Assembly: GCF_013032855.1 (NCBI RefSeq)
Contig: NZ_WQDA01000003.1
Span: forward strand, 310,001-374,000
Direction: 5' to 3'
From: Ruegeria arenilitoris
Lineage (GTDB): Bacteria; Pseudomonadota; Alphaproteobacteria; Rhodobacterales; Rhodobacteraceae
DNA length: 64,000 nucleotides
The notes beneath the pieces are model-generated. The model was not told the DNA's origin. It did no database searches and was given only the letters and a program-made list of their open reading frames with translations. Positions 1 through 64,000 of this stretch are shown here, piece by piece; the first letter of the stretch is position 1, and every line of letters starts with the position of its first letter. The position numbers and the translations under genes were made by a program.

Positions 1-1597
1 TGGGTTTGGCGGCCGGTTTTTCCCGGACCGGTGGTTTGTCGCGCGCCAGCAGCATCTGGCGATAGGCTTCCAGGTCGCCGTCAAAGGGTTTGACCGTGCC
101 GTCCGAGACCAACCACAGCCGATCGGCCACCAGCCCCAGCAGGTGCATGTCGTGGCTGACCAGAACCACAGCACCGGAATAGGCAGTCAGCGCCTCGACC
201 AGGGCCTCGCGGCTTTCGATGTCCAGATGGTTGGTCGGCTCGTCGAGGATCAGCATGTGCGGCGCGTCGATCGTCGCGATCAGCAGCGACAGGCGCGCTT
301 TCTGGCCGCCCGACAGCCGGCCCACCTCGGTTTCGGCCTGATCCGCGCCCAGCCCGAACCCGGCCAGACGCGCGCGCAGTTGGGCCGGGGTCTCGGTCGG
401 GCGCAGGCGCCGCAGGTGATCCAGCGGGGTTTCGTCCACATGCAACTCATCCACCTGATGCTGGGCGAAATACCCGATGCGCAGCTTGCTGCTGCGGGTC
501 ATCTTGCCGGCCAGCAGGGGCAACCGGTCCGACAGCAGCTTGGACAGTGTCGATTTTCCCTGACCGTTCTTCCCCAACAGCGCGATGCGGTCGTCCTGAT
601 CGATGCGCAGGTTCAGACGGCTCAGCACCTCGGTGTCGCCATAGCCGGTGACGCCGCCTTCGATCTGGATGATCGGGGGCGACAGTTCCTCGGGCTCGGG
701 GAACGAGAAGGCGCGCAAGGCAGCCTCCTGCGGGGTCGAGATCAACTGGATCCGTTCGATCATCTTCAGCCGCGATTGTGCCTGAACGGCCTTGGACGCC
801 TTGTAGCGGAACCGGTCAACGAAGCTCTGCAAATGGGCGATGCGGGCCTTGGCCTTGGCGTTTTCGGCCTCGGCCTGGGCCAGATGTTCGGCGCGGCGTT
901 CGGCGAACTTGTCATACGGTACCGCGTAATAGGTCAGCTGGCGGTCTTCCAGATGCAGGATCGAGCCGACCGCCCGGTTGAGCAGTCCCCGGTCGTGGCT
1001 GATGACGATGACCGTATGCGGATATTTCGCCAGATAGCTTTCCAGCCACAGCGCGCCTTCAAGGTCCAGATAGTTGGTCGGTTCGTCCAGCAGCAGCAGG
1101 TCGGGCTGTGAGAAAAGAACCGCCGCCAGAGCGACCCGCATCCGCCAGCCGCCCGAGAAATCGGAGCAGGGCCGCTGCTGATCTGCATCGTCAAAGCCCA
1201 ACCCCTTGAGGATCGTGGCCGCGCGGGCCTCGGCCGACCAGGCATCGATATCGGCCAGCCGGGTCTGAATCTCGGCAATCCGGTCGGGGTCGGCGGCCTC
1301 CTGCGCTTCGGCCATCAGGGCGCTGCGCTCGGTGTCGGCGGCCAGGACCGTGTCGATCAGCGACACGTTGGACGAGGGCACCTCTTGTGACACACCGCCG
1401 ATCCGCGCGCGGCGGGGCAGGGTGATGCTGCCCGATTCCAACGCCAACTCGCCCCGGATCAGGCGGAACAGAGTGGTCTTGCCGGTACCGTTGCGGCCGA
1501 CCAGACCCACCTTGTGGCCTTCGGGAATGGTGGCGCTGGCGCCCTCGAACAGAGGGCGGCCTTCGACCGAATAGGTGATGTTCTCGATCCGTAGCAT
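1..1597 (-). CDS. ABC-F family ATP-binding protein (Uup/YheS type), 3' end cut by window edge
   Basis: About 532 residues are visible; the C-terminus lies beyond base 1. Two ABC ATPase domains are present with no membrane segments: a first Walker A (GRNGTGKT) near residue 30, a second (GKNGQGKS) in the second half, and signature LSGGQ motifs followed by LDEPTNYLD and LDEPTNHLD Walker B stretches. Two soluble ABC domains joined by a charged linker define the ABC-F group, which acts on ribosomes rather than as transporters. The ATG at 1597 begins MLRIENI, right where the first domain should start. It is divergent from the MFS gene at 1704. The exact subfamily (Uup, YheS/EttA-like) cannot be fixed without the C-terminus. 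Confidence 0.92.
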   Translation of the reverse strand, partial: MLRIENITYSVEGRPLFEGASATIPEGHKVGLVGRNGTGKTTLFRLIRGELALESGSITLPRRARIGGVSQEVPSSNVSLIDTVLAADTERSALMAEAQEAADPDRIAEIQTRLADIDAWSAEARAATILKGLGFDDADQQRPCSDFSGGWRMRVALAAVLFSQPDLLLLDEPTNYLDLEGALWLESYLAKYPHTVIVISHDRGLLNRAVGSILHLEDRQLTYYAVPYDKFAERRAEHLAQAEAENAKAKARIAHLQSFVDRFRYKASKAVQAQSRLKMIERIQLISTPQEAALRAFSFPEPEELSPPIIQIEGGVTGYGDTEVLSRLNLRIDQDDRIALLGKNGQGKSTLSKLLSDRLPLLAGKMTRSSKLRIGYFAQHQVDELHVDETPLDHLRRLRPTETPAQLRARLAGFGLGADQAETEVGRLSGGQKARLSLLIATIDAPHMLILDEPTNHLDIESREALVEALTAYSGAVVLVSHDMHLLGLVADRLWLVSDGTVKPFDGDLEAYRQMLLARDKPPVREKPAAKP

Positions 1598-1641
1598 GGG
1601 CCGCTCTTAGCAGAGCGATACTGGCGCCGCCAGACGCAAGC

Positions 1642-1658
1642 CATGTGCAAACCACATG
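1642..1658. promoter_or_regulatory. Inverted repeat in divergent promoter region
   Basis: CATGTG, a 5-base spacer (CAAAC) and CACATG form a perfect 6+6 inverted repeat in the 106-bp gap between the divergently transcribed ABC-F and MFS genes. Size and location fit an operator, but no regulator gene adjoins it and it may be chance. Confidence 0.3.
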
Positions 1659-1703
1659 CGCTGTGCTAGCGCTTTTGCAGATTAACGAAATTCGGATGTT
1701 GAG

Positions 1704-2906
1704 ATGCGGGCCGCACAAACTCCACCCTCTTTGGTGACCCTTGTCCTTGCGACCGGTCTGTCCGTGCTGTCGTTGAACATGTTCCTTCCGTCCCTTGCGA
1801 ACATGGCGGTCGATTTTCGGGCGGATTATGCGCTGGTGAACCTGTCGATCGCAGCCTATCTGGCCGTGTCCGCCGTACTGCAACTGATCCTTGGGCCAAT
1901 GTCCGACCGGTTCGGGCGCAGGCCGGTTCTTTTGACCTGCATGGCGGTCTTTGTGGCGGCGTCACTTGGCTGTGTTCTGGCGGAGTCGATCTGGACCTTT
2001 CTGGGGTTCCGTCTGATGCAGGCCGCCGTGGTCGGGGGCTCGGTGCTGTCTGCCGCGTCGATCCGCGACCAGTTTCCGCCCAACGAGGCCGCAAGCAAGC
2101 TGGGATATGTCGCCATGGCAATGGCTTTGGCGCCGATGCTGGGCCCGATGCTGGGTGGCACTTTGGACATGCTGTTCGGGTGGCGGGCCGGGTTCGTCTT
2201 TTACACGGTTGCAGGGGCGGCGCTGCTGACGCTGCTCTGGGCGGATATGGGCGAGACCAACCACAACCGGTCCGCCACTTTTGCCGCGCAGATGCGCGAA
2301 TACCCGCACCTGTTCCGTGCCCGGCGGTTCTGGGGCTACGCGTTGTGCGCGGCATTCTCGATCGGGGGGTTCTACAGTTTCATCACCGGAGCGCCCCTGG
2401 TGGCCGCCGCCTGGTTCGATCTGAGCCCCGCGACACTGGGCCTGGGGATCGGCATCATCACCGGCGGTTTCATGGTCGGCAATTTCGTAACGGGTCGGAT
2501 CGCCGCGCGTACTCGGCTGACGACGATGATTCTGGCCGGGCGCATCATCGCCTCGGTCGGGCCGTTCTGCGGGCTGTTGCTGTTTTTAGGGGGGATGGGG
2601 TCGGTCTGGGTGTTTTTTGGATCAGCGATCTTTGTTGGTTTTGGAAACGGTTTGACGAACGCCAACGCGTCTGCGGGCGTCATGTCGGTTCGACCCCAAC
2701 TGGCCGGCAGCGCAGCGGGCCTGTCGGGCGCTCTGATCGTCGCGCTCGGTGCGGTCATCACTTCGATCACCGGAGCTGCGGTCAGCCCCGAAAACGGCCC
2801 GTATCTGGTGCTGTCGATGATGGCAGGCAGCAGCTTTCTGGGCCTTTTGGCCGTTCTGTATGTCCGTTGGGTGGATGCACGGGACCCGCTTCCCGACGCA
2901 ATCTGA
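1704..2906 (+). CDS. Bcr/CflA-type MFS drug efflux transporter
   Basis: The 400-residue protein has about twelve hydrophobic segments. The MFS signature loop between helices 2 and 3 ([14 protein letters not shown], about residues 72-85) is clear, and the N-terminal helix with LNMFLPSL resembles the Bcr/CflA drug:proton antiporter subfamily. It should sit in the inner membrane and export small hydrophobic compounds, by family analogy; the substrate is not readable. It stands alone, divergent from the ABC-F gene and upstream of ndk, from which it is separated by about 120 bp. The ATG at 1704 gives the normal N-terminus for the family. Confidence 0.88.
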
Positions 2907-3025
2907 CGCCCAAAGGCGCGATCGCGCCATCATTCCACTTTTCACGGGCGAAATACCGTGTTAGGCGGCGCGCGATGAATTTCGCGCGGCCCAGCCCGCG
3001 CCGTCAGACCAAGGAGAGGCCCGAT

Positions 3026-3448
3026 ATGGCACTGGAACGCACTTTTTCGATCATCAAGCCCGATGCAACCCGCCGCAACCTGACCGGCAAGATCAACGCC
3101 AAGTTCGAGGAAGCCGGCCTGCGCATCGTCGCGCAGAAGCGCATCCACATGACCAAGGAACAAGCCGGCAAGTTCTACGAAGTTCATGCCGAGCGTCCGT
3201 TCTATGACGAACTGTGCGAGTTCATGTCGTCGGCACCGGTTGTCGTTCAGGTTCTGGAAGGCGAAAATGCCATTGCCAAGAACCGTGAAGTCATGGGTGC
3301 AACCAACCCCGCCGATGCGGCACCGGGCACCATCCGCGCCGAATTCGCCGAGTCCGTCGGTGAGAACTCGGTTCACGGCTCGGACGCGCCGGAAACCGCA
3401 GCGGTTGAGATCGCATATTTCTTCTCGGGCATCGAACTGGTCGGCTAA
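3026..3448 (+). CDS. ndk: Nucleoside diphosphate kinase
   Basis: The 140-residue protein is of exact family length and transfers the gamma-phosphate from ATP to nucleoside diphosphates through a phosphohistidine. The active-site motif ENSVHGSD is present with the catalytic His at 117, and the N-terminal [14 protein letters not shown] is typical. The start is the ATG at 3026, preceded by a good Shine-Dalgarno AAGGAG at 3011-3016; longer in-frame readings upstream run through the MFS gene in another frame and are not real. A strong T-tailed terminator follows at 3476-3503. It is a single-gene unit converging on the TfoX-like gene. Confidence 0.98.
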
Positions 3449-3475
3449 GCCGCACCACGATACCTGTCGAGATTG

Positions 3476-3503
3476 CCGCGTCCGATTTCGGGCGCGGTTT
3501 TTT
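3476..3503 (+). terminator. Rho-independent terminator after ndk
   Basis: A 9-bp GC-rich stem (3476-3484 with 3489-3497, one G-T pair) with loop ATTT is followed by six T residues. It lies 27 bp after the ndk stop and before the convergent TfoX-like gene. Confidence 0.85.
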
Positions 3504-3508
3504 GTTGG

Positions 3509-3856
3509 TCAGACGGATTTCAGATCGTCAGGGCCGACACGTACACCGATGGCATCCAGATCCGCGACGATCCGGGACGCCGGAGCCTGGTTCGTTGACG
3601 ATTTCAAAGCATCGAACCTTGCGCGCAGGGCTTTCTTTTCTTCGCCCTTGCAATCGTTCCAGGGGCGGCCCTGCAAGCCCATGACCAACACGTAATAGCC
3701 GATGAAATGAGGCCGGGTTCCGGCCTGTATCAGCCGGGCATAAGCCGCATCGGCACCAAGTTCGCGTAGCTCTTCGGCCGAGTGGATGCCCGCACGGGCA
3801 CAGGCCTGCTCGAAAGCAGGTCCAAGATTGCGGATGGAAGACACAGGTTCGGGCAT
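3509..3856 (-). CDS. TfoX C-terminal domain protein
   Basis: The 115-residue protein consists essentially of the TfoX/Sxy C-terminal helix-hairpin-helix-like domain: the N-terminal VSSIRNLGPAFEQACARAGI with LRELGADAAYARLI is characteristic. In gamma-proteobacteria TfoX regulates competence, but stand-alone C-terminal-domain proteins such as this have no established role. The last 35 or so residues are a charged extension. It is a single gene between ndk (convergent) and the P450 gene (divergent). The function is inferred only from domain resemblance. Confidence 0.72.
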   Translation of the reverse strand: MPEPVSSIRNLGPAFEQACARAGIHSAEELRELGADAAYARLIQAGTRPHFIGYYVLVMGLQGRPWNDCKGEEKKALRARFDALKSSTNQAPASRIVADLDAIGVRVGPDDLKSV

Positions 3857-3968
3857 GTTTCTTTCTTAGCTTTGCCAGGGCGTGCTGTCACTGCCCGCCG
3901 GAACGTTGTGCGAAGAATTCCGTTGCGCTAGGCATTGAGCGACGGGTCCGTGCAGGAGGGGGAAGGAA

Positions 3969-5177
3969 TTGACAAGCGACATCAGCAATCTGGACCTGAT
4001 GAACCCGCCCGAGGGCTTCATCGACAATCCCTTCCCGTTTTATGATGCGCTGCTGTCTTCGGCGCCGGTTCTGGCGCAGCCCGATGGCTCGGTTCTATTG
4101 TCGCGGCACGCTGATCTGGACCGGATCTATCGGGACACGACCCTGTACTCGTCCGACAAAAAGGCCGTGTTCGGACCAAAGTTTGGTCCGGGATCACCAT
4201 TGTTCGAGCATCACACCACCTCGCTGGTGTTCTCGGATCCGCCATTGCACACGCGGGTTCGCAAAATCATGACTTCGGCCCTGACCCCGCGCGCCATCGC
4301 CCGGATGGAGCCCGGTTTGATCCAGACCGTCGATCGTTTGCTGGATCGCCTGGAAGACAAGCGGCAAGTGGATCTGATCGAAGACTATGCCGCCACCATC
4401 CCGATCCAGATCATCGGAAACCTTCTGGACGTACCGGTGGACGAGCGCGAACCGCTGCGCGACTGGTCCCTGGCCATTCTTGGGGCGCTCGAACCGGCAC
4501 TGAGCGCCAAGCAACTCGAGGACGGCCATGCGGCCGTTCGGGACTTCAAGGAGTATCTGGCCGATCTGGTGGCCCGGCGCAGGGCCACGCCCGGCGACCC
4601 CGAAACCGACGTCCTGACCCGGTTGATCCGCGGTGAAGGGGCCGACGAAAAGTTGAGTGAAATCGAGTTGCTTCAGAATTGCATCTTCATTCTGAATGCG
4701 GGTCATGAGACCACGACGAACCTGATCGGAAACGGGTTGGCCTTGCTGCATGACCACCCGGAGCAGCGTCAGCGGCTTATGGATGATCCAAGCCTGATCA
4801 ATACGGCGGTCGAAGAGGTTTTGCGGTTCCGTTCACCCAACCAGTTCGGCAACCGGGAAACGACGGCTGACATCGTGATTGACGGGTGTCCGATAGCCAA
4901 GGGCACCAACCTTCATCTGTGTATCGGCGCTGCAAACAGGGATCCGGCCGTGTTCCCAGACCCGGGTTTGTTCGACATTTCGCGCAAACCGAACCGTCAC
5001 CTTGCCTTTGCCGGTGGGCCGCACGTTTGCGCAGGTCTTACACTTGCGCGCCTTGAAGGGCGGGTCGCCCTGTCGCGGTTCGTGACACGGTTCCCAGATT
5101 TCCAACTGTCCGATGAACGTGTCAGAGGTGGGCGTATGCGGTTCCGCGGATATGCTTCCTTGCCCGCGTCCCTTTGA
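3969..5177 (+). CDS. Cytochrome P450
   Basis: The 402-residue soluble bacterial P450 shows all hallmarks: I-helix AGHETT (244-249), K-helix ExxR (E283-R286), and haem-binding FAGGPHVCAG with proximal Cys354. It should hydroxylate an organic substrate using electrons from a ferredoxin partner, but no ferredoxin or reductase gene adjoins it and the substrate is unknown. The start is a TTG at 3969 backed by a purine-rich Shine-Dalgarno (GGAGGGGGAAGG) just upstream; the next ATG at 3999 would remove ten residues and cannot be excluded. It converges with the histidine kinase gene at 5203. Confidence 0.95.
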   Translation: MTSDISNLDLMNPPEGFIDNPFPFYDALLSSAPVLAQPDGSVLLSRHADLDRIYRDTTLYSSDKKAVFGPKFGPGSPLFEHHTTSLVFSDPPLHTRVRKIMTSALTPRAIARMEPGLIQTVDRLLDRLEDKRQVDLIEDYAATIPIQIIGNLLDVPVDEREPLRDWSLAILGALEPALSAKQLEDGHAAVRDFKEYLADLVARRRATPGDPETDVLTRLIRGEGADEKLSEIELLQNCIFILNAGHETTTNLIGNGLALLHDHPEQRQRLMDDPSLINTAVEEVLRFRSPNQFGNRETTADIVIDGCPIAKGTNLHLCIGAANRDPAVFPDPGLFDISRKPNRHLAFAGGPHVCAGLTLARLEGRVALSRFVTRFPDFQLSDERVRGGRMRFRGYASLPASL

Positions 5178-5202
5178 TCGACAAAAGGGGTGGGGCGTTA
5201 AC

Positions 5203-6573
5203 CTAGGGTTTTTGCGCCAGCTTCAGAACTGCCTTCAGCCCGGGATCCGCATTCTGGGCACTGAAGCCCCCGCCATGCATGCGGGTGATGGCCGCCACCA
5301 AAGCCAGTCCGAGGCCTGAGTTTCGGTCCGATCGCGCGGGATCGAGCGTGACGAAGGGCAGTTGAAGCTGCGACAGCATCTCGGCCGGCACGCCCGGGCC
5401 GCGGTCGCGGACACTCAGCAGGGCAAACGGGCCGTCTTCGCGCAGTTCGATGGAAATTGCAGTTCCTTGAGGGGCATAGCGCATGGCGTTTTCCAGAAGG
5501 TTCGACAGGGCCTGCGACAGCAAAGGGCGGTGCCCCATGATCGGAGCCGCCCGACCCGTGACCTCGAGGCGCACATCCTTGTCGGCCGCGACCGGTTCGT
5601 ACAACTCCACGGCATCGTTGACCAAGCGCTCAAGGTCCACAGGTTCAAACTGCTCCCGCCCCAACCCCGCCTCGGCGCGTGAGATCTCGGTCAGCTGTCC
5701 GAGAACCCGCAACACGTGATCGATTTCGGCCGTTGCCCGGGCGATGTCGACCTCACGATCCAGGTCGCTTTTGCCTGGCTCGGCCAAGGCGACCACCCGC
5801 TGCTTCAACCGGGACAGAGGTGACCGCAGATCATGCGCGATCGAATTTGACGTGGTGCGCAAGTTGCTAACCAACTCTTCGATCCGGTCCAGCATGTTGT
5901 TCAATGTGCCTGCCATCTGGTCGAACTCGTCGCCGGTGCCACGCTGTGGCATTCGTTGGGACAGGTCGCCGGACACGATGGTTTCTGCGGTGTCGGCGAT
6001 ATCCTTCAGCCGCGAAAACACCAGACGGGTCAAAAGCCAACCGGTCAGAATGCTCAGCGCAAGGGCCGCGCCCAGGGCCAGCGCCACCGAATGAAACAGC
6101 ACCCGGTCGAACTGCTGACGGGCGAGGGCGTCGCGGCCAACCAACAGCCTTTCGCCGCCGGGCAGCAGGATCGATGCGGCGGAGATCGGGACCAGCTGAT
6201 CCGTCTCGGTTCTGCGCAGTTCCAGATCCACCCACCCACTGCCAGCGGCGATGCCTTCGGGCCATCGCTTGAGGTTGCCGGCCAAGGTTTTTCCCGAGCG
6301 GTCAGCCAACAGATAAAGCGCATCACGCTCGGACGCGGTCGGAAGCCGGCGTTCGATGGCCACCATCAGGCCGACTAGCCCCAGGCGTTCGTACTCGTCC
6401 GCCAGCCCGGTCAGTTCGGCGGACACGACAGATCGGGTTTCGCCTTCGATCGTGCGGTTGGCGGTGATATAGACCAGCAACAATACGGCCGCGGTCAGCA
6501 ATGTGCTGAGCACCATGCTGGCCAGCACCAACCGTGTCCTAGAGTCCTTGAACGACAAGGGTGACTTAACCAT
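5203..6573 (-). CDS. Sensor histidine kinase (two-component)
   Basis: The 456-residue membrane kinase has TM1 at about 16-38, a periplasmic sensor of about 120 residues, TM2 at about 161-185, HAMP at about 185-237, a dimerisation domain with phospho-accepting His247 (SIAHDLRSPL), and a catalytic ATPase domain with N box (NLLENAMRYAP), G1 (DRGPGVP) and G2 (GLGLAL). It should phosphorylate the response regulator encoded just upstream, whose stop lies 8 bp inside this gene, so the two are translationally coupled. The stimulus is unknown; the adjacent DegP-type protease gene suggests envelope stress, which is inference. Confidence 0.95.
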   Translation of the reverse strand: MVKSPLSFKDSRTRLVLASMVLSTLLTAAVLLLVYITANRTIEGETRSVVSAELTGLADEYERLGLVGLMVAIERRLPTASERDALYLLADRSGKTLAGNLKRWPEGIAAGSGWVDLELRRTETDQLVPISAASILLPGGERLLVGRDALARQQFDRVLFHSVALALGAALALSILTGWLLTRLVFSRLKDIADTAETIVSGDLSQRMPQRGTGDEFDQMAGTLNNMLDRIEELVSNLRTTSNSIAHDLRSPLSRLKQRVVALAEPGKSDLDREVDIARATAEIDHVLRVLGQLTEISRAEAGLGREQFEPVDLERLVNDAVELYEPVAADKDVRLEVTGRAAPIMGHRPLLSQALSNLLENAMRYAPQGTAISIELREDGPFALLSVRDRGPGVPAEMLSQLQLPFVTLDPARSDRNSGLGLALVAAITRMHGGGFSAQNADPGLKAVLKLAQKP

Positions 6574-7246
6574 CAGAAACCATGTAACCGGCCCCGCGCA
6601 CGGTTTCGATCAGTGGTGGTTCACCACCTTCATCCAATTGCCGACGCAGTTTGGAGATGTGAACGTCGACGACGTTTGTGTTCGGGTCGAAATGGTAGTC
6701 CCAGACACCTTCGAGAAGCATCGTCCTCGACACCACCCGGTTTTTCCGCCGAAGGAAGAATTCCAGAATCTGGAACTCTCTGGGCGTCAGGGTGATCTCG
6801 CGACCGTTGCGTGTGACCTTTCGGGTCAGCAGATCCATTTCAAGGTCGCGGCATTTGAGGGTCGGGGTTTCCTCGGATTCCTGAGGTCGGCGCAACAGGG
6901 CTTCGATCCGGGCATGAAGTTCCTGAAATGAGAAGGGCTTGACCAGATAGTCGTCGGCACCCGCATGCAGCCCTTTCACCCGCTCGTCCACGGCGCTCAT
7001 GGCTGTCAGCATCAGAACCGGCGTCTTGACCCCGGCGGCGCGCATCGACTTGATCAGGGCCAGACCATCCAGCCCGGGCAGCATCCTGTCCAGAACGACC
7101 GCGTCAAATCCACCGTCGGTCGCGTGGTACAAACCTTCGCGGCCGTCCTCGGCGCATTCGACGACATAACCTTCCTCGCCAAATCCCTTGGCGATGAAGT
7201 CCCGCGTGTCTTCATCATCCTCAACGATCAACAGACGTCTGCTCAT
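6566..7246 (-). CDS. OmpR-family response regulator
   Basis: The 226-residue protein has a receiver domain (acidic pocket E9-D10-D11, phospho-acceptor Asp53 in VVLDRMLPG, conserved Lys in LVKPFSF) and a C-terminal winged-helix DNA-binding domain (TLTPREFQILEFF, then the NVVDVHISKLR recognition helix). The start is taken at the ATG at 7246 (MSRRLLIVEDD), because a Shine-Dalgarno GAAAGGAAA sits at the right distance; an in-frame ATG at 7264 would place that element inside the gene. It overlaps the kinase gene by 8 bp and lies downstream of degP on the same strand, separated from it by a strong terminator. Confidence 0.96.
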   Translation of the reverse strand: MSRRLLIVEDDEDTRDFIAKGFGEEGYVVECAEDGREGLYHATDGGFDAVVLDRMLPGLDGLALIKSMRAAGVKTPVLMLTAMSAVDERVKGLHAGADDYLVKPFSFQELHARIEALLRRPQESEETPTLKCRDLEMDLLTRKVTRNGREITLTPREFQILEFFLRRKNRVVSRTMLLEGVWDYHFDPNTNVVDVHISKLRRQLDEGGEPPLIETVRGAGYMVSDG

Positions 7247-7290
7247 GGTCGGATTTCCTTTCACTCAGGATATAATCACGTATGGACAGG

Positions 7291-7326
7291 TAAAAAAACT
7301 GCCGGGTGCGAAATCCGCACCCGGCA
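7291..7326 (-). terminator. Rho-independent terminator after the degP-type gene
   Basis: A perfect 11-bp stem (7300-7310 with 7316-7326) with a 5-base loop is followed on the minus strand by a run of seven T. It lies between the protease gene and the response-regulator gene, so the two-component pair probably has its own promoter. Confidence 0.85.
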
Positions 7327-7411
7327 ATCCCGACAGCACGTGGACAAATCGTGTCCGCCAGGAGATGCGCGCACCGGATATCCCCATCATGCGGTGCGCG
7401 CGGGACGCAGG

Positions 7412-8848
7412 TCAGGCGATCTCGACGGCGACGAAGATCTGATTGCCGCCGCGGTTGATCAGCATCAGCGCCGGATCGGTCTTCTGATCTTCGAGCGCGG
7501 ATTTGAGCGCCTCGGGTGTTTCCACATCCTGGTTGCCCAGCTTCACGATCACGTCGCCCTGCCGCAGACCGGCCTTGGCCGCCGGGCTGTCCGGCTTGAG
7601 CGAAGTGACGACCACGCCGTGCACGTTCTCGGGAACTCCGATCTGCGCACGAGTCGCTTCGGACAGCGGTGCTACGGTGACACCCAGCGTCTTGCCCGCC
7701 ACCGCGTCATCGGTCGGTTCCGCGTTTGCCGCCATCTGGGCCGAATGCTGCCCGATCGTGACGTTCAGGGTCTCTTCCTTGCCATTGCGCAGGACGGTAA
7801 CCTTGCTGTCGGTTCCGACGGCTGTGGTGCCAACGAGCACCGGCAGTTCACTGCTCGAGTCGACCTGTTCGCCATTGAAGGCGATGATCACGTCGCCCTG
7901 TTGCAGCACGCCCTGAGCGGGGCTGTCCGGCAGAACCTCGGACACCAGTGCGCCGACAGTGCCATCGACACCCATCGCTGCTGCCAGCTCGGGGCTGATG
8001 TTCTGGATCGAGACACCCAGCCAGCCACGGCTGACCTGGCCATCGTCACGCAGGTCCGCAGCGATGTGCTCGACGATGTTCGAAGTCACGGCAAAGCCCA
8101 GTCCGACCGAACCGCCACTGGGCGAATAGATTGCCGAGTTCACCCCAACGACTTCGCCGTCCATGTTGAACAGGGGACCGCCCGAGTTGCCTTTGTTGAT
8201 GGCCGCATCGGTCTGAATGAATTCAGCGTAGGGGCCTTCCGAGATATTGCGTCCCTTGGCGGAAACGATGCCGGTCGTGACGGTCGAGCTCAGGCCGAAG
8301 GGGTTGCCGATGGCGACCACGTCTTCGCCCACGCGGATGTCGTCGCTATCCCCCAGCGGGACCGGCTGAAGCGCCTCATCCGCCTCGATCTTGAGCAGCG
8401 CGATATCGGTCAGGGGATCGGTCCCCACGACTTCAGCCTCGTACGAGCGATCATCGCTCAAGCGCACGGTGATCTTGCTGGCTTTGTCGACGACGTGGTG
8501 GTTGGTGATGATATAGCCGTCCTCATCCAGTACGAACCCGGACCCCAAGCCCTGACTGGGGCCACGGCGCGGGGCGTCAAAGCCTTCGGGAATCCCGAAA
8601 CGTTTGAAGAACTCACCAAAAGGCTGGCCTTCGAAGTCAAACTCCTGGCCGCTAGCTGGCGACGGGGCCGCGTCGATCGAAGCAATGACGGTTACCACTG
8701 ACGGTGAAACGGTCTCGACCAGATCCGCCAGGGCTTCGTCGGCCTGCGACGGAATGGCGGTCGCGGCCAGCAATGCCGCGCTCAGCGCAGTGGCGCCAAA
8801 CAGCCCTGAGGTGCGAGGAAGAATAAGGGGGGATTTGCGGATGCTCAT
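7412..8848 (-). CDS. DegP/HtrA-family periplasmic serine protease (Do)
   Basis: The 478-residue protein has an N-terminal signal peptide (hydrophobic 18-32, cleavage after PSQA near 36), a trypsin-like domain with catalytic His118 (NHHVV), Asp148 (TDIALLK) and Ser222 (GNSGGPLF), and two PDZ domains in the C-terminal half (about 265-355 and 380-475). Such proteins degrade or refold misfolded envelope proteins. The ATG at 8848 is preceded by AAGGAGA. Its position upstream of a two-component pair on the same strand suggests shared stress regulation, though a strong terminator separates them. DegP and DegQ/MucD cannot be told apart here. Confidence 0.95.
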   Translation of the reverse strand: MSIRKSPLILPRTSGLFGATALSAALLAATAIPSQADEALADLVETVSPSVVTVIASIDAAPSPASGQEFDFEGQPFGEFFKRFGIPEGFDAPRRGPSQGLGSGFVLDEDGYIITNHHVVDKASKITVRLSDDRSYEAEVVGTDPLTDIALLKIEADEALQPVPLGDSDDIRVGEDVVAIGNPFGLSSTVTTGIVSAKGRNISEGPYAEFIQTDAAINKGNSGGPLFNMDGEVVGVNSAIYSPSGGSVGLGFAVTSNIVEHIAADLRDDGQVSRGWLGVSIQNISPELAAAMGVDGTVGALVSEVLPDSPAQGVLQQGDVIIAFNGEQVDSSSELPVLVGTTAVGTDSKVTVLRNGKEETLNVTIGQHSAQMAANAEPTDDAVAGKTLGVTVAPLSEATRAQIGVPENVHGVVVTSLKPDSPAAKAGLRQGDVIVKLGNQDVETPEALKSALEDQKTDPALMLINRGGNQIFVAVEIA

Positions 8849-9309
8849 GTTGACTAGGTCTCCTTGGTTCGGCGCTTGTTGATGTGCGCTTTGCAGGGAA
8901 CATGAGCCGTCAGTCTTTGCGTTTTCTGACTGATCAATTAATAAATCTTAATTTTGCCACATTGCAGGCGTCTGGTAGCGCTCGCAATCCCGGGAATCGG
9001 CCGTGGGAGTTGCCGGTCGAATCGGTGGATTGTTGCCGAAATGAGGGTCAAACTCGTAAAAGCATTGAATTGAATCAAATTTGTTAACAGTCCAGCGGCG
9101 GTTTTTGACCGAATTTTCACGGACACTCACAGGTTGCGCCACCGCCCTTTCAGAAGGTGGTATTTGTCTAATAGGTCTTTGCAAAAATGTCATTTTGATC
9201 GTTTAGCGCTAAAAATTTCTTGTCGTGGGTCATCAATGGCAAAGCGAACGAACAACCTTGGGTAGATTTCCGTGACGCGCGTTGTTGCGGAAATACCATT
9301 ACGAATCCG

Positions 9310-9338
9310 GTAAAATTAACCGATTCAACCAATTTTAC
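9310..9338. repeat. Inverted repeat in AT-rich intergenic region
   Basis: GTAAAATT (9310-9317), a 13-base spacer and AATTTTAC (9331-9338) form a perfect inverted repeat. It may be a protein-binding site or a transcript hairpin; no neighbouring gene start lies close enough to say which. Confidence 0.4.
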
Positions 9339-9564
9339 GTTGTTTGCACTGAACTTATCGGTGACGATGAACATGCCCAAGTGAAAGGGGGGCCTGACAG
9401 CATCAAGGGGGTGCTTGAAGGCAGATCTCAGTCACCGGAAGCGCTGAGCGGCATGTTAACGAGGGGGTCTTGTTTCGGTTCGGCAGCACATTGGTCCGAT
9501 GTCTTGACGACATCCGGGCCGCGTTTTCGGGATTGGTGAAAGTGGTAGTCCTGTTTTGGGCAAC

Positions 9565-9590
9565 CGGCCCGGTCGTTCTCGACCGGGCCG
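9565..9590 (-). terminator. GC-rich hairpin after the MobA-like gene
   Basis: A perfect 11-bp stem (9565-9575 with 9580-9590) with loop TTCT begins 3 bp after the minus-strand stop at 9593. There is no clear T-run on the minus strand after it, so termination is plausible rather than certain; it may mainly protect the 3' end. Confidence 0.6.
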
Positions 9591-9592
9591 CG

Positions 9593-10198
9593 TTACTTTT
9601 GGGATCTTTGCTTTTTGCGCCATTCGGCCCACGCTTGGGGCGTATCCAGATCCAGAATAGCGTTCTGACCCGGCAAAGGCTGTAGGTGCACCTGGTCCAG
9701 ATGCGCGCGTACGATGGCTTGTGCGCCGCCATCTCCGGTCAAATGCGCCAGATCACCAAAGAGACTTCGGTCGAAGATCACAGGATGGCCTGGAACTCCG
9801 TCCGAGGATGCTCCGCGCCAGATCAGCTTGTCAGGATGTTCGGTGACCGACCGGAGGACCGCGCGTAGATCGTCTGATGTCAGCTCTGGAAGATCGGCCA
9901 GCAGGATCATCGCTGCCCGGGCGGATACCGGCAGCTGCGCGACGGCCCTGCGCAAAGTGGCATTCATGCCTTCATCCGCATCGGGAACAGAAACGATCTC
10001 CAAGTTCATCCCACTCAGGGCGGTGTATCGCGGGTGAGGTGCCGGCGGCAGGGCGACGATGACCGGCCCGACAGCTCGCGCGGTTTCAGCCGAGCGTCGG
10101 ATCAGTGGTTGACCGTCGACAATTTGCATCAGTTTGTCCACTCCGCCCATACGGCGAGAGCTACCGGCGGCCAGCAAGATGATGGGGATATCCTCCAT
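9593..10198 (-). CDS. MobA/MocA-like nucleotidyltransferase
   Basis: The 201-residue protein has the NTP-transferase N-terminal loop LLAAGSSRRMGGVDK and the metal-binding LLADLPELT, as in MocA/MobA enzymes that attach CMP or GMP to molybdopterin. The C-terminal LDLDTPQAWAEW is also typical. The ATG at 10198 has AAGGTGG five bases upstream and starts six codons before the nucleotide loop. A GTG at 10234 that overlaps the preceding stop is the alternative. It lies directly downstream of, and probably in one transcript with, the dimethylglycine-dehydrogenase-like gene. Whether the product serves molybdenum cofactor or another nucleotide-linked metabolite is open. Confidence 0.82.
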   Translation of the reverse strand: MEDIPIILLAAGSSRRMGGVDKLMQIVDGQPLIRRSAETARAVGPVIVALPPAPHPRYTALSGMNLEIVSVPDADEGMNATLRRAVAQLPVSARAAMILLADLPELTSDDLRAVLRSVTEHPDKLIWRGASSDGVPGHPVIFDRSLFGDLAHLTGDGGAQAIVRAHLDQVHLQPLPGQNAILDLDTPQAWAEWRKKQRSQK

Positions 10199-10230
10199 GC
10201 CGGCCACCTTGCCGCCAACCGGAACGGCTG

Positions 10231-12648
10231 TCACCCCCGCATACGCGTACCGTCAGGATCAAATAGTGGACTGGTCAGTACGCGCGCCTTGCGCATCTGG
10301 CCCAGGATTTCAATTTCGACCGCCAGGCCGTCGGCCGCCAGTCCCGTTGGCAGGAAGCCCATGGCAACTGATTTCTGTGCGAAATGCGAGTACCCGCCGG
10401 ATGTACAAAACCCAACCACTGCGCCGTCATGCCAGATGGGTTCGTAGGCGTTCACATCTGCGTCCTCGGCTTCGACCTCAAAAGCCACAAGCTTGCGGGC
10501 TGTTCCTTCAGCCCGCTCGGCCTCGGCGACAGCGCGCCCGATGAAATCGACGTTCTTGGAGAACGAGATGAAGCGGTCCAGCCCGGTTTCAGCGGCTGTG
10601 TAGTCGGGTGAGAACTCGCGCATCCACGAGCCGAAGAACTTGTCGAGCCGCAGGCTCATCATCGCGCGCATGCCGAAGGGGGTGATGCCGTGCGGTTGCC
10701 CGGCCTGCCACAGCGTCCACCACAGCTGGCGTTGCGCCATCGGATCGCAGTAGATCTCGAACCCCAGATCGCCGGTATAGCTGACCCGCTGCACGATGCA
10801 GTCGGTCATGCCGACGACCATCCGGCGCACGTCCATGAAGCGCATGTCACTGAATTCGGCGCGGGTGCAAGCGGCCAGAACCTCGCGGGCTTTGGGGCCG
10901 GCGATCTGGAACCCGTTGCGTTTGTCGCTGATATTCTCGACGGTTACGCCGTCTTGTTGATTTTGCCGGAACCAGCGCATGTGGACGTTCTGTGCGCCGT
11001 AGGAGGCGGTGAGCTGGAACTCCTCCTCGCCCAGGCAGGACACGGTGAAATCCCCGATCAGCTTGCCCTTGGGCGACAGCATCGGGGTCAGCGACAGGCG
11101 GCCCGGCTTGGGGATGCGCCCGGCCATGATCCGGTCCAGCCAGTCGCGGGCGCGCGGACCGGTGGCAAGGTATTTGCCGAAATTGTGCACCTCGTTGATG
11201 CCGACGCCCTCGCGCACGGCGCGCACCTCGCGGCCCGTTGCGGCGAAGGCGTCCGAGCGGCGGAAGGACGGGGTTTCATAGGTCGGCTCGCCCCCTTGCG
11301 CGAAATAGTTGGCGACCTCGAGCCCGTATTGCTGGCCCCAGACCGCGCCCAGATCGCTGAAGATGTCATACATCGGCGTGGTGCGGTTGGGCCGCGCGGC
11401 GGGCAGTTCCTCGTTGGGGTAGGCGACTGAGAAACGCTTCTGATAGTTCTCGATCACCTTGGGGCGGGTATAGCCGGGGGTGATCCAATCGCCGAACCGG
11501 GCCACGTCCATGGCGAAGACGTCGCGCTCGGGCTCGCCCTCGATCATCCATAGCGCCAGCGTCAGACCGACGCCGCCGCCCTGGCTGAACCCGGCCATCA
11601 CGCCGCAGGCCGACCAGTAGTTGCGCACGCCCGGCACCGGCCCGACCAGCGGGTTGCCGTCGGGCGCAAAGGTGAAAGGGCCGTGGATCACTGATTTCAC
11701 ACCGGCCTCGGCCAGAACCGGGAAGCGGCGATAGGCGAATTCGATCGAGTCGGTGATCTTGTCGAAATCGTCGGGCAGCAGCTCGTGCCCGAACTCCCAC
11801 GGCGTGCCGTCCACGGCCCAGGGTTTGCAGGGTTGTTCGTAGAAGCCGATGCAGAGACCGCGGCCTTCCTGCCTCAGATAACTTTCGCCGGCCGGGTCCA
11901 TGACGTGCGGATGCTCGCTGCCCGCGTCGATGATCGCCTCGATTTCGGGGATGGTGTCGGTGACGAGGTATTGGTGCTCCATCGGGTGCAGCGGGAAGTA
12001 GATGCCCGCCATCGCGCCAACTTCGCGTGCCCAGAGGCCGCCAGCGTTGACGATATGCTCGGCGTGGATGGTGCCCTTGTCCGTCACAACGTCCCACGTG
12101 CCGTCGGGGCGCTGGTTGGTTTCACGCACCATGCAGTGGGTCTCGATCGTGGCGCCGCCCATCCGCGCGGCCTTGGCATAGGCGTGGGTCGTGCCCGAAG
12201 GGTCGAGGTGCCCGTCCAGCGGATCATAGAGCGCGCCGATGATGCCGTCGGTGTTGGTGATGGGGGCGATCTTCTTGATCTCGTCGGGGCCGACGATTTC
12301 GGTTTCCAGCCCCATGAAGCGATGCTTGGCGCGCTCGGCCAGCAGCATGTCGAACCGGTCCTGATTGTCGGCCAGCGTGATGCCGCCCACATGGTGCAGC
12401 CCGCAGGACATGCCGGTGATCTCTTCCAGTTCCTTGTACAGCCTGATGGTATAGCCCTGAAGCGCGGCCATGTTGGTGTCGCCGTTCAGCGTGTGGAACC
12501 CGCCCGCCGCGTGCCACGTCGATCCGCTGGTCAGTTCCGACCGTTCCAGCAGCATCACATCCGACCAGCCCAGCTTGGTCAGGTGATACAGCACCGAACA
12601 CCCGACAACTCCACCGCCGATCACGGCAACCTGACACGTGGTTTTCAT
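10231..12648 (-). CDS. FAD-dependent dimethylglycine/sarcosine dehydrogenase family protein with GcvT domains
   Basis: The 805-residue protein opens with a Rossmann FAD motif (VIGGGVVGCS, about 9-18) and the STWHAAG stretch whose His46 matches the covalent flavin attachment site of mammalian dimethylglycine dehydrogenase. A DAO domain covers about 1-400, followed by a middle FAO domain and a GcvT aminomethyltransferase fold with its C-terminal barrel (about 430-800) that would pass the methyl group to tetrahydrofolate. The ATG at 12648 is fixed by the strong Shine-Dalgarno AAGGAGGT eight bases upstream. The substrate (dimethylglycine, sarcosine or a related methylated amine) cannot be set from sequence alone. 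A BCCT betaine-type transporter lies elsewhere in the window. Confidence 0.9.
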   Translation of the reverse strand: MKTTCQVAVIGGGVVGCSVLYHLTKLGWSDVMLLERSELTSGSTWHAAGGFHTLNGDTNMAALQGYTIRLYKELEEITGMSCGLHHVGGITLADNQDRFDMLLAERAKHRFMGLETEIVGPDEIKKIAPITNTDGIIGALYDPLDGHLDPSGTTHAYAKAARMGGATIETHCMVRETNQRPDGTWDVVTDKGTIHAEHIVNAGGLWAREVGAMAGIYFPLHPMEHQYLVTDTIPEIEAIIDAGSEHPHVMDPAGESYLRQEGRGLCIGFYEQPCKPWAVDGTPWEFGHELLPDDFDKITDSIEFAYRRFPVLAEAGVKSVIHGPFTFAPDGNPLVGPVPGVRNYWSACGVMAGFSQGGGVGLTLALWMIEGEPERDVFAMDVARFGDWITPGYTRPKVIENYQKRFSVAYPNEELPAARPNRTTPMYDIFSDLGAVWGQQYGLEVANYFAQGGEPTYETPSFRRSDAFAATGREVRAVREGVGINEVHNFGKYLATGPRARDWLDRIMAGRIPKPGRLSLTPMLSPKGKLIGDFTVSCLGEEEFQLTASYGAQNVHMRWFRQNQQDGVTVENISDKRNGFQIAGPKAREVLAACTRAEFSDMRFMDVRRMVVGMTDCIVQRVSYTGDLGFEIYCDPMAQRQLWWTLWQAGQPHGITPFGMRAMMSLRLDKFFGSWMREFSPDYTAAETGLDRFISFSKNVDFIGRAVAEAERAEGTARKLVAFEVEAEDADVNAYEPIWHDGAVVGFCTSGGYSHFAQKSVAMGFLPTGLAADGLAVEIEILGQMRKARVLTSPLFDPDGTRMRG

Positions 12649-12705
12649 CCGCACCTCCTTGCGTCTGGCCCGAAGGTGCAGGGGAGCGGCGCCGGTATCT
12701 GTCAC

Positions 12706-12730
12706 GAAAACGACCGAGTTTGTCGTTTCC
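12706..12730. promoter_or_regulatory. Candidate operator upstream of the dimethylglycine-dehydrogenase-like gene
   Basis: AAACGAC (12708-12714), a 7-base spacer and GTCGTTT (12722-12728) form a perfect 7-bp inverted repeat 60-80 bp upstream of the ATG at 12648. One mismatch further out, G12706 can pair with C12730. The position suits a transcription-factor site; the regulator is not encoded nearby. Confidence 0.42.
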
Positions 12731-12742
12731 GCCAGCCGTCCG

Positions 12743-14050
12743 TCAGAGCGGCCGCACCTTCAACCAGGTGATCCGGTTGCCCTCGCGTTCGACGACCTCG
12801 AACCGGAATCCGTGGAACGAGAACACCTGACCGACGGTCGGAATCATCTGCGCTTCGTGGATGACCAGCCCGGCAATGGTGTTGGCCTCGTCATCGGGCA
12901 GGGACCAGTCCATCGCACGATTCAGGTCGCGGATGGTCATCGAGCCTTCGACCAGATACTGACCGTCTTCGGTTCGCGTAACCGTCACATCTTCGTCCAC
13001 GTCGAATTCGTCGGCAATCTCGCCGACGATTTCTTCGAGGATGTCCTCGAGCGTGATCAAACCGCGCAGCGACCCGTATTCATCTACCACCAGCGCAAAA
13101 TGGCTGTGCATGCGCAGGAATTCCCGCATCTGATCGTCCAGCGTGGTGGTCTCCGGTACGAAATAGGGGTCATTTGCTACCTTAAGGATGTCAAATGACT
13201 TCAGTCTTTCCGCCCCGCCATCGCTACCGCCTGCCTTTGCGTACATGGCACGGAACAGATCCTTGGCGTGCACGACGCCCACGATGTTTTCGGGCTGGCC
13301 ACGGAACACCGGCAGGCGCGTGTGACGGCTTTCGAGGCATTGTTTCAGGATCGATTCAGGGTCTGCGTCCGCGTCGATCATCTCGATATTCGAGCGGTGC
13401 AGCATGATTTCCTCTACCGTGCGGTCGCCGAGGTCAAGCGCGCCCAGGATGCGGTCGCGGTCCTCTTTTTCGACGACCCCCTCGGAATGGCCCAGTTGCA
13501 GAGCACCGGCGATCTCCTCGCGTACGGCAAGGATGTTGCTGTCGGGGTCGATCTGAACCCCGAACAGGCGCAGTACACCGCGCACCAGCAGGCGAACGGC
13601 AGCCACCACCGGGGAAAACACTGTAACGACGACACCGATCACCGGGGCGACGGCTGCGGCGGCCTTTTCGGCATTGGTGATTGCGTAGGTCTTGGGCAGT
13701 ACTTCAGCAAAGACCAGAACAAGCAGGGTCATGACCAAGGTGGCCAGTGCCACGCCGCTTTCTCCGAAAAGTCGCGTGAACAAAGCCGTGGCCAGCGAGG
13801 CTGCAAGAATGTTGACGAGGTTGTTGCCCAGCAGGACCGAGCCGATCAGACGTTCGTTGTCATCAGTGATCTCCAGCGCCTTTTGCGCGCCGCGCGATCC
13901 TTTGTCGGCTTGCGCCCGCAGTTTACCCCGCGAAGACGCCGTCAGCGCTGTTTCAGACCCCGAGAAGAAGCCGGAGAGTACCAGCAGAAGCAGAATTGAG
14001 GCCGTAGTCAGCCAGAAGGCGCCATCGAGAAGAGAAGGGTCAGAGTCCAT
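12743..14050 (-). CDS. CorC/HlyC-family membrane protein (DUF21 and CBS domains)
   Basis: The 435-residue protein has an N-terminal DUF21/CNNM transmembrane domain (about 1-190, three to four hydrophobic segments), a pair of CBS domains (about 205-335, including the VVDEYGSLRGLITLEDILEE stretch) and the C-terminal CorC_HlyC domain (about 350-430). The family is linked to magnesium or cobalt efflux; old annotations as hemolysin are historical. It is last in a minus-strand row with xerD and two unknown genes, 69 bp from xerD. The ATG at 14050 fits the family N-terminus. Confidence 0.92.
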   Translation of the reverse strand: MDSDPSLLDGAFWLTTASILLLLVLSGFFSGSETALTASSRGKLRAQADKGSRGAQKALEITDDNERLIGSVLLGNNLVNILAASLATALFTRLFGESGVALATLVMTLLVLVFAEVLPKTYAITNAEKAAAAVAPVIGVVVTVFSPVVAAVRLLVRGVLRLFGVQIDPDSNILAVREEIAGALQLGHSEGVVEKEDRDRILGALDLGDRTVEEIMLHRSNIEMIDADADPESILKQCLESRHTRLPVFRGQPENIVGVVHAKDLFRAMYAKAGGSDGGAERLKSFDILKVANDPYFVPETTTLDDQMREFLRMHSHFALVVDEYGSLRGLITLEDILEEIVGEIADEFDVDEDVTVTRTEDGQYLVEGSMTIRDLNRAMDWSLPDDEANTIAGLVIHEAQMIPTVGQVFSFHGFRFEVVEREGNRITWLKVRPL

Positions 14051-14119
14051 CGGTCCGTTTCAGGTATTGTTGATGCAATGGTTATGGGGGCGCAAATGCG
14101 CGCGATCAAGGGTTTGGCC

Positions 14120-15070
14120 CTAGTCTCGTCCGTCATCCTTGGCAAGCGGGTGATGCTGCAACACCAGCTCCGACAGGCGCTCGTCCAGGACATGCGTATA
14201 GATTTCGGTCGTCGCGACGTCGGCGTGCCCAAGCAGGGTCTGGATCGAACGCAAATCGGCCCCATTGGCCAAAAGATGCGTGGCAAAGGCATGGCGCAGC
14301 GTGTGTGGTGTGACTTTGTCGGGAGAAACACCGCCTTGCACGGCCAGTTCCTTTATCAGTGCAAAGAACCGGTGACGGGTCAGGTGCCCTGATTTTCCGC
14401 GCGAAGGAAACAGGAACCGGGACCGGTGGCCTCCGTTGGCGACGGCTGCATCTTCGGCTTCGTCCCGGATGGTCAGCCATGCCGCCAAAGCATCGCGCGC
14501 AGGCGGTGACAAGGGCACCATGCGCTCCTTTCCACCTTTGCCGAGAACCAGCAGCATGCGTGGGTCGCCCCGGGCGGATGATACCGGCAGGGAAACAAGT
14601 TCGGTCACACGCATCCCGGTCGCATACAGAATTTCCATCAGGCAGGTGTTGCGCAGCTTGTCTGCGGTACTGCGCCCTGTTTGCCTGGCCGCCTCAAGCA
14701 GGCGGTCGACTTCTGCCACGTCCAGCGTCTTGGGCAGTCTTTTCTGGCGTCCCGGGCCTTTGATCTGGATGGCCGGATTGGTCGAGCGCCAGCCCTCTTC
14801 AAACGCGAAACGATACAATTGCTTGATGGCAGAGAGGCGGCGGGCACGGGTCGCGCGCGAAAGGCCTTGTGCGTCACAGTCAATCAGGTAGGCCTCGATC
14901 ATACCCTGGTCGGCGGCCTCGAACCCGGCATTTCGCCGGTCGAGCCACGCGCCAAAGTCCTTCAGGTCCCGCCCATAGGCCAGCAAAGTGTTGGTTGCCG
15001 CCCCAAGTTCTGCGGCCTGCGCCTCAAGAAACGCGGAAATCCACAAGTCTTGTGTCGCCGGAGCGGACAC
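14120..15070 (-). CDS. xerD: Site-specific tyrosine recombinase XerD
   Basis: The 316-residue protein has an N-terminal SAM-like core-binding domain (about 10-95) and a catalytic domain with the complete tyrosine-recombinase set: Arg in ATGMRVTEL, Lys in GKGGKER, His-x-x-Arg in HTLRHAFATH, then LLGHADVATTEIYTH carrying the last His and the nucleophilic Tyr. With XerC it resolves chromosome dimers at dif. The start is a GTG at 15070 only 2 bp after the stop of the upstream secreted-protein gene. No flanking direct repeats or phage genes are seen, so this looks like the chromosomal recombinase, not an integrase. Confidence 0.93.
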   Translation of the reverse strand: MSAPATQDLWISAFLEAQAAELGAATNTLLAYGRDLKDFGAWLDRRNAGFEAADQGMIEAYLIDCDAQGLSRATRARRLSAIKQLYRFAFEEGWRSTNPAIQIKGPGRQKRLPKTLDVAEVDRLLEAARQTGRSTADKLRNTCLMEILYATGMRVTELVSLPVSSARGDPRMLLVLGKGGKERMVPLSPPARDALAAWLTIRDEAEDAAVANGGHRSRFLFPSRGKSGHLTRHRFFALIKELAVQGGVSPDKVTPHTLRHAFATHLLANGADLRSIQTLLGHADVATTEIYTHVLDERLSELVLQHHPLAKDDGRD

Positions 15071-15072
15071 TG

Positions 15073-16599
15073 TCAGGCCCCCTTCAGAACAAGCAACTGC
15101 AAGGCCGCGCGGCGCGCCGTGTCTTCCAGACCGACATGCCGGAAAACCGCGATGGCCGCAGTCAAGTCAACCAGATTGCCGCGCGCGCCATGCGCGAACA
15201 TCTGCATGGCCTCAAGAATGGCCTCACCCAGTCGGTTTGCTTCCAACATCGCGCGGATATCGGACGGGATCGGCGCCGACCATGCAAACCCTTCGGCAAT
15301 GGCGTCAGCCATCGGTGAGAGCGAGTTCGAACGCTCGGGTTGGCCCGATGCCAAAGCAGCCAGAAAGGCATTGGCCTCGGGTCCGTCGGGTACAGATCGT
15401 GCGGCATCCTCGTACAACTCGGACAACAGCAGGATGCGCCAGCGCAGGTTCTCGGTGGTCGGGTCGGACAGCTTGATCGGCATCAGGCGCTCGGCGAACA
15501 GTTCGGCAAAGGGCACTTCGAGCCCGACCGAACCCATTTCTGCCCAGACTTTCGGCAGGGTCTTGGATATTGCCTCGGGGCTTCCGGTCTCCAGCGCCGT
15601 TTCGAAACGCTGAACTGCCGAGACGCGATCCCAGACCGCGCCCGAAGCCGCAGGCGCGCGCTCGGTATAAAGGCCCAGCAGATGGTTCGGCGTAAGCGCG
15701 CCGATGCGGGTCAGACGCTCGGCCGCTTCGATCTGGGCCTTCCAACCGGCAACATCGCGCAGGTCGGCATTGGCAAAGGCTCGCGGCAACGAGGCGGTCG
15801 GTAGTCGCTCGCCGATCGCTTCGAACAGGCGAAACGTCAGCGGGTCAGGGTCTTCGGGCTGCGGCAGATAGGCGGCGCCTTCGAACATCTCTGGGCTTAG
15901 GAAGCGATCCAGCAGATCGAGTTGCGCGGGCGGCAGTAATTCGAGCGCATGCGCCGCTTCGAGTGTCAGCGCGGCCGAAGCCCAGTCACCTCTGCGGGCC
16001 TTGCAGAAGACCTGCGCGGAATAATCCCTCGACAAATGCGGTTGCGCGATCAGCGCAGTGCAGCTGCGGTCTTCGTCGCCGGTCAATAGAGTTGCGTCAA
16101 ACCATCGTTTGAACCGCTCAGGCGTATCGGTGGGGCCTGCAAGCTGCACCAAGGATTGCGTCGGATCGGCAGCACCCAGCTGAATCAGGCGATCCAGTCG
16201 CGCCAGAAGCAGTTGGTCTGGCTCATTGGAATTCGCCTGCGCGCGGGCCTCGGTCAGCAAAAGTGTGAACAACAGCCGCTGCATGGCAGGGTTCGATTTG
16301 ACCGGCACGCGCGCGATGAGTTCGGCCAGCCGGGCCGGATCGCTGGGCAGCCACAGATCAACCGGCAGCCCGGTCGCGGACCCATCCACCAATCCCAACG
16401 GCGGCGAAAGGGCCTCGAGCGGAGACACCTGGATGTCGGGCTGCAGGCCGGTATCGGTAACCGGCGGCTCGAGCAATACGGTCCCCGGCAACAGGTCAGG
16501 GGCCGTCTCCAGCCAGTCGATCGCGGATAGCGGCTGTTCGGTTTGTGCGGCGGCTTGGCCGGTCAGTGCAAGCGCCAGCACGACGGCCCTAGTTGACAT
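15073..16599 (-). CDS. Secreted or periplasmic protein of unknown function, 508 residues
   Basis: I do not recognise a family. The N-terminus is a short signal peptide (MSTRAVVLALALTGQAAAQ, cleavage near residue 19). The rest is leucine- and alanine-rich, predicted mostly helical, and reads like a string of paired helices, as in TPR- or Sel1-like scaffolds, but without a clear repeat consensus. No catalytic motif is visible. It overlaps the 49-residue membrane protein gene by 11 bp at its start and precedes xerD by 2 bp, so the three appear co-transcribed. A structural role at the envelope is only a guess. Confidence 0.8.
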   Translation of the reverse strand: MSTRAVVLALALTGQAAAQTEQPLSAIDWLETAPDLLPGTVLLEPPVTDTGLQPDIQVSPLEALSPPLGLVDGSATGLPVDLWLPSDPARLAELIARVPVKSNPAMQRLLFTLLLTEARAQANSNEPDQLLLARLDRLIQLGAADPTQSLVQLAGPTDTPERFKRWFDATLLTGDEDRSCTALIAQPHLSRDYSAQVFCKARRGDWASAALTLEAAHALELLPPAQLDLLDRFLSPEMFEGAAYLPQPEDPDPLTFRLFEAIGERLPTASLPRAFANADLRDVAGWKAQIEAAERLTRIGALTPNHLLGLYTERAPAASGAVWDRVSAVQRFETALETGSPEAISKTLPKVWAEMGSVGLEVPFAELFAERLMPIKLSDPTTENLRWRILLLSELYEDAARSVPDGPEANAFLAALASGQPERSNSLSPMADAIAEGFAWSAPIPSDIRAMLEANRLGEAILEAMQMFAHGARGNLVDLTAAIAVFRHVGLEDTARRAALQLLVLKGA

Positions 16600-16738
16600 C
16601 CAGAATTACCGGTTCGCTGATTTCGCTTTGCGGGGCCGAGAAGTCGGCGCCGAAGAATGGGCCAAGATACGCATAGGCCACCAAGCCGATGAAAAGCAGG
16701 CAAATTAGGTACAACAGGAATTTGATCAGACGGCCCAT
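16589..16738 (-). CDS. 49-residue single-span membrane protein
   Basis: This small gene encodes one hydrophobic helix (about residues 4-26, rich in Leu, Ile, Tyr), then a short acidic periplasmic or cytoplasmic tail ending in PVILDVN. The ATG is at 16738 and the TAG at 16589-16591; its last 11 bases overlap the start of the 508-residue secreted-protein gene in another frame, which suggests translational coupling. It is divergent from aroK. No family is recognised. Support is the in-frame membrane helix, tight coupling and the otherwise empty space up to aroK. Confidence 0.7.
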   Translation of the reverse strand: MGRLIKFLLYLICLLFIGLVAYAYLGPFFGADFSAPQSEISEPVILDVN

Positions 16739-16817
16739 GGCTCAACGCTGCCTCAATTTTCGATTTTGGCCAAGTTATAACTGGCATTTTTCCCAAGATC
16801 ACGTCATTCACAGGGAA

Positions 16818-17405
16818 ATGAGCGAAATTAAGCATAACGTGGCGCCGGCCGGACAACGGCAGGTCTTTGACCTGCACAAAACGGTGGTTTTGGTCGGCAT
16901 GATGGGCGCTGGCAAGACGGCCGTGGGGCGCGCTCTGGCCGCGCGCCTTGGTGTTCCATTCCTCGACAGTGACAGCGAGATCGAATCAGCTGCCAACATG
17001 ACCATCCCCGAGATCTTTGAACGGGACGGCGAGCCGTTCTTTCGCGCCAAAGAAAGCCAGGTCATCGGCCGCCTGCTGGACGAGAAAAAGGGTATCCTGT
17101 CGACCGGCGGTGGCGCTTTTCTGAGCGAAGAAAACCGGACGATGGTATCGGACCGTGGGGTTTCCGTATGGCTGTGCGCCGATTTGGAAGTGTTGTGGAA
17201 CCGGGTGCGCCACAAAGACACGCGACCCTTGCTGCGCACGCCGGATCCGTATGCAACGCTGCGTGACCTGTACGAGGCCCGCGTACCGTTGTACGCACAG
17301 GCTGATCTGGTTGTGAATTCGGACGGCGACACCGCCATCGAAGATATGGTTGACCGGGTTCTGGAAAAGCTGATGACGCGCCCGGATGTATTGGAAGTCA
17401 AATAG
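16818..17405 (+). CDS. aroK: Shikimate kinase
   Basis: The 195-residue protein phosphorylates shikimate at O3, step five of chorismate synthesis. The P-loop GMMGAGKTAVGRALA, the shikimate-binding DSDSEIE and the STGGGAF motif are all present. The ATG at 16818 (MSEIKHN) puts about twenty residues before the first strand, common in alphaproteobacterial AroK; its ribosome site (AGGGA) is close and weak. Longer frames starting at 16689 would run through the divergent promoter and are unlikely. The stop abuts the aroB start with zero spacing, forming the classic aroKB operon. Confidence 0.96.
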   Translation: MSEIKHNVAPAGQRQVFDLHKTVVLVGMMGAGKTAVGRALAARLGVPFLDSDSEIESAANMTIPEIFERDGEPFFRAKESQVIGRLLDEKKGILSTGGGAFLSEENRTMVSDRGVSVWLCADLEVLWNRVRHKDTRPLLRTPDPYATLRDLYEARVPLYAQADLVVNSDGDTAIEDMVDRVLEKLMTRPDVLEVK

Positions 17406-18518
17406 ATGCATCAGACAGTTAACGTTGATCTGGCCGAGCGGTCCTATGACGTCGAAATCGGGCCGGACCTGTTGGCTCAGGCCGGTGCGCGGATCAAGCC
17501 CATGCTGCACCGTCCGCGTGTCGCGGTTCTGACCGATGAAACCGTGGCCGGTTTGCATCTGGATGCTTTGCGCAGCGGCCTGGCGTCCGCCGGGGTGGAA
17601 ATGACCGCATTGGCTCTGCCCGCAGGTGAGGCGACCAAAAGCTGGCCGCATTTCGAGCGCACCGTCGAATGGCTGTTGGCCGAAAAGATCGAACGGCGCG
17701 ATATCGTCGTAGCCTTCGGCGGTGGAGTGATCGGCGATCTGGGGGGCTTTGCTGCGGCGGTGCTGCGTCGCGGTGTGCGCTTTGTGCAGATCCCAACCTC
17801 GCTTCTGGCGCAGGTCGACAGTTCCGTTGGGGGCAAAACTGGTATCAATGCTCCGCAAGGCAAAAACCTGATCGGTGCGTTTCATCAACCTTCGTTGGTT
17901 CTGGCTGACACCTCAGTGCTTGGCACGCTGACGGCGCGTGATTTTCTGGCGGGATACGGTGAAGTCGTAAAATATGGCCTTCTGGGGGATGCTGATTTCT
18001 TCGAATGGTTGGAGCGCAACGGCCCCGCGCTGTCGGCCGGGGACATGGCGACCCGGGTTCAGGCGGTCACCCGTTCGGTTCAGATGAAGGCCGACATCGT
18101 GGCCCGCGACGAGACTGAACAAGGCGACCGGGCGCTGTTGAACCTCGGGCATACGTTCTGCCACGCGCTTGAGGCGGCGACGGGCTATTCCGACCGGCTG
18201 CTGCATGGCGAGGGTGTTGCCATTGGCTGTGCCCTGGCGTTCGAGCTGTCGGCCCGCATGGGGCTGTGTTCCCAGGAAGACCCGAGCCGCGTCCGCGCTC
18301 ACCTGAAGGCGATGGGCATGAAGACCGATCTGTCTGATATTCCGGGTGATCTGCCGAGCGCCGAAGATCTGGTCGACCTTATGGCTCAGGACAAGAAGGT
18401 CGTTGACGGCCAGCTGCGTTTCATCCTGGCGCGTGGGATCGGGCAGGCCTTCGTCACGTCGGACGTGCCACGCGATGCCGTTCTGTCCGTTCTGCAGGAT
18501 GCATTGGCAACGTGCTGA
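17406..18518 (+). CDS. aroB: 3-Dehydroquinate synthase
   Basis: The 370-residue enzyme converts DAHP to 3-dehydroquinate using NAD and a divalent metal. The NAD-binding GGGVIGDLGGF, the active-site QVDSSVGGKTGIN with its Lys, the substrate-site Lys of EVVKYG, and the metal ligands (E in GYGE and the His residues of NLGHTF.H and LLHGEGVAIG) are readable. Length matches the family. The ATG directly follows the aroK stop. It converges with the M50 protease gene 9 bp downstream. Confidence 0.97.
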   Translation: MHQTVNVDLAERSYDVEIGPDLLAQAGARIKPMLHRPRVAVLTDETVAGLHLDALRSGLASAGVEMTALALPAGEATKSWPHFERTVEWLLAEKIERRDIVVAFGGGVIGDLGGFAAAVLRRGVRFVQIPTSLLAQVDSSVGGKTGINAPQGKNLIGAFHQPSLVLADTSVLGTLTARDFLAGYGEVVKYGLLGDADFFEWLERNGPALSAGDMATRVQAVTRSVQMKADIVARDETEQGDRALLNLGHTFCHALEAATGYSDRLLHGEGVAIGCALAFELSARMGLCSQEDPSRVRAHLKAMGMKTDLSDIPGDLPSAEDLVDLMAQDKKVVDGQLRFILARGIGQAFVTSDVPRDAVLSVLQDALATC

Positions 18519-18527
18519 TAAGCGGAG

Positions 18528-19598
18528 TCAGCGGCCCCGTATCACCATCAATTCGCCAATGTTTTCGCGGGTGATGTATCCGACCATCTGACCGGTCTTG
18601 GTGCAGACCGCCACGGCCGGTGCGCCACCATGGAGACCATCCAGAACGGCTTCGAGCCCACTGGTCAGGGCCACCCGGGGGATTTGCTCTTCCATGACCG
18701 AGGTCGCGGGTTCCGACCGGGCGTGATCGCCGGCTAGCGCGGCAAACAGCCGATTGCGGGTCACAAAGCCCAACAGCTGCCCGTCTGCGCCCAAAACCGG
18801 GAACTCGTGCTGAGTTGTCTGGATCACGGCCTGGGCCGCCGTTGCCAACGTGTCTTGGGGGGTCAGCGCGTGGAATTCGGTAATCATCGCTTCGCGAGCC
18901 AGCACGCGGCGCGCCACCGAGCGCATTGCTACATCCTGACTTTCTGCATTTGCTGCGATGAAGACGAAAACCGCGATCAGAACCAGGATCGGATTACCGG
19001 TGCTGAGCCCCAGAAACCCGAACCCGACGGCCACGGCCTGGCCAGCAAAGGCGGCGGCCCGTGTGGCCCTGACCCTGTCCATCTTCAGGCAGAGCAGGGC
19101 GCGGAACACGCGGCCGCCGTCCATCGGAAACGCTGGGATCAGGTTGAACACCGCGAGGAACAGATTGACGTAGGCCAGCCGGCTCAGCAGGTCGACGCGG
19201 GTCGAGTCGATTTGCGCCAGCGTTTCTACCTGCATTCCCGCGCCCAGAAGGACCAGGATGCCCCATATGACGACGTTGACCGCGGGACCAGCCAACGCAA
19301 CGGCAACTTCTTGCATCGGCTTTTCCGGCATCCTCTCGAGGCGGGCCAAGCCGCCGATGGGCAGCAGAGTGATGTCAGGAGTGCGAATGCCATACCTGCG
19401 GGCCATCAGCGCATGACCGAACTCATGGGCAACCACGCAGGCAAACAACGCCAGAACAAAAACGATGTTGTCGATGGCTGCTGGCCACCCACCGTCAGAG
19501 TAGGCGGCAAAGCCGACCCAGGCCAGCAGCAGGAAGAAGGTGACATGGACCCTCAGTTCCGATCCGAGCAATCGGCCGACGGCGAAGGACCATGTCAT
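18528..19598 (-). CDS. Site-2-type M50 metalloprotease with CBS domains
   Basis: The 356-residue integral membrane protein has the zinc site HEFGH (H58-H62) inside a transmembrane segment and the third ligand motif NLIPAFPMDGGRV about 80 residues later. The C-terminal third carries two CBS domains. This layout (about six helices plus CBS pair) is the M50B rhomboid-like regulated intramembrane protease group. The substrate is unknown; CBS domains suggest adenosyl-ligand control. It is separated from ssb, on the same strand upstream, by 18 bp, so the two may be co-transcribed. Confidence 0.92.
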   Translation of the reverse strand: MTWSFAVGRLLGSELRVHVTFFLLLAWVGFAAYSDGGWPAAIDNIVFVLALFACVVAHEFGHALMARRYGIRTPDITLLPIGGLARLERMPEKPMQEVAVALAGPAVNVVIWGILVLLGAGMQVETLAQIDSTRVDLLSRLAYVNLFLAVFNLIPAFPMDGGRVFRALLCLKMDRVRATRAAAFAGQAVAVGFGFLGLSTGNPILVLIAVFVFIAANAESQDVAMRSVARRVLAREAMITEFHALTPQDTLATAAQAVIQTTQHEFPVLGADGQLLGFVTRNRLFAALAGDHARSEPATSVMEEQIPRVALTSGLEAVLDGLHGGAPAVAVCTKTGQMVGYITRENIGELMVIRGR

Positions 19599-19616
19599 GA
19601 CGTGCCTCGCTGGAGA

Positions 19617-20114
19617 TTAGAACGGGATTTCGTCGTCGTCGATGCCGCCTGATGCCGGTGCCGGTGCGCTGGACTGTGCGGCGTAGGGCTCGGAGTATCC
19701 GCCGCTGTCCTGGCCTCCTCCGTAACCGCTGCTTTGGCCGCCACCGTATCCGCCGCCCTCATTGCGACTGTCCAACAGGGTCAGTTCACCGCGGTAAGGG
19801 CGCAGAACGACTTCGGTGGAATAGCGATCCTGTCCGGACTGATCCTGCCACTTGCGCGTTTCCAGTTGGCCTTCGATGTAGACCTTTGACCCTTTGCGCA
19901 AATACTGCTCGGCGATGCGGACGAGCGGTTCGGAAAAAATAGCGACTGTGTGCCACTCGGTCCGTTCGCGGCGTTCACCGGTATTGCGGTCTTTCCAGTT
20001 CTCCGAGGTCGCGATCCGTAGGTTGCAGACCTTGCCACCGTTCTGAAACGACCGCACTTCGGGATCGCGCCCGAGATTGCCGACCAGAATGACTTTGTTG
20101 ACTGAACCTGCCAT
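19617..20114 (-). CDS. ssb: Single-stranded DNA-binding protein
   Basis: The 165-residue protein begins [21 protein letters not shown], the start of the OB-fold DNA-binding domain (to about residue 112), then a Gly/Ser/Tyr-rich flexible linker, and ends in the acidic protein-interaction tip DDDEIPF. The start at the ATG at 20114 is dictated by homology; upstream in-frame extension to 20255 is non-conserved. It binds ssDNA during replication and repair and recruits partners through the C-terminal tip. Confidence 0.98.
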
Positions 20115-20318
20115 GGATTTCCCCGTTTTTTGACTAGTTTGATGGCGCCCGAATCTGACGCTGAGTTCACCTGAAACCCTATACGTCCTGCGCCCGGGTT
20201 GGAACACGGTTGATGCCCGGAATGCCACCCGGAAAATCAGTGTTTCCTTAACCAAGCTTTCATTTCTGCCTGAAATACCTATAATCCGAATGATTGCTGA
20301 ACGAGCGGGATTGCTTGA

Positions 20319-20897
20319 ATGCGTTGTCTGTTAAGTGGTTTTTCAATTGCATGCCTCGTTCTGGCGTCGACGCCGCTGAGCGCAGATGTGCTGTCGACCA
20401 AGAATCGCAAAGATATCTTTTTGAAGCAGGCCAAGATATTGGACACGCGGGCCGCCAGCCAGTATCGCGACTCTGAACGGCTGAAACCGAAGACGCCGGA
20501 CGGCAGTTTCAAAAAGCGCTATTCCGGCAAGTACCGTGGTGAATACCTTGCCATGGCGCGCCAGGCAGCGCGCAAGCACAACGTCCCGGAAGAACTGTTC
20601 CTGCGTCTGGTTCAACAGGAAAGCGGTTGGAACCCTCACGCCAAGTCGCACAAGGGCGCTTTGGGCCTCGCGCAGCTGATGCCCCAAACCGCCAGGCTGC
20701 TGAACGTGAACCCGCATGACCCGAAGCAAAACCTTGAAGGCGGTGCGCGGTATCTTTCGTGGCAATACCGCAAATTCAAGTCCTGGCGCCTCGCGCTGGC
20801 AGCTTACAACGCCGGCCCGCAAGCGGTGGAAAAGCATGGGGGCGTGCCGCCCTATGCCGAGACGCAGAATTACGTCAAAGTCATCTGGGGCGGCTGA
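20319..20897 (+). CDS. Lytic transglycosylase (SLT domain)
   Basis: The 192-residue exported protein has a signal peptide of about 22 residues and an SLT domain from about 75 on: catalytic Glu101 in [10 protein letters not shown], then [13 protein letters not shown] and the AYNAGPQAV loop. It should cleave the MurNAc-GlcNAc bond in peptidoglycan to give 1,6-anhydro ends. No lipobox Cys is clear; a Cys at 12 lies inside the hydrophobic core. It is a single gene ended by a bidirectional terminator at 20914-20938. Confidence 0.94.
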
Positions 20898-20913
20898 TAC
20901 AATAGCTGCTCAA

Positions 20914-20938
20914 AAAAACCGGCCCAAGGCCGGTTTTT
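20914..20938. terminator. Bidirectional Rho-independent terminator
   Basis: An 11-bp stem (20914-20924 with 20928-20938) with loop CAA is flanked by A-runs on the left and T-runs on the right, so it works on both strands. It ends the lytic transglycosylase gene and the convergent ABC transporter operon. Confidence 0.9.
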
Positions 20939-20948
20939 CTTTGGGCGA

Positions 20949-23036
20949 TCACTCAGCCGCTATTTTGATAACCGGCTCCATCTTCGCCAGTGTTTCGGTG
21001 GACAGATGACACTTGACCTGGTGTCCGTTAGCCAGCGTCTGGACCGGCGGAACCTCTTTTTCGCACAATCCGCCCGCAACCTCGGACTTCCACCGGCACC
21101 GGGTTTGGAACGGACATCCGGGCGGCGGGTTCATCGCCGAAGGAATGTCGCCCTCAAGGACGATGTGTTTCTTTTCGACCGAAGTATCGGCGATTGGAAC
21201 CGCGCTCAGCAGCGCCTCGGTATAGGGGTGATAGGGCGGCGAGAATACTTGATCGGTCGTGCCCAGTTCGACCACGTGGCCCAGATACATCACCATGACG
21301 CGGTCGCTGAGGTAGCGCACGATCGACAGGTCGTGGCTGATGAACAGCAGTGTCGTCTTGTGTTCGCGCTGGATCTCCATCAACAGATCGGTCACAGCTG
21401 CCTGCACCGACACATCCAATGCCGAGACCGGCTCGTCCGCGACGACGATCCGGGCGTCCCCGGCAAAGGCACGGGCTATCCCGACGCGCTGTTTCTGGCC
21501 GCCTGACAGTTGGCGCGGCATACGGTCGGCAAACGCGCGCGGAAGCTTCACCAAGTCCAGCAACTCGAGCATCCGTTGCTTGCGTTCGGCTTCCGAGTTT
21601 CCGACGCCGAAGATTTCCAGCGCGCGGATGATCTGACGTCCGACCGTCATCGACGGGTTCAGCGTATCGAACGGATTTTGAAAGACCATCTGAACTTCGC
21701 CGACGGTCTTGGCATCCCGTTCTTCTATCGGCAGATGCTCGATATTGCGGTTGTCCAGTAGGATCTGCCCGTCGGTCGCCGTCTCCAATCCCATGAGGAC
21801 CTTGGCAAACGTGGATTTGCCGCAGCCGGACTCGCCAACGATCGCCAGCGTTTCCGATTCATGTGCGTCGAAGCTGAGGGTTTCGTTGGCCTTGACCACT
21901 TTCTTTTCGCCCCCACCGAACAGAGCGTTTGCGGCCACCTCATAGTATTTCTTGAGGTTGTCCATCTTCAGAACGGTCTTGCCGATCGGCGCTTTTTCTT
22001 TTTGCTCGGCAACCGTGATGGGTGCGTTCCAGTCGATTTCCTGGAACTTCAAGCAGCGCGTATGGTGGCGGTCATTGCCGGGGACCGGGAACATCTGAAT
22101 GTCCTGCGCGTCACAACGCCCTTCCTCGAAATAGTCGCATCGCGGGCCGAAATTGCAGCCGGGTGGGCGTTCGTGCGGCAACGGGAAGTTGCCGGGGATT
22201 GCAACCAGCGGACGTGAATTCTTGTCCGCGCCGGGCAGGGGGATCGAGCGAAACAGCGCCTGGGTGTAGGGGTGCTGCATCTCGTCAAAGACATCGTGGA
22301 TCGAGCCCCGTTCGACCGCCTCGCCGGAATACATCACGCACAAGCGGTCACATGTTTCTAGCACCAGGCCCAGATTGTGCGAAATGAACAGCATCGAGGT
22401 GCCGTATTTCTTGCCCAGATCCTTGACCAGTTCCACCACGGCGGCCTCGACCGTCACGTCCAGCGCGGTTGTCGGTTCGTCCAGGATCAGAAGGGACGGC
22501 TTGGACATCAGGGCCATCGCGATCACGATGCGCTGCTGCTGGCCACCGGACAGCTGATGCGGAAAGCTGTTCAGCATCCGCTCGGGGTCCGGCAGGCGCA
22601 CATCCGTCACCACTTCCAGAGCGCGAGCATAGGCCTCTTCTTTGCTGACCCCTTCATGGATCATCGGCACTTCCATCAGCTGTTTGCCGATCTTCATCGC
22701 CGGGTTCAAAGAAGCCATCGGCTCTTGATAGATCATCGCGATCTCATTGCCGCGAATATCCCGAAGTTCTTCCTTGCTCATTTCGCTAAGGTCACGGCCC
22801 TTGAATTTGATCGAGCCGCCAACGATCCGACCATTCTTGCCAAGGTCCTGCATGACACCCAGGGCGACCGTCGACTTGCCGCAGCCGGATTCACCGACCA
22901 ACCCGACAGCCTCGCCGGGCTGCACACTGACCGAAAAATCCATAACGGCCGGTATTTCCCGCAAGCGGGTAAAGAACGAAATCGAGAGCTTGTCGATTTC
23001 GAGGATCGGCCCGTCATAATCCGCCAGTTTGTTCAT
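20949..23036 (-). CDS. Dipeptide/oligopeptide-type ABC transporter, fused double ATPase
   Basis: The 695-residue protein joins two complete ATPases, equivalent to DppD plus DppF. First domain: Walker A GESGCGKST near 48-56, LSGGQQQR signature and LLILDEPTTALD. Second domain: the same Walker A near 410, LSGGQKQR and VVADEPVSALDV. Each is followed by the cysteine-containing oligopeptide-type extension (PPGCNFGPRC and PPGCPFQTRC). It energises the importer formed by the two permeases upstream in the same operon. The fusion is common for nickel/peptide-type systems in Rhodobacterales. The substrate is not determined. Confidence 0.95.
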   Translation of the reverse strand: MNKLADYDGPILEIDKLSISFFTRLREIPAVMDFSVSVQPGEAVGLVGESGCGKSTVALGVMQDLGKNGRIVGGSIKFKGRDLSEMSKEELRDIRGNEIAMIYQEPMASLNPAMKIGKQLMEVPMIHEGVSKEEAYARALEVVTDVRLPDPERMLNSFPHQLSGGQQQRIVIAMALMSKPSLLILDEPTTALDVTVEAAVVELVKDLGKKYGTSMLFISHNLGLVLETCDRLCVMYSGEAVERGSIHDVFDEMQHPYTQALFRSIPLPGADKNSRPLVAIPGNFPLPHERPPGCNFGPRCDYFEEGRCDAQDIQMFPVPGNDRHHTRCLKFQEIDWNAPITVAEQKEKAPIGKTVLKMDNLKKYYEVAANALFGGGEKKVVKANETLSFDAHESETLAIVGESGCGKSTFAKVLMGLETATDGQILLDNRNIEHLPIEERDAKTVGEVQMVFQNPFDTLNPSMTVGRQIIRALEIFGVGNSEAERKQRMLELLDLVKLPRAFADRMPRQLSGGQKQRVGIARAFAGDARIVVADEPVSALDVSVQAAVTDLLMEIQREHKTTLLFISHDLSIVRYLSDRVMVMYLGHVVELGTTDQVFSPPYHPYTEALLSAVPIADTSVEKKHIVLEGDIPSAMNPPPGCPFQTRCRWKSEVAGGLCEKEVPPVQTLANGHQVKCHLSTETLAKMEPVIKIAAE

Positions 23037-23079
23037 CTTGCTTGCTCCTCGCCAGCACTCGGGGGATCCCCTTCATCTG

Positions 23080-23121
23080 GCTAAAAATATCCTGGTGGGG
23101 GCCGGGGGCAGTCCCCCGGCC
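23080..23121. repeat. REP-like extragenic palindrome
   Basis: An A-rich tract with AAAAATATCC (about 23083-23092) leads into a perfect 9-bp stem (23100-23108 with 23113-23121) with loop CAGT. It sits in the 94-bp gap between the permease and ATPase genes of the ABC operon. The layout looks like the short interspersed palindromes that are frequent in Rhodobacterales; only one copy is present in this window, so the repeat status is an inference. Confidence 0.45.
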
Positions 23122-23130
23122 GCTTTCACA

Positions 23131-24594
23131 TCAGTCCTTCAGGCTTTCTTCTCGCAGGCCATCCGCCAGCAGGTTCAATCCCAGAACCAGTGACAACAGC
23201 GCCAGTGCCGGCGGCAGTGCAGGGTGCAGGTAGATCGACAGCAGCTTGCGTCCTTCGTTGATCGTGGACCCCCAATCCGGGCTTTCCGGCGGCAGGCCCA
23301 GTCCAAAGAACCCCAAGGTCCCCAAGAGGATGGTCGTGTAGCCGATGCGCAGGCAGAAATCGACGATCAGCGGCCCGCGGGCGTTGGGCAGGATTTCCCA
23401 AAGCATGATGTACCAGGGGCCTTCGCCGCGCGTCTGCGCCGCGGCCACGTAATCGCGTGTCTTGATGTCCATGGCCAAGCCGCGCACGATGCGGAACACT
23501 GTGGGCGAGTTGACGAAGACAACCGAAACGAACACGACCAGGATGCCGCCCGGAATGTCGAACAGATCCAGATAGGTCGGCAGACCCCAGATGCTGTAAT
23601 CGTCCGTGCGGATGACGTATCCCCCGGTCGAGATCAGCGACAGGTACAGCCAGATCGCGATACCCAAGACGCCGATCAGCAGCGGCGTACGGAATTTCGG
23701 CCGGGTGTAGTAGCGCGAATTCAGAAGGACACCGATGAAGAGGATCGGGAACACGAACAGGACTGCGGCCATATAGTTCGGCACGCCGGTCGCGACGATT
23801 TCCGGTGTGACCAGCAGGTAGAACAGCAGGATGACCGGGAACGCCAGGATCAGATTGGCGAGGAACGACAGAAACGTGTCCAGCCGCCCGCCATAATACC
23901 CGGCGGGCAAGCCCAGCGTGATCCCGACCATGAAGGCAAACATCGTGGCCAGCGGAGCAATCTGTACGACGATCCACGCCCCCTTGACCATGCGGCTGAA
24001 TACGTCGCGGGCAAGGTTGTCGCCGCCCAGCAGGTACCAGGCGAACTCACCGTCCTCGGCATTGGGCAGGGGGGTGCCGGGCACCTTGTTCTTCATGCCG
24101 GAAACCTGGACCAACGGATCATGTGTCACGATCAGGTCCAAAGCCCCGAAGATGCCGGTGAAAACCCAGAACATGACCAGTCCAAAACCGATCATGCCGA
24201 TCGGGCTGTCGAAAAGCTTGCCGTACAGGCCAAGGCGCCGTTTGAAGGCAACCGACATCGCGAAAAGAATGATCAGCGACAGCCAGACCGGCAGAAATTG
24301 CTGCGAGATCGCGCCGATAATCCCGGCCCCAGTGCCCAGGAATATTCCCAGCAGCAGGTAGGCGACCACCGTCGCGATGCTGGCCAGGAAAGAATACCAC
24401 AGCGCGGATTGCGTCAGGTTCCTGAGGCCGCCGCCCGAACTGACGGTGCCATCCGCATTCACGCTGACTTGCGTCTCGGGCAGCAGAATGCTTGCCAGGA
24501 TCCAGACAACGACGGATACGACCAGCGCAGCCAGGGCGATCATCATGATCGGGTTCAGAAAGGCGATAGAGCCAGTCCAGCTCAGAGGTTCCAT
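23131..24594 (-). CDS. ABC transporter permease, DppC type, extended
   Basis: The 487-residue membrane protein is much longer than usual DppC permeases (about 280-320). The binding-protein-dependent transport domain with the EAA loop (YVAAAQTRGEGPWYIMLWEILPNA) is in the C-terminal half. Ahead of it are four or so extra membrane segments (about 12-185), and there is a further hydrophobic insertion (about 290-330) inside the core. The family domain starts at about residue 205. It lies between DppB-type permease and ATPase genes on the same strand. Confidence 0.92.
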   Translation of the reverse strand: MEPLSWTGSIAFLNPIMMIALAALVVSVVVWILASILLPETQVSVNADGTVSSGGGLRNLTQSALWYSFLASIATVVAYLLLGIFLGTGAGIIGAISQQFLPVWLSLIILFAMSVAFKRRLGLYGKLFDSPIGMIGFGLVMFWVFTGIFGALDLIVTHDPLVQVSGMKNKVPGTPLPNAEDGEFAWYLLGGDNLARDVFSRMVKGAWIVVQIAPLATMFAFMVGITLGLPAGYYGGRLDTFLSFLANLILAFPVILLFYLLVTPEIVATGVPNYMAAVLFVFPILFIGVLLNSRYYTRPKFRTPLLIGVLGIAIWLYLSLISTGGYVIRTDDYSIWGLPTYLDLFDIPGGILVVFVSVVFVNSPTVFRIVRGLAMDIKTRDYVAAAQTRGEGPWYIMLWEILPNARGPLIVDFCLRIGYTTILLGTLGFFGLGLPPESPDWGSTINEGRKLLSIYLHPALPPALALLSLVLGLNLLADGLREESLKD

Positions 24595-24607
24595 GGTCTA
24601 TCCTCCC

Positions 24608-25654
24608 TTATGAAATGCGGATGCGCGGGTTGAGGTAGACATAGCCGATATCCGAGATCAGCTGCGTCACGAGCACCACGAAGACCGACACGACCGAGAT
24701 CGCCAGCAGAAGCTGGATGTCGTTGTTCCCCGCGGCCTGCACCAGCGCCCAGCCAAAACCTTTGTAGTTGAACAGGGTCTCGACGATCACGACGCCGTTC
24801 AGCAACCAAGGGAACTGCAGCATGATGACCGTGAAGGGCGCGATCAGCGCGTTGCGCAGGGCGTGCTTCAGAACGATATTCCCGAAGGACACACCTTTCA
24901 GGCGCGCGGTCCGAATGTATTGCGCGGTCATCACCTCGGTCATCGAGGCTCGGGTCATCCGTGCAATGTAGCCCATGCCGTAAAGGGCAATGGTCAGGAC
25001 CGGCAGGAAGAAATTCTCGAAAGTCGGGTTCTCCATGGCCTGTGTGGCCGTGCCCTTGAACCATTTCAGACCCACGGTTGACGAGGTGAAGATGGCGATG
25101 AAGATCACGCCCGAAACGTATTCCGGCGTGGCCGTCGTGATGATCGAAAACGTGGACAGGGACCGGTCCAAAGCAGACCCCTCGCGCATGCCGGCCAGCA
25201 CACCAACCAATAGGGCGGTCGGGATCATCAGAACCAGCACCCAGAACATCAGGTAGCCGGTGTTGCCCAGCCGTTTGCTGACGATCGTTCCGACCTCGTC
25301 CTTGAAGACGGTGGAATAGCCCCAGTCGCCCTGAAGAATGCCGCAATAGCGCGGTGTCGTTTCCGGAGTAGAGCCGGGACGAGTGCAACTTCCCACGAAC
25401 TGACCATCCGGTAGCGTGTTGGTGAAACCGGGCACCACCCCCAGCCATTGGCCGTATTTGACCAGCGTGGGCTGCATGTATCCGCGGTTCTCAAGCCAGG
25501 TGACGACCTGTTCATCGGACATACGCTGGTTGCCCTGCGTCTTGGCCAGTTTTTCCAGGTTTGGATAGAGGTTGGTCAGGAAGAAGACCACGAAGGTCAG
25601 GCACAGCGCCGTCAGCAGCATCACGCCCAATCGTCGAAGGATGAAGAGTCCCAT
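24608..25654 (-). CDS. ABC transporter permease, DppB type
   Basis: The 348-residue membrane protein starts with the typical MGLFILRRLGVMLLTALCLTF helix, has a periplasmic loop of about 90 residues and then the transport core with about five helices and the EAA loop (YIRTARLKGVSFGNIVLKHALRNAL). It pairs with the DppC-type permease 13 bp downstream. Substrate unknown. Confidence 0.95.
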   Translation of the reverse strand: MGLFILRRLGVMLLTALCLTFVVFFLTNLYPNLEKLAKTQGNQRMSDEQVVTWLENRGYMQPTLVKYGQWLGVVPGFTNTLPDGQFVGSCTRPGSTPETTPRYCGILQGDWGYSTVFKDEVGTIVSKRLGNTGYLMFWVLVLMIPTALLVGVLAGMREGSALDRSLSTFSIITTATPEYVSGVIFIAIFTSSTVGLKWFKGTATQAMENPTFENFFLPVLTIALYGMGYIARMTRASMTEVMTAQYIRTARLKGVSFGNIVLKHALRNALIAPFTVIMLQFPWLLNGVVIVETLFNYKGFGWALVQAAGNNDIQLLLAISVVSVFVVLVTQLISDIGYVYLNPRIRIS

Positions 25655-25745
25655 GTTGGCCCCTGTTGTTCGGGTTCTCCGCAGATCAGTGGACCATTTT
25701 CTGGCCTCGGACGTCCGACCCCGCGTCGGTGTGTCTGCGGCTGGA

Positions 25746-25773
25746 AAGGGGCGCCCGCATTCGGGCGCCCCTT
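25746..25773 (-). promoter_or_regulatory. Intercistronic stem-loop after the binding-protein gene
   Basis: A perfect 12-bp stem (25746-25757 with 25762-25773) with loop CATT lies 18 bp after the stop of the binding-protein gene and before the permease gene. No long T-run follows. In such operons these stems usually stabilise the binding-protein mRNA or partly terminate transcription, giving more binding protein than permease. Confidence 0.7.
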
Positions 25774-25791
25774 GAAAGGTTCAGGTCGGGA

Positions 25792-27462
25792 TCAGGCCGC
25801 CCAACCCCATTTGTAGTGATGGTGTTCGAACGACACATGCATGTCGGTTCCGACCAGACCGTCCTTCATGTGACGGTACAGCGACCGCCAATAGGGCTGG
25901 ATGGTGACGCCTTCCTCCTGGATCATTGCTTCGCCCTTGGCCACAATTTCGCGGCGCTTGTCGGCATCGGCAATGGCCAGAGCTTCGGTCAGCAGGGCGT
26001 CAAACTCGGCATTGGACCAGCCGAACTCGTTCCAGGCCTCGCCGGTGCGGTATGCCAGTGCCCAGATCTGAACGCCCAGCGGACGGTGGTTCCAGTTGGT
26101 CGAGCTGTAGGGGTATTTCGCCCAGTCGTTCCAGAACGTGTTGCCCGGCAGAACCGTCCGCTTGACCTTGATGCCCGCGTCGCGCAGCTGGGCTGCCACG
26201 GCATCGGTGGTGTTGCGGCGCCAGTCATCGTCGATCGAGATCAGCTCGTGCTCGAAATCGGCCATACCGGCCTCTTCCATCAGCTTGCGCGCGCCTTCCG
26301 GGTCAACTTTCTGCGGCGGCAGTTCGTAGTAATCCGGGTGGATCGGACCAACGTGGTGGTTTTCCGCAGGAGAGCCGCGACCACCGTAGCCAAGCTCGAG
26401 GCAGACCGAGTTGTCCACGGCCATCTGCAGCGCCTGACGCACACGTTTGTCGGCATAGACCTTCTTGCCGTCCACTTCCGCAAGCTGGTTCGGGCGGACC
26501 ACGATGGTGTTCATCGTGACAACCTCGGACTTCACGTACCCCAGGCTGTCCATCACGTCGATGAATTCACCAACCGATTCATACAGCATGTCGACTTCGT
26601 CCGATTCCAGAGCCGCCAGCCATGCCGACGGATCGGTGCCGTAGTCGATGTACTCAATGCGATCCAGGGCCGGACGACCGAATACGGCTTCGCCCCACCA
26701 GGTGTGGTTTTCGTTGCGCACAAGCGCTGCTTTCACACCCACTTCCAGCTCTTCGATCAGGTAGGGGCCGGTGCCCACGTTGTTTGTCAGGTCCGTTTCG
26801 CTGAACGAGCTGTGGATGATCGCGGCCGGATAGTCTGCCATGCCCGGGATCAACGAGATGTCCGAGTTCGGCAGGTTCAGCTTGACGGTGTGCGAGTCCA
26901 CAACCTCGATCGCGCCTTCGATTGCCTGGCCGGTATCTGCGTCGACCAGCGTGGCAAAACGGCCCGCCATCGAGTTCGTTTCCGAGCTCTTGTCGCACCA
27001 GCGCGCGATGTTGCGTGCCACGTCTTCGGCAGTGAAATCGTCGCCGTTGTTCCACTTGACGCCCTGACGGACCTTCAGCGTGTAGACGGTCGCATCGTCG
27101 TTGACTTCCCAGCCCTCCAGCAGCATGCCGCGGAATGTGCCGTCCGAGTTGTACTCGACCAAGTATTCCAGCGTGCCACGGGTGACGTTGGCGATCTGCG
27201 ACCAGTCATAGGTGCGCGGATCCTTCAGCGCGCGAACTTCCTGCTGAACGCGCAGGGTGCCACCTTCTTTCTTGGCGTCTTCGCCCGCGGCCTTGGCGGG
27301 TGCGGTCAGGCCGACCATGCCGTATGCGGCCGCGGCAGTGACACCAAGGCTGGTCGTGCGCGTCAGAAACTCGCGGCGGCTCAGCTTGCCGTCCCGATAT
27401 TCCTGGGCGTGCATTTCGGCGGCCCAGTGCATCGGGGCTCCGGTCAATGTCTTGGTTTTCAT
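25792..27462 (-). CDS. Extracellular solute-binding protein family 5 (DppA/OppA type), Tat-exported
   Basis: The 556-residue periplasmic binding protein is the first gene of the ABC operon. Near residue 28 the leader has the twin-arginine motif SRREFL followed by a hydrophobic stretch and AKA cleavage site near 57, so export should use the Tat route. The mature part shows the family-5 pattern ([21 protein letters not shown], then [10 protein letters not shown] and later the C-terminal lobe). A Shine-Dalgarno AGGGAGA precedes the ATG at 27462. It may bind a peptide, a glycoside or another compound. Confidence 0.94.
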
Positions 27463-27802
27463 GGATGTCTCCCTGTGAGATTATTATGGGTATTTGTTGG
27501 TCCCCGTCGAAGCCAGACAGCGCCGAGCAAGGTCATTTTGGATGTAGTTTTTTGAATTCTGTGCATCCCCATGGGTTCATTCGGCACCAGATTCCAATTT
27601 AGGTCAATGTTCGAAATCGTCATCAAGTGCACAAAAACGACATTTGCAGAGAAACCTGAGCCGCGGTCGCCGGGGCTGCTATCGGCAAGTCTGATTCTGG
27701 AACTTGTGATTCCCTTTTCCGACGGGTTTTGGCTTGAAACCCCTTATGTGACTGAAAATAAATGACTTCGGACGAAGTTTTGGTGCGATGTCAGTGATTC
27801 AC
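27463..27802. other. 340-bp intergenic region
   Basis: This lies between the binding-protein gene start and the miaA stop, both minus strand. It must contain the ABC operon promoter near its left side. Apart from the small hairpin near 27765 I see no gene, tRNA or recognised RNA motif; the 64-codon plus-strand frame 27571-27765 has no ribosome site. Confidence 0.6.
27765..27778 (-). terminator. Weak terminator-like hairpin after miaA
   Basis: ACTTCG and CGAAGT form a 6-bp stem about 25 bp after the miaA stop. On the minus strand it is followed by CATTTATTTT, a moderately T-rich tail. Confidence 0.4.
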
Positions 27803-28699
27803 TCAGCCTTGGCTCGGATCGACGTTTTGCCATTGCTTCATCCGGGCACGGCACCACGTGCGCTGGCGTTTGGCGTACTGGCGTGTCGCAATCGTTGCTC
27901 TTTCGCGGGCGTCCGCCAAGGTCATTCGCCCCTCGATATGGGCCATCAATTCAAGTACTCCGATGGCCTTGCACGAGGGCAGGTTCGGGTCGTATCTGTC
28001 GCGCATCGCCGCAACTTCGTCCAGGGCACCCGCCTGCAACATCTGGTCAAAGCGCGAATTGATGCGCGTGATCAGCCAGTCTCGCTCGGGCGTCAGGACG
28101 ATCGGAAACGCTTGATCCAGGGGCAGCAGCGGTGGCGGCGTGTCGTCCTGCCAATCCGCCAGGGTCCGACCCGTGGCTTGCTCGACCTCCCAGGCCCGTT
28201 GCACACGGGCGCGGTTGCGCGTGTCGATCCGGTCCCGTGTCCTTGTATCAATCCCGGCCAGAAGCTCGGGCAGGGGGATCGCGTCCGCAGTCTTGCGAAA
28301 CTCGGGCGGCGTTGCCGGGATGTCTGCCATACCTTCCGTCAGCGTCGAAAAGTAGAGACCTGTTCCGCCCACGATGATCGGACGCGGCGGCCCTGACAAA
28401 ATAGCCCGCACCTCGCGCAGCCAGTGGCCGGCCGAATAGTCTTGATCAAAAGCGACATGGCCATAGAGAGCGTGTGGAGCCCGAGCTTCTTCGTCGATCG
28501 AGGGTCGGGCAGAAATGATGCGCCAGCAGTCATAAACCTGGCTGGCATCGGCATTGACGACGATCCCGCCCGCGTGTTCGGCAATCTCCAGTGCAAGGGC
28601 TGATTTGCCCGATGCGGTCGGCCCCATGATAAGGACCGGCAGATCGTCGGGAATGGGCGGCAGACTGTTCAGCAAATTGCGCGCTGTGTTTTCAGCCAT
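27803..28699 (-). CDS. miaA: tRNA dimethylallyltransferase
   Basis: The 298-residue enzyme adds a dimethylallyl group to A37 of tRNAs that read UNN codons. The P-loop [20 protein letters not shown] and VGGTGLYF motifs and the later KAIGVLEL and [10 protein letters not shown] stretches are all present. The ATG at 28699 (MAENTARNL) is favoured over an in-frame start 147 bp upstream, which would run into the divergent pyrH control region. It is divergent from pyrH. Confidence 0.97.
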
Positions 28700-28797
28700 G
28701 AGTGTTTGCCCTGTTCCTTGACCATCCGCATTGAACCCGCGGTGGTTTTGCTTCATTTTGCGCCGGAAAACAAACCCGTGCCAGCCCGGAGCGCAAC

Positions 28798-29550
28798 ATG
28801 AGCCTTTCTTCCACCAACACAACCGCCGAAACCCCAAAAACGGCATACAAACGCGTCATGTTGAAAATCTCGGGCGAGGCGCTGATGGGGGATCAGGGAT
28901 TCGGGCTGCATCCGCCGACTGTCCAGCGCATCGCGCAGGAGGTGAAGTCGGTGCATGATCTCGGGGTCGAGATCTGCATGGTCATCGGCGGAGGGAATAT
29001 CTTTCGCGGCCTGTCCGGTTCGGCCCAGGGGATGGAACGGACCACGGCCGACTACATGGGCATGTTGGCAACCGTGATGAACGCGCTGGCCATGCAATCC
29101 GCGCTTGAGGGTCTGGGCGTCTTCACCCGGGTGATCTCGGCCATCCGCATGGACGAGGTGTGCGAGCCCTATATTCGCCGCCGCGCTGTGCGCCACTTGG
29201 AAAAGAAACGGGTTTGCATCTTTGCGGCTGGAACCGGCAACCCGTACTTCACCACAGATACCGCAGCGACGTTGCGTGCCAACGAAATGACCTGCGAGGC
29301 CATCTTCATGGGCAAGAACGGGGTCGACGGCGTCTACGACAAGGACCCCAAGGCACATTCGGACGCTGTCCGCTATGACTCGGTGACCTATGACGACGTT
29401 CTCGCCAAGCGTTTGAAGGTCATGGATGCTTCGGCTATCGCTCTGGCGCGCGACAACAATCTGCCGCTGATCGTATTCGGACTGGACGAGCCCGGCGGGT
29501 TCCGCGGAATCCTGGCAGGCGAGGGAACCTATACCAAGGTTCAAGGCTAG
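28798..29550 (+). CDS. pyrH: Uridylate kinase
   Basis: The 250-residue UMP kinase of the amino-acid-kinase fold phosphorylates UMP to UDP. It shows KISGEALMG at the N-terminus, the [10 protein letters not shown] glycine loop, the [12 protein letters not shown] region and the [12 protein letters not shown] motif. An extension of about 17 residues precedes the core. Translation-linked pyrH neighbours (tsf, frr) are absent here: upstream is divergent miaA and downstream a transporter after 206 bp. Confidence 0.97.
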
Positions 29551-29756
29551 CCAAAGACCCGACCCAACAGCCCACATTAGTTTGCCTGGCGCCCGACTCG
29601 GTTCGGACGTTAGGTAACCCAACGCCGTCCGGTCTGCTGAAAATGCTCGGTGTGACCGGTATGCGTGTCGCTTTTGCCCGCCGGAAAGTCTCTGGCGGCT
29701 GACCGAAAAAACGATCTTTCCCCGATCAAAAGCGTATTAAAATGAGAGGAGAGAGA

Positions 29757-31343
29757 ATGTCCGACAATTCAGATGCCGACTACGAGGTCGGCCAGGACAA
29801 TATCCAGATCATGGGGCTGGATGTCCACAATCCGGTATTTGCCGTGTCTGGCCTGACCATCATCGCCTTCGTCTTCTTTTCGTTGGTTTTCCGCGAGCAG
29901 GCTGCCGATTTCTTCGGCTGGTTGCGCCCCGCGCTGACCAACCAGTTCGACTGGGTTTTCATGCTTTCGGCCAACATCTTCGTTGTGTTTTCGTTGCTAT
30001 TGATAGTGACGCCGCTGGGCAAGATCAGGTTGGGCGGCGACGATGCGAAACCGGACTACAGCTATGCGGGTTGGTTCTCGATGCTGTTCGCCGCTGGCAT
30101 GGGGATCGGGCTTGTTTTCTGGGGCGTGGCCGAGCCGATCTCGCACTATGGCGCATCACTTGGCGGTGTCGCCGTGGGAGAGGACGGCCTGCGCACCGAC
30201 TGGGCACCGTTGGGTGCCGGGCTGGAGGATCCCGACGCATCGCGGAAGCTGGCGATGGCAGCCACGATCTTTCATTGGGGCATGCACCCCTGGGCGATCT
30301 ATGCGGTCGTTGCGCTGGCTTTGGCATTTTTCAGCTTCAATCGCGGGCTGCCCCTGACGATGCGCTCGGTCTTTTACCCGCTGTTCGGCGAGGCCACTTG
30401 GGGTCCGCTGGGGCATGTCATCGATGTGCTTGCGGTCTTTGCGACCATCTTCGGTCTGGCGACCTCGCTCGGCCTGGGGGCGACACAGGCGCTGGCGGGT
30501 TTGAATTATCTGTTTGATGTTCCGGTGACGGACGGGATGAAAGTGCTGCTGATCGGCTTGATCACGGTCTTCGCCCTGATTTCGGTGATCGCCGGACTGG
30601 ACAAGGGGGTCAAACGCCTGTCCGAGGCCAACATGGTGCTGGCGGCGCTGCTTTTGTTGCTGGTCCTGATCGTGGGGCCGACCATGGTGATCCTGACCGG
30701 GTTCTTCGACAGCATGATCGAATATGTCGTTGCGCTGCCGGGCCTGTCCAATTGGATCGGTCGCGAAGACACGAACTTCATGCAGGGCTGGACCACCTTC
30801 TACTGGGCTTGGTGGATCTCCTGGTCACCGTTCGTCGGCATGTTCATCGCACGTATCTCGCGCGGCCGAACGATCCGCGAGTTCGTGACCTGTGTCATCC
30901 TTATCCCGACGCTTGTCGGCGCCCTATGGATGAGCGTTTTCGGCGGAGCTGCTCTGGATCAGGTCATGTCCGGCAATGGGCAGGCTCTGTCCGATGCGGC
31001 GCTGGAACTGAAGATGTTCAAGATGTTCGAGGCTTTCCCGATGGCTGGACTGCTGTCGTTCGTCGGTATCGTTCTGGTGGTTGTGTTCTTCGTCACAAGC
31101 TCGGATTCGGGTTCGCTGGTGATCGACACCATCACGGCAGGCGGCAAGACCGATGCTCCGACGGCTCAGCGCGTATTTTGGTGCGTGCTGGAAGGGGCCA
31201 TCGCGGTCGTACTGCTGCTGGGCGGTGGGCTCGGCGCATTGCAGGCCGCGGCCATTGCCACCGGCTTTCCCTTTGCGATCGTGCTGGTCTTGATGTGCGT
31301 GTCCATCTTCATCGGTCTGGTGAACGAACGCCGACGCAACTGA
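29757..31343 (+). CDS. BCCT-family transporter (betaine/choline/carnitine type)
   Basis: The 528-residue protein with about twelve membrane helices carries the family hallmarks: GMGIGLVFWGVAEPISHYG in the third to fourth helix region, and WWISWSPFVGMFIARISRGRTIREF near residue 360. It should import a quaternary amine or related solute with Na+ or H+. The ATG at 29757 is preferred to the ATG at 29742 because GAGGAGAG lies 5 bases ahead of it. The choline-transport gene typical of bet operons is not nearby. The C-terminus is short, which speaks against osmosensing of the BetP kind. Confidence 0.93.
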   Translation: MSDNSDADYEVGQDNIQIMGLDVHNPVFAVSGLTIIAFVFFSLVFREQAADFFGWLRPALTNQFDWVFMLSANIFVVFSLLLIVTPLGKIRLGGDDAKPDYSYAGWFSMLFAAGMGIGLVFWGVAEPISHYGASLGGVAVGEDGLRTDWAPLGAGLEDPDASRKLAMAATIFHWGMHPWAIYAVVALALAFFSFNRGLPLTMRSVFYPLFGEATWGPLGHVIDVLAVFATIFGLATSLGLGATQALAGLNYLFDVPVTDGMKVLLIGLITVFALISVIAGLDKGVKRLSEANMVLAALLLLLVLIVGPTMVILTGFFDSMIEYVVALPGLSNWIGREDTNFMQGWTTFYWAWWISWSPFVGMFIARISRGRTIREFVTCVILIPTLVGALWMSVFGGAALDQVMSGNGQALSDAALELKMFKMFEAFPMAGLLSFVGIVLVVVFFVTSSDSGSLVIDTITAGGKTDAPTAQRVFWCVLEGAIAVVLLLGGGLGALQAAAIATGFPFAIVLVLMCVSIFIGLVNERRRN

Positions 31344-31363
31344 GCGTACCGCCACTGACAGTG

Positions 31364-31387
31364 GGCCCCGGTTACATCACCGGGGCC
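31364..31387. terminator. Bidirectional terminator between BCCT and VOC genes
   Basis: A 9-bp stem (31364-31372 with 31379-31387) with a 6-base loop is followed by TTT on the plus strand. It lies between convergent genes that end at 31343 and 31394. Confidence 0.7.
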
Positions 31388-31393
31388 TTTCAT

Positions 31394-31777
31394 TTATTTC
31401 GGACTGCCTTCGAAGAAGCCGACCGAATTGCCATCGGGATCGACCGCATAGAAGAACCGACCGGCCGGGATTTGGATCGGATCCGAGACAACCTGACCTC
31501 CGGCAACCTTGACCCTGGCCATGATCTCTTCAGCCGTGCCCTTTGCAGCCAGATGAAGGGTCGGGCCGGTACCATCTTTTGCTGGCTTTCCCGGATACAG
31601 ATGCAAGGCAACGCCCGTTGCCGGGTCAGCGGGGCGGAACATGGCCATGGGGTTCGGGCCGGATGTGTCGACCGCAAGTTCTGCCCCTGTGGCGTGGGCA
31701 TAGAATTCTACCGCCTTGTCCAAGTCGGAAACAGGCAGTTCGCCCCACACCAGAAAATCCTTTGGAAGATAACTCAT
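31394..31777 (-). CDS. VOC (glyoxalase/bleomycin-resistance) family protein
   Basis: The 127-residue protein has paired beta-alpha-beta-beta-beta modules: LVWGELPVSDLDKAVEFYAHATGAEL at the start, and AGGQVVSDPIQIPAGRFFYAVDPDGNSVGFFE near the end, which is the usual C-terminal VOC signature with a metal-binding Glu. Enzymatic function is open (glyoxalase-like, dioxygenase-like or resistance). The ATG at 31777 (MSYLPKDF) with an upstream AGAGGTTT is preferred over the in-frame start 39 bp earlier. It is a single gene. Confidence 0.85.
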   Translation of the reverse strand: MSYLPKDFLVWGELPVSDLDKAVEFYAHATGAELAVDTSGPNPMAMFRPADPATGVALHLYPGKPAKDGTGPTLHLAAKGTAEEIMARVKVAGGQVVSDPIQIPAGRFFYAVDPDGNSVGFFEGSPK

Positions 31778-32034
31778 CTGAAACCTCTCTTGTCTTGAGT
31801 GCCGTGAGTTTGGCATGTGCTGATGACAGAAGCTGGCATCAGACGCCCGGCTTGACCGCGCGGGGTTGGCCGGGCTAACTGACGGCGTTTGGTCCCGTCA
31901 TCCTCGTGCGGGCGGCCGAACTGCCGCGGCGATACCCGTGGCTGGCTGGAAGACCTGCCATGTATCGGAGTTGTCCGGTGTCATGCGCGGGCGGAACTTC
32001 GGAACATTGGGCATGACAACAGAAGGATTGTGCG

Positions 32035-33261
32035 ATGGGCACTCTGGATATTGACTTCGTTCGGGCGCAGTTTCCGGCTTTTTCCGAACCCAGCCTGAAA
32101 GGGCAGGCATTTTTTGAGAACGCGGGCGGCTCCTACACCTGCAAACCCGTTCTGGATCGGCTGACCCGCTTCTATACCCAGCGCAAGGTACAGCCATATG
32201 CGCCCTACGAAGCCAGCCGTCTGGCGGGCGAAGAGATGGATGAGGCACGTGTCCGGATGGCGGCTCTGCTGGGCGTGGACACCGACGAACTCAGCTTTGG
32301 CCCTTCGACCACGCAGAACACCTACGTACTGGCGCAGGCCTTTCGGCAGTGGATGAAACCGGGTGAAGCGATCGTGGTAACCAACCAGGACCATGAAGCC
32401 AACTCGGGGCCCTGGCGGCGCCTTGCCGAGGACGGCATCGAGGTTCGCGAATGGGAAATCGACCCGGAAACCGGTTCGTTGAATCCGTCCGATCTGGAAA
32501 ATCTGCTGGACGACAAGGTGCGGCTGGTTTGCTTTCCCCACTGTTCCAACGTGATCGCCGAGATCAACCCGGTCACCGAAATCACGGCGATCGCGCATGC
32601 GGCCGGGGCATTTGTCTGCGTGGATGGTGTGTCCTACGCACCGCACGGCTTCCCGAACGTGGGGGACCTTGGGCCGGATATCTACCTGTTCTCGTCCTAC
32701 AAGACCTACGGACCGCATCAGGGCTGCATGGTGATCCGGCGCACGCTGGGCGAGCTGCTGCCCAATCAGGGGCATTTCTTCAACGGAGACGTGCTGTACA
32801 AGCGGTTCACACCGGCCGGCCCGGACCACGCTCAGATTGCCGCCAGCGCCGGCATGGCCGACTATGTCGAACAACTCTGCGACCACCACGGCGGCCCATC
32901 TTCGGGGGCTTCTGCGCGTGGTGCTTTTGTCCACGACCTGATGCGTGCGCACGAAGTTGAGCTTCTGCAGCCGGTTCTGGACGCGCTCAAGGATCGCAAT
33001 GCGGTGCGCCTGATCGGCCCATCCGATGCCGAACGCCGGGCTCCGACCGTGGCCTTGGCCGTCAACCGCAACGCCGAAAGCGTGGCGGCTGATCTGTCCA
33101 AACACGGTATCATGGCCGGCGGTGGCGATTTTTATGCGGTTCGCCCGCTGACCGCCATGGGTGTCGACCTGGAGCAAGGTGTTCTACGGGTAAGTTTCAC
33201 CCACTACACCTCGCGAAACGAGATCGACCAATTGCTCGAAGCATTTGACCGGGTTTTGTGA
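32035..33261 (+). CDS. Class V aminotransferase (cysteine-desulfurase-like)
   Basis: The 408-residue PLP enzyme of fold type I has the Schiff-base lysine in LFSSYKTYGPHQG (about residue 222), the cofactor-binding Asp and His of CVDGVSYAPHG, and the N-terminal FFENAGGSYTCKPV found in the SufS/CsdA-like group. The mobile catalytic Cys of true desulfurases is not clear, so this may be a lyase or transaminase instead. It opens a same-strand run with photolyase and cyclopropane synthase genes. The ATG at 32035 is the first in-frame start. Confidence 0.9.
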   Translation: MGTLDIDFVRAQFPAFSEPSLKGQAFFENAGGSYTCKPVLDRLTRFYTQRKVQPYAPYEASRLAGEEMDEARVRMAALLGVDTDELSFGPSTTQNTYVLAQAFRQWMKPGEAIVVTNQDHEANSGPWRRLAEDGIEVREWEIDPETGSLNPSDLENLLDDKVRLVCFPHCSNVIAEINPVTEITAIAHAAGAFVCVDGVSYAPHGFPNVGDLGPDIYLFSSYKTYGPHQGCMVIRRTLGELLPNQGHFFNGDVLYKRFTPAGPDHAQIAASAGMADYVEQLCDHHGGPSSGASARGAFVHDLMRAHEVELLQPVLDALKDRNAVRLIGPSDAERRAPTVALAVNRNAESVAADLSKHGIMAGGGDFYAVRPLTAMGVDLEQGVLRVSFTHYTSRNEIDQLLEAFDRVL

Positions 33262-33306
33262 TCCGGTAACAGTTCCGCCCCGTAGACATATGAAAACGGG
33301 GCGGAA

Positions 33307-34731
33307 ATGGACAAAGAGCAGTCACCAATCATTTTGTGGTTCCGGCGTGATCTACGCCTGACTGACCATCCGGCTTTGGCTGCGGCCGCGCAGACAGGGC
33401 GACCTGTGATACCTGTTTTTCTGCGAGATCAGCTGGTCGATGACTTGGGCGCGGCTCCGAAATGGCGGCTGGGCCTCGGCCTTGCCGCATTGTCTGACAA
33501 CCTCGAGCCCAAGGGCAGCAAGCTGATCCTGCGAAGCGGCCCGGCTCTGGCCGCGCTTGAAGACCTGATACGGGAAACGGGGGCAACTGATGTTTATTGG
33601 TCGCGGGCCTATGATCCCGAATCCATCGGGCGTGACACTCAGATAAAGGCTGCGTTGTCCGCGCAGGACGTATCCGCCAAGTCTTTTGCCGGGCATCTTT
33701 TGTTCGAGCCATGGACGGTCGCCACAAAGGCGGGTCAGCCCTTTCGTGTTTTTACGCCCATGTGGCGGGCTGTGCGAGGGAGAGAGGTCGACGCTCCCAA
33801 GCCTGCACCGTCGCGGATCGCGGCACCCCGATCATGGCCGCAGTCGGACGTGCTTGAGGCCTGGAACCTTGGCGCGGATATGCGTCGTGGCACGGTGGTC
33901 GTTCGGGCTCATGTCGAACCGGGCGAGGCCGCCGCATTTGCGCAGCTGGACGAATTCACCGAACGGCTCGACGCGTATCCAGCAAAACGCGACGATCTGG
34001 GCGATGACGGCACATCGGGACTGTCCGAGTACCTTTCGTTGGGCGAGATCAGCCCGGCAACCATCTGGCACCGGGTCCAGAGCGCAGGGTTTTCCGGTTC
34101 ATCCGGGGCCGAGGGCTTCTTGCGCCAACTCGTCTGGCGCGAGTTCGCATATCACCTGATGTACCACACACCGCATCTACTGAGCGCGAACTGGAAGCCG
34201 GAATGGGATGCGTTTCCGTGGAACACCGACTCCGAGACCCCCGAGGTTCGAGCCTGGACAATGGCGCGAACGGGGATACCGGTGATAGATGCGGGCCTAC
34301 GGCAGATGTATGTCACCGGGCGGATGCACAACCGCGTCCGAATGATCGTCGCCAGCTACCTGACCAAGCACCTGATGACGCACTGGAAGATCGGCCTGGA
34401 TTGGTTTGCGGACTGTCTGGTCGATTGGGATCCGGCAGCGAATGCCATGGGGTGGCAGTGGGTTGCGGGGTCGGGGCCGGATGCCTCGCCGTTCTTTCGT
34501 ATCTTCAACCCGCAGACCCAAGCCGAGAAGTTTGACCCCACGGGCGCCTATGTCCGCCGGTGGCTGGCCGAAGGACAAAAGAACCCACCCGAGACGGCGC
34601 TTGCCTATTTCGATGCGGTGCCGGTGTCATGGGGACTGTCTCCGACGGATGCCTATCCTGATCCGGTCGTTGATCTGAAGGTTGGGCGACAGCGGGCGCT
34701 TGCCGCCTACGAAGGCCGAAAACACCAGTAA
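33307..34731 (+). CDS. Deoxyribodipyrimidine photolyase / cryptochrome family (class I)
   Basis: The 474-residue protein has an N-terminal photolyase-related domain (ILWFRRDLRLTDHPAL) for the antenna chromophore and a C-terminal FAD-binding domain with TGRMHNRVRMIVASYL and WDPAANAMGWQWVAGSGPDASPFFRIFNP, both typical of CPD photolyases. It should repair UV-induced pyrimidine dimers with blue light. It is followed after 69 bp by the cyclopropane-synthase gene. Confidence 0.95.
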   Translation: MDKEQSPIILWFRRDLRLTDHPALAAAAQTGRPVIPVFLRDQLVDDLGAAPKWRLGLGLAALSDNLEPKGSKLILRSGPALAALEDLIRETGATDVYWSRAYDPESIGRDTQIKAALSAQDVSAKSFAGHLLFEPWTVATKAGQPFRVFTPMWRAVRGREVDAPKPAPSRIAAPRSWPQSDVLEAWNLGADMRRGTVVVRAHVEPGEAAAFAQLDEFTERLDAYPAKRDDLGDDGTSGLSEYLSLGEISPATIWHRVQSAGFSGSSGAEGFLRQLVWREFAYHLMYHTPHLLSANWKPEWDAFPWNTDSETPEVRAWTMARTGIPVIDAGLRQMYVTGRMHNRVRMIVASYLTKHLMTHWKIGLDWFADCLVDWDPAANAMGWQWVAGSGPDASPFFRIFNPQTQAEKFDPTGAYVRRWLAEGQKNPPETALAYFDAVPVSWGLSPTDAYPDPVVDLKVGRQRALAAYEGRKHQ

Positions 34732-34800
34732 GGAATTGAAAACTTGCCAGAAACGGAATCCCGTCCTAGCCTGCTCCGACCACCGCACAGGGGAGAGCGG

Positions 34801-36009
34801 ATGATCCTGACGACGACAGAGGGGCAGAAAAGCCTGCCCAGATATTTTTCGCAGGTCTTCAAGATGCTGCAGCGAATGGAGTCCGGACGGCTGGACATCG
34901 CGCTGCCGGACGGGCGCATTTTTCGCAACGAAGGCGCCAAACCCGGACCTGTCGCCCGCGTCGATATTCACGACCCGGATGTGTTCGCCCGGCTGATCCG
35001 TGAAGGCGAGCTCGGATTTTCCGACGCCTACCTTGAGGGTGGGTGGAGCACACCTGACCTGCGCGCCTTCATGGATCTTGTCCATCTGGGCACCGAGACG
35101 GTCTATGATGATTTCACTGGCAAGTTTTTGGTTCAGGCCTATGAGCGCCTGCGTTTCTGGTTGCACCGGAACAACCGAAAACAGGCCAAAAAGAACATTT
35201 CGTACCATTACGATCTGGGCAATGATTTCTACAGCCTGTGGCTGGACGAGACGATGACCTACTCCAGTGCGCTGTTCGAAACCGGTCAGGAAAGTTTGGA
35301 AAAGGCTCAGACGGCCAAATATGCCAGCCTGGTCGACGAGATGGGAGCAAAGCCGGGCGACCACATCCTTGAAATTGGCTGCGGTTGGGGTGGCTTTGCT
35401 GAATACGCCGCCAAGGAAAGAGACCTTAGGGTCACAGGCCTGACCATCAGCGAGGAACAGTTGAAGTATGCGACGCAACGTATAGAAAAAGCTGGGCTTT
35501 CCGACAAGGTCACCTTCAAGCTGCAGGACTATCGCGACGAGCGTGGGCAGTATGACGGCATTGCGTCGATCGAGATGTTCGAGGCCGTTGGGCAAAAGTA
35601 CTGGCCGGTCTATTTTCAAACGGTCCGCGACCGGTTGAAGCCTGGCGCACGGGCCACGCTTCAGATCATCACAGTGGCCGACCGCCGCTGGGACGTTTAC
35701 AAAAACGGCGTTGATTTTATTCAGAAATACATCTTTCCGGGCGGCATGTTACCGGCTCCGACTGTGCTGAGGCAGGAAATCCAGCAGGCCGGTCTGGATG
35801 TGGTCAAGTCGAAGGAGTTTGGCCCAAGCTATGACCTGACCCTGCGGCGCTGGTACGACACGTTCAACGACAAGTGGGATCAGGTTGCTGCGATGGGCTT
35901 TGATGAGCGTTTCCGCCGCATGTGGAATTATTATTTGACCGCCTGCGGCGCAGCCTTTGACACGGGCAATTGCGATGTGACACAGATCACCGTAGCAAAA
36001 CCCAACTAA
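34801..36009 (+). CDS. Cyclopropane-fatty-acyl-phospholipid synthase family methyltransferase
   Basis: The 402-residue protein has the CFA-synthase layout: an N-terminal domain and a SAM-dependent methyltransferase core with motif I LEIGCGWGGFAEYA (about 205-218), then the SIEMFEAVGQKYWP and the FIQKYIFPGGMLP active-site stretch. It modifies unsaturated membrane lipids; related enzymes also make other methylated lipids. The ATG at 34801 with GGGGAGAG just ahead is chosen; a TTG at 34744 would add nineteen residues of Arg/Pro-rich sequence. It precedes trgA by 17 bp. Confidence 0.92.
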   Translation: MILTTTEGQKSLPRYFSQVFKMLQRMESGRLDIALPDGRIFRNEGAKPGPVARVDIHDPDVFARLIREGELGFSDAYLEGGWSTPDLRAFMDLVHLGTETVYDDFTGKFLVQAYERLRFWLHRNNRKQAKKNISYHYDLGNDFYSLWLDETMTYSSALFETGQESLEKAQTAKYASLVDEMGAKPGDHILEIGCGWGGFAEYAAKERDLRVTGLTISEEQLKYATQRIEKAGLSDKVTFKLQDYRDERGQYDGIASIEMFEAVGQKYWPVYFQTVRDRLKPGARATLQIITVADRRWDVYKNGVDFIQKYIFPGGMLPAPTVLRQEIQQAGLDVVKSKEFGPSYDLTLRRWYDTFNDKWDQVAAMGFDERFRRMWNYYLTACGAAFDTGNCDVTQITVAKPN

Positions 36010-36026
36010 CACACGGAAATACCGGA

Positions 36027-36467
36027 ATGCCGACAGCCTCACGTCTTGTTGCCGCGCTCAGTCTCATGGTGGTGGCTTTCCTTGTGTCCGGCATGATCAT
36101 CGACAACGGCGAAGAGGGAAAGGACTACGGCTACTTTACCTATGTGAACCTGGTCCTTGGTTTTTTTTGTGGTTGGGTCATCATGGGCAAACGGGCGGGC
36201 CGCGGCTGGACTGCAGCCGTCAACAACGGCCTGACCGGAGTGGTTTCTCTGGTGTTTTGGGGCCTGTTCGTTCAGGGCACCTACGAGATGTTCCGGCTTG
36301 CGATGCGTCACCGCTATGACGGGCCATTCGAGGCATTGCTGGCCATTTTCCAGATCGGTGTGGATTTCGGCAAGCAACTGATCTCGCCCGAGATCATCGC
36401 GACCTTGGCGATTGGTGCTCTGCTTTCCGGCCTGTTTACCGAAGGCGCCTCGCGGCGCTGGAACTGA
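36027..36467 (+). CDS. trgA: TrgA family membrane protein (tellurite-resistance associated)
   Basis: The 146-residue protein has about four hydrophobic segments and the TrgA pattern I recognise from Rhodobacter: MPTASRLVAA at the start, DYGYFTYVNLVLGFFCGWVIMGKRAGRG, and MRHRYDGPFEALLAIFQIG. TrgA was named from a locus that contributes to high-level tellurite resistance in Rhodobacter sphaeroides; its biochemical role is unknown. The gene is followed by trgB and cysK in the order of that locus. Confidence 0.85.
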   Translation: MPTASRLVAALSLMVVAFLVSGMIIDNGEEGKDYGYFTYVNLVLGFFCGWVIMGKRAGRGWTAAVNNGLTGVVSLVFWGLFVQGTYEMFRLAMRHRYDGPFEALLAIFQIGVDFGKQLISPEIIATLAIGALLSGLFTEGASRRWN

Positions 36468-36488
36468 CGCCCTAGTCACGAGCCTACG

Positions 36489-37604
36489 ATGACCAATCTG
36501 TTTTTCTACGGCACATTGCGGTATTTGCCGCTGCTTGAACTTGTTTTGGGCCGCTCGGGACAGGATCTTGCGGCCGAGCCGGCGATGCTGCCGGACCATG
36601 CGGTTCACGCGGTGCAAGACCAGGCCTTTCCGATGATCCTTGAGGCGCCCGGCGCAGCGGCACGGGGTATCCTGGTGCAGAACCTATCTGCGCAAGACAT
36701 CGAACGGTTGGCCTTCTACGAAGGTGGGTTCGACTATGACCTGCATGTCAAAGAGGTCGTCCTTGAGGGTGGGTCGACCGTTTCCGCCCAAGTCTTCTTT
36801 CCCGCCCCCGGGTTATGGACGCCGGCCGATCCCTGGTCATTGGAAAAGTGGGTTTCCGAGTGGGGCGCGATGACCCTTTTGGCTGCGGATGAGGTCATGG
36901 GGTATTTCGGCAAGGTCGATGCCTCTCGGATCGCGCGCAGCTTTCCTGCCATTCGTACCCGGGCGTGGGCCAAGCTTGCGGCGCAGCAACGAAAAACCGG
37001 GGATGGACGCAGCGCCGGCGATGATGTGATCGTGCACCGCCACACGCGCGCATACATCGACTATTTCGGGATGGAAGAAATCGAACTGCAGCATCGCCGA
37101 TACGATGGGTCGATGGGGCCGGTTCTGAATCGGAATGGTTTGATGCAGGGTGCTGCGGTCGTGGTGCTGCCGTATGATCCCCTGCGCGATACGGTCCTTT
37201 TGGTTGAGCAGTTCCGAACCCCGGTATTCTTGATCGATGACCCCGAGCCTTGGATGTGGGAGCCGGTTGCCGGCATGATCGACCCCGGAGAAACCCCTGA
37301 ACAGGCGGCCCACAGGGAAGCCATGGAGGAGGCACAGGTGTCTTTCTCGCGGCTCGAACATGCAGGTGGCGCCTATTCTTCGAGCGGATCTTCCACCGAA
37401 TACATCCACCTCTATGTTGGGATTGGAGACCTCACCGCCTCGATCAACAATGGTGGTTTGGCGACCGAGGGGGAGGACATTCGCAGCAGGATTCTGCCAT
37501 ATGCCGAATTCATGGATATGGTTGACCGGCATGTCTTCAAGGACCTCCCTCTATTGTCCCTGGCACATTGGTTGGCGCGCAACCGCGATCGGTTGCGGGG
37601 ATGA
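36489..37604 (+). CDS. trgB: TrgB-like protein: gamma-glutamylcyclotransferase-like domain fused to NUDIX hydrolase
   Basis: The 371-residue protein has an AIG2/gamma-glutamylcyclotransferase-like N-terminal domain (FFYGTLRYLPLLELVLGR at the start, to about residue 155) and a C-terminal NUDIX domain (about 170-365). The Nudix box GMIDPGETPEQAAHREAMEEA is present, with Gln in the place of the usual final Gly. Similar NUDIX enzymes hydrolyse ADP-ribose. The partner position between trgA and cysK matches the Rhodobacter tellurite-resistance locus. The roles of the two domains together are not established. Confidence 0.85.
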   Translation: MTNLFFYGTLRYLPLLELVLGRSGQDLAAEPAMLPDHAVHAVQDQAFPMILEAPGAAARGILVQNLSAQDIERLAFYEGGFDYDLHVKEVVLEGGSTVSAQVFFPAPGLWTPADPWSLEKWVSEWGAMTLLAADEVMGYFGKVDASRIARSFPAIRTRAWAKLAAQQRKTGDGRSAGDDVIVHRHTRAYIDYFGMEEIELQHRRYDGSMGPVLNRNGLMQGAAVVVLPYDPLRDTVLLVEQFRTPVFLIDDPEPWMWEPVAGMIDPGETPEQAAHREAMEEAQVSFSRLEHAGGAYSSSGSSTEYIHLYVGIGDLTASINNGGLATEGEDIRSRILPYAEFMDMVDRHVFKDLPLLSLAHWLARNRDRLRG

Positions 37605-37673
37605 CTATCCCGCCTTGTGGTCGGCGCAGGGCACCTGTACATCTGCGAAAACGCCAATTTACAAGAGGGTGCC

Positions 37674-38708
37674 ATGCGCATTGCACGAGACCTTGCTGAC
37701 GCCGTAGGAAAAACTCCGTTGATCCGGCTGCGCCGTGTCAGCGAAGAAACCGGGTGCGAAATCCTTGGGAAGGCCGAGTTCATGAACCCCGGGCAGTCGG
37801 TCAAGGATCGCGCGGCGCTGTTCATCATTCGCGACGCCATTGCGCGCGGCGATCTCAAGCCGGGTGGGACGATTGTCGAGGGGACCGCGGGCAACACGGG
37901 CATCGGTCTGGCGCTGGTCGGCGCGTCGATGGGGTTCAAAACCGTGATCGTCATCCCGGAAACCCAATCCGAAGAGAAGAAGGATATGCTGCGCCTCGCC
38001 GGGGCTCAACTGGTTCAGGTTCCCGCCGCACCTTACCGGAATCCCAACAATTTTGTGCATTACTCTCGGCGACTGGCCGAGCAGTTGGCCAAGACCGAAC
38101 CCAATGGTGCGATTTGGGCAAACCAGTTCGACAATGTCGCGAACCGTCAGGCGCATGTCGAGACCACTGGGCCGGAAATCTGGGAGCAGACTGACGGCAA
38201 GGTCGATGGATTCATCTGCGCGGTCGGATCCGGCGGAACGCTGGCCGGTGTGGCCGAGGCTTTGCAGCCCAAGGGCGTCAAGATCGGTATCGCCGATCCG
38301 ATGGGTGCCGGTCTCTATTCCTATTACACGACGGGTGAAATCGCGATGGAGGGTGGCTCGATCGCCGAGGGGATCGGCCAGGTCCGCATCACCAAAAACC
38401 TTGACGGGTTCAAGCCCGACCACGCCTACCAGATTACGGACAACGAAGCGTTGCCCTATATCTTCGATCTTCTGCGCGAAGAGGGGTTGGTCATGGGTGG
38501 ATCCACCGCAATCAACATTGCCGGCGCCGTGAGGCTGGCCAAGGAAATGGGTCCGGGTCACACCATCGTCACCGTGTTGTGCGACTATGGCACGCGCTAC
38601 CAGTCGAAACTGTTCAACCCCGACTTCCTGCGTGAAAAGGAACTGCCGGTTCCAGAGTGGATGACCGAGGCCCCGCGAAGCATACCGGGTGTATTTGAGG
38701 ACGTATGA
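37674..38708 (+). CDS. cysK: Cysteine synthase A
   Basis: The 344-residue PLP enzyme makes cysteine from O-acetylserine and sulfide. The PLP lysine motif SVKDRAA, the GTAGNTGIG phosphate-binding loop and the VGSGGTLAGVAE loop are clear. Length is about 30 residues more than Escherichia coli CysK, mostly at the C-terminus. The ATG at 37674 with GAGGG ahead is preferred to the in-frame start 57 bp upstream. Its TGA overlaps the MscS gene start (ATGA). Together with trgAB it belongs to a sulfur/tellurite-linked operon. Confidence 0.95.
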   Translation: MRIARDLADAVGKTPLIRLRRVSEETGCEILGKAEFMNPGQSVKDRAALFIIRDAIARGDLKPGGTIVEGTAGNTGIGLALVGASMGFKTVIVIPETQSEEKKDMLRLAGAQLVQVPAAPYRNPNNFVHYSRRLAEQLAKTEPNGAIWANQFDNVANRQAHVETTGPEIWEQTDGKVDGFICAVGSGGTLAGVAEALQPKGVKIGIADPMGAGLYSYYTTGEIAMEGGSIAEGIGQVRITKNLDGFKPDHAYQITDNEALPYIFDLLREEGLVMGGSTAINIAGAVRLAKEMGPGHTIVTVLCDYGTRYQSKLFNPDFLREKELPVPEWMTEAPRSIPGVFEDV

Positions 38709-41152
38709 TGCTGCGGCAGTTCCTGGTTTTACTGGCATTTGCGTTTGTGGTCGCAATTGGCGCCGCAGGCGGAGCCTCGGCGCAGCTGACCGACCGTCAA
38801 AGCGAGTACTACCAGGGATGGCTCAGCACCGCCGAGCGTGCCGAGAAGGTGATCGAAGCCAATCGGGCATCGAATGCCTCGATGGAGAAATTGCGCACTG
38901 AAATAAGTGGTTATCGGGACGACTTCAATCGCGCCCGAAGTGCGAACACGGATCGCATTCAAACGCTGGAAAGCCAGCTCAAGGCATTGGGGCCCAAACC
39001 CGATGACGGATCTTCGGAACCCGAAGACATCGCCAGCTTGCGAGAGAACCTCGAGCAGCAACTCAACAGCCTGAAGGTACCGCGGATCATCTCCGAAGAG
39101 GCCTACAGCCGCGCCAACGGCCTGATCAGCGAAATCGACAAGATCATCCGTGAACGGCAGCGGAAAGAGTTTCTGGAGCGCGGGCCATCGCCGCTCAACC
39201 CGGCGCATTGGGCGCCTGCCTGGGTGGACGTAACCGAAGCTGGCCGTGCATTGATGAACGAGACGAAGGCCAACATGCGTTCGGCCGTTGTCCGTGAAAA
39301 GCTGAAAGAGAGCGGACTTGCCATCGGTATTCTGCTCGCGGTGGCCATGATCCTGCTGCTGTTCGGGCGATCTTGGTCTGAGAAAGCTGGAGACTATCTG
39401 CGGCGGTTCGGAGGCTCCGGGCGTGGCGTATGGACATTCGTCGTGTCGCTGTTCCGGATCATCCTGCCATGGTTCGGGGTTGCCATTATCGTTCAGGCCG
39501 TGGTCATGACCGGTGTGCCGGGGTTGCGCGGCACATTGCTGATCCAGGAAATCCCGTATTGGGCCGCGATCATCCTGTTTTACGACTGGATCGGCCGTCA
39601 GGTCTATTTGATGGGCGAAGAAAGAGGTTTCAAAGTCCTGTCGGCAAATACGATCAAGGAACTGCGGGTTTATCTGGATCTGCTCGCGCTGATGCTGATC
39701 CTGCATGAACTGGGCCAATTGTTCGAACGGATCGAAAACACGTCAGAGGCTACTCGCGCCGTCGTCAGTTTCCCTGTGATACTCGTGACAGCCCTGTTGC
39801 TGCTGCGGATCCGCCAAATCCGCCGCCCCGAAGGTTCCGAGGATGAGACTGACCAGGGCCAGTCAGCACGGGCGGCCGGGTTTAGTCAGCTGGTCGAACT
39901 GCTCCGCCGTGCGCTGTTTTTCCTGGGCATCGCAAGCGTTGTCCTGGCTGCCATTGGCTATACCAATGCCGCCGAAGCGATCGTGTTCCCATCGGTCAAA
40001 ACGCTGGTCCTGATAACGGCCATCGTCATCTTCCAGAGGTTCATCAGTTCGATCTATGGCTGGCTGACGGGGCAGGGCGACGCGGCCAGCGACTCGTTGT
40101 TCTCGGTGCTGGTCGGGTTCGTTCTGGCCATTCTGTCGTTGCCCATTCTGGCGCTGTATTGGGGCGCGCGCGACTCGGACCTGCGCGAGGCGTGGTCCCG
40201 GCTTCTGATGGGTTTTGACATCGGCGGCGTGACGATCTCGCCCAGCAACTTCCTGACTTTCGCGGCCGTATTTGCGATCGGTTACATGCTGACCAGACTA
40301 CTGCAGAGCGGTTTGCGTAACTCGTTGCTTCCCAAAACCAGCATCGATCCGGGGGGGCAGAACGCGATCGTCGCAGGAACGGGCTATGTGGGAATTTTCC
40401 TTGCGGCGCTGGCAGCGATCATTGTCGCGGGTTTTGATCTGTCGTCACTGGCGATCGTCGCGGGTGCGTTGTCTGTAGGCATCGGTTTCGGATTGCAGAC
40501 AATCGTGTCGAATTTCGTATCGGGCATCATCCTGTTGGTCGAACGGCCGATTGCCAAAGGGGACTGGATCGATGTCAACGGGATGATGGGCTATGTGCGC
40601 GACATCTCGGTGCGCTCGACACGGGTGGAAACCTTTGACCGGACCGATGTGATCGTTCCGAACTCGGACCTGATCAGCGGCGTGGTGACCAACTATACCC
40701 GCGGCAATACCATCGGACGGGTCATCGTTCCGGTTGGCGTCGCCTATGGGACTGACACCCGAAAGGTCGAGAAGATCCTGGGCGAAATCGCGAATGCGCA
40801 TCCGATGGTGTTGGCCAACCCGGCACCCAACGTCGTGTTCCAGGGGTTTGGCGCGGACTCGCTGGATTTCGAAATCAGAGCGATCCTGCGCGACGTGAAC
40901 TGGGTCTTGTCCGTAAAGTCGGACATGAACCACGAAATCAACCGGCGCTTCACCGAAGAAGGGATCGAGATTCCATTCGCACAGCGCGATCTCTGGTTGC
41001 GGAACCCCGAGGTTCTGGTGCAACCGGCCAACAAGGCAGCGAAGCCCCAACAGCCGGATCGACAGGAATCTGTGAAGACCGACGACGCAAGCTCGGCGCC
41101 GATGGGCCTGACCGAGGCGGACATGGACGGAGACGACGGCGAAGAGCTGTAG
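38705..41152 (+). CDS. MscS-family mechanosensitive channel with DUF3772 domain
   Basis: The 815-residue inner-membrane protein has a signal peptide (about 1-26), a coiled-coil periplasmic part, a DUF3772-type region (about 130-190), about ten membrane helices, and the MscS pore and beta domain with the TM3 motif GIGFGLQTIVSNFVSGIILL followed by VERPIAKGDWIDV near residue 610. Such long MscS proteins (MscK/YbiO-like) open at high membrane tension. It overlaps cysK by 4 bp, unusual company for an osmotic valve. An acidic tail ends in DMDGDDGEEL. Confidence 0.93.
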   Translation: MMLRQFLVLLAFAFVVAIGAAGGASAQLTDRQSEYYQGWLSTAERAEKVIEANRASNASMEKLRTEISGYRDDFNRARSANTDRIQTLESQLKALGPKPDDGSSEPEDIASLRENLEQQLNSLKVPRIISEEAYSRANGLISEIDKIIRERQRKEFLERGPSPLNPAHWAPAWVDVTEAGRALMNETKANMRSAVVREKLKESGLAIGILLAVAMILLLFGRSWSEKAGDYLRRFGGSGRGVWTFVVSLFRIILPWFGVAIIVQAVVMTGVPGLRGTLLIQEIPYWAAIILFYDWIGRQVYLMGEERGFKVLSANTIKELRVYLDLLALMLILHELGQLFERIENTSEATRAVVSFPVILVTALLLLRIRQIRRPEGSEDETDQGQSARAAGFSQLVELLRRALFFLGIASVVLAAIGYTNAAEAIVFPSVKTLVLITAIVIFQRFISSIYGWLTGQGDAASDSLFSVLVGFVLAILSLPILALYWGARDSDLREAWSRLLMGFDIGGVTISPSNFLTFAAVFAIGYMLTRLLQSGLRNSLLPKTSIDPGGQNAIVAGTGYVGIFLAALAAIIVAGFDLSSLAIVAGALSVGIGFGLQTIVSNFVSGIILLVERPIAKGDWIDVNGMMGYVRDISVRSTRVETFDRTDVIVPNSDLISGVVTNYTRGNTIGRVIVPVGVAYGTDTRKVEKILGEIANAHPMVLANPAPNVVFQGFGADSLDFEIRAILRDVNWVLSVKSDMNHEINRRFTEEGIEIPFAQRDLWLRNPEVLVQPANKAAKPQQPDRQESVKTDDASSAPMGLTEADMDGDDGEEL

Positions 41153-41311
41153 TCAGAGGACTACGGCACCATCTCGCCGGCTGGCCGAGACCGAAGCGAC
41201 CCCGCTCAATCGTTTGGGGTGGGGGCGCTTCAGGCAACTTTCGGATCCCCTGGATTTCCGCGCAATCGGCCCTTGCAAATCCCTGTTCGTTGGTCCAAAT
41301 ATCGCCGGCAC

Positions 41312-41401
41312 GGAGAGGTGGCCGAGTGGTCGAAGGCGCACGCCTGGAAAGTGTGTAGGCGGGAAACCGTCTCCAGGGTTCGAATCCCTGTCTCTCCGCC
41401 A
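41312..41401 (+). tRNA. tRNA-Ser (anticodon GGA)
   Basis: A 90-nt type II tRNA: the acceptor stem GGAGAGG pairs with the 3' TCTCTCC before discriminator G and encoded CCA at 41399-41401. The anticodon arm CACGC-CTGGAAA-GTGTG holds GGA at the loop centre (reads UCC and UCU), followed by a long variable arm and the T-arm GGTTCGAATCC. It follows the MscS gene by about 160 bp with no recombinase beside it. Confidence 0.97.
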
Positions 41402-41532
41402 TTCACCTTGAATACCCACAGTTTTTGCGCACCGCGCGGGATCGGCAGTGTTTTGGCCCGGACACCTTGGGCGAACATATGTTGTGCGCTGGGATCCGTA
41501 CTGCCGGGCGGTGAGGCGGTGTACCGGGATTG

Positions 41533-42594
41533 TTACGTATCGGGGAACTGCACGGCCAGTTCTGTGCTTTTAGGGACGGCTTGGCAGGTCAGAACTTCAC
41601 CGCGTGCGATGTCGTTCTGATCGAGGGCCATGTGCGCCCGCATTTGTACCTGACCCTCTGTCTGAATTGCGCGGCATGCACCGCAGACGCCTGACTGGCA
41701 GCTGAAGGGCGGCGCCAGCCCCGCTGCAATGGCGGCCTCCAGGATCGTTTGCCCAGCCTCGATATGCACCTCGCGGGTTTCCCCATCAAGCGTCACCCTC
41801 GCCGTGGCCGCCATGCCCGACTGGTTCGTGTCCTGAGCTGGGTTGGCGCCGAAGCTTTCCATGTGGATTCGAGCATCGGGCACATCCAGCGCGTTCAGCG
41901 CTGCCCGGACGTCTGAGTTCATGCTGCCAGGGCCGCAAATCCAATACTGGACGTCCTGTGCGATGGGGGGTGACTCTTCGATTGCCGCCTTGATCGCATC
42001 CGTGTCAACGCGGCCGGTTCGCCAGGGGCTGAACCAGCTCAACAGCGATCGAGATGACAAGACATGGCGCAAGGTGAACCGGTATGGGTTGGCCTCGACA
42101 AGGGCGTCCAGCGTTTCCCGAAACAGAATCTCATTCTCGGACCGGTTGCCGTAGATTAGATGGGCGACGGAATGTGGCTCGTGGTCAAGCACGGCTCGGA
42201 TCATCGCATAAAGCGGAGTCAACCCGCTGCCCGCGCCAAAAAAGTAGTGCGTGCGTCGTGCAGTTGCGTTGGGTTCCAGCGTGAAGCGGCCAAAGGGTGG
42301 CATCGCCTCGACCGCATCTCCGGCGCGCAGGGTGTCGCCGATATGGTTCGACACCAATCCTTCGGAAACGCGTTTCACGGTGATCCGCAGCGCTTCGTCT
42401 GGCGGGTTTGAGATGGTGTAGCAGCGTCGCTGCTCTTTCCCGCTCAGGCCGAAGCGCAGTGTCAGATGTTGGCCGGGGGACCAGCGAAACAGCTCAGTCA
42501 GGGCTGATGGTACGTCCAGCACGACGGTGGTTGCTTCGCCACCGATTTCAGGTCGGATTTCAGCCACGGACAAGGGGAAGAATTTGCGGGTCAC
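41533..42594 (-). CDS. Flavin and 2Fe-2S reductase of the Rieske oxygenase operon
   Basis: The 353-residue protein has a ferredoxin-reductase FAD domain (RRCYTISNPPDEALRITVKRV), an NAD domain (FFGAGSGLTPLYAMI, CGPGSMN) and a C-terminal plant-type 2Fe-2S domain with CQSGVCGAC and a later Cys in LTCQAV. It should pass electrons from NAD(P)H to the oxygenase encoded two genes upstream, like GbcB or PaaE-type reductases. The start is a GTG at 42594 with AGGAAGGGA ahead; longer reading to 42690 would overlap the preceding gene by 58 bp. Confidence 0.9.
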   Translation of the reverse strand: MTRKFFPLSVAEIRPEIGGEATTVVLDVPSALTELFRWSPGQHLTLRFGLSGKEQRRCYTISNPPDEALRITVKRVSEGLVSNHIGDTLRAGDAVEAMPPFGRFTLEPNATARRTHYFFGAGSGLTPLYAMIRAVLDHEPHSVAHLIYGNRSENEILFRETLDALVEANPYRFTLRHVLSSRSLLSWFSPWRTGRVDTDAIKAAIEESPPIAQDVQYWICGPGSMNSDVRAALNALDVPDARIHMESFGANPAQDTNQSGMAATARVTLDGETREVHIEAGQTILEAAIAAGLAPPFSCQSGVCGACRAIQTEGQVQMRAHMALDQNDIARGEVLTCQAVPKSTELAVQFPDT

Positions 42595-42632
42595 GAGTGG
42601 TCCCTTCCTGAGCAAAAGACGGCCATCTTCAG

Positions 42633-43109
42633 TCAGCGATAATCCATGGTGGTGTGCAGTGCGCGGATCACCCATTTTCGGCCTTTGCACGTCAGCGAAA
42701 AGCGGTCGGTTTGAGCCATCGTACCTGCGTGACCCTGCCAGTCGTACTTGACTGTGGTGACCGCTGTTGCCGTGGCGCTGCCCGGCTCTTCCGTGATCAC
42801 GATCCGCGGGGGTGAGCGCTCTGTTTCCACATACCCCTGCAGCTCTGGGACAGGTTCAAAGCCGGGGTCGCCCTTTCGCTGGGCCCAATCGGCCACCGAA
42901 TAGCTAAAGTGATCATCCGGCTGGCCCTGACCATATTTTACGGTGATCGTGTGGATCGCTTCGGGATCCCAGTCGCTCCACGCGATCTGAGAGTTGGGGA
43001 CAGATAGCTGACGTTCGGCAACCGCCTTCGGGTCGCTGCCGGACGCGGCGAGAGCCAGTCCGCCTGCCAGGGCGATCCCAACCAAGCTGGCAAGAATGCG
43101 AAGTCTCAC
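42633..43109 (-). CDS. Secreted protein of unknown function in Rieske operon
   Basis: The 158-residue protein has an N-terminal signal peptide (MRLRILASLVGIALAGGLALA, cleavage near 22) and a mature domain rich in beta strands with two Tyr/Trp-containing turns (HFSYSVADWAQRK and the end MAQTDRFSLTCKGRKWVIRAL). It resembles a small nuclear-transport-factor-like or lipocalin-like fold in pattern only; I do not recognise a family. It lies between oxygenase and reductase genes, with 38 bp to the latter, so it probably serves the same pathway outside the cytoplasm. Confidence 0.8.
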   Translation of the reverse strand: MRLRILASLVGIALAGGLALAASGSDPKAVAERQLSVPNSQIAWSDWDPEAIHTITVKYGQGQPDDHFSYSVADWAQRKGDPGFEPVPELQGYVETERSPPRIVITEEPGSATATAVTTVKYDWQGHAGTMAQTDRFSLTCKGRKWVIRALHTTMDYR

Positions 43110-43197
43110 AGGATGACCTTTGGGTTCTGGGCAGTTGGGCGCGGGATGATTGGTGCCGGCCCAGGGATGGCGTTTGGGGAGAGTGTTTTGGGCCTGG

Positions 43198-44361
43198 TCA
43201 TGTCTCGGCCTCAGCTTTCGTCATGAAGTCCATAACAACTTGCTGATGCTGCAAAACCGGGCCTTCTCCGACAGAGGCGGGGCCGACTTCAAACAACGGG
43301 CTTGCCAAGGATTTCTGTTGCTGTTCGCAGGCATAGACATCTTCGGCCGTGAAATCGCCCGATGCCATCGGGTCATCTTTGCCCAACGCATCGTCGCTTT
43401 TGTATTTCGGGCCACCGAAGTCACGCCAGAACGCATAAGATGACCATTGCTGCCGCGAGTACTCCCAAGCCGACGCGCTGGCCAATCGGGTGCGGTTTTC
43501 CACGCGTGTTCGGTCGGGCGCAAGCGGCGTGATGATGAAGATGTTCCAGCTGTCTTCACTGCCTGCCAGGCCAATGCCCGGAAACAGCATCGGCACCCAG
43601 GCGCCAACATGCGGTTTCGGGATTACCCGCGGAGTGGGCAGGTTTTTCTCGAGCGCGCGGGCATAGTCTGACGCGGGCGGCTCCCAAAAATGATAGTGTG
43701 GACCTTTCCAGCCGTATTCGGCGCGACCGTGGTCATACATGTGAAGCGTGTTCGAATGCAGGTGGCTCAGGTGGAAGACGTCGATGTAGTTCTCAACCAC
43801 GATCTTCCAGTTGGCGCGGATCTCATAGCTTTGGCGGGCTTCGCCGTATTCGACCAATTCTTCGGGCTTGTGCGGGCCCAGCAACGGATCCACGGGCCCG
43901 AACCACTCCGCAAGGCTCGGCGCCTGCGGGTTAGGGTGCACGAAGATCATCCCGCGCCAGAGATCGACGCTTGCGGGTTTCAACCCGAGGCAAGATTTGT
44001 CGATGCCGTCAGGATATTCGCGGTTTTCATCCGGGACCGAGATCAGGTTGCCTTCCAGATCGTAGGTCCAATCGTGATAGGGGCAGGTCAGTGCCTTCTG
44101 TGTTTTGCCCACTGCACGGATCAATTGGGTTCCGCGGTGACGGCAGATGTTGTGGAACGCCCGCAGCCGACGGTCGCGCCCCATTACGACGAAGATGTTG
44201 TGCAAACCTGCCTGGACCGAGATGTAATGTCCGGGCTCGGGTACATCCTCGGCAAACCCGGCATATCGCCAGGTGCGAGAGAAGATCAGTTTTTGCTCGC
44301 GGCCGTACCAGTCCTGCGCTGTATAGGCAGAGGCGGGAAGCCGGTGATACATTCGTGTCAT
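43198..44361 (-). CDS. Rieske non-haem iron oxygenase, alpha subunit
   Basis: The 387-residue protein binds a Rieske cluster through C73-x-H75 (CRHRG) and C93-x2-H96 (CPYHDW). The mononuclear iron site is in the VENYIDVFHLSHLH segment, with bridging Asp194 and His197 plus His200 or His202 as ligands. It lacks a beta-subunit gene, as in the single-component alpha group that includes choline monooxygenase and glycine-betaine demethylase GbcA. The substrate is unknown; an N-methylated or aromatic acid compound is possible by analogy. Confidence 0.92.
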   Translation of the reverse strand: MTRMYHRLPASAYTAQDWYGREQKLIFSRTWRYAGFAEDVPEPGHYISVQAGLHNIFVVMGRDRRLRAFHNICRHRGTQLIRAVGKTQKALTCPYHDWTYDLEGNLISVPDENREYPDGIDKSCLGLKPASVDLWRGMIFVHPNPQAPSLAEWFGPVDPLLGPHKPEELVEYGEARQSYEIRANWKIVVENYIDVFHLSHLHSNTLHMYDHGRAEYGWKGPHYHFWEPPASDYARALEKNLPTPRVIPKPHVGAWVPMLFPGIGLAGSEDSWNIFIITPLAPDRTRVENRTRLASASAWEYSRQQWSSYAFWRDFGGPKYKSDDALGKDDPMASGDFTAEDVYACEQQQKSLASPLFEVGPASVGEGPVLQHQQVVMDFMTKAEAET

Positions 44362-44379
44362 GAAAACCTCTCAGACCAG

Positions 44380-44640
44380 TCAGGCCGGATAGTCGGCCGG
44401 TGCGATGTCGGCGGCAACCATCAGGCCGCCGAAGACCATCCAAAGAACAGTAACGGTCCAGAACAGGAGTGGATCGGTTTCGCGGTTGACGGTATCGATC
44501 AGGAAAGCTTGGCCGCTACGGATCGACGGTATGGCCCACCAGAGGAATACCAGCCCCCAGGGCCATTGGAGCCCCAGCCATGTGGCCACCAAAAGAACGG
44601 GTAGGGCTGCGTAGTTGATCAGTCTGGGGAGATTGATCAT
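44380..44640 (-). CDS. Small membrane protein (86 residues) in Rieske operon
   Basis: The protein has two to three hydrophobic stretches: about 10-38 (rich in Leu, Trp) and 59-78. Family not recognised. The ATG at 44640 overlaps the stop of the TetR gene by 4 bp (44637-44640), and the oxygenase gene follows after 18 bp, so translation is coupled. It may be an uptake aid or a membrane anchor for the oxygenase; both are guesses. Confidence 0.78.
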   Translation of the reverse strand: MINLPRLINYAALPVLLVATWLGLQWPWGLVFLWWAIPSIRSGQAFLIDTVNRETDPLLFWTVTVLWMVFGGLMVAADIAPADYPA

Positions 44641-45227
44641 GCGTCACTCTCCAAGCTTGCAAGCAACGCCAGCGCCGCCGCTTTCAGATCGTCGCGCCAC
44701 TGAGCTGGCGGTGAAATCGGGACAAGCGCGTCGATGTTCTGAGCGCAAGCGGTTACTCCATGGGCGACGGCCCGAATGCGTTCGGGAGGTGCCGATGGAT
44801 AGGCGCGGGCCAGATTGCCTTCGATGACGGCCAGAAAGTCGGCGTAGCTTTGGGTCAGTTTGGGGCCCAGGTCAGGAATGCGTTCTGCGGCCGTTGCCAA
44901 AGCCTGCCAAGCCAGCATCAGCCGGGGATCATGGCCGTGCCCGTCGTCAAACAGGGCATCAATCAACTCAGATGGCTCACCCTGCGACCCGAAGTGAACC
45001 GAGACCGCCTCTGTCACTTCGGCAAAAGCGTTGATCACGTGGTCTGCCAATGCCGCCGTCATGTCATCCCGGTTTCCCAAGTAGTGGCGCAACAAGGGCC
45101 GTTTGACACCAGCCTCCGCCGCGATGCGTTCTTGTGTTGCGCCTTCCAATCCGAAACGGGCCACACAGGTCAGGTAGGCATCGAGTATTTCAGCGGATCG
45201 TTGGTCTTTGAGCGTAGGCCGGGGCAT
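44637..45227 (-). CDS. TetR-family transcriptional regulator
   Basis: The 196-residue protein has an N-terminal helix-turn-helix (RSAEILDAYLTCVARFGLEGATQERIAAEAGVKRPLLRHYLGNRDDM, about 10-55) and a helical ligand-binding domain. It heads the Rieske operon and a perfect TTGTCA-N4-TGACAA palindrome lies 14 bp before its start, so it probably represses its own operon until an inducer is bound. The ligand is unknown but likely the oxygenase substrate. Confidence 0.93.
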   Translation of the reverse strand: MPRPTLKDQRSAEILDAYLTCVARFGLEGATQERIAAEAGVKRPLLRHYLGNRDDMTAALADHVINAFAEVTEAVSVHFGSQGEPSELIDALFDDGHGHDPRLMLAWQALATAAERIPDLGPKLTQSYADFLAVIEGNLARAYPSAPPERIRAVAHGVTACAQNIDALVPISPPAQWRDDLKAAALALLASLESDA

Positions 45228-45240
45228 TGGGGTTCCTTTA

Positions 45241-45256
45241 TTGTCATTTTTGACAA
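45241..45256. promoter_or_regulatory. Probable TetR operator
   Basis: TTGTCA-TTTT-TGACAA is a perfect inverted repeat 14 bp upstream of the TetR start, in an AT-rich promoter region, with TTA and (A)TAA extending symmetry to either side. It is well placed to block the promoter of the Rieske operon. Confidence 0.72.
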
Positions 45257-45298
45257 ATAACTACAACGGATAAATTTTCAATAATGAAAATTAACAAA

Positions 45299-45338
45299 AG
45301 CAGGGTTGAGGGCAGGCCAAAATCAGCCTGTCCCTGCT
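45299..45338 (-). terminator. Probable terminator after GT4 gene
   Basis: AGCAGGG (45299-45305) pairs with CCCTGCT (45332-45338), with an inner CAGGC/GCCTG pairing. On the minus strand it is followed by CTTTTGTTAATTTT. It lies 43 bp after the GT4 stop and shields the divergent-free TetR promoter from read-through. Confidence 0.55.
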
Positions 45339-45380
45339 CAGGATTTGGTATGATCGGATGGTCGTCCGTGTCGGGTCTCG

Positions 45381-46475
45381 TCAGATCATACGACCGTTCC
45401 GCGCAACTGCGTCCGCGACGACGTTCTCCCACGCGGAGTAGACCCTCTCTGGAGAAAGAAGCGCCCTTAACTCATCGGATTCGTTTGCCATTCCTGCGCG
45501 GGCCGTCGGGTCATTGATCAGACGAATGGCGGCTTCTGCCAATCCGGTGACGTCGCCGGTCGGTACCAGATAACCATTTCGTCCGTGGCGGATGAATTCG
45601 GACGGACCATAGTCACAATCGAATGAGACGACCGGGATCCCGCTGACGACGGCTTCGGCGACAACATTGTGAAACCCTTCATACAGCGAAGACCCAACCA
45701 CGATATCGGCGTCGTTGGCCCAGTCGCCGACCCGGGCCGTGTTGCCTGGCAAATGAACGCAGCCCTCAAGACCCAGCGACTTGCGCAATTGCTCGAGTGC
45801 GGGACGCTCGGGACCTTCACCGTAGATCGTCAGGGTGGTCCATGGGCACGCGGCATGGATCCTGGCCATGGTTTCCAGAAGAAGGTGAAAACCTTTCTGC
45901 GGCACCAGGCGACCGACCGAGACCAGGTGACGCGCTTTTTCGGAGTTCGACACCTGCGCGCGTGTGAAAGGCTCGATCGGGTTCGGTATGACCCGACCGC
46001 GACGGCGGAGCGGGCCGGGCAGATCCGCCAGACCTTTTTGCGTCAATGCAACGACAGCCTTCGACCTTCGGCCCAGAACGGATTGCAGTCGCGCCCATCC
46101 GGGGTGTGCGTCCTGCAGACGTGGGTTGTTCCGTTCCGAAATGATGACCGGCAGCTTGGAGTCCAGTGTGGCGATCAAGGTGATTACATTCACTTTGGTC
46201 AGAAACGAAATCACGACATCGGGTCGTAGTTCGCGAATGACGGAACGGACGTGCGTGATCCTATTGAACTGTCCGCGCCTGCCGGACAGCGCGCTGGTCC
46301 GCACTTTTTCGTTCATCGAAAAATAGGGACCGTTTTCCGGCATGCTGAACGCCGTTGCGTGAACCTCGCAACCGCGTTCTACGAAATGGTTCGACAACAT
46401 GGCGATGACTTTTTCCGCACCACCCGGACCGAACCCTGCCTGCACAAAAAGCAGCTTTGAACCATTCAACGACAC
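45381..46475 (-). CDS. Glycosyltransferase family 4
   Basis: The 364-residue protein has the GT-B fold signs: AGFGPGGAEKVIAMLSNHFVERG at the N-terminus for acceptor binding, the VGRLVPQKGFHLLLE linker, and the nucleotide-sugar EGFHNVVAEAVVSGIPVVSFDCDYGPSE (Ex7E). It is cytoplasmic and adds a sugar from a UDP-activated donor to a glycan or lipid. The start is taken as GTG at 46475 (VSLNGSKLLFVQ) with GGGGGA ahead; the next in-frame start 90 bp upstream is ATG at 46565 without a ribosome site. It stands alone. Confidence 0.86.
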   Translation of the reverse strand: MSLNGSKLLFVQAGFGPGGAEKVIAMLSNHFVERGCEVHATAFSMPENGPYFSMNEKVRTSALSGRRGQFNRITHVRSVIRELRPDVVISFLTKVNVITLIATLDSKLPVIISERNNPRLQDAHPGWARLQSVLGRRSKAVVALTQKGLADLPGPLRRRGRVIPNPIEPFTRAQVSNSEKARHLVSVGRLVPQKGFHLLLETMARIHAACPWTTLTIYGEGPERPALEQLRKSLGLEGCVHLPGNTARVGDWANDADIVVGSSLYEGFHNVVAEAVVSGIPVVSFDCDYGPSEFIRHGRNGYLVPTGDVTGLAEAAIRLINDPTARAGMANESDELRALLSPERVYSAWENVVADAVARNGRMI

Positions 46476-46628
46476 AGTCCCCCGCCGAAAATGGTAATTT
46501 ACGCAGGGTAATTGAGCAAGCTTGAGATGATCATTGCCAGAAATGGACGCAAAAGCTGGCGACAATATCCGAAATCCGGCCGATTGGATCGCAAAGCGTG
46601 TTGTCAGAGCAGCGGGTATTCGAACCGG

Positions 46629-47273
46629 CTACTTGCTGTGGCCTGTCATGTCGTACAGGGCTGAAATTTGTTCGGCGCTTAGCTGGCGAGGGTTCAGCCC
46701 TCGGGTCAGCAGGGCGAGTTTTGCGGTTTCCTCCAGTTCTTCCATTGCGAAACTGGCCGCCCAGATGTCTTTGCCGGCAACCACAGGGCCGTGATTGGCC
46801 AGCAGCACCGCGCTGCGCTGTCCAGCCAGTCCCCGGACCGCATTGCCCATTTCAGGGTCGCCGGGCAGGAAGAATGGCAGCAATTTCACCCGACCGACCC
46901 GCATGATTGAATACGGGGTCAGCGGCGGCAGAACGTCCTCGGGGTCAACTTCGGGAAGCATGGACCAGGCCACCGAATGCGTCGAGTGGAGGTGGACCAC
47001 AGCCCCGGTCTGCTGCCTTGTGTCGTAGAAGGCCGAGTGCAGTGGGACTTCCTTGGTCGGTAAGTCGCCATCAATGTGCTGAAACCGGGCATCCAGATGG
47101 CTGATCCGCGCCGGGTCGAGAAACCCCATCGAACTGCCGGTCGGCGTAACCAGGATCGTTCCGTCGGTCAGCCGGGCCGAGATGTTGCCCGACGCACCGC
47201 AGGTCAGTCCCCGGTCGAACATCGACTTTGCAAGCAGACAGATTTCTTCCCGCAGCTTCGCCGCCTCGCTCAT
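46629..47273 (-). CDS. otnC: Class II aldolase/decarboxylase, OtnC-like
   Basis: The 214-residue protein has the class II aldolase/adducin fold of fuculose-phosphate aldolase type: a metal site HLHSTHS near residue 100, GNISARL and LLANHGPVVAGKD. Its 4-bp overlap with the DUF1537 kinase gene is the known otnK-otnC pairing, where OtnC converts 3-oxo-tetronate 4-phosphate to dihydroxyacetone phosphate and CO2. It is the last gene of the minus-strand operon. Function for this organism is inferred from the pairing. Confidence 0.82.
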   Translation of the reverse strand: MSEAAKLREEICLLAKSMFDRGLTCGASGNISARLTDGTILVTPTGSSMGFLDPARISHLDARFQHIDGDLPTKEVPLHSAFYDTRQQTGAVVHLHSTHSVAWSMLPEVDPEDVLPPLTPYSIMRVGRVKLLPFFLPGDPEMGNAVRGLAGQRSAVLLANHGPVVAGKDIWAASFAMEELEETAKLALLTRGLNPRQLSAEQISALYDMTGHSK

Positions 47274-48499
47274 TGTTGTTGCTCCATTCTGTTCAAGGCG
47301 TCCGCAAAGAAATCGGGGCCGCCGAAATTGCCCGATTTCAGAGCCAGTGCAATGGACGGGGTGCCGGGCAGGAGTACCATGGGAACGCCGGCGGCCAAGC
47401 GGGGGCCGATCTGCAACTGCTGCGCGCGCAGACCCTGGACAACCGCGCCCGAAGTCTCACCCCCAGCAATGACCATCCGTCGGAAGCCCGCGGCCCGCAG
47501 GCTGCGGGAGAGATCGGAGAACAGGTTTTCGATCGCTGCAGATGCCTTTTCCTTGCCGAAGCAGTCCTGTGCTTGCCTCACGACTTGTGGATCGGCCGAA
47601 GAGTAGATCAGCGGCGGTTGTTTCTGCTCGAGCGCCCAGTTGACCAATTCTTCCACCGAGATCGAGCCGCTGACCGCCTCCCGCGCGGTGACCTCGCGGT
47701 GTGGGGCGATGTCCCGGTAGCGCGAGACTTGCTCTCGGGTGGCGCGGCTGCAGGATCCTGACAGCACAATGCCGGGCCCGGACACTCCGTCCCACTGTGG
47801 GTGTCGCGGTTTGAAGCCAAAATTTTCTGGCAACCCAAGCGCGATCCCGGACCCGCCGCAAAGGAGCAGGGTATCGCGGGCAGCCTTGCCGATTTCCAGC
47901 AGGTCTGCGTCGCGGATCGCGTCGACAATCGTATGACCTTTGGCAGGCAGGGCAGACTGAATGGCTGCAGCCCCCTGCATGACCAACAAGGCGGCCACAT
48001 GATGGACCGGACGGGCGGACTGAGCGGCCAGCAGACGCCGGAGATCAGGGTCGGTCATCGGAGTCAGTGGATGGTTCTGCATGCCGCTTTCATTCAACAG
48101 CTTGTCCTGCACGAACAGGTGCCCTTGGTAAACACTGCGCCCATTTTCGGGAAAAGCCGGACAGACGATCGTGGTCGGAGCGTTCAGCCTTTCCGTCAGC
48201 GCATCCAGAACCGGACCGATATTGCCCTTTGCGGTGCTGTCGAAGGTCGAACAGACCTTGAAGACGATTTGCTGCGCACCTTGGGATAGCAGCCAGTCAC
48301 AGGCTGCCAGACTGTCGCGCACCGCCTCGTCAACCGGGGCCGTGCGTGACTTGAGCGCAACCACGGCCGCATCCAGATCCTGGTCCGTGTGGCCCTTTGG
48401 GATGCCAACAAACTGGCTGACGCGCATGCCGCCCTCAGCGAGGGTCAGGCCAATGTCGGATGCGCCGGTGAAATCATCGGCAATGACTCCGATCTTCAT
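47270..48499 (-). CDS. otnK: Four-carbon acid-sugar kinase (DUF1537), OtnK-like
   Basis: The 409-residue protein begins IGVIADDFTGASDIG, the DUF1537 N-terminal motif, and ends with the nucleotide-binding VIAGGETSGAVVQGL. Family members phosphorylate 3-oxo-tetronate (OtnK), D-threonate or other small sugar acids; the partner class II aldolase argues for the tetronate version. It overlaps neighbouring genes by 4 bp on both sides. Substrate by genomic context only. Confidence 0.86.
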   Translation of the reverse strand: MKIGVIADDFTGASDIGLTLAEGGMRVSQFVGIPKGHTDQDLDAAVVALKSRTAPVDEAVRDSLAACDWLLSQGAQQIVFKVCSTFDSTAKGNIGPVLDALTERLNAPTTIVCPAFPENGRSVYQGHLFVQDKLLNESGMQNHPLTPMTDPDLRRLLAAQSARPVHHVAALLVMQGAAAIQSALPAKGHTIVDAIRDADLLEIGKAARDTLLLCGGSGIALGLPENFGFKPRHPQWDGVSGPGIVLSGSCSRATREQVSRYRDIAPHREVTAREAVSGSISVEELVNWALEQKQPPLIYSSADPQVVRQAQDCFGKEKASAAIENLFSDLSRSLRAAGFRRMVIAGGETSGAVVQGLRAQQLQIGPRLAAGVPMVLLPGTPSIALALKSGNFGGPDFFADALNRMEQQQ

Positions 48500-49293
48500 A
48501 GTCTGATCTCTCTGATTGGCCCCGTGTCCAAACGGTTGATGTGGTCGGCTGGTCCCGGGGGAAAAACGGACCGGACCAGCGGATCGTGGCCCGGGATGAT
48601 CAGGCCGGGGGCGGACGCGAGGCTTTGCAGCTTGTCAAAGCCGTCCAGCATGTCCTGAAGGTCGACCACAATGGGAAATGGTTTTCGGGCCATGAAGTTC
48701 TCGTAGTAATGCGATGCGTCCGACGCCAAAACCATCCAGCCGCTGGCAGTTCGGACCCGTACGCATTGCAGCCCGCGGGAGTGGCCGCCGATGCAGTGGA
48801 CCGTGACACCGTCGGCCAACTCGGCGTCGCCGTCGTGGAAAACCACTTTGCCGGAATAAAGCCGCTTGACCGCCTCGCAGATATGACCGGCCGAAAATGG
48901 CGCGCGCAGAGTGTCGTGGCACATGCAGGGACCCGTGGCAAAGGCCATCTCGGCCGACTGCATATGCAACGTGGCGTTTGGAAACAGGTGCAGACCCCCT
49001 GCGTGGTCATAGTGCAGGTGCGTGACGATCACTTGCTGAATGGCCTCTGGCGCGATCCCGAAAGGCAGCAAGGCTTCACGCGGATCCATGGCAATAGGCC
49101 GTCCGCGGCTCAGCCCTTCGTCGGTGTCATACCCGGTATCCACCAGAATGACCTGCGTGCCGCGCCTGAGCAGCCACAGGTAGTAGTCCATGGCATGAGG
49201 AGCCGCGTGATCGTCATCCAAAATGAAGCTGTCAGCGCGGGTGCGGGCATTTCTGTCCGCATATTTGACGGCATAGACTTCCCAGTCGTTCAT
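48496..49293 (-). CDS. Metallo-beta-lactamase-fold hydrolase, N-acyl-homoserine-lactonase type
   Basis: The 265-residue protein has the zinc motif THLHYDHAGG (H92, H94, D96, H97), a later His in GGHSRG, and the Asp of LASDASHYYENF. Length and spacing resemble the AttM/AiiB lactonases. Embedded in a sugar-acid operon, it more likely opens a sugar-acid lactone than a signal molecule; quorum-quenching is the alternative. 4-bp overlaps on both sides. Confidence 0.85.
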   Translation of the reverse strand: MNDWEVYAVKYADRNARTRADSFILDDDHAAPHAMDYYLWLLRRGTQVILVDTGYDTDEGLSRGRPIAMDPREALLPFGIAPEAIQQVIVTHLHYDHAGGLHLFPNATLHMQSAEMAFATGPCMCHDTLRAPFSAGHICEAVKRLYSGKVVFHDGDAELADGVTVHCIGGHSRGLQCVRVRTASGWMVLASDASHYYENFMARKPFPIVVDLQDMLDGFDKLQSLASAPGLIIPGHDPLVRSVFPPGPADHINRLDTGPIREIRL

Positions 49294-49577
49294 CGCATGA
49301 CCTCGGAGAACGTGTTGACCTGCTTTCGGACCACCATATCCGAAACCGCCAGATCAAATGTCTTGAAATGCGGACTGTCCAAGTGGATCCTGAACGCGTC
49401 GGCGTTCGCGTAGATCTCATACAGAAAAACGATGGCCGGATCGTCGCCTGCGCAGACGTCGAATTGCAGACACCCGGGTTCGTCGCTCAACGACGTGCGC
49501 GCGTTGTCCAGCATCAGAGGCAGGAAACGCTCGCGTGTCCCGGGCTTCAACTCGAAGGTTACGGTGACGGCATACAT
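49290..49577 (-). CDS. ABM-domain (antibiotic biosynthesis monooxygenase-like) protein
   Basis: The 95-residue protein has the dimeric ferredoxin-like ABM fold: VTFELKPGTRERFLPLMLDNARTSLSDEPGCLQFDVC, then VFLYEIYANADAFRIHLDSPHF. Small ABM proteins include quinol monooxygenases (YgiN) and isomerases such as LsrG. Here it might be an isomerase for a pathway intermediate, since no OtnI gene is present. It overlaps tctA by 1 bp and the lactonase-like gene by 4 bp. Confidence 0.85.
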   Translation of the reverse strand: MYAVTVTFELKPGTRERFLPLMLDNARTSLSDEPGCLQFDVCAGDDPAIVFLYEIYANADAFRIHLDSPHFKTFDLAVSDMVVRKQVNTFSEVMR

Positions 49578-51088
49578 CAGGCGGGCGCTCCTTTCAGGCG
49601 GGCGAACAGGCGTTTGACCGGAGGCAATTGGCTGAGGATCAGCGCCAGGTTCAACACCAGCAGAATTGCTGCTCCGGGTCGAGAAACAAATACTGACAGA
49701 TCACCATCCGACAGGAACAGTGACCGGCGGAATGTCTCGTCGAACAACCCGCCAAGGATGACGCCGATGACCAGTGGCGCAATCGGATATTTCATCAGGT
49801 TCATGAAATACGCCACGAAGCCGACCCCCAGCATCAGGTAAAGGTCATTGATGCCGCCACCCACACTGAATGAACCAATCGTGGTCAGAACCATCACGAC
49901 GGGCAAGAAAACAGTTTGCGGGATTTTGAGAATCTTGATGAAGACCCGCGCGGTGAAAAGGCCCATCAGGAACATCGTCAACGATGCCAGCACCAGGATG
50001 GCCACGACCCGCAGGATGATTTCGGGGTCGATCGTGGGGCCGGGGATGACGTTGTTGATTTTGAACGCCCCCAGCAGCGCGGCCGCGGGTGGCGAGCCGG
50101 GGATGCCCAGTACCAACAGCGGGATCAGTGCGCCGCCGATACAGGCGTTGTTGGCTGTCTCTGAACACAAAAGCCCGTCCAGTGAACCTTTGCCGAAGTT
50201 CTTCCCATCCTTCGAAACGGTTTTGCCGACACCGTAGCTGACCCATCCGGCAACATCCTCGCCGACGCCCGGCAGGGCACCAACGCCGGTGCCGATCACG
50301 CCGGACCTGCCGATGGTGGGCAGGTGACGGCGGACCGTCGAGAGATTTGGCAGGATCGAGCCTTTCAGAGCCATGACCTTGCCGGCTTCGACATGGCGCA
50401 GGCCTTCGATGATCTGAGGGATCGCGAAGGCCCCCATGAGAACGGGCACCACCTGGAACCCGCTCAGCATGTAGGACCAGCCGAAAGTGTAGCGGGGTTC
50501 GGACAGCAAGGGGTCAAGTCCGACCATGGCCATGGCAAGCCCGATCAGACCGGATATCCACCCTTTGAGTACCAGGTCCTCGCTCATGAGCGTGCCAGAC
50601 AGAAGGATACCGAACAGGGCCAGTAGCGCCTTTTCCGGGCTTGCGATATTCTTTGAAACAAGCAGCAGTGCCCAGACGAAGATCAGGAGCGTGAGTGTGC
50701 CGATAATGGTCCCGATGAAACTGGCCGTCGTCGTCAATCCAAGCGCCTCACCTCCGCGTCCGGCCTTGGCAAGCGGGTGACCGTCCATTGCGGTGGCAGC
50801 GCTGGCGGCGGTGCCTGGGATGTTCAGCAGGATCGAGGGATAGGACCCGCCGTAAATCGCCCCCACATATGCGCCCAGCAGTGCGATCAAAGAGTAATCC
50901 AGCGGGATCTTGTTGCCGAAGAACCCGGTCAGAATGGTCACGGCAAGGGTCGCGGTCAGGCCGGGCAGGGCACCGAATGTGATGCCCAGAAAGACCGAAA
51001 AAACCAAATAGAGATAGGTCAGCGGATCGGCGACCAGCGCAGCAAAGGCATGGCCGAAACCCGCCAGCTGAGACAAGACGAACTCCAT
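49577..51088 (-). CDS. Tripartite tricarboxylate transporter large permease (TctA)
   Basis: The 503-residue protein has about eleven to twelve helices and the TctA motifs GALPGLTATLAVTILTGFFGNKIP, ALLGAYVGAIYGGSYPSILLNIPGTAASAATAMDG and the GVGALPGVGEDVAGWVSYG stretch. With TctB and TctC it imports a carboxylate with cation coupling. Substrate unknown; the neighbours suggest a small sugar acid or tartrate. Confidence 0.96.
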   Translation of the reverse strand: MEFVLSQLAGFGHAFAALVADPLTYLYLVFSVFLGITFGALPGLTATLAVTILTGFFGNKIPLDYSLIALLGAYVGAIYGGSYPSILLNIPGTAASAATAMDGHPLAKAGRGGEALGLTTTASFIGTIIGTLTLLIFVWALLLVSKNIASPEKALLALFGILLSGTLMSEDLVLKGWISGLIGLAMAMVGLDPLLSEPRYTFGWSYMLSGFQVVPVLMGAFAIPQIIEGLRHVEAGKVMALKGSILPNLSTVRRHLPTIGRSGVIGTGVGALPGVGEDVAGWVSYGVGKTVSKDGKNFGKGSLDGLLCSETANNACIGGALIPLLVLGIPGSPPAAALLGAFKINNVIPGPTIDPEIILRVVAILVLASLTMFLMGLFTARVFIKILKIPQTVFLPVVMVLTTIGSFSVGGGINDLYLMLGVGFVAYFMNLMKYPIAPLVIGVILGGLFDETFRRSLFLSDGDLSVFVSRPGAAILLVLNLALILSQLPPVKRLFARLKGAPA

Positions 51089-51092
51089 GGTC

Positions 51093-51842
51093 TTAGCCTT
51101 TCCAGATCGGGCGGAGCGTCACGTAGTAGTGGTACTCGATTTGTTGAAACAGCAGGCCACCGCGCGCCGGAACATTCTGGCGAAACCCGAAGGCCATGGC
51201 GCAAACAAGGATAAAAGGGGCGAGGACGGCAATGTAGGGAACAACCCGCAAAAGCCGCTCGGACCGGGCTTTGATCAAAACCGGGATCGTCAGGGCAACC
51301 CAAATGCCCAACGTGATCCAGTCGTCCGCATGGGCGTTCCAGTCGGCTTGAGCAGGGTAGAGCAACAAGGATGTGAACCCAGCGAGGCAAACGGCGCCGC
51401 AGGCGATCATCGCGCGCCGCGGGTGCCCGCCATAATACCCAAATATGAGAGCGGTAATCAGAAGGCCGGAACACAGGATGAAATCGACGCGCGGCACCAG
51501 CCCGCCCACATAAGCCAGAAGGATCAGGCCAATGGTGGAAAAGCGAAATGCTTCGTCAGGGTTCCAGCCGATGCCAGCCGCACCAAGGGCGTGCCGCGCC
51601 CCGCCGGACCGGACCGAAATCACGAACAGCGCGATCGAGAGGCACAACAGGCCCACAAAGATGAACAACGGAACAATGGCTGCTGAGTCGTACCATTGGG
51701 TACCGCTGACCCCTGCCTTGTTTTCTCCCCACAAGGGGATGTCCATGGTCTTCCACAGGAAGAACACCGATGTTGCCCCTAAAACCAGCGACGCCCAGAA
51801 ATCCCGTGCGCGCAGGACCAGAATGTCCTCAGCCTTTTCCAA
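51093..51842 (-). CDS. Tripartite tricarboxylate transporter small permease (TctB)
   Basis: The 249-residue protein has about six helices in the TctB pattern (ARDFWASLVLGATSVFFLW at the start; later LVGG and PVLIKARSERLLRV). The start is set to the TTG at 51842 with GGGAGGG ahead, because frames extending to 52094 run into the TctC gene. It is 4 bp ahead of TctA. Helix number and size match the family. Confidence 0.85.
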   Translation of the reverse strand: MEKAEDILVLRARDFWASLVLGATSVFFLWKTMDIPLWGENKAGVSGTQWYDSAAIVPLFIFVGLLCLSIALFVISVRSGGARHALGAAGIGWNPDEAFRFSTIGLILLAYVGGLVPRVDFILCSGLLITALIFGYYGGHPRRAMIACGAVCLAGFTSLLLYPAQADWNAHADDWITLGIWVALTIPVLIKARSERLLRVVPYIAVLAPFILVCAMAFGFRQNVPARGGLLFQQIEYHYYVTLRPIWKG

Positions 51843-51863
51843 CTTTGCCCTCCCGTGCAAAAA

Positions 51864-51885
51864 GGGGGCGCGGAACCGCGCCCCC
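51864..51885 (-). promoter_or_regulatory. Intercistronic stem-loop after tctC
   Basis: A perfect 10-bp GC stem (51864-51873 with 51876-51885) with a minimal AA loop lies 15 bp after the tctC stop, just before the tctB start, without a T-run. It parallels the stem after the family-5 binding-protein gene. Confidence 0.68.
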
Positions 51886-51900
51886 AAGATCGTTTGTCGC

Positions 51901-52908
51901 TCAGGGCTTCTCGATGCCCAGAGAGGCCGGCTCGACGGTCGTCGCGCCCAGATCTTGCAGGGTGTATGCAAAGGTGGATTCCAGCGTCGAGAACAGCTTT
52001 TGCGCCTCGGGTCCGTACTGTCCGCCGATGTCATAATTGTTTGCTGCGGCCCAATCGGCCACGGCTTGCGAGGCCATGGCTTTCTGGAACGCATCCGCCA
52101 GTTTTGCCTTTACATCGTCGCTTGCCGAATTGTGGACCGCAAAGCCGATTGCCTGTTTCAGCGGCAAATACTGGTCGAGCCCGTCATAGATGCCGAAGGC
52201 CGAAGGAACGGTCATTCCCGCGATTTCCGCGTTTTCAGGTGTCAGCATCGCCAGCGGGCGCAACTGTCCGCCTTCGATCAGCGGGGCCTGTTCCGCCAGC
52301 GAGGTTACGACCAGCGCAACTTCACCGGCGATGGCGGCCTCTTGCCCCGGAGCTGAGCCTTTGTAGGGGACGAATTTGAACTCGGCGCCCGAGCCCTTTT
52401 CAATGGCCAGCAGGTTCAGGTGGTGGATGGATCCCGCACCCGAGGCTGCCGCGGGGATGGTTCCGGGCGCGGCCTTCGCCGCGTCCACCAGCTCTTCAAG
52501 GCTGTTGTAGGGGCTGTCGGCGGGAACCGAGATCAAATCAGGCGAGCCGCCAACGATGAACGGATACCAGTAGTCGAACTTTTTGTCCCAGCCGCCCTGG
52601 ACGGCGGCGGTCACGTTCGATTCGGAAAGTCCCACCAACGTATAGCCGTCATCAGGCTGGTTCATGACGTAGACCATTCCGTTTGAACCCGCCACGCCTC
52701 CGGTCTGGTTGATCACGTTGATCGACACCGGCAGATGTTTCTCCATCTCGGCCATGATCATCCGGTTGATGGTGTCGGTACCGCCTCCGGCGCCCCAGAC
52801 GACGGCGGTGGTAATGTCCCGGTACGGATATTCCTGTGCGCTGACGAGCCCTGCGGCACCTGCCGACATTAGGGCGGCCGCTGCCAACCTTGCGATTTTC
52901 GACTTCAT
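51901..52908 (-). CDS. Tripartite tricarboxylate transporter substrate-binding protein (TctC)
   Basis: The 335-residue periplasmic protein has a signal peptide (MKSKIARLAAAALMSAGAAGLVSA, cleavage near 24) and the TctC/Bug fold: YPYRDITTAVVWGAGGGTDTINRM, then INVINQTGGVAGSNGM and the late lobe. It captures the substrate for TctAB. The ATG at 52908 is fixed by the Shine-Dalgarno GGGAGGAAAAG. It is the first gene of the minus-strand operon and divergent from the dehydrogenase gene at 53040. Confidence 0.95.
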   Translation of the reverse strand: MKSKIARLAAAALMSAGAAGLVSAQEYPYRDITTAVVWGAGGGTDTINRMIMAEMEKHLPVSINVINQTGGVAGSNGMVYVMNQPDDGYTLVGLSESNVTAAVQGGWDKKFDYWYPFIVGGSPDLISVPADSPYNSLEELVDAAKAAPGTIPAAASGAGSIHHLNLLAIEKGSGAEFKFVPYKGSAPGQEAAIAGEVALVVTSLAEQAPLIEGGQLRPLAMLTPENAEIAGMTVPSAFGIYDGLDQYLPLKQAIGFAVHNSASDDVKAKLADAFQKAMASQAVADWAAANNYDIGGQYGPEAQKLFSTLESTFAYTLQDLGATTVEPASLGIEKP

Positions 52909-52950
52909 CTTTTCCTCCCAGATGCAGTGATGTGTTTGTTGTTGCATTTA

Positions 52951-52979
52951 ATTGCGTATACGTTACACAATGCGTTGTC
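52951..52979. promoter_or_regulatory. Candidate operator in divergent region
   Basis: CGTATACG at 52955-52962 is a perfect 8-bp palindrome in the AT-rich 131-bp gap between tctC and the dehydrogenase gene. Just beyond it, ACAA-TGCG-TTGT forms a second inverted repeat (52967-52978). A TATA-centred palindrome is the kind of site bound by FadR-type GntR proteins, and such a regulator is encoded at 55156. Function is inferred. Confidence 0.45.
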
Positions 52980-53039
52980 AACGACCGGAATTGATTTAAG
53001 GTCGAACGCAAGAACACAGGAAAAGGACGCAGGGCGCAG

Positions 53040-54131
53040 ATGGCCGAGAAACTAGAGATTGCAGTGTTCCACGGGGACGGGATCGGCCCGGAAATCATGG
53101 CTCCGACGCTAAGCATCCTTGCGCAGCTGTCGGAGCAGACCGAGGACTATACACTTGAGTTTCGGGAGGTTCCGGCCGGGGCAGCCCACTATGCGCAAAC
53201 CGGAGAATCATTTCCGAAAACGTCAATGGATGCGGCGCGGCAGGCGGATGCCATTCTACTGTCCGCGATGGGTTTGCCGGACGTTCGGTACCCGGATGGG
53301 ACCGAGATTTCACCTCAGATCGACCTCCGCAAGGCGCTGGGGCTGTTTGCCGGGGTGCGCCCTGTGCGGGTGAGAGCTGGGCAAGCAACACCGTTGGCCC
53401 TGCCGCCCGGCAAGGAAATTGACTTCGTTCTGATCCGCGAAAGTACTGAGGGGCTGTTTCACACCCAGGGGTGCGGAGAAGTGACTGAGGACGAGGCGCG
53501 CGAGACGCTGCTGATCACCCGAGAGGTCTGCGAAAAGCTGTTTCGGTTTACCTTCCAGCTGGCGCATGACCGAAAAACGTCCGGGCAGGGTCGGGGTCGT
53601 GTCACCTGTGTGGACAAGGCCAACGTCTTCCGTGCCTTTGCATTCTTTCGGGATCTGTTCGATGCCGAGGCTGAGCGTCACCCGGATTTGGTTGCGGATC
53701 ATGCCTATGTGGATGCAACGGCCTTGTGGATGGTTCAGAAGCCTTGGGAATTTGATGTTCTTGTCACGGAAAACATGTTCGGAGACATCCTGTCTGACCT
53801 TGGGGCCGGTCTGATGGGAGGGCTGGGGCTGGCGCCCTCGGCTGACATTGGTCTGGATCATGCGGTGTTCCAGCCCTGTCACGGATCCGCCCCTGACATT
53901 GCCGGCGAAGGCATCGCCAATCCGTTTGCCATGTTCCAGTCGGCGGCGATGATGCTGGAATGGCTTGGGTTGCGGCATCAAAACCCCGCGTTGTCGCGCG
54001 ATGGGCAACGGCTGCACGCGGCAGTCGACAGCGTCGTATCCGAGGGCCGAATTCTGACCCGTGATCTTGGCGGAGAAGCCGACACGCTGGCCGCAGCGCG
54101 GGCGGTGGCGGACAGGGTGTTTTCGGCGTGA
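53040..54131 (+). CDS. Isopropylmalate/isocitrate/tartrate dehydrogenase family protein
   Basis: The 363-residue protein has the HGDGIGPEI loop, the SPQIDLRKALGLFAGVRPVR substrate arm, IRESTEGLF, the active Lys in DKANVFR, and VDATALWMVQKPWEFDVLVTENMFGDILSDL with metal-binding Asp residues. It oxidises and often decarboxylates a 2-hydroxy acid with NAD. The context (sugar-acid genes, no leucine genes) makes a tartrate- or malate-type substrate more likely than isopropylmalate. It is divergent from tctC and overlaps the following gene by 4 bp. Confidence 0.9.
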   Translation: MAEKLEIAVFHGDGIGPEIMAPTLSILAQLSEQTEDYTLEFREVPAGAAHYAQTGESFPKTSMDAARQADAILLSAMGLPDVRYPDGTEISPQIDLRKALGLFAGVRPVRVRAGQATPLALPPGKEIDFVLIRESTEGLFHTQGCGEVTEDEARETLLITREVCEKLFRFTFQLAHDRKTSGQGRGRVTCVDKANVFRAFAFFRDLFDAEAERHPDLVADHAYVDATALWMVQKPWEFDVLVTENMFGDILSDLGAGLMGGLGLAPSADIGLDHAVFQPCHGSAPDIAGEGIANPFAMFQSAAMMLEWLGLRHQNPALSRDGQRLHAAVDSVVSEGRILTRDLGGEADTLAAARAVADRVFSA

Positions 54132-55159
54132 GCAGCCAGCAGTTCATTCGTGTCGCCTGTGTCGGCGCCGGCTATTTCAGCCAGTTCCACTATGGCAGCT
54201 GGCGCCGCATACCGCAGGCTCAACTGGTCGCCGCATGTGATCGCGATCTCGAGAAGGCGGCCGCCACTGGGTTGCCTGCCTATGATGATCTGCCGTCGAT
54301 GCTGGCCCGGGAATCTCCCCAGCTGTTGGACATAATCCTGCCGCCTGAGGGTCATGCCGACGCAATTCGTGCCGCGCTGGACGCAGGTGTGAGTTGGATC
54401 CTGTGCCAAAAACCGTTTTGTCTATCTCTGGCAGAAGCAGAGGCTGTTCTGCAGGATGCTCGGGATGCCGGAGCCACCGTCGTTGTCCACGAGAATTTTC
54501 GCTTTCAGCCGTGGTATCGGGTGATGAAGGACGCCCTGACACGCGGGGATATCGGGACGCCGTTGCAGGCCATGTTCCGGCTGCGCCCGGGCGACGGGCA
54601 GGGGCCGCGCGCCTATCTTGATCGGCAACCCTATTTTCAGAAAATGCCGCGTTTTCTGATCCACGAAACGGCGGTGCATTGGGTCGATACGTTCCGGTTC
54701 TTGTTCGGCAATCCGATCTCGGTTTATGCCGATCTGCGGCGGATAAACCCGGTCATTGCCGGAGAGGACGCAGGCTATGTCATCTTTGAGTTCGAAAACG
54801 GCTTGAGGGCCGTATTCGATGGCAACCGGAACCTGGATCATGCCTCGGACAATCTGCGCCGCACCATGGGGGAGGCCCTGATCGAAGGCACCGGCGGAAC
54901 GCTGACGATGGATGGTTTTGGCGCCGTTGGGCTGCGGGAATTCGGCAGCCAGAGCAGAGAGCAGTTGCTTGCACCCGATAAATGGGAGGGCTTTGGTGGC
55001 GATTGCGTGCACGCATTGCAGCAGTATGTCATATCCGGTCTTCTAAATGGAACGCATTTGGAAAATACTGGCCCGGACTATCTGGACGTTATCCGCATTG
55101 AACAGGCGATCTACAGATCTGATGCGGAGGGCAGGAAAATCGTTTTGGAGGCCGAATGA
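54128..55159 (+). CDS. Gfo/Idh/MocA-family oxidoreductase
   Basis: The 343-residue protein has an N-terminal NAD-binding fold (VACVGAGYFSQFHYGSW, residues 9-25), the catalytic CQKPFCLS (EKP-like; here Gln replaces the common Glu), and the C-terminal beta-sheet domain. It should oxidise or reduce a sugar, sugar acid or cyclitol. Start is a GTG at 54128 overlapping the previous stop (GTGA); its stop overlaps the GntR gene (ATGA). Confidence 0.9.
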   Translation: MSSQQFIRVACVGAGYFSQFHYGSWRRIPQAQLVAACDRDLEKAAATGLPAYDDLPSMLARESPQLLDIILPPEGHADAIRAALDAGVSWILCQKPFCLSLAEAEAVLQDARDAGATVVVHENFRFQPWYRVMKDALTRGDIGTPLQAMFRLRPGDGQGPRAYLDRQPYFQKMPRFLIHETAVHWVDTFRFLFGNPISVYADLRRINPVIAGEDAGYVIFEFENGLRAVFDGNRNLDHASDNLRRTMGEALIEGTGGTLTMDGFGAVGLREFGSQSREQLLAPDKWEGFGGDCVHALQQYVISGLLNGTHLENTGPDYLDVIRIEQAIYRSDAEGRKIVLEAE

Positions 55160-55833
55160 AAAACGAGACCGGCAAGGCTCTCTCGAATACTCAACGCGCG
55201 GTGCGGGACTTGCGGCGGATGATCCTGACCGGAGAGTTGGCCGCCGGCACCGACCATCTGGAAACCGAACTGGCCGAGCAGTTGGGGATGTCGCGCACGC
55301 CGGTTCGCGAAGCAGCGCTTATGTTGGAAAGCAAGGGCCTGCTGGAAATGCGGCCGCGCAAAGGGGTGCGGATCCTGCCGGTATCTCCGGATGACATGCG
55401 CGAGATCTATGACATTCTGACCGAGTTGGAGAGCCTTGCAGCCGAACGCGCGGCCCAGGCCGGATTTTCCGAGCAAGACCTTCAGCCGTTGGCGGACTCG
55501 ATCGCCCAAATGGATCGCGCCATCAGTGACGAAGACCTAGAGGCATGGGCCAAGGCCGACGACCTGTTCCACCGCGAGCTTGTCCGATTGGGTGGCAACC
55601 GGCGGGTGGAAAGCATCGTGTCCATGATGAGCGACCAGGTCCGCAGGGCGCGGGCCTCGACCCTGTTCATCCGCCCGTTGCCGGTCAAGTCGAATGAGGA
55701 TCACCGTGCGGTCTATACGGCAATCCGCGACGGCAAACCTGATGTGGCGCGCGACCGGCATCGCCAGCACCGGCTGCATGCCAAATCCGTCATCATCGAC
55801 ATCTTGGAAAAGCATCGGCTGAACAAGCTTTAG
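55156..55833 (+). CDS. GntR-family regulator with FCD domain
   Basis: The 225-residue protein has a winged-helix N-terminus (LETELAEQLGMSRTPVREAALMLESKGLLEMRPRKGVRILP) and the all-helical FCD effector domain (about 80-215) with metal or ligand-binding His residues in the DLFHRELVRLGGN and EDHRAVYTAIRDG stretches. It ends the plus-strand sugar-acid operon, and is the natural candidate to control both it and the divergent transporter operon. Confidence 0.94.
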   Translation: MKNETGKALSNTQRAVRDLRRMILTGELAAGTDHLETELAEQLGMSRTPVREAALMLESKGLLEMRPRKGVRILPVSPDDMREIYDILTELESLAAERAAQAGFSEQDLQPLADSIAQMDRAISDEDLEAWAKADDLFHRELVRLGGNRRVESIVSMMSDQVRRARASTLFIRPLPVKSNEDHRAVYTAIRDGKPDVARDRHRQHRLHAKSVIIDILEKHRLNKL

Positions 55834-55908
55834 CCAGTCAGTTCGCTCACCCCGCTGGCCGTAGATCTGCCGGCTGTGCAATCTGGACTTCCGGTCCCAA
55901 CTGGGGAT

Positions 55909-56802
55909 ATGGCCAATAAAGCGGCGCGCGATGCGAAAGGACTTCCGGTGCAGATAACCCAGCAGATGGCAGGCGACAGCGTCTATTACATCAATCTGGA
56001 CCGTGTGCCTGAGCGCCGGGCGTTCATGGAAGCGCAGTTTCTGAAGGCGGGCCTTGTGGGTGCGCATAGGATTAGCGCCACGGATGCCAGTCAGTCGGGC
56101 GCGTTGGAGCAAAACGGATATATCGCGGGAACGGGAACGCGCTGGGGTCTGACGAACAGCGAAATCGCCTGTTTCGAAAGCCATAGATCGGTTTGGCAAC
56201 GGATCGCCGATCGGAACCTTCCAGCTGCTGTCGTCTTTGAGGATGATGTGGAAATGTCCTCTGAAGCTGGCCGGGTGATCACCGAAGTGCTGAACCACCC
56301 GGAAGCCTATGATTGCGTCAAATTGGATTACTCGCCCCGGTCACTGCGTTTTGGGCCGGAGACTGGGATCGGAAATGTCCGCGTGCGCCCAATGTTGGAA
56401 ATGGCGCCAAGTGCGGCGGCCTATGTTCTGTCACAGGCAGGCTGCCGCAAATTGTTGGCCTGGTCGCAGAGATATTCTGACCATCTCGATGATTTTCTGT
56501 CCTTGCCGCGCAGGGATTGGAACATGTTTCAGTGCTTTCCGGCTGTTGGTGTCCAGATGATCTGGTCGGGACGGCAGGAGCAGATCGACGAACCGGTCAA
56601 AAGCAGCGAACGAACCCAAAGCGCAGCCACAAACAGCGGATTGGACAAGGGCCCCACGTGGTTTCGGCTGCGGCGCGAGCTTCAGTCGGCCGGCCGAAAA
56701 CTGAAATGGAAGCTGGGCGGTCAGGCGCGGCTTGTCCAGCGCGGCGGCATGGTGGACTTCATTCCCTGTGCCGACGATCTAATCGTGCGCCCTTGGTCCT
56801 GA
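55909..56802 (+). CDS. Glycosyltransferase family 25 (LPS-type)
   Basis: The 297-residue protein has the GT25 pattern: VYYINLDRVPERRAFMEAQFLKAGL at the start, GLTNSEIACFESHRSVWQRI and the DxD-like VVFEDDVEM. Such enzymes add Gal or Glc to lipopolysaccharide cores. The start is unsure: ATG at 55909 is used, GTG at 55876 and ATG at 55966 (ahead of VYYINL) are alternatives. It stands between the sugar-acid cluster and the haemoglobin gene. Confidence 0.85.
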   Translation: MANKAARDAKGLPVQITQQMAGDSVYYINLDRVPERRAFMEAQFLKAGLVGAHRISATDASQSGALEQNGYIAGTGTRWGLTNSEIACFESHRSVWQRIADRNLPAAVVFEDDVEMSSEAGRVITEVLNHPEAYDCVKLDYSPRSLRFGPETGIGNVRVRPMLEMAPSAAAYVLSQAGCRKLLAWSQRYSDHLDDFLSLPRRDWNMFQCFPAVGVQMIWSGRQEQIDEPVKSSERTQSAATNSGLDKGPTWFRLRRELQSAGRKLKWKLGGQARLVQRGGMVDFIPCADDLIVRPWS

Positions 56803-56935
56803 AGTCTTTGTGCCAGTGGTGAAAAACCAAGCGGTTCCAACCATCCGCGCCGGTCGCAAAGTGCATAAACGTTAACAAAACTCTCGATTTGATATAACCT
56901 CGCAGTGTTATTGCGCGATTTGTTGGGGTTTTGCT

Positions 56936-57304
56936 GTGGGTCAAACGATTTACGAGAAATACGGCGGGTTCAAAACCATCAGCCGGATCGTGATGACATT
57001 TTACGAAATGGCATTGGAATCGGATGAGATCGGAGGCTACTTCGAAGATATCGACATGCCTCGGTTGATCGATCACCAAACCAAGTTCGTTTCGTCTCTG
57101 GTGGGTGGTCCAGCGTCTTTCAGTGATGATCGGATCGAGGCCGTGCATCGCCACCTCAACATCAGCCACGATGATTTCGACGAGATGGCTACGCTGTTCG
57201 GCGAAGCCCTTTCATTTCATGGAATGACCGAAGATGACGTGCAGGTCGCGCTGGCTGCGATCGAAGGTAAGAGGGCGATCATCGTTGCCCGGGATGCGGC
57301 ATGA
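56936..57304 (+). CDS. Truncated haemoglobin, group I
   Basis: The 122-residue globin fits the truncated (2-on-2) group I: IYEKYGGFKTISRIVMTFYEMAL at the start with Tyr23 near B10, GYFEDIDMPRLIDHQTKFVSSLVGGP with Gln48 in helix E, and the proximal His71 in IEAVHRHLNIS. It should bind O2, NO or CO through haem. Start is a GTG at 56936. Its stop overlaps the adenylate-cyclase gene start by 4 bp (ATGA), so both are made together, which suggests it is a sensor subunit rather than a general NO scavenger. Confidence 0.9.
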   Translation: MGQTIYEKYGGFKTISRIVMTFYEMALESDEIGGYFEDIDMPRLIDHQTKFVSSLVGGPASFSDDRIEAVHRHLNISHDDFDEMATLFGEALSFHGMTEDDVQVALAAIEGKRAIIVARDAA

Positions 57305-58359
57305 GCATCCTGGCCATCAACGAGCATCTGCTGCGTGCCATCGGGGTCGGTGTAGCGGTATTGCGGGCCTCGGACCTGACCTTCGTGTTCCACAATGGTC
57401 CATTTGCCGAATGGTTCGGCAAACCCGAGCCCGGCCAGACACTTTTGGATATATTGCCGGATCTCGACCAGCGCGAACTGGATGACGTCAAACAATCGGG
57501 CCTGCGATACTCGGCCGAGCTGCAGATGAAGCCCAAGCGCCGCACGCTGATCTTCGCGGTGACGATTTCCTTGGCCAACGGGATGGATGAGCAGGTTTTG
57601 GTTGTCGAATGTCAGAACATCACGAAAATTCGTGAGCTGGAAAGCATGATCGACAGCTATTCGACCATGGTCGAGCGCAACACCCGCGAGTTGGAAAGAG
57701 AAAAGGAAAGGGTCGAACGGCTTTTGCTGAACCTGATGCCGCGTGCGGTCTATGAAGAGTTCAAAACCTTCGGCGTAGTGACGCCTCAGCTGTATGATCA
57801 GGTTTCCGTGGTCATGCTGGATTTCGTCGGCTTTACGGATTTTGCGGCAAAAACCGACCCTACGGTCACCCTCAGCGAGTTGAATGACATCTTCACCGCC
57901 TTCGACCGGATCGTCGAACAGTTCGGGTGTGAACGGATCAAGACGATCGGAGACGCTTATCTTGCGGTCTCAGGCATGCCCGACGCCACGCCCGACCATG
58001 CCACGGCGGTTGCGCATTGTGCGGTCCGATTTCTGCGGTATCTGGAACGGCGCAACGAAAGTCATCCGCACAAATGGCAGGCCAGGATCGGGCTTGGCAT
58101 GGGGCCCGCCGTTGGGTCAGTGGTAGGGATCCAGAAATACGTCTATGACGTTTTCGGACCGGCCGTGAATATAGCATCGCGGTTGCAGGTCTTTGCAAAC
58201 CCCATGAACATCGTTGCCCCGGAAGAGATGAAATATGCACTGATCGATGAATTCCAGGTCTCGGACTTGGGTCCGGTCGACATCAAGGGGATGGGCATGA
58301 TGGATCTGATCAATGTCACCTCACGGCTGAACGCACCGCATGCCAGCCGGATGTTTTGA
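57301..58359 (+). CDS. Class III adenylate cyclase with N-terminal PAS-like domain
   Basis: The 352-residue soluble protein has a PAS-like domain (about 8-105), a signalling coiled coil (about 107-146, MIDSYSTMVERNTRELEREKERVERL), the linker LLLNLMPRAVYEEF common before guanylate/adenylate cyclases, and a cyclase domain (about 165-345). Metal-binding Asp174 and Asp218 are present, as are Asn290 and Arg294; the base-selecting pair is Lys214 and Asp283, which predicts ATP rather than GTP. Co-translated with a truncated haemoglobin, it is likely controlled by the haem protein or by its own PAS domain. Confidence 0.93.
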   Translation: MSILAINEHLLRAIGVGVAVLRASDLTFVFHNGPFAEWFGKPEPGQTLLDILPDLDQRELDDVKQSGLRYSAELQMKPKRRTLIFAVTISLANGMDEQVLVVECQNITKIRELESMIDSYSTMVERNTRELEREKERVERLLLNLMPRAVYEEFKTFGVVTPQLYDQVSVVMLDFVGFTDFAAKTDPTVTLSELNDIFTAFDRIVEQFGCERIKTIGDAYLAVSGMPDATPDHATAVAHCAVRFLRYLERRNESHPHKWQARIGLGMGPAVGSVVGIQKYVYDVFGPAVNIASRLQVFANPMNIVAPEEMKYALIDEFQVSDLGPVDIKGMGMMDLINVTSRLNAPHASRMF

Positions 58360-58362
58360 CGG

Positions 58363-58977
58363 TCATTCGTCGGGCGGAACCAGCCCCAACCCTCTGAGGT
58401 AAATGCCGATCCCGGATTCCAGAAGGTCTTCGGGCGGGAACGGCGAACTGGCCCCCGCATTGCGGGCATAAAGCTCGACTACACCATGACTCATCGCCCA
58501 GATATGCGCGCTGAACATAGACGCCGGTGGTCGCTTTTCCGGCGGAATGTGTTCTGAAAGATCGGCCGCAGCCATTTCCAGAACCTCCTTTGCACGGTTG
58601 GCGGCCAGCGCCAGCTCGGGCGTCCGGTTGACCGAGATTCCGCTTTCGAACATCGAGATGTAATGGCCGGGATGCTTGCGCGCAAACGCCAGATATGCGC
58701 GCCCGGTCGCTTCGAAAGCGGCCAGCGCCGAGGGCTGCCCCTTGTCATAGGCATACTGCATGAGGTCCGCGAACATCTCGAACCCCTGACGGGCCGCCTC
58801 GGCGATCAGATCCTCGCGACCCTGATAGTGTCGGTAAACCGCGGCTGGGGTGACGCCGGCCCGTTTTGCGGCCTCAGACAATGTGAAGCCGGTCGGACCT
58901 TTTTCTTCGATCAGCGAGAGGGCGGCGTCGATCAGCGCCTGTTTCAGATTTCCATGGTGATAGCCGCGTTTGGTCAT
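58363..58977 (-). CDS. TetR-family regulator (WHG-type ligand domain)
   Basis: The 204-residue protein has the TetR helix-turn-helix (LIDAALSLIEEKGPTGFTLSEAAKRAGVTPAAVYRHYQGREDL) and a C-terminal helical domain of the WHG type. The gene ends 3 bp from the convergent cyclase stop. Target genes are not evident; the PPK2 gene upstream on the same strand is 123 bp away. The ATG at 58977 starts MTKRGYHHGNLKQ. Confidence 0.93.
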   Translation of the reverse strand: MTKRGYHHGNLKQALIDAALSLIEEKGPTGFTLSEAAKRAGVTPAAVYRHYQGREDLIAEAARQGFEMFADLMQYAYDKGQPSALAAFEATGRAYLAFARKHPGHYISMFESGISVNRTPELALAANRAKEVLEMAAADLSEHIPPEKRPPASMFSAHIWAMSHGVVELYARNAGASSPFPPEDLLESGIGIYLRGLGLVPPDE

Positions 58978-59100
58978 TCCGCCGGCACCTGCCTGTGTTT
59001 GCGTGCTCTTTTACCAACCAGACATAATGCACGCGGCGCAGCAGGTCCAATCCCTGGGGCATGATCGGAGGGGCCACTGCTTGACCAAAGGCGCCCTAGA

Positions 59101-59985
59101 CTACGCATCCCAGATTTCCGGTCCGCCACAAATCATCGGGTCGGGCTCTCCAACGGCTTCGGCGTCCTTTTCGTCATAGTCCAAGGTCGACAATATCGCC
59201 CGGATTGCCGCAAGCCGGGCACGCTTCTTGTCGTCCGAACGGATGATCGTCCAAGGGCACAGATCGGAATGGGAGCGTGTCAGAGTTTCAGAAATCGACT
59301 GCGTGTATTCATCCCATTTGCCCAGACCGGCGATGTCTATAGGGCTCAGTTTCCATTGTTTCAGCGGGTCGTTCTCGCGCGCGAGAAACCGGCTGAGCTG
59401 TTCTGCGCGCCCGACGTTGAGCCAGAATTTGAACAGGTGAATGCCGTCATGAACAAGCCCGTTCTCCAGTGGCATGACCTGCCTGAAGAAGCGTTCCCGC
59501 TGGTCTGCGGTGCAGAATCCAAAGACGTTTTCGACGACCCCCCGGTTGTACCAGCTGCGATCGAAGAAAACGATCTCGCCAGCCGATGGCAGGTGCTGAA
59601 TGTACCGCTGGAAGTACCATTGGCTGCGCTCGGCGTCGGAGGGCTTGCTGAGGGCGACATTGCGGGCGCCACGCGGGTTCAGGTTTTCCCGGAACCGCTT
59701 GATGGTACCGCCTTTGCCCGCTGCATCTCGACCCTCGAACACGATCGCGATGCGTTGTCCGGTTTCCTTGACCCATGCCTGCATCTTGACCAGTTCGATC
59801 TGCAGGGCCTCCATCTGCTTGTCATAGTCCTTGCGCTTCATCCTCTCCTGATATGGGTAGCTGGGGTTCAGGATGTCGCCTTTTTCAGCGTCTTCGATGG
59901 CCTTTCGCACGCTCTCGGGAGCGTCGTTCCGAAAGTAGCTGTTGATTGCTCGGTCCGCTGCACGGGTCATGAGTTGCCTCGCCAT
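59101..59985 (-). CDS. ppk2: Polyphosphate kinase 2
   Basis: The 294-residue protein is a class I PPK2: Walker A in [16 protein letters not shown] (about 85-100), the [12 protein letters not shown] Walker-B-type motif (about 145-156) and the lid with [27 protein letters not shown]. It transfers phosphate between polyphosphate and nucleoside diphosphates, mostly making GTP or ATP from polyphosphate. Single gene, 34 bp from the hydrolase gene upstream, which may share a transcript. Confidence 0.95.
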
Positions 59986-60019
59986 AAAATCCAGTTTCTA
60001 CTATGGATTACGGGCGGGG

Positions 60020-60973
60020 TTAACGCAAACCCGCTCGTTCCGCGGCACGTTCGACCGCAGCAGCAACTTCCGGAGCGTCCACCACCTGCGGCATGTGCCC
60101 CATGCCTTCAAGTTCGATCAGCTCAGCGCCGGGGATTTGTTCGATCAGCCGCTCGGAATGCCAGCCCAGACCAACTGTCGTATCTGCCGTACCATGCACG
60201 ATTTCGGTGGGCACCGATATCTCAGGGTAGCGCGGTTGCAGTTCGGCAACTTCGTCCAGGAGGTTGGCCCGTTGTTTTGCGTTGGCATGCATCGACGACC
60301 GGCGGAGCGTCAGGACCGGGCCAAAATGCTCGGCATAGCCTTCGGGTGCCGTCTGGGGGGCAAAGACCGTATCCAGGGCCTTGTTGACGTACCAGTCCGG
60401 AACGTAGGCGGTGATCAACGGCAGGACGAGAGCATTTCCCCAGGAGGTCGAGGCAATGCGGTTGAAGGAATCGAGCGGAGTTTCCCATGGCACTGCGGCC
60501 GGGGCTATCAGGACCAGAGCCGAGATGTTGTCAGGTCGCGTCACAGCCCAGGCCAGTGATACCGACCCGCCATAGCTTTGGCCGGCGACGATGGGTTTGT
60601 CGGCCCCCAGCATCGCGGCAGCTTTCTGCAGGATTTCTGCCTGCTCAACGATGGTTTCGCCATCCGCCGAGAAGCTCTGAGAATAGCCCAGCCCCGGCCG
60701 GTCGAATACAATGACCCGAAAGGACTTTGCCAGCAACGGCGCCAGAGCAAACGTCATGTCCCGGGTATTGCCGCTGGACCCGTGGATCAGGACGACATCC
60801 GGGCCTTCGCCCATGACGACGGCATGTACAGCAACGCCGTCGACATCCAATACCTGACCCTCTGGCGGAAACGCGGCCTCGGCCCGGGCCTCATGGCGTG
60901 CGGCAAGCCAAGCCGTCAAAGCCGCAAAAAGGGCCGCAAACAGGCCCAAGTATATCAACGACTTAATGACCAA
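60020..60973 (-). CDS. Alpha/beta hydrolase, membrane-anchored
   Basis: The 317-residue protein has an N-terminal hydrophobic anchor (about 4-25) and an alpha/beta-hydrolase fold: oxyanion stretch [12 protein letters not shown], nucleophile Ser in [13 protein letters not shown], Asp in [10 protein letters not shown] and catalytic His in LEGMGHMPQ. It probably faces the periplasm. The substrate is unknown. It overlaps the metA-type gene by 11 bp at its start. Confidence 0.9.
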
Positions 60974-61880
60974 TTTTCGTCATGTCGAAAGGAGTGGTCT
61001 GGTAGATCTCGTTGATCCAGTTCCCATACAGCAGATGCGCATGGCTACGCCACCGGTTCTGAGGCGTGCGGGACGGGTCATCGTCGGGATAATAGTTGAT
61101 GGGCACGTTGATCGGAGTGCCATTGGCCACGTCCCGGTCGTATTCCTGTTTCAGGGTGTCACTGTCGTATTCGAAGTGATTGAAGATATACAGCGCCCGG
61201 TTCTGCCGATCTTCAACAAGACACGGACCGACCTCGTCGCTGCCCAGAAGGGTCACAAGCCCTTCGGCAGCGTCGATTTCATCCTGACGGACTTCGGTCC
61301 AGCGACTGACCGGGATCACGCAGTCATCCGAGAAGCCTCGCAGGAAAGGCGAGGCCGGTGACAGGTTCCGATGCCGGAAACACCCAAACGCCTTGGCGTC
61401 CAACATATACTTTTTGACGCCATGAAAGTGATAGATCATCGCCATACCACCCCAGCACACGCCGAAGGTCGAATGCACATTGGTTCGGGTCCATTCGAAA
61501 ACCTCGGTCAGTTCGTCCCAATAGGTGACGTCCTGAAACTCCAGATGCTCGATGGGGGCGCCGGTGATGATCAGGCCGTCAAATTTCTGGTCCTTCACGT
61601 CCTGAAAGGGGCGGTAGAACTCTTCCATGTGTTCGGCCGCGGTGTTTTTGGTCTGATGCTCGGTCATGCGGATCAGGGACAACTCGATCTGCAGAGGCGT
61701 CGCGCCGATCAATCGGGCAAACTGGTTTTCGGTCTGGATTTTCTTCGGCATCAGGTTCAGCAACCCGATCTTCAGGGGCCGGATGTCCTGCCGTGCGGCC
61801 TGATCCTCGGCCATGACCATGACGCCCTCTTTCGTCAGAACGTCAAAGGCCGGGAGGTCGGACGGAATCTTGATAGGCAT
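60963..61880 (-). CDS. metA: MetA-family homoserine O-acyltransferase, predicted acetyltransferase
   Basis: The 305-residue enzyme acylates homoserine in methionine synthesis. The catalytic Cys142 (FGVCWGG), His235 and Glu237 (NHFEYD) stand at exactly the numbering used for this family. Residue 111 is Glu (APIEHLEF); in studied members Gly111 gives succinyl-CoA use and Glu111 gives acetyl-CoA use, so this is likely a homoserine O-acetyltransferase although usually called succinyltransferase. No SAM riboswitch is seen in the 37 bp before the gene. It overlaps the hydrolase gene by 11 bp. Confidence 0.94.
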
Positions 61881-61917
61881 GAGGCGGGTTTTTCCAGTTT
61901 CTTCTGAAGCGTTCTAG

Positions 61918-62790
61918 TTAGGACGCCGCGGCGCGGGTCTCAAGTGTGCTCTCGATCAACTCATCGAAATCACGCGCATCCCGCACCTTTCCGATTGCGT
62001 CGGCGGTAACAGTGACCCCCCAATTCTCAGCCATGGATTGGTATCTGGGCTGACGGTGGGCCAGGGCGCGGGCATAGGTCCAGCGGATGAAGTCGTCGGG
62101 ATTGACCTCTGCCTCGGCGCAGCCGTGCTGATCAAGGTATTCCTGCCAGGTGCGCGTCAGGAAATCGGCCTGATAAGACATCGGTTTGGGGGCCTTGTCG
62201 AACCGTCGGATCAGTTCGGCGGTGTGGTCGTCGTCGCCCTTGATCCAGACCATCAGGGTCTGGCGCGAGAGTTCCGACAAGACGTGGTCGGAAGGATTTT
62301 CAGGGTCCACCCATTCGCAGATTGACCCGCCGGTGTCACAGATGAAATGCGGGTACCCGTACAGACGCTGAGCGCGGTCAATGAAATATTCGGTGTCCAG
62401 CAGAGCGTGGATTTCGGCCTGCCGGAACTGCTCTTGTCTACGCCGATATTCCGGCATCGCCAGCCCACCCAGGGCCGGGTTTCCGGGCTTGCCCAGATAG
62501 GCGGCGACCGGCGTCAGGTTTTCGAACGAAATGTTGGATCCGATATAGATCGAGTCAGAGAGCAGCAGATCCCGCAGAAAGGGAACCTTCATTGCCTCAG
62601 CCTTGGCGTTGTCGGTGATGTATTCACCCATGTAACGCGTGCCAATTCGATAATCGATCGAGTAGTGGAACCAGTCGCCCGAGTCGCGAAGGATGTTCGA
62701 CACGTAAGTCTTGCCCAAGCCGGACATGCCGAAAAACAGCACCTTTTTGCGCGCCGCTTCGCGCCAGTCCTTTGCCGAGCTGTAGATCAT
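61918..62790 (-). CDS. P-loop ATPase or kinase-like protein of unknown function
   Basis: The 290-residue protein has a Walker A motif FFGMSGLGKTYVS near residue 20 right at the N-terminus, as in small kinases and ATPases, followed by a conserved ICDTGGSICEWVDPENPSDHVL stretch near 155-175 that could be a Walker B plus substrate site. The rest is hydrophilic and helical. Family not recognised. The ATG at 62790 with AAGGGA ahead is used; the TTG at 62796 is the alternative. It is 37 bp upstream of metA and may be in its transcript. Confidence 0.8.
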   Translation of the reverse strand: MIYSSAKDWREAARKKVLFFGMSGLGKTYVSNILRDSGDWFHYSIDYRIGTRYMGEYITDNAKAEAMKVPFLRDLLLSDSIYIGSNISFENLTPVAAYLGKPGNPALGGLAMPEYRRRQEQFRQAEIHALLDTEYFIDRAQRLYGYPHFICDTGGSICEWVDPENPSDHVLSELSRQTLMVWIKGDDDHTAELIRRFDKAPKPMSYQADFLTRTWQEYLDQHGCAEAEVNPDDFIRWTYARALAHRQPRYQSMAENWGVTVTADAIGKVRDARDFDELIESTLETRAAAS

Positions 62791-62839
62791 GTGCAACCGT
62801 CCCTTGTTTTGTCCTAGCTAAATCGGCCCGGCGATGGCG

Positions 62840-63751
62840 TCAATCTCGGCTGCGGGATCGGCTTAGGATCAATAGCCCCAATGCAAGGATCGCAAAGCCG
62901 ATGAAGGCATTCGGGGCAAGGGTTTCGTGCCGGACATAGGCGCCCAGCAGAATGGCGACCGGAGGGATGATCAGGGTGACCAGCAGCAGGTTGCCGCTGC
63001 CGGCTGCGGCCAGAACCCTGTAGTACAGCAAGTAGGCCCCAGCCGTAGCGACGAGTGCGTAATAAGCTACGGCGAGCCAAGTTGTCATAGGCAAGTCGAA
63101 CGACGGCACACCGTCGACGACCAGCATTACCGGCAGCATGACGATGGTTGACCCGCTCAGCATTCCCGCCGCCGCAACCTGCGGCGCCAGGCCTGACAAG
63201 CGCAAACGGGCCCAGACAGCCGCCAGCGCATAGGATACGGTCCCCGCCAAAATGGCCAACTGAGCAGCGCTTTGAAGGCTGAACCCAAGGAAATTGTGCA
63301 ATCCGATTGCGGTGGAAACTCCGCCAAAGCCAAGCGCAACGCCCACGGCTCGACGTTTGGTCAGTCGCTCGTCGGGAAAGAACGCAGCAGCAACCAGAAC
63401 ACCGAAGATTGCCGTGGCAGCGTTCAAGATCGAGGTCAGACCGGTGTCGACATACAATTGGCCCCAGGCCATCAGCGAGAAGGGCAATACGTTGTTCAAC
63501 AGACCCATGACCAGAAAAGCGCCCCAAATACGCGGGTCCCTCGGTATCGTTTCTCGGCGGAGGAGAACGACGGCCCAAAGCGCAAGCGCGGCCCAGAAAA
63601 CGCGATGAAACACGGCCGTCATCACAGGTATCGTGTCCAGTGCGACGCGGATCGCCAGGAAGGACGCGCCCCAGATCAGTCCAAGAAGAATGAGCTCGAA
63701 CCAAGCAAGGGCGGAGAGGGATTTTTGTTGCGTCATGGCTATTTCTTGCAT
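62840..63751 (-). CDS. EamA-family transporter (DMT superfamily)
   Basis: The 303-residue membrane protein has ten helices formed by two EamA repeats: FELILLGLIWGASFLAIRVAL near the start, and the second repeat beginning near LAILAGTVSYALAAVWARL. Such proteins export amino acids or metabolites. The ATG at 63751 (MQEIAMTQQKS) with GAGGCA ahead is used; the ATG at 63736 is an equal alternative. Single gene. Confidence 0.9.
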   Translation of the reverse strand: MQEIAMTQQKSLSALAWFELILLGLIWGASFLAIRVALDTIPVMTAVFHRVFWAALALWAVVLLRRETIPRDPRIWGAFLVMGLLNNVLPFSLMAWGQLYVDTGLTSILNAATAIFGVLVAAAFFPDERLTKRRAVGVALGFGGVSTAIGLHNFLGFSLQSAAQLAILAGTVSYALAAVWARLRLSGLAPQVAAAGMLSGSTIVMLPVMLVVDGVPSFDLPMTTWLAVAYYALVATAGAYLLYYRVLAAAGSGNLLLVTLIIPPVAILLGAYVRHETLAPNAFIGFAILALGLLILSRSRSRD

Positions 63752-63816
63752 GTTTCTGTTTGCCTCACGCGGAATACTTGCATTCGGCAATTCGGTAAGC
63801 GACCCGGATCATGCGA

Positions 63817-63843
63817 AAAACCCCGCCACAAGGGCGGGGTTTT
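63817..63843 (-). terminator. Rho-independent terminator after outer-membrane protein gene
   Basis: An 11-bp stem (63817-63827 with 63833-63843) with a 5-base loop is T-tailed on the minus strand and ends the cut gene at 63867. The T-run on the plus side could make it act both ways. Confidence 0.88.
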
Positions 63844-63866
63844 CCAATTCTGTATGAGCGTATCCC

Positions 63867-64000
63867 TTAGTTCAGGGCGTAGGTCACCTGAATACCAACG
63901 CTCCACGCGCTGTTTCCAGAGAAGTTCGCCCGCGCCCCGGGGCCAGCACCGTCAGCGGTTGCGTCGCCCAGATCGGTATAGCGAACGCCGCCCGAAATCT
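63867..64000 (-). CDS. Outer-membrane beta-barrel protein, C-terminal fragment (5' end outside window)
   Basis: The last 43 residues are visible in frame, from ISGGVRYTDLGDATAD to a stop. Alternating hydrophobic and polar residues and the final strand SAWSVGIQVTYALN match the closing strand of outer-membrane barrels. The GVRYTDLGDA stretch is reminiscent of the OMPP1/FadL family, but the fragment is too short to be sure. The TAA stop is at 63867-63869. Confidence 0.75.
   Translation of the reverse strand, partial: ISGGVRYTDLGDATADGAGPGARANFSGNSAWSVGIQVTYALN

Follow-up and report, generated by a model that had tools for sequence, protein, structure and literature searches.

A gene for a truncated haemoglobin runs directly into a gene for a class III cyclase in Ruegeria arenilitoris, and this globin/cyclase pair is genuine, as confirmed in the sequence and by conservation. 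That the joined order is conserved across many alphaproteobacteria suggests that the haemoglobin senses gas for the cyclase. Together the two proteins probably form a haem gas sensor with cAMP output, in which the globin, as a separate haem sensor, would control the cyclase by contact. The window analysed here is a stretch of 64,000 nt (contig NZ_WQDA01000003.1, positions 310,001 to 374,000, forward strand); the features of the pair are collected in Table 1.

Table 1. Features of the globin/cyclase pair, with positions counted from the first letter of the window.
Feature	Position	Strand	Properties and basis
Group-1 truncated haemoglobin	56936-57304	+	122 aa, GTG start; PF01152, PDB relatives, invariant residues
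ATGA, cyclase start codon over globin stop codon	57301-57304	+	Sequence; spacing -4 in 82/104 pairs
PAS-coil-class III cyclase, predicted adenylate cyclase	57301-58359	+	352 aa; PF00211; model pLDDT 83.9
PAS-like N-terminal domain, residues 3-106	57307-57618	+	Model secondary structure; PAS_8 in Novosphingobium homolog
Long signalling helix and linker with LLLNLMPR, residues 108-156	57622-57768	+	Model helices 108-145, 148-156
Class III catalytic domain, residues 161-343	57781-58329	+	Six catalytic residues; Z <=25.9 to cyclase domains

An earlier note on this DNA had claimed that the globin stop codon overlaps the cyclase start, and the sequence bears this out, with both codons contained in one ATGA. 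Read from this overlap by itself, the globin and the cyclase would be produced at a fixed ratio. The stop codon separates two open reading frames, and globin and output are thus not one polypeptide, as they would be in a globin-coupled sensor. Existing annotation of a Novosphingobium homolog names the two products 'group 1 truncated hemoglobin' and 'adenylate/guanylate cyclase domain-containing protein'.

Within the family, a search returned 20 of 149 genomes with a cyclase match at E 1e-20 or better. Window-type cyclases number 13, in 12 of these 20 genomes, and each of the 13 has a globin directly upstream. As controls, 17 other class III cyclase loci were fetched from the same genomes (two more matches yielded no locus), and none of the 17 has a globin within 1.5 kb. 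The pair survey used the N-terminal part of the cyclase alone as its query (alignment A3). From the contig search the best 80 of 224 confirmed matches were retrieved; in the class and phylum searches, where cyclase matches of E 1e-10 or better were taken, 17 of 385 and 3 of 299 genomes had matches, the latter all Alphaproteobacteria like the rest. Among the matches retrieved, a same-strand globin lies directly upstream in 112/112 loci with this N-terminus, a count that includes repeats of the same place. Such retention excludes a chance neighbourhood. Setting aside the damaged loci L121 and L123 and merging identical pairs gives 104 pairs, 82 of which share the 4-base overlap (spacing -4). Whole-genome pair matches span 13 alphaproteobacterial families by their assigned labels, one of which (G175) has a decayed copy only; the hosts include Ruegeria, Leisingera, Tritonibacter, Roseibium, Stappia and Limibaculum, and the Novosphingobium pair is located on a plasmid. 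The earlier note had proposed conservation of order and overlap as a check, and both are kept far beyond close relatives.

Against 11 relatives, dN/dS is 0.03-0.11 where dS was computable (globin 8/11, cyclase 7/11), values that are rough because dS is near saturation. Over 49 representatives, the distances among globins follow those among cyclases (r 0.76, against at most 0.32 in 2000 permutations), a correlation to which species history contributes and which shared descent may explain. Among the well-supported splits, 15 in the globin tree and 28 in the cyclase tree, nine are shared and one pair conflicts.

The globin reading frame matches PF01152 at E 6.9e-14, above the curated cut-off, and its best sequence relatives in the PDB are group 1 truncated haemoglobins. 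Protoglobin is matched only at E 0.13, under the cut-off, so that the protein is not assigned to the 3/3 sensor globins. The pocket is formed by Tyr23 (B10), Leu44 (E7), Gln48 (E11) and His71 (F8), the E7 and E11 positions having been placed by aligning the protein to the group 1 globin 3aq5, which we take to be the Tetrahymena protein. Across the paired globins, Tyr-B10, Phe36, His47, Gln-E11, Phe51 and His-F8 are invariant (104/104), and from this pocket the globin is predicted to bind haem. The combination of Tyr B10, Leu E7 and Gln E11 is also that of mycobacterial HbN, an NO dioxygenase that is active without any partner.

Paired globins further carry an E-helix signature, Asp46-His47-x-Thr49-Lys50, whose four residues occur in 49, 49, 47 and 48 of 49 representatives, as compared to 1, 3, 1 and 2 of 18 rows of the best-scoring unpaired globins (two of these rows being repeats of the same domains). 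The two sets differ also at Phe12, Ser29 and Asp101, and have the haem residues in common. The signature may mark a docking surface; common descent may also be read from it. Of the 385 class genomes, 70 have a globin match at E 1e-8 or better. Three globins closely related to the paired one stand without such a cyclase in the fetched flanks: L174 (G187), L175 (G457) and L176 (G241), the last being a second globin copy in its genome. The dependence of the globin on the cyclase is thus weaker than the reverse. Downstream of two of these three loci lie genes for a Rieske-type oxygenase subunit and a dienelactone hydrolase.

The cyclase frame matches PF00211 at E 2.9e-41, above the curated cut-off, and holds all six catalytic residues (Asp174, Lys214, Asp218, Asp283, Asn290 and Arg294), which align with human AC5 C2. 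The residues named in the earlier note, Tyr23 and His71 of the globin and Asp174, Lys214, Asp218 and Asp283 of the cyclase, all stand where it had placed them. The base-selecting pair Lys214/Asp283 predicts ATP as the substrate and cAMP as the product. The R. arenilitoris genome has one PF01152 match, 14 PF00211 matches and eight cNMP-binding domains, and the last of these count for a cAMP output. Loss of the catalytic residues in homologs had been named beforehand as evidence against a sensor. The full set is kept in 96 of 104 paired cyclases, while seven members, six from histidine kinase-linked loci, are degenerate; in L124 and L125 the sole change is Lys214 to Arg.

The N-terminal part of the cyclase reaches 17.4 bits against PAS_8, under the cut-off of 21.8, and its Novosphingobium homolog reaches 24.4 bits, above it. 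An AlphaFold2 model of the cyclase (48 sequences; pTM 0.53) gives residues 3-106 the strand and helix order of a PAS domain, followed by the long helix. The best full-length Foldseek matches of this model are chains of soluble guanylate cyclase. In VIA-align these chains run along cyclase residues 1-342 or 3-343 and begin at their own residue 205-274, presumably behind the H-NOX domain. One of them, 8hbe_A, aligns with Z 22.9 over 317 residues at an rmsd of 14.2, and chains made up of a catalytic domain alone go up to Z 25.9. Because the whole-length alignments have rmsd values of 14-22 and few rows cover the PAS part, they support the shared layout and do not speak for closely similar PAS domains. 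HNOBA is matched at E 0.005, under the cut-off, and neither window protein matches HNOB, the H-NOX family, at E up to 1. As modelled, the cyclase has the layout of a soluble guanylate cyclase minus H-NOX. The earlier comparison of its linker with that enzyme thus stands for the PAS-coil-catalytic layout; it is limited by the HNOBA match under the cut-off and by a PAS part compared with few chains at large rmsd.

Taken together, these data can be arranged into a mechanism in which control would involve: binding of haem and a diatomic gas, O2 or NO, by the globin; docking of the globin on the PAS and coil region of the cyclase homodimer; a shift of the coil, and thus of the catalytic dimer, that would alter the cAMP made from ATP; and reading of the cAMP by CRP-type proteins. 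The pair with its overlap and conservation, the residues and the predicted fold of the cyclase are established. We infer all four particulars of the mechanism, namely the contact, the ligand, the sign of regulation and the product, and the PAS domain may carry a signal of its own. Counting for a two-protein sensor are the pairing without exception, its spread over 13 families, the recurrent spacing and the empty control loci, as well as the invariant haem pocket, the catalytic set, the distance correlation, the E-helix signature and the guanylate cyclase-like layout. Counting against it are the resemblance of the pocket to that of HbN, the lack of FNR- or CRP-type boxes upstream of the 49 representative pairs, and the pTM of 0.44 for a joined-chain model of globin and cyclase (L116, read through the intervening stop). 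The domains of this model are confident, and its linker is poorly predicted or disordered; with that pTM and linker it is silent on docking and does not fix the place of the globin. A Foldseek search with it added nothing on the interface.

The gas may be approached through the genomic setting. A loose NnrR-type pattern lies upstream of 3 of the 49 representative pairs, with nothing recurring. Matches to NirK or NirS-type nitrite reductases occur in 8 of 12 pair-bearing genomes and in 43 of 137 other genomes of the family (Fisher p 0.02, uncorrected), where NirK denotes a match above the cut-off and NirS-type a PF02239 match of ~315 bits or more picked from the listing, PF02239 also covering related proteins. 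The R. arenilitoris genome itself has such a match. This association leans weakly towards NO as the ligand. The pair was also considered as a replacement for H-NOX. Of the 149 family genomes, 108 have HNOB matches, among them all 12 that bear the pair; the pair is therefore no stand-in for a missing H-NOX.

The same nitrite reductase association can be read another way: the globin could be an NO dioxygenase or an O2-binder merely co-expressed with a cyclase that senses otherwise through its PAS domain, the two proteins never touching. The HbN-like pocket fits this account, as do two genes for FAD oxidoreductases, possible electron donors, that precede the globin in some operons. Such oxidoreductases are missing beside the window pair and in most loci, however, and a detoxifier would not need the dependence that is observed, in which the cyclase is never seen without the globin (112/112) and the globin is seen without the cyclase. 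We consider mere co-expression unlikely, at perhaps one chance in a few. Since the cyclase has a PAS domain, and some PAS domains elsewhere bind haem, the globin might instead deliver or guard haem, or a redox state, for a PAS domain that itself senses the gas or the redox state. The invariant and near-invariant columns of the PAS alignment over residues 1-106 contain no conserved histidine suited to haem, and we regard this account as improbable.

The pair could also be an old arrangement retained without any functional linkage, every example found being alphaproteobacterial. The genes downstream in the window, at 58363-61880, are convergent with the pair and include a TetR-type regulator; the other two we take to be PPK2 and MetA. 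Of 24 named representatives, 13, 14 and 11 have homologs of these genes (TetR-type, PPK2 and MetA, respectively) close to the pair, a shared neighbourhood that would suit an old order. In the remaining representatives, however, these neighbours are missing and the pair is retained; it occurs, moreover, in 12 of 149 family genomes and is plasmid-borne in Novosphingobium. Retention of an old order is accordingly disfavoured, and we hold it very improbable. For the window type no wider conserved operon was found, the shared downstream genes lying on the opposite strand.

The proposed two-protein sensor has partial counterparts among known systems. PMC8738867 describes bacterial stand-alone H-NOX proteins that adjoin a histidine kinase or a diguanylate cyclase/phosphodiesterase and regulate it in trans. 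The pair resembles these operons in that a small, separate haem protein is encoded beside a signalling enzyme (112/112 loci here). It differs from them in its haem fold, which is a truncated globin (PF01152, no HNOB) and not H-NOX, and in its output, a class III cyclase here and a diguanylate cyclase there. By analogy, the logic of the pair is that of the H-NOX operons (PMC8738867), and the version with a truncated globin and a class III cyclase appears to be new. Among open-access papers, at the level of titles and the starts of abstracts and with most subscription papers outside this scope, no description of a truncated-globin/cyclase pair was recognised. With soluble guanylate cyclase the pair shares the order PAS, coil and class III catalytic domain; in contrast to that enzyme, neither protein contains H-NOX, the sensor is on a separate chain, and the base-selecting pair is the Lys/Asp of an adenylate cyclase.

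Globin-coupled sensors use a globin as the gas-sensing module for a signalling output, as the pair would. Theirs, as described in PMC7082302 and PMC3287990, are 3/3 sensor globins on the output's own chain, whereas here a 2/2 globin occupies a chain of its own. Leishmania HemAC-Lm is described in PMC4534343 as a globin-coupled haem adenylate cyclase, a single haem-containing soluble cyclase. It brings globin, O2 and adenylate cyclase into one pathway, as the pair would, but is one eukaryotic protein where the present system is two bacterial ones.

The earlier note had also asserted that known globin-coupled sensors do not use group I truncated globins, which in that wording finds no support, since truncated globins do occur in signalling fusions. 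According to PMC7082302, 2/2 globin domains also exist as fusions to a protein kinase, and the globin model found PF01152 domains within alphaproteobacterial CheA-type kinases, between the Hpt and dimerisation domains (L179:2116-5154, L180:396-3395 and L181:854-4453), and in the N-terminal position of an MCP chemoreceptor that also contains a PAS domain (L182:1965-4829). In L181 a second PF01152 domain lies between the ATPase and the end of the CheW domain. These fusions, as truncated globins in alphaproteobacterial signalling proteins, support the general idea of globin signalling; unlike the pair, they are fused, have a chemotaxis-type output and contain more distant globins (~51-77 bits to the paired-globin model).

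One group of pairs is linked to a histidine kinase. On plasmid pLA3 of Novosphingobium pentaromativorans two FAD oxidoreductases come first, followed by the globin, the cyclase, a hybrid histidine kinase (with PAS, HisKA, HATPase and receiver domains) and an OmpR-type regulator. This kinase was sought at >150 bits in the flanks of 50 representatives, and lies directly downstream on the same strand in five, on the opposite strand in four, upstream on the same strand in one and nowhere in 40. All five cyclases with a kinase directly downstream have lost Asn290, Arg294 or more, as compared to one of the four with an opposite-strand kinase and one of the 40 without a kinase (L022); a directly downstream kinase and a degenerate cyclase are associated at p 1e-5 (Fisher). 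The degenerate kinase-linked members all keep the globin Tyr, Gln and His, and a globin pocket kept while the cyclase decays counts for the globin as the sensor. In the cyclase tree, from which L183 is absent, six kinase-linked representatives fall on one branch (support 0.93), with L007 and L113 joining at 0.14. As the kinase-linked members are mostly of one branch, the residue loss may represent one or few events. The loci concerned are L183, L184, L185, L187, L188, L189, L108, L111 and L204, mostly with the regulator, and some also carry FAD oxidoreductases, an alpha/beta hydrolase and an OsmC-like gene.

PMC8738867 describes HnoD, an inactive cyclase-type domain that serves as a regulator, which is a precedent for the degenerate cyclases. 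A broader reading can be entertained tentatively, at somewhat less than even chances: the pairs would be a split gas-sensor family of the Alphaproteobacteria, in which a truncated globin acts in trans as H-NOX does, on a guanylate cyclase-like PAS-coil-cyclase. One group would have been rewired to a hybrid histidine kinase, its cyclase now a signal-passing pseudo-enzyme, so that the sensor stayed constant as the output passed from cAMP to a phosphorelay.

If these proposals are true, the haem sensor of an enzyme like soluble guanylate cyclase can be a globin supplied in trans, O2 or NO would be linked to cAMP in marine roseobacters, and the kinase-linked group would show in nature how an output can be exchanged behind a preserved sensor. 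Many truncated haemoglobins are, to our knowledge, without an agreed role. A partner enzyme that is never found without the globin offers one lineage of them a testable function as a gas receptor.

Several loci depart from the common form. The G125 genome, which also contains L012, holds a second, very diverged pair (L022/L186, G125:C6:1135500-1147500) whose cyclase is degenerate and whose globin pocket is intact; L022 lacks a start codon in the vicinity. In G175 (L178:2743-4066) the cyclase frame contains in-frame TAA and TAG codons and the globin is broken, which is read as decay and not recoding. The cyclase of L197:5516-6598 (G355) has one in-frame TAA.
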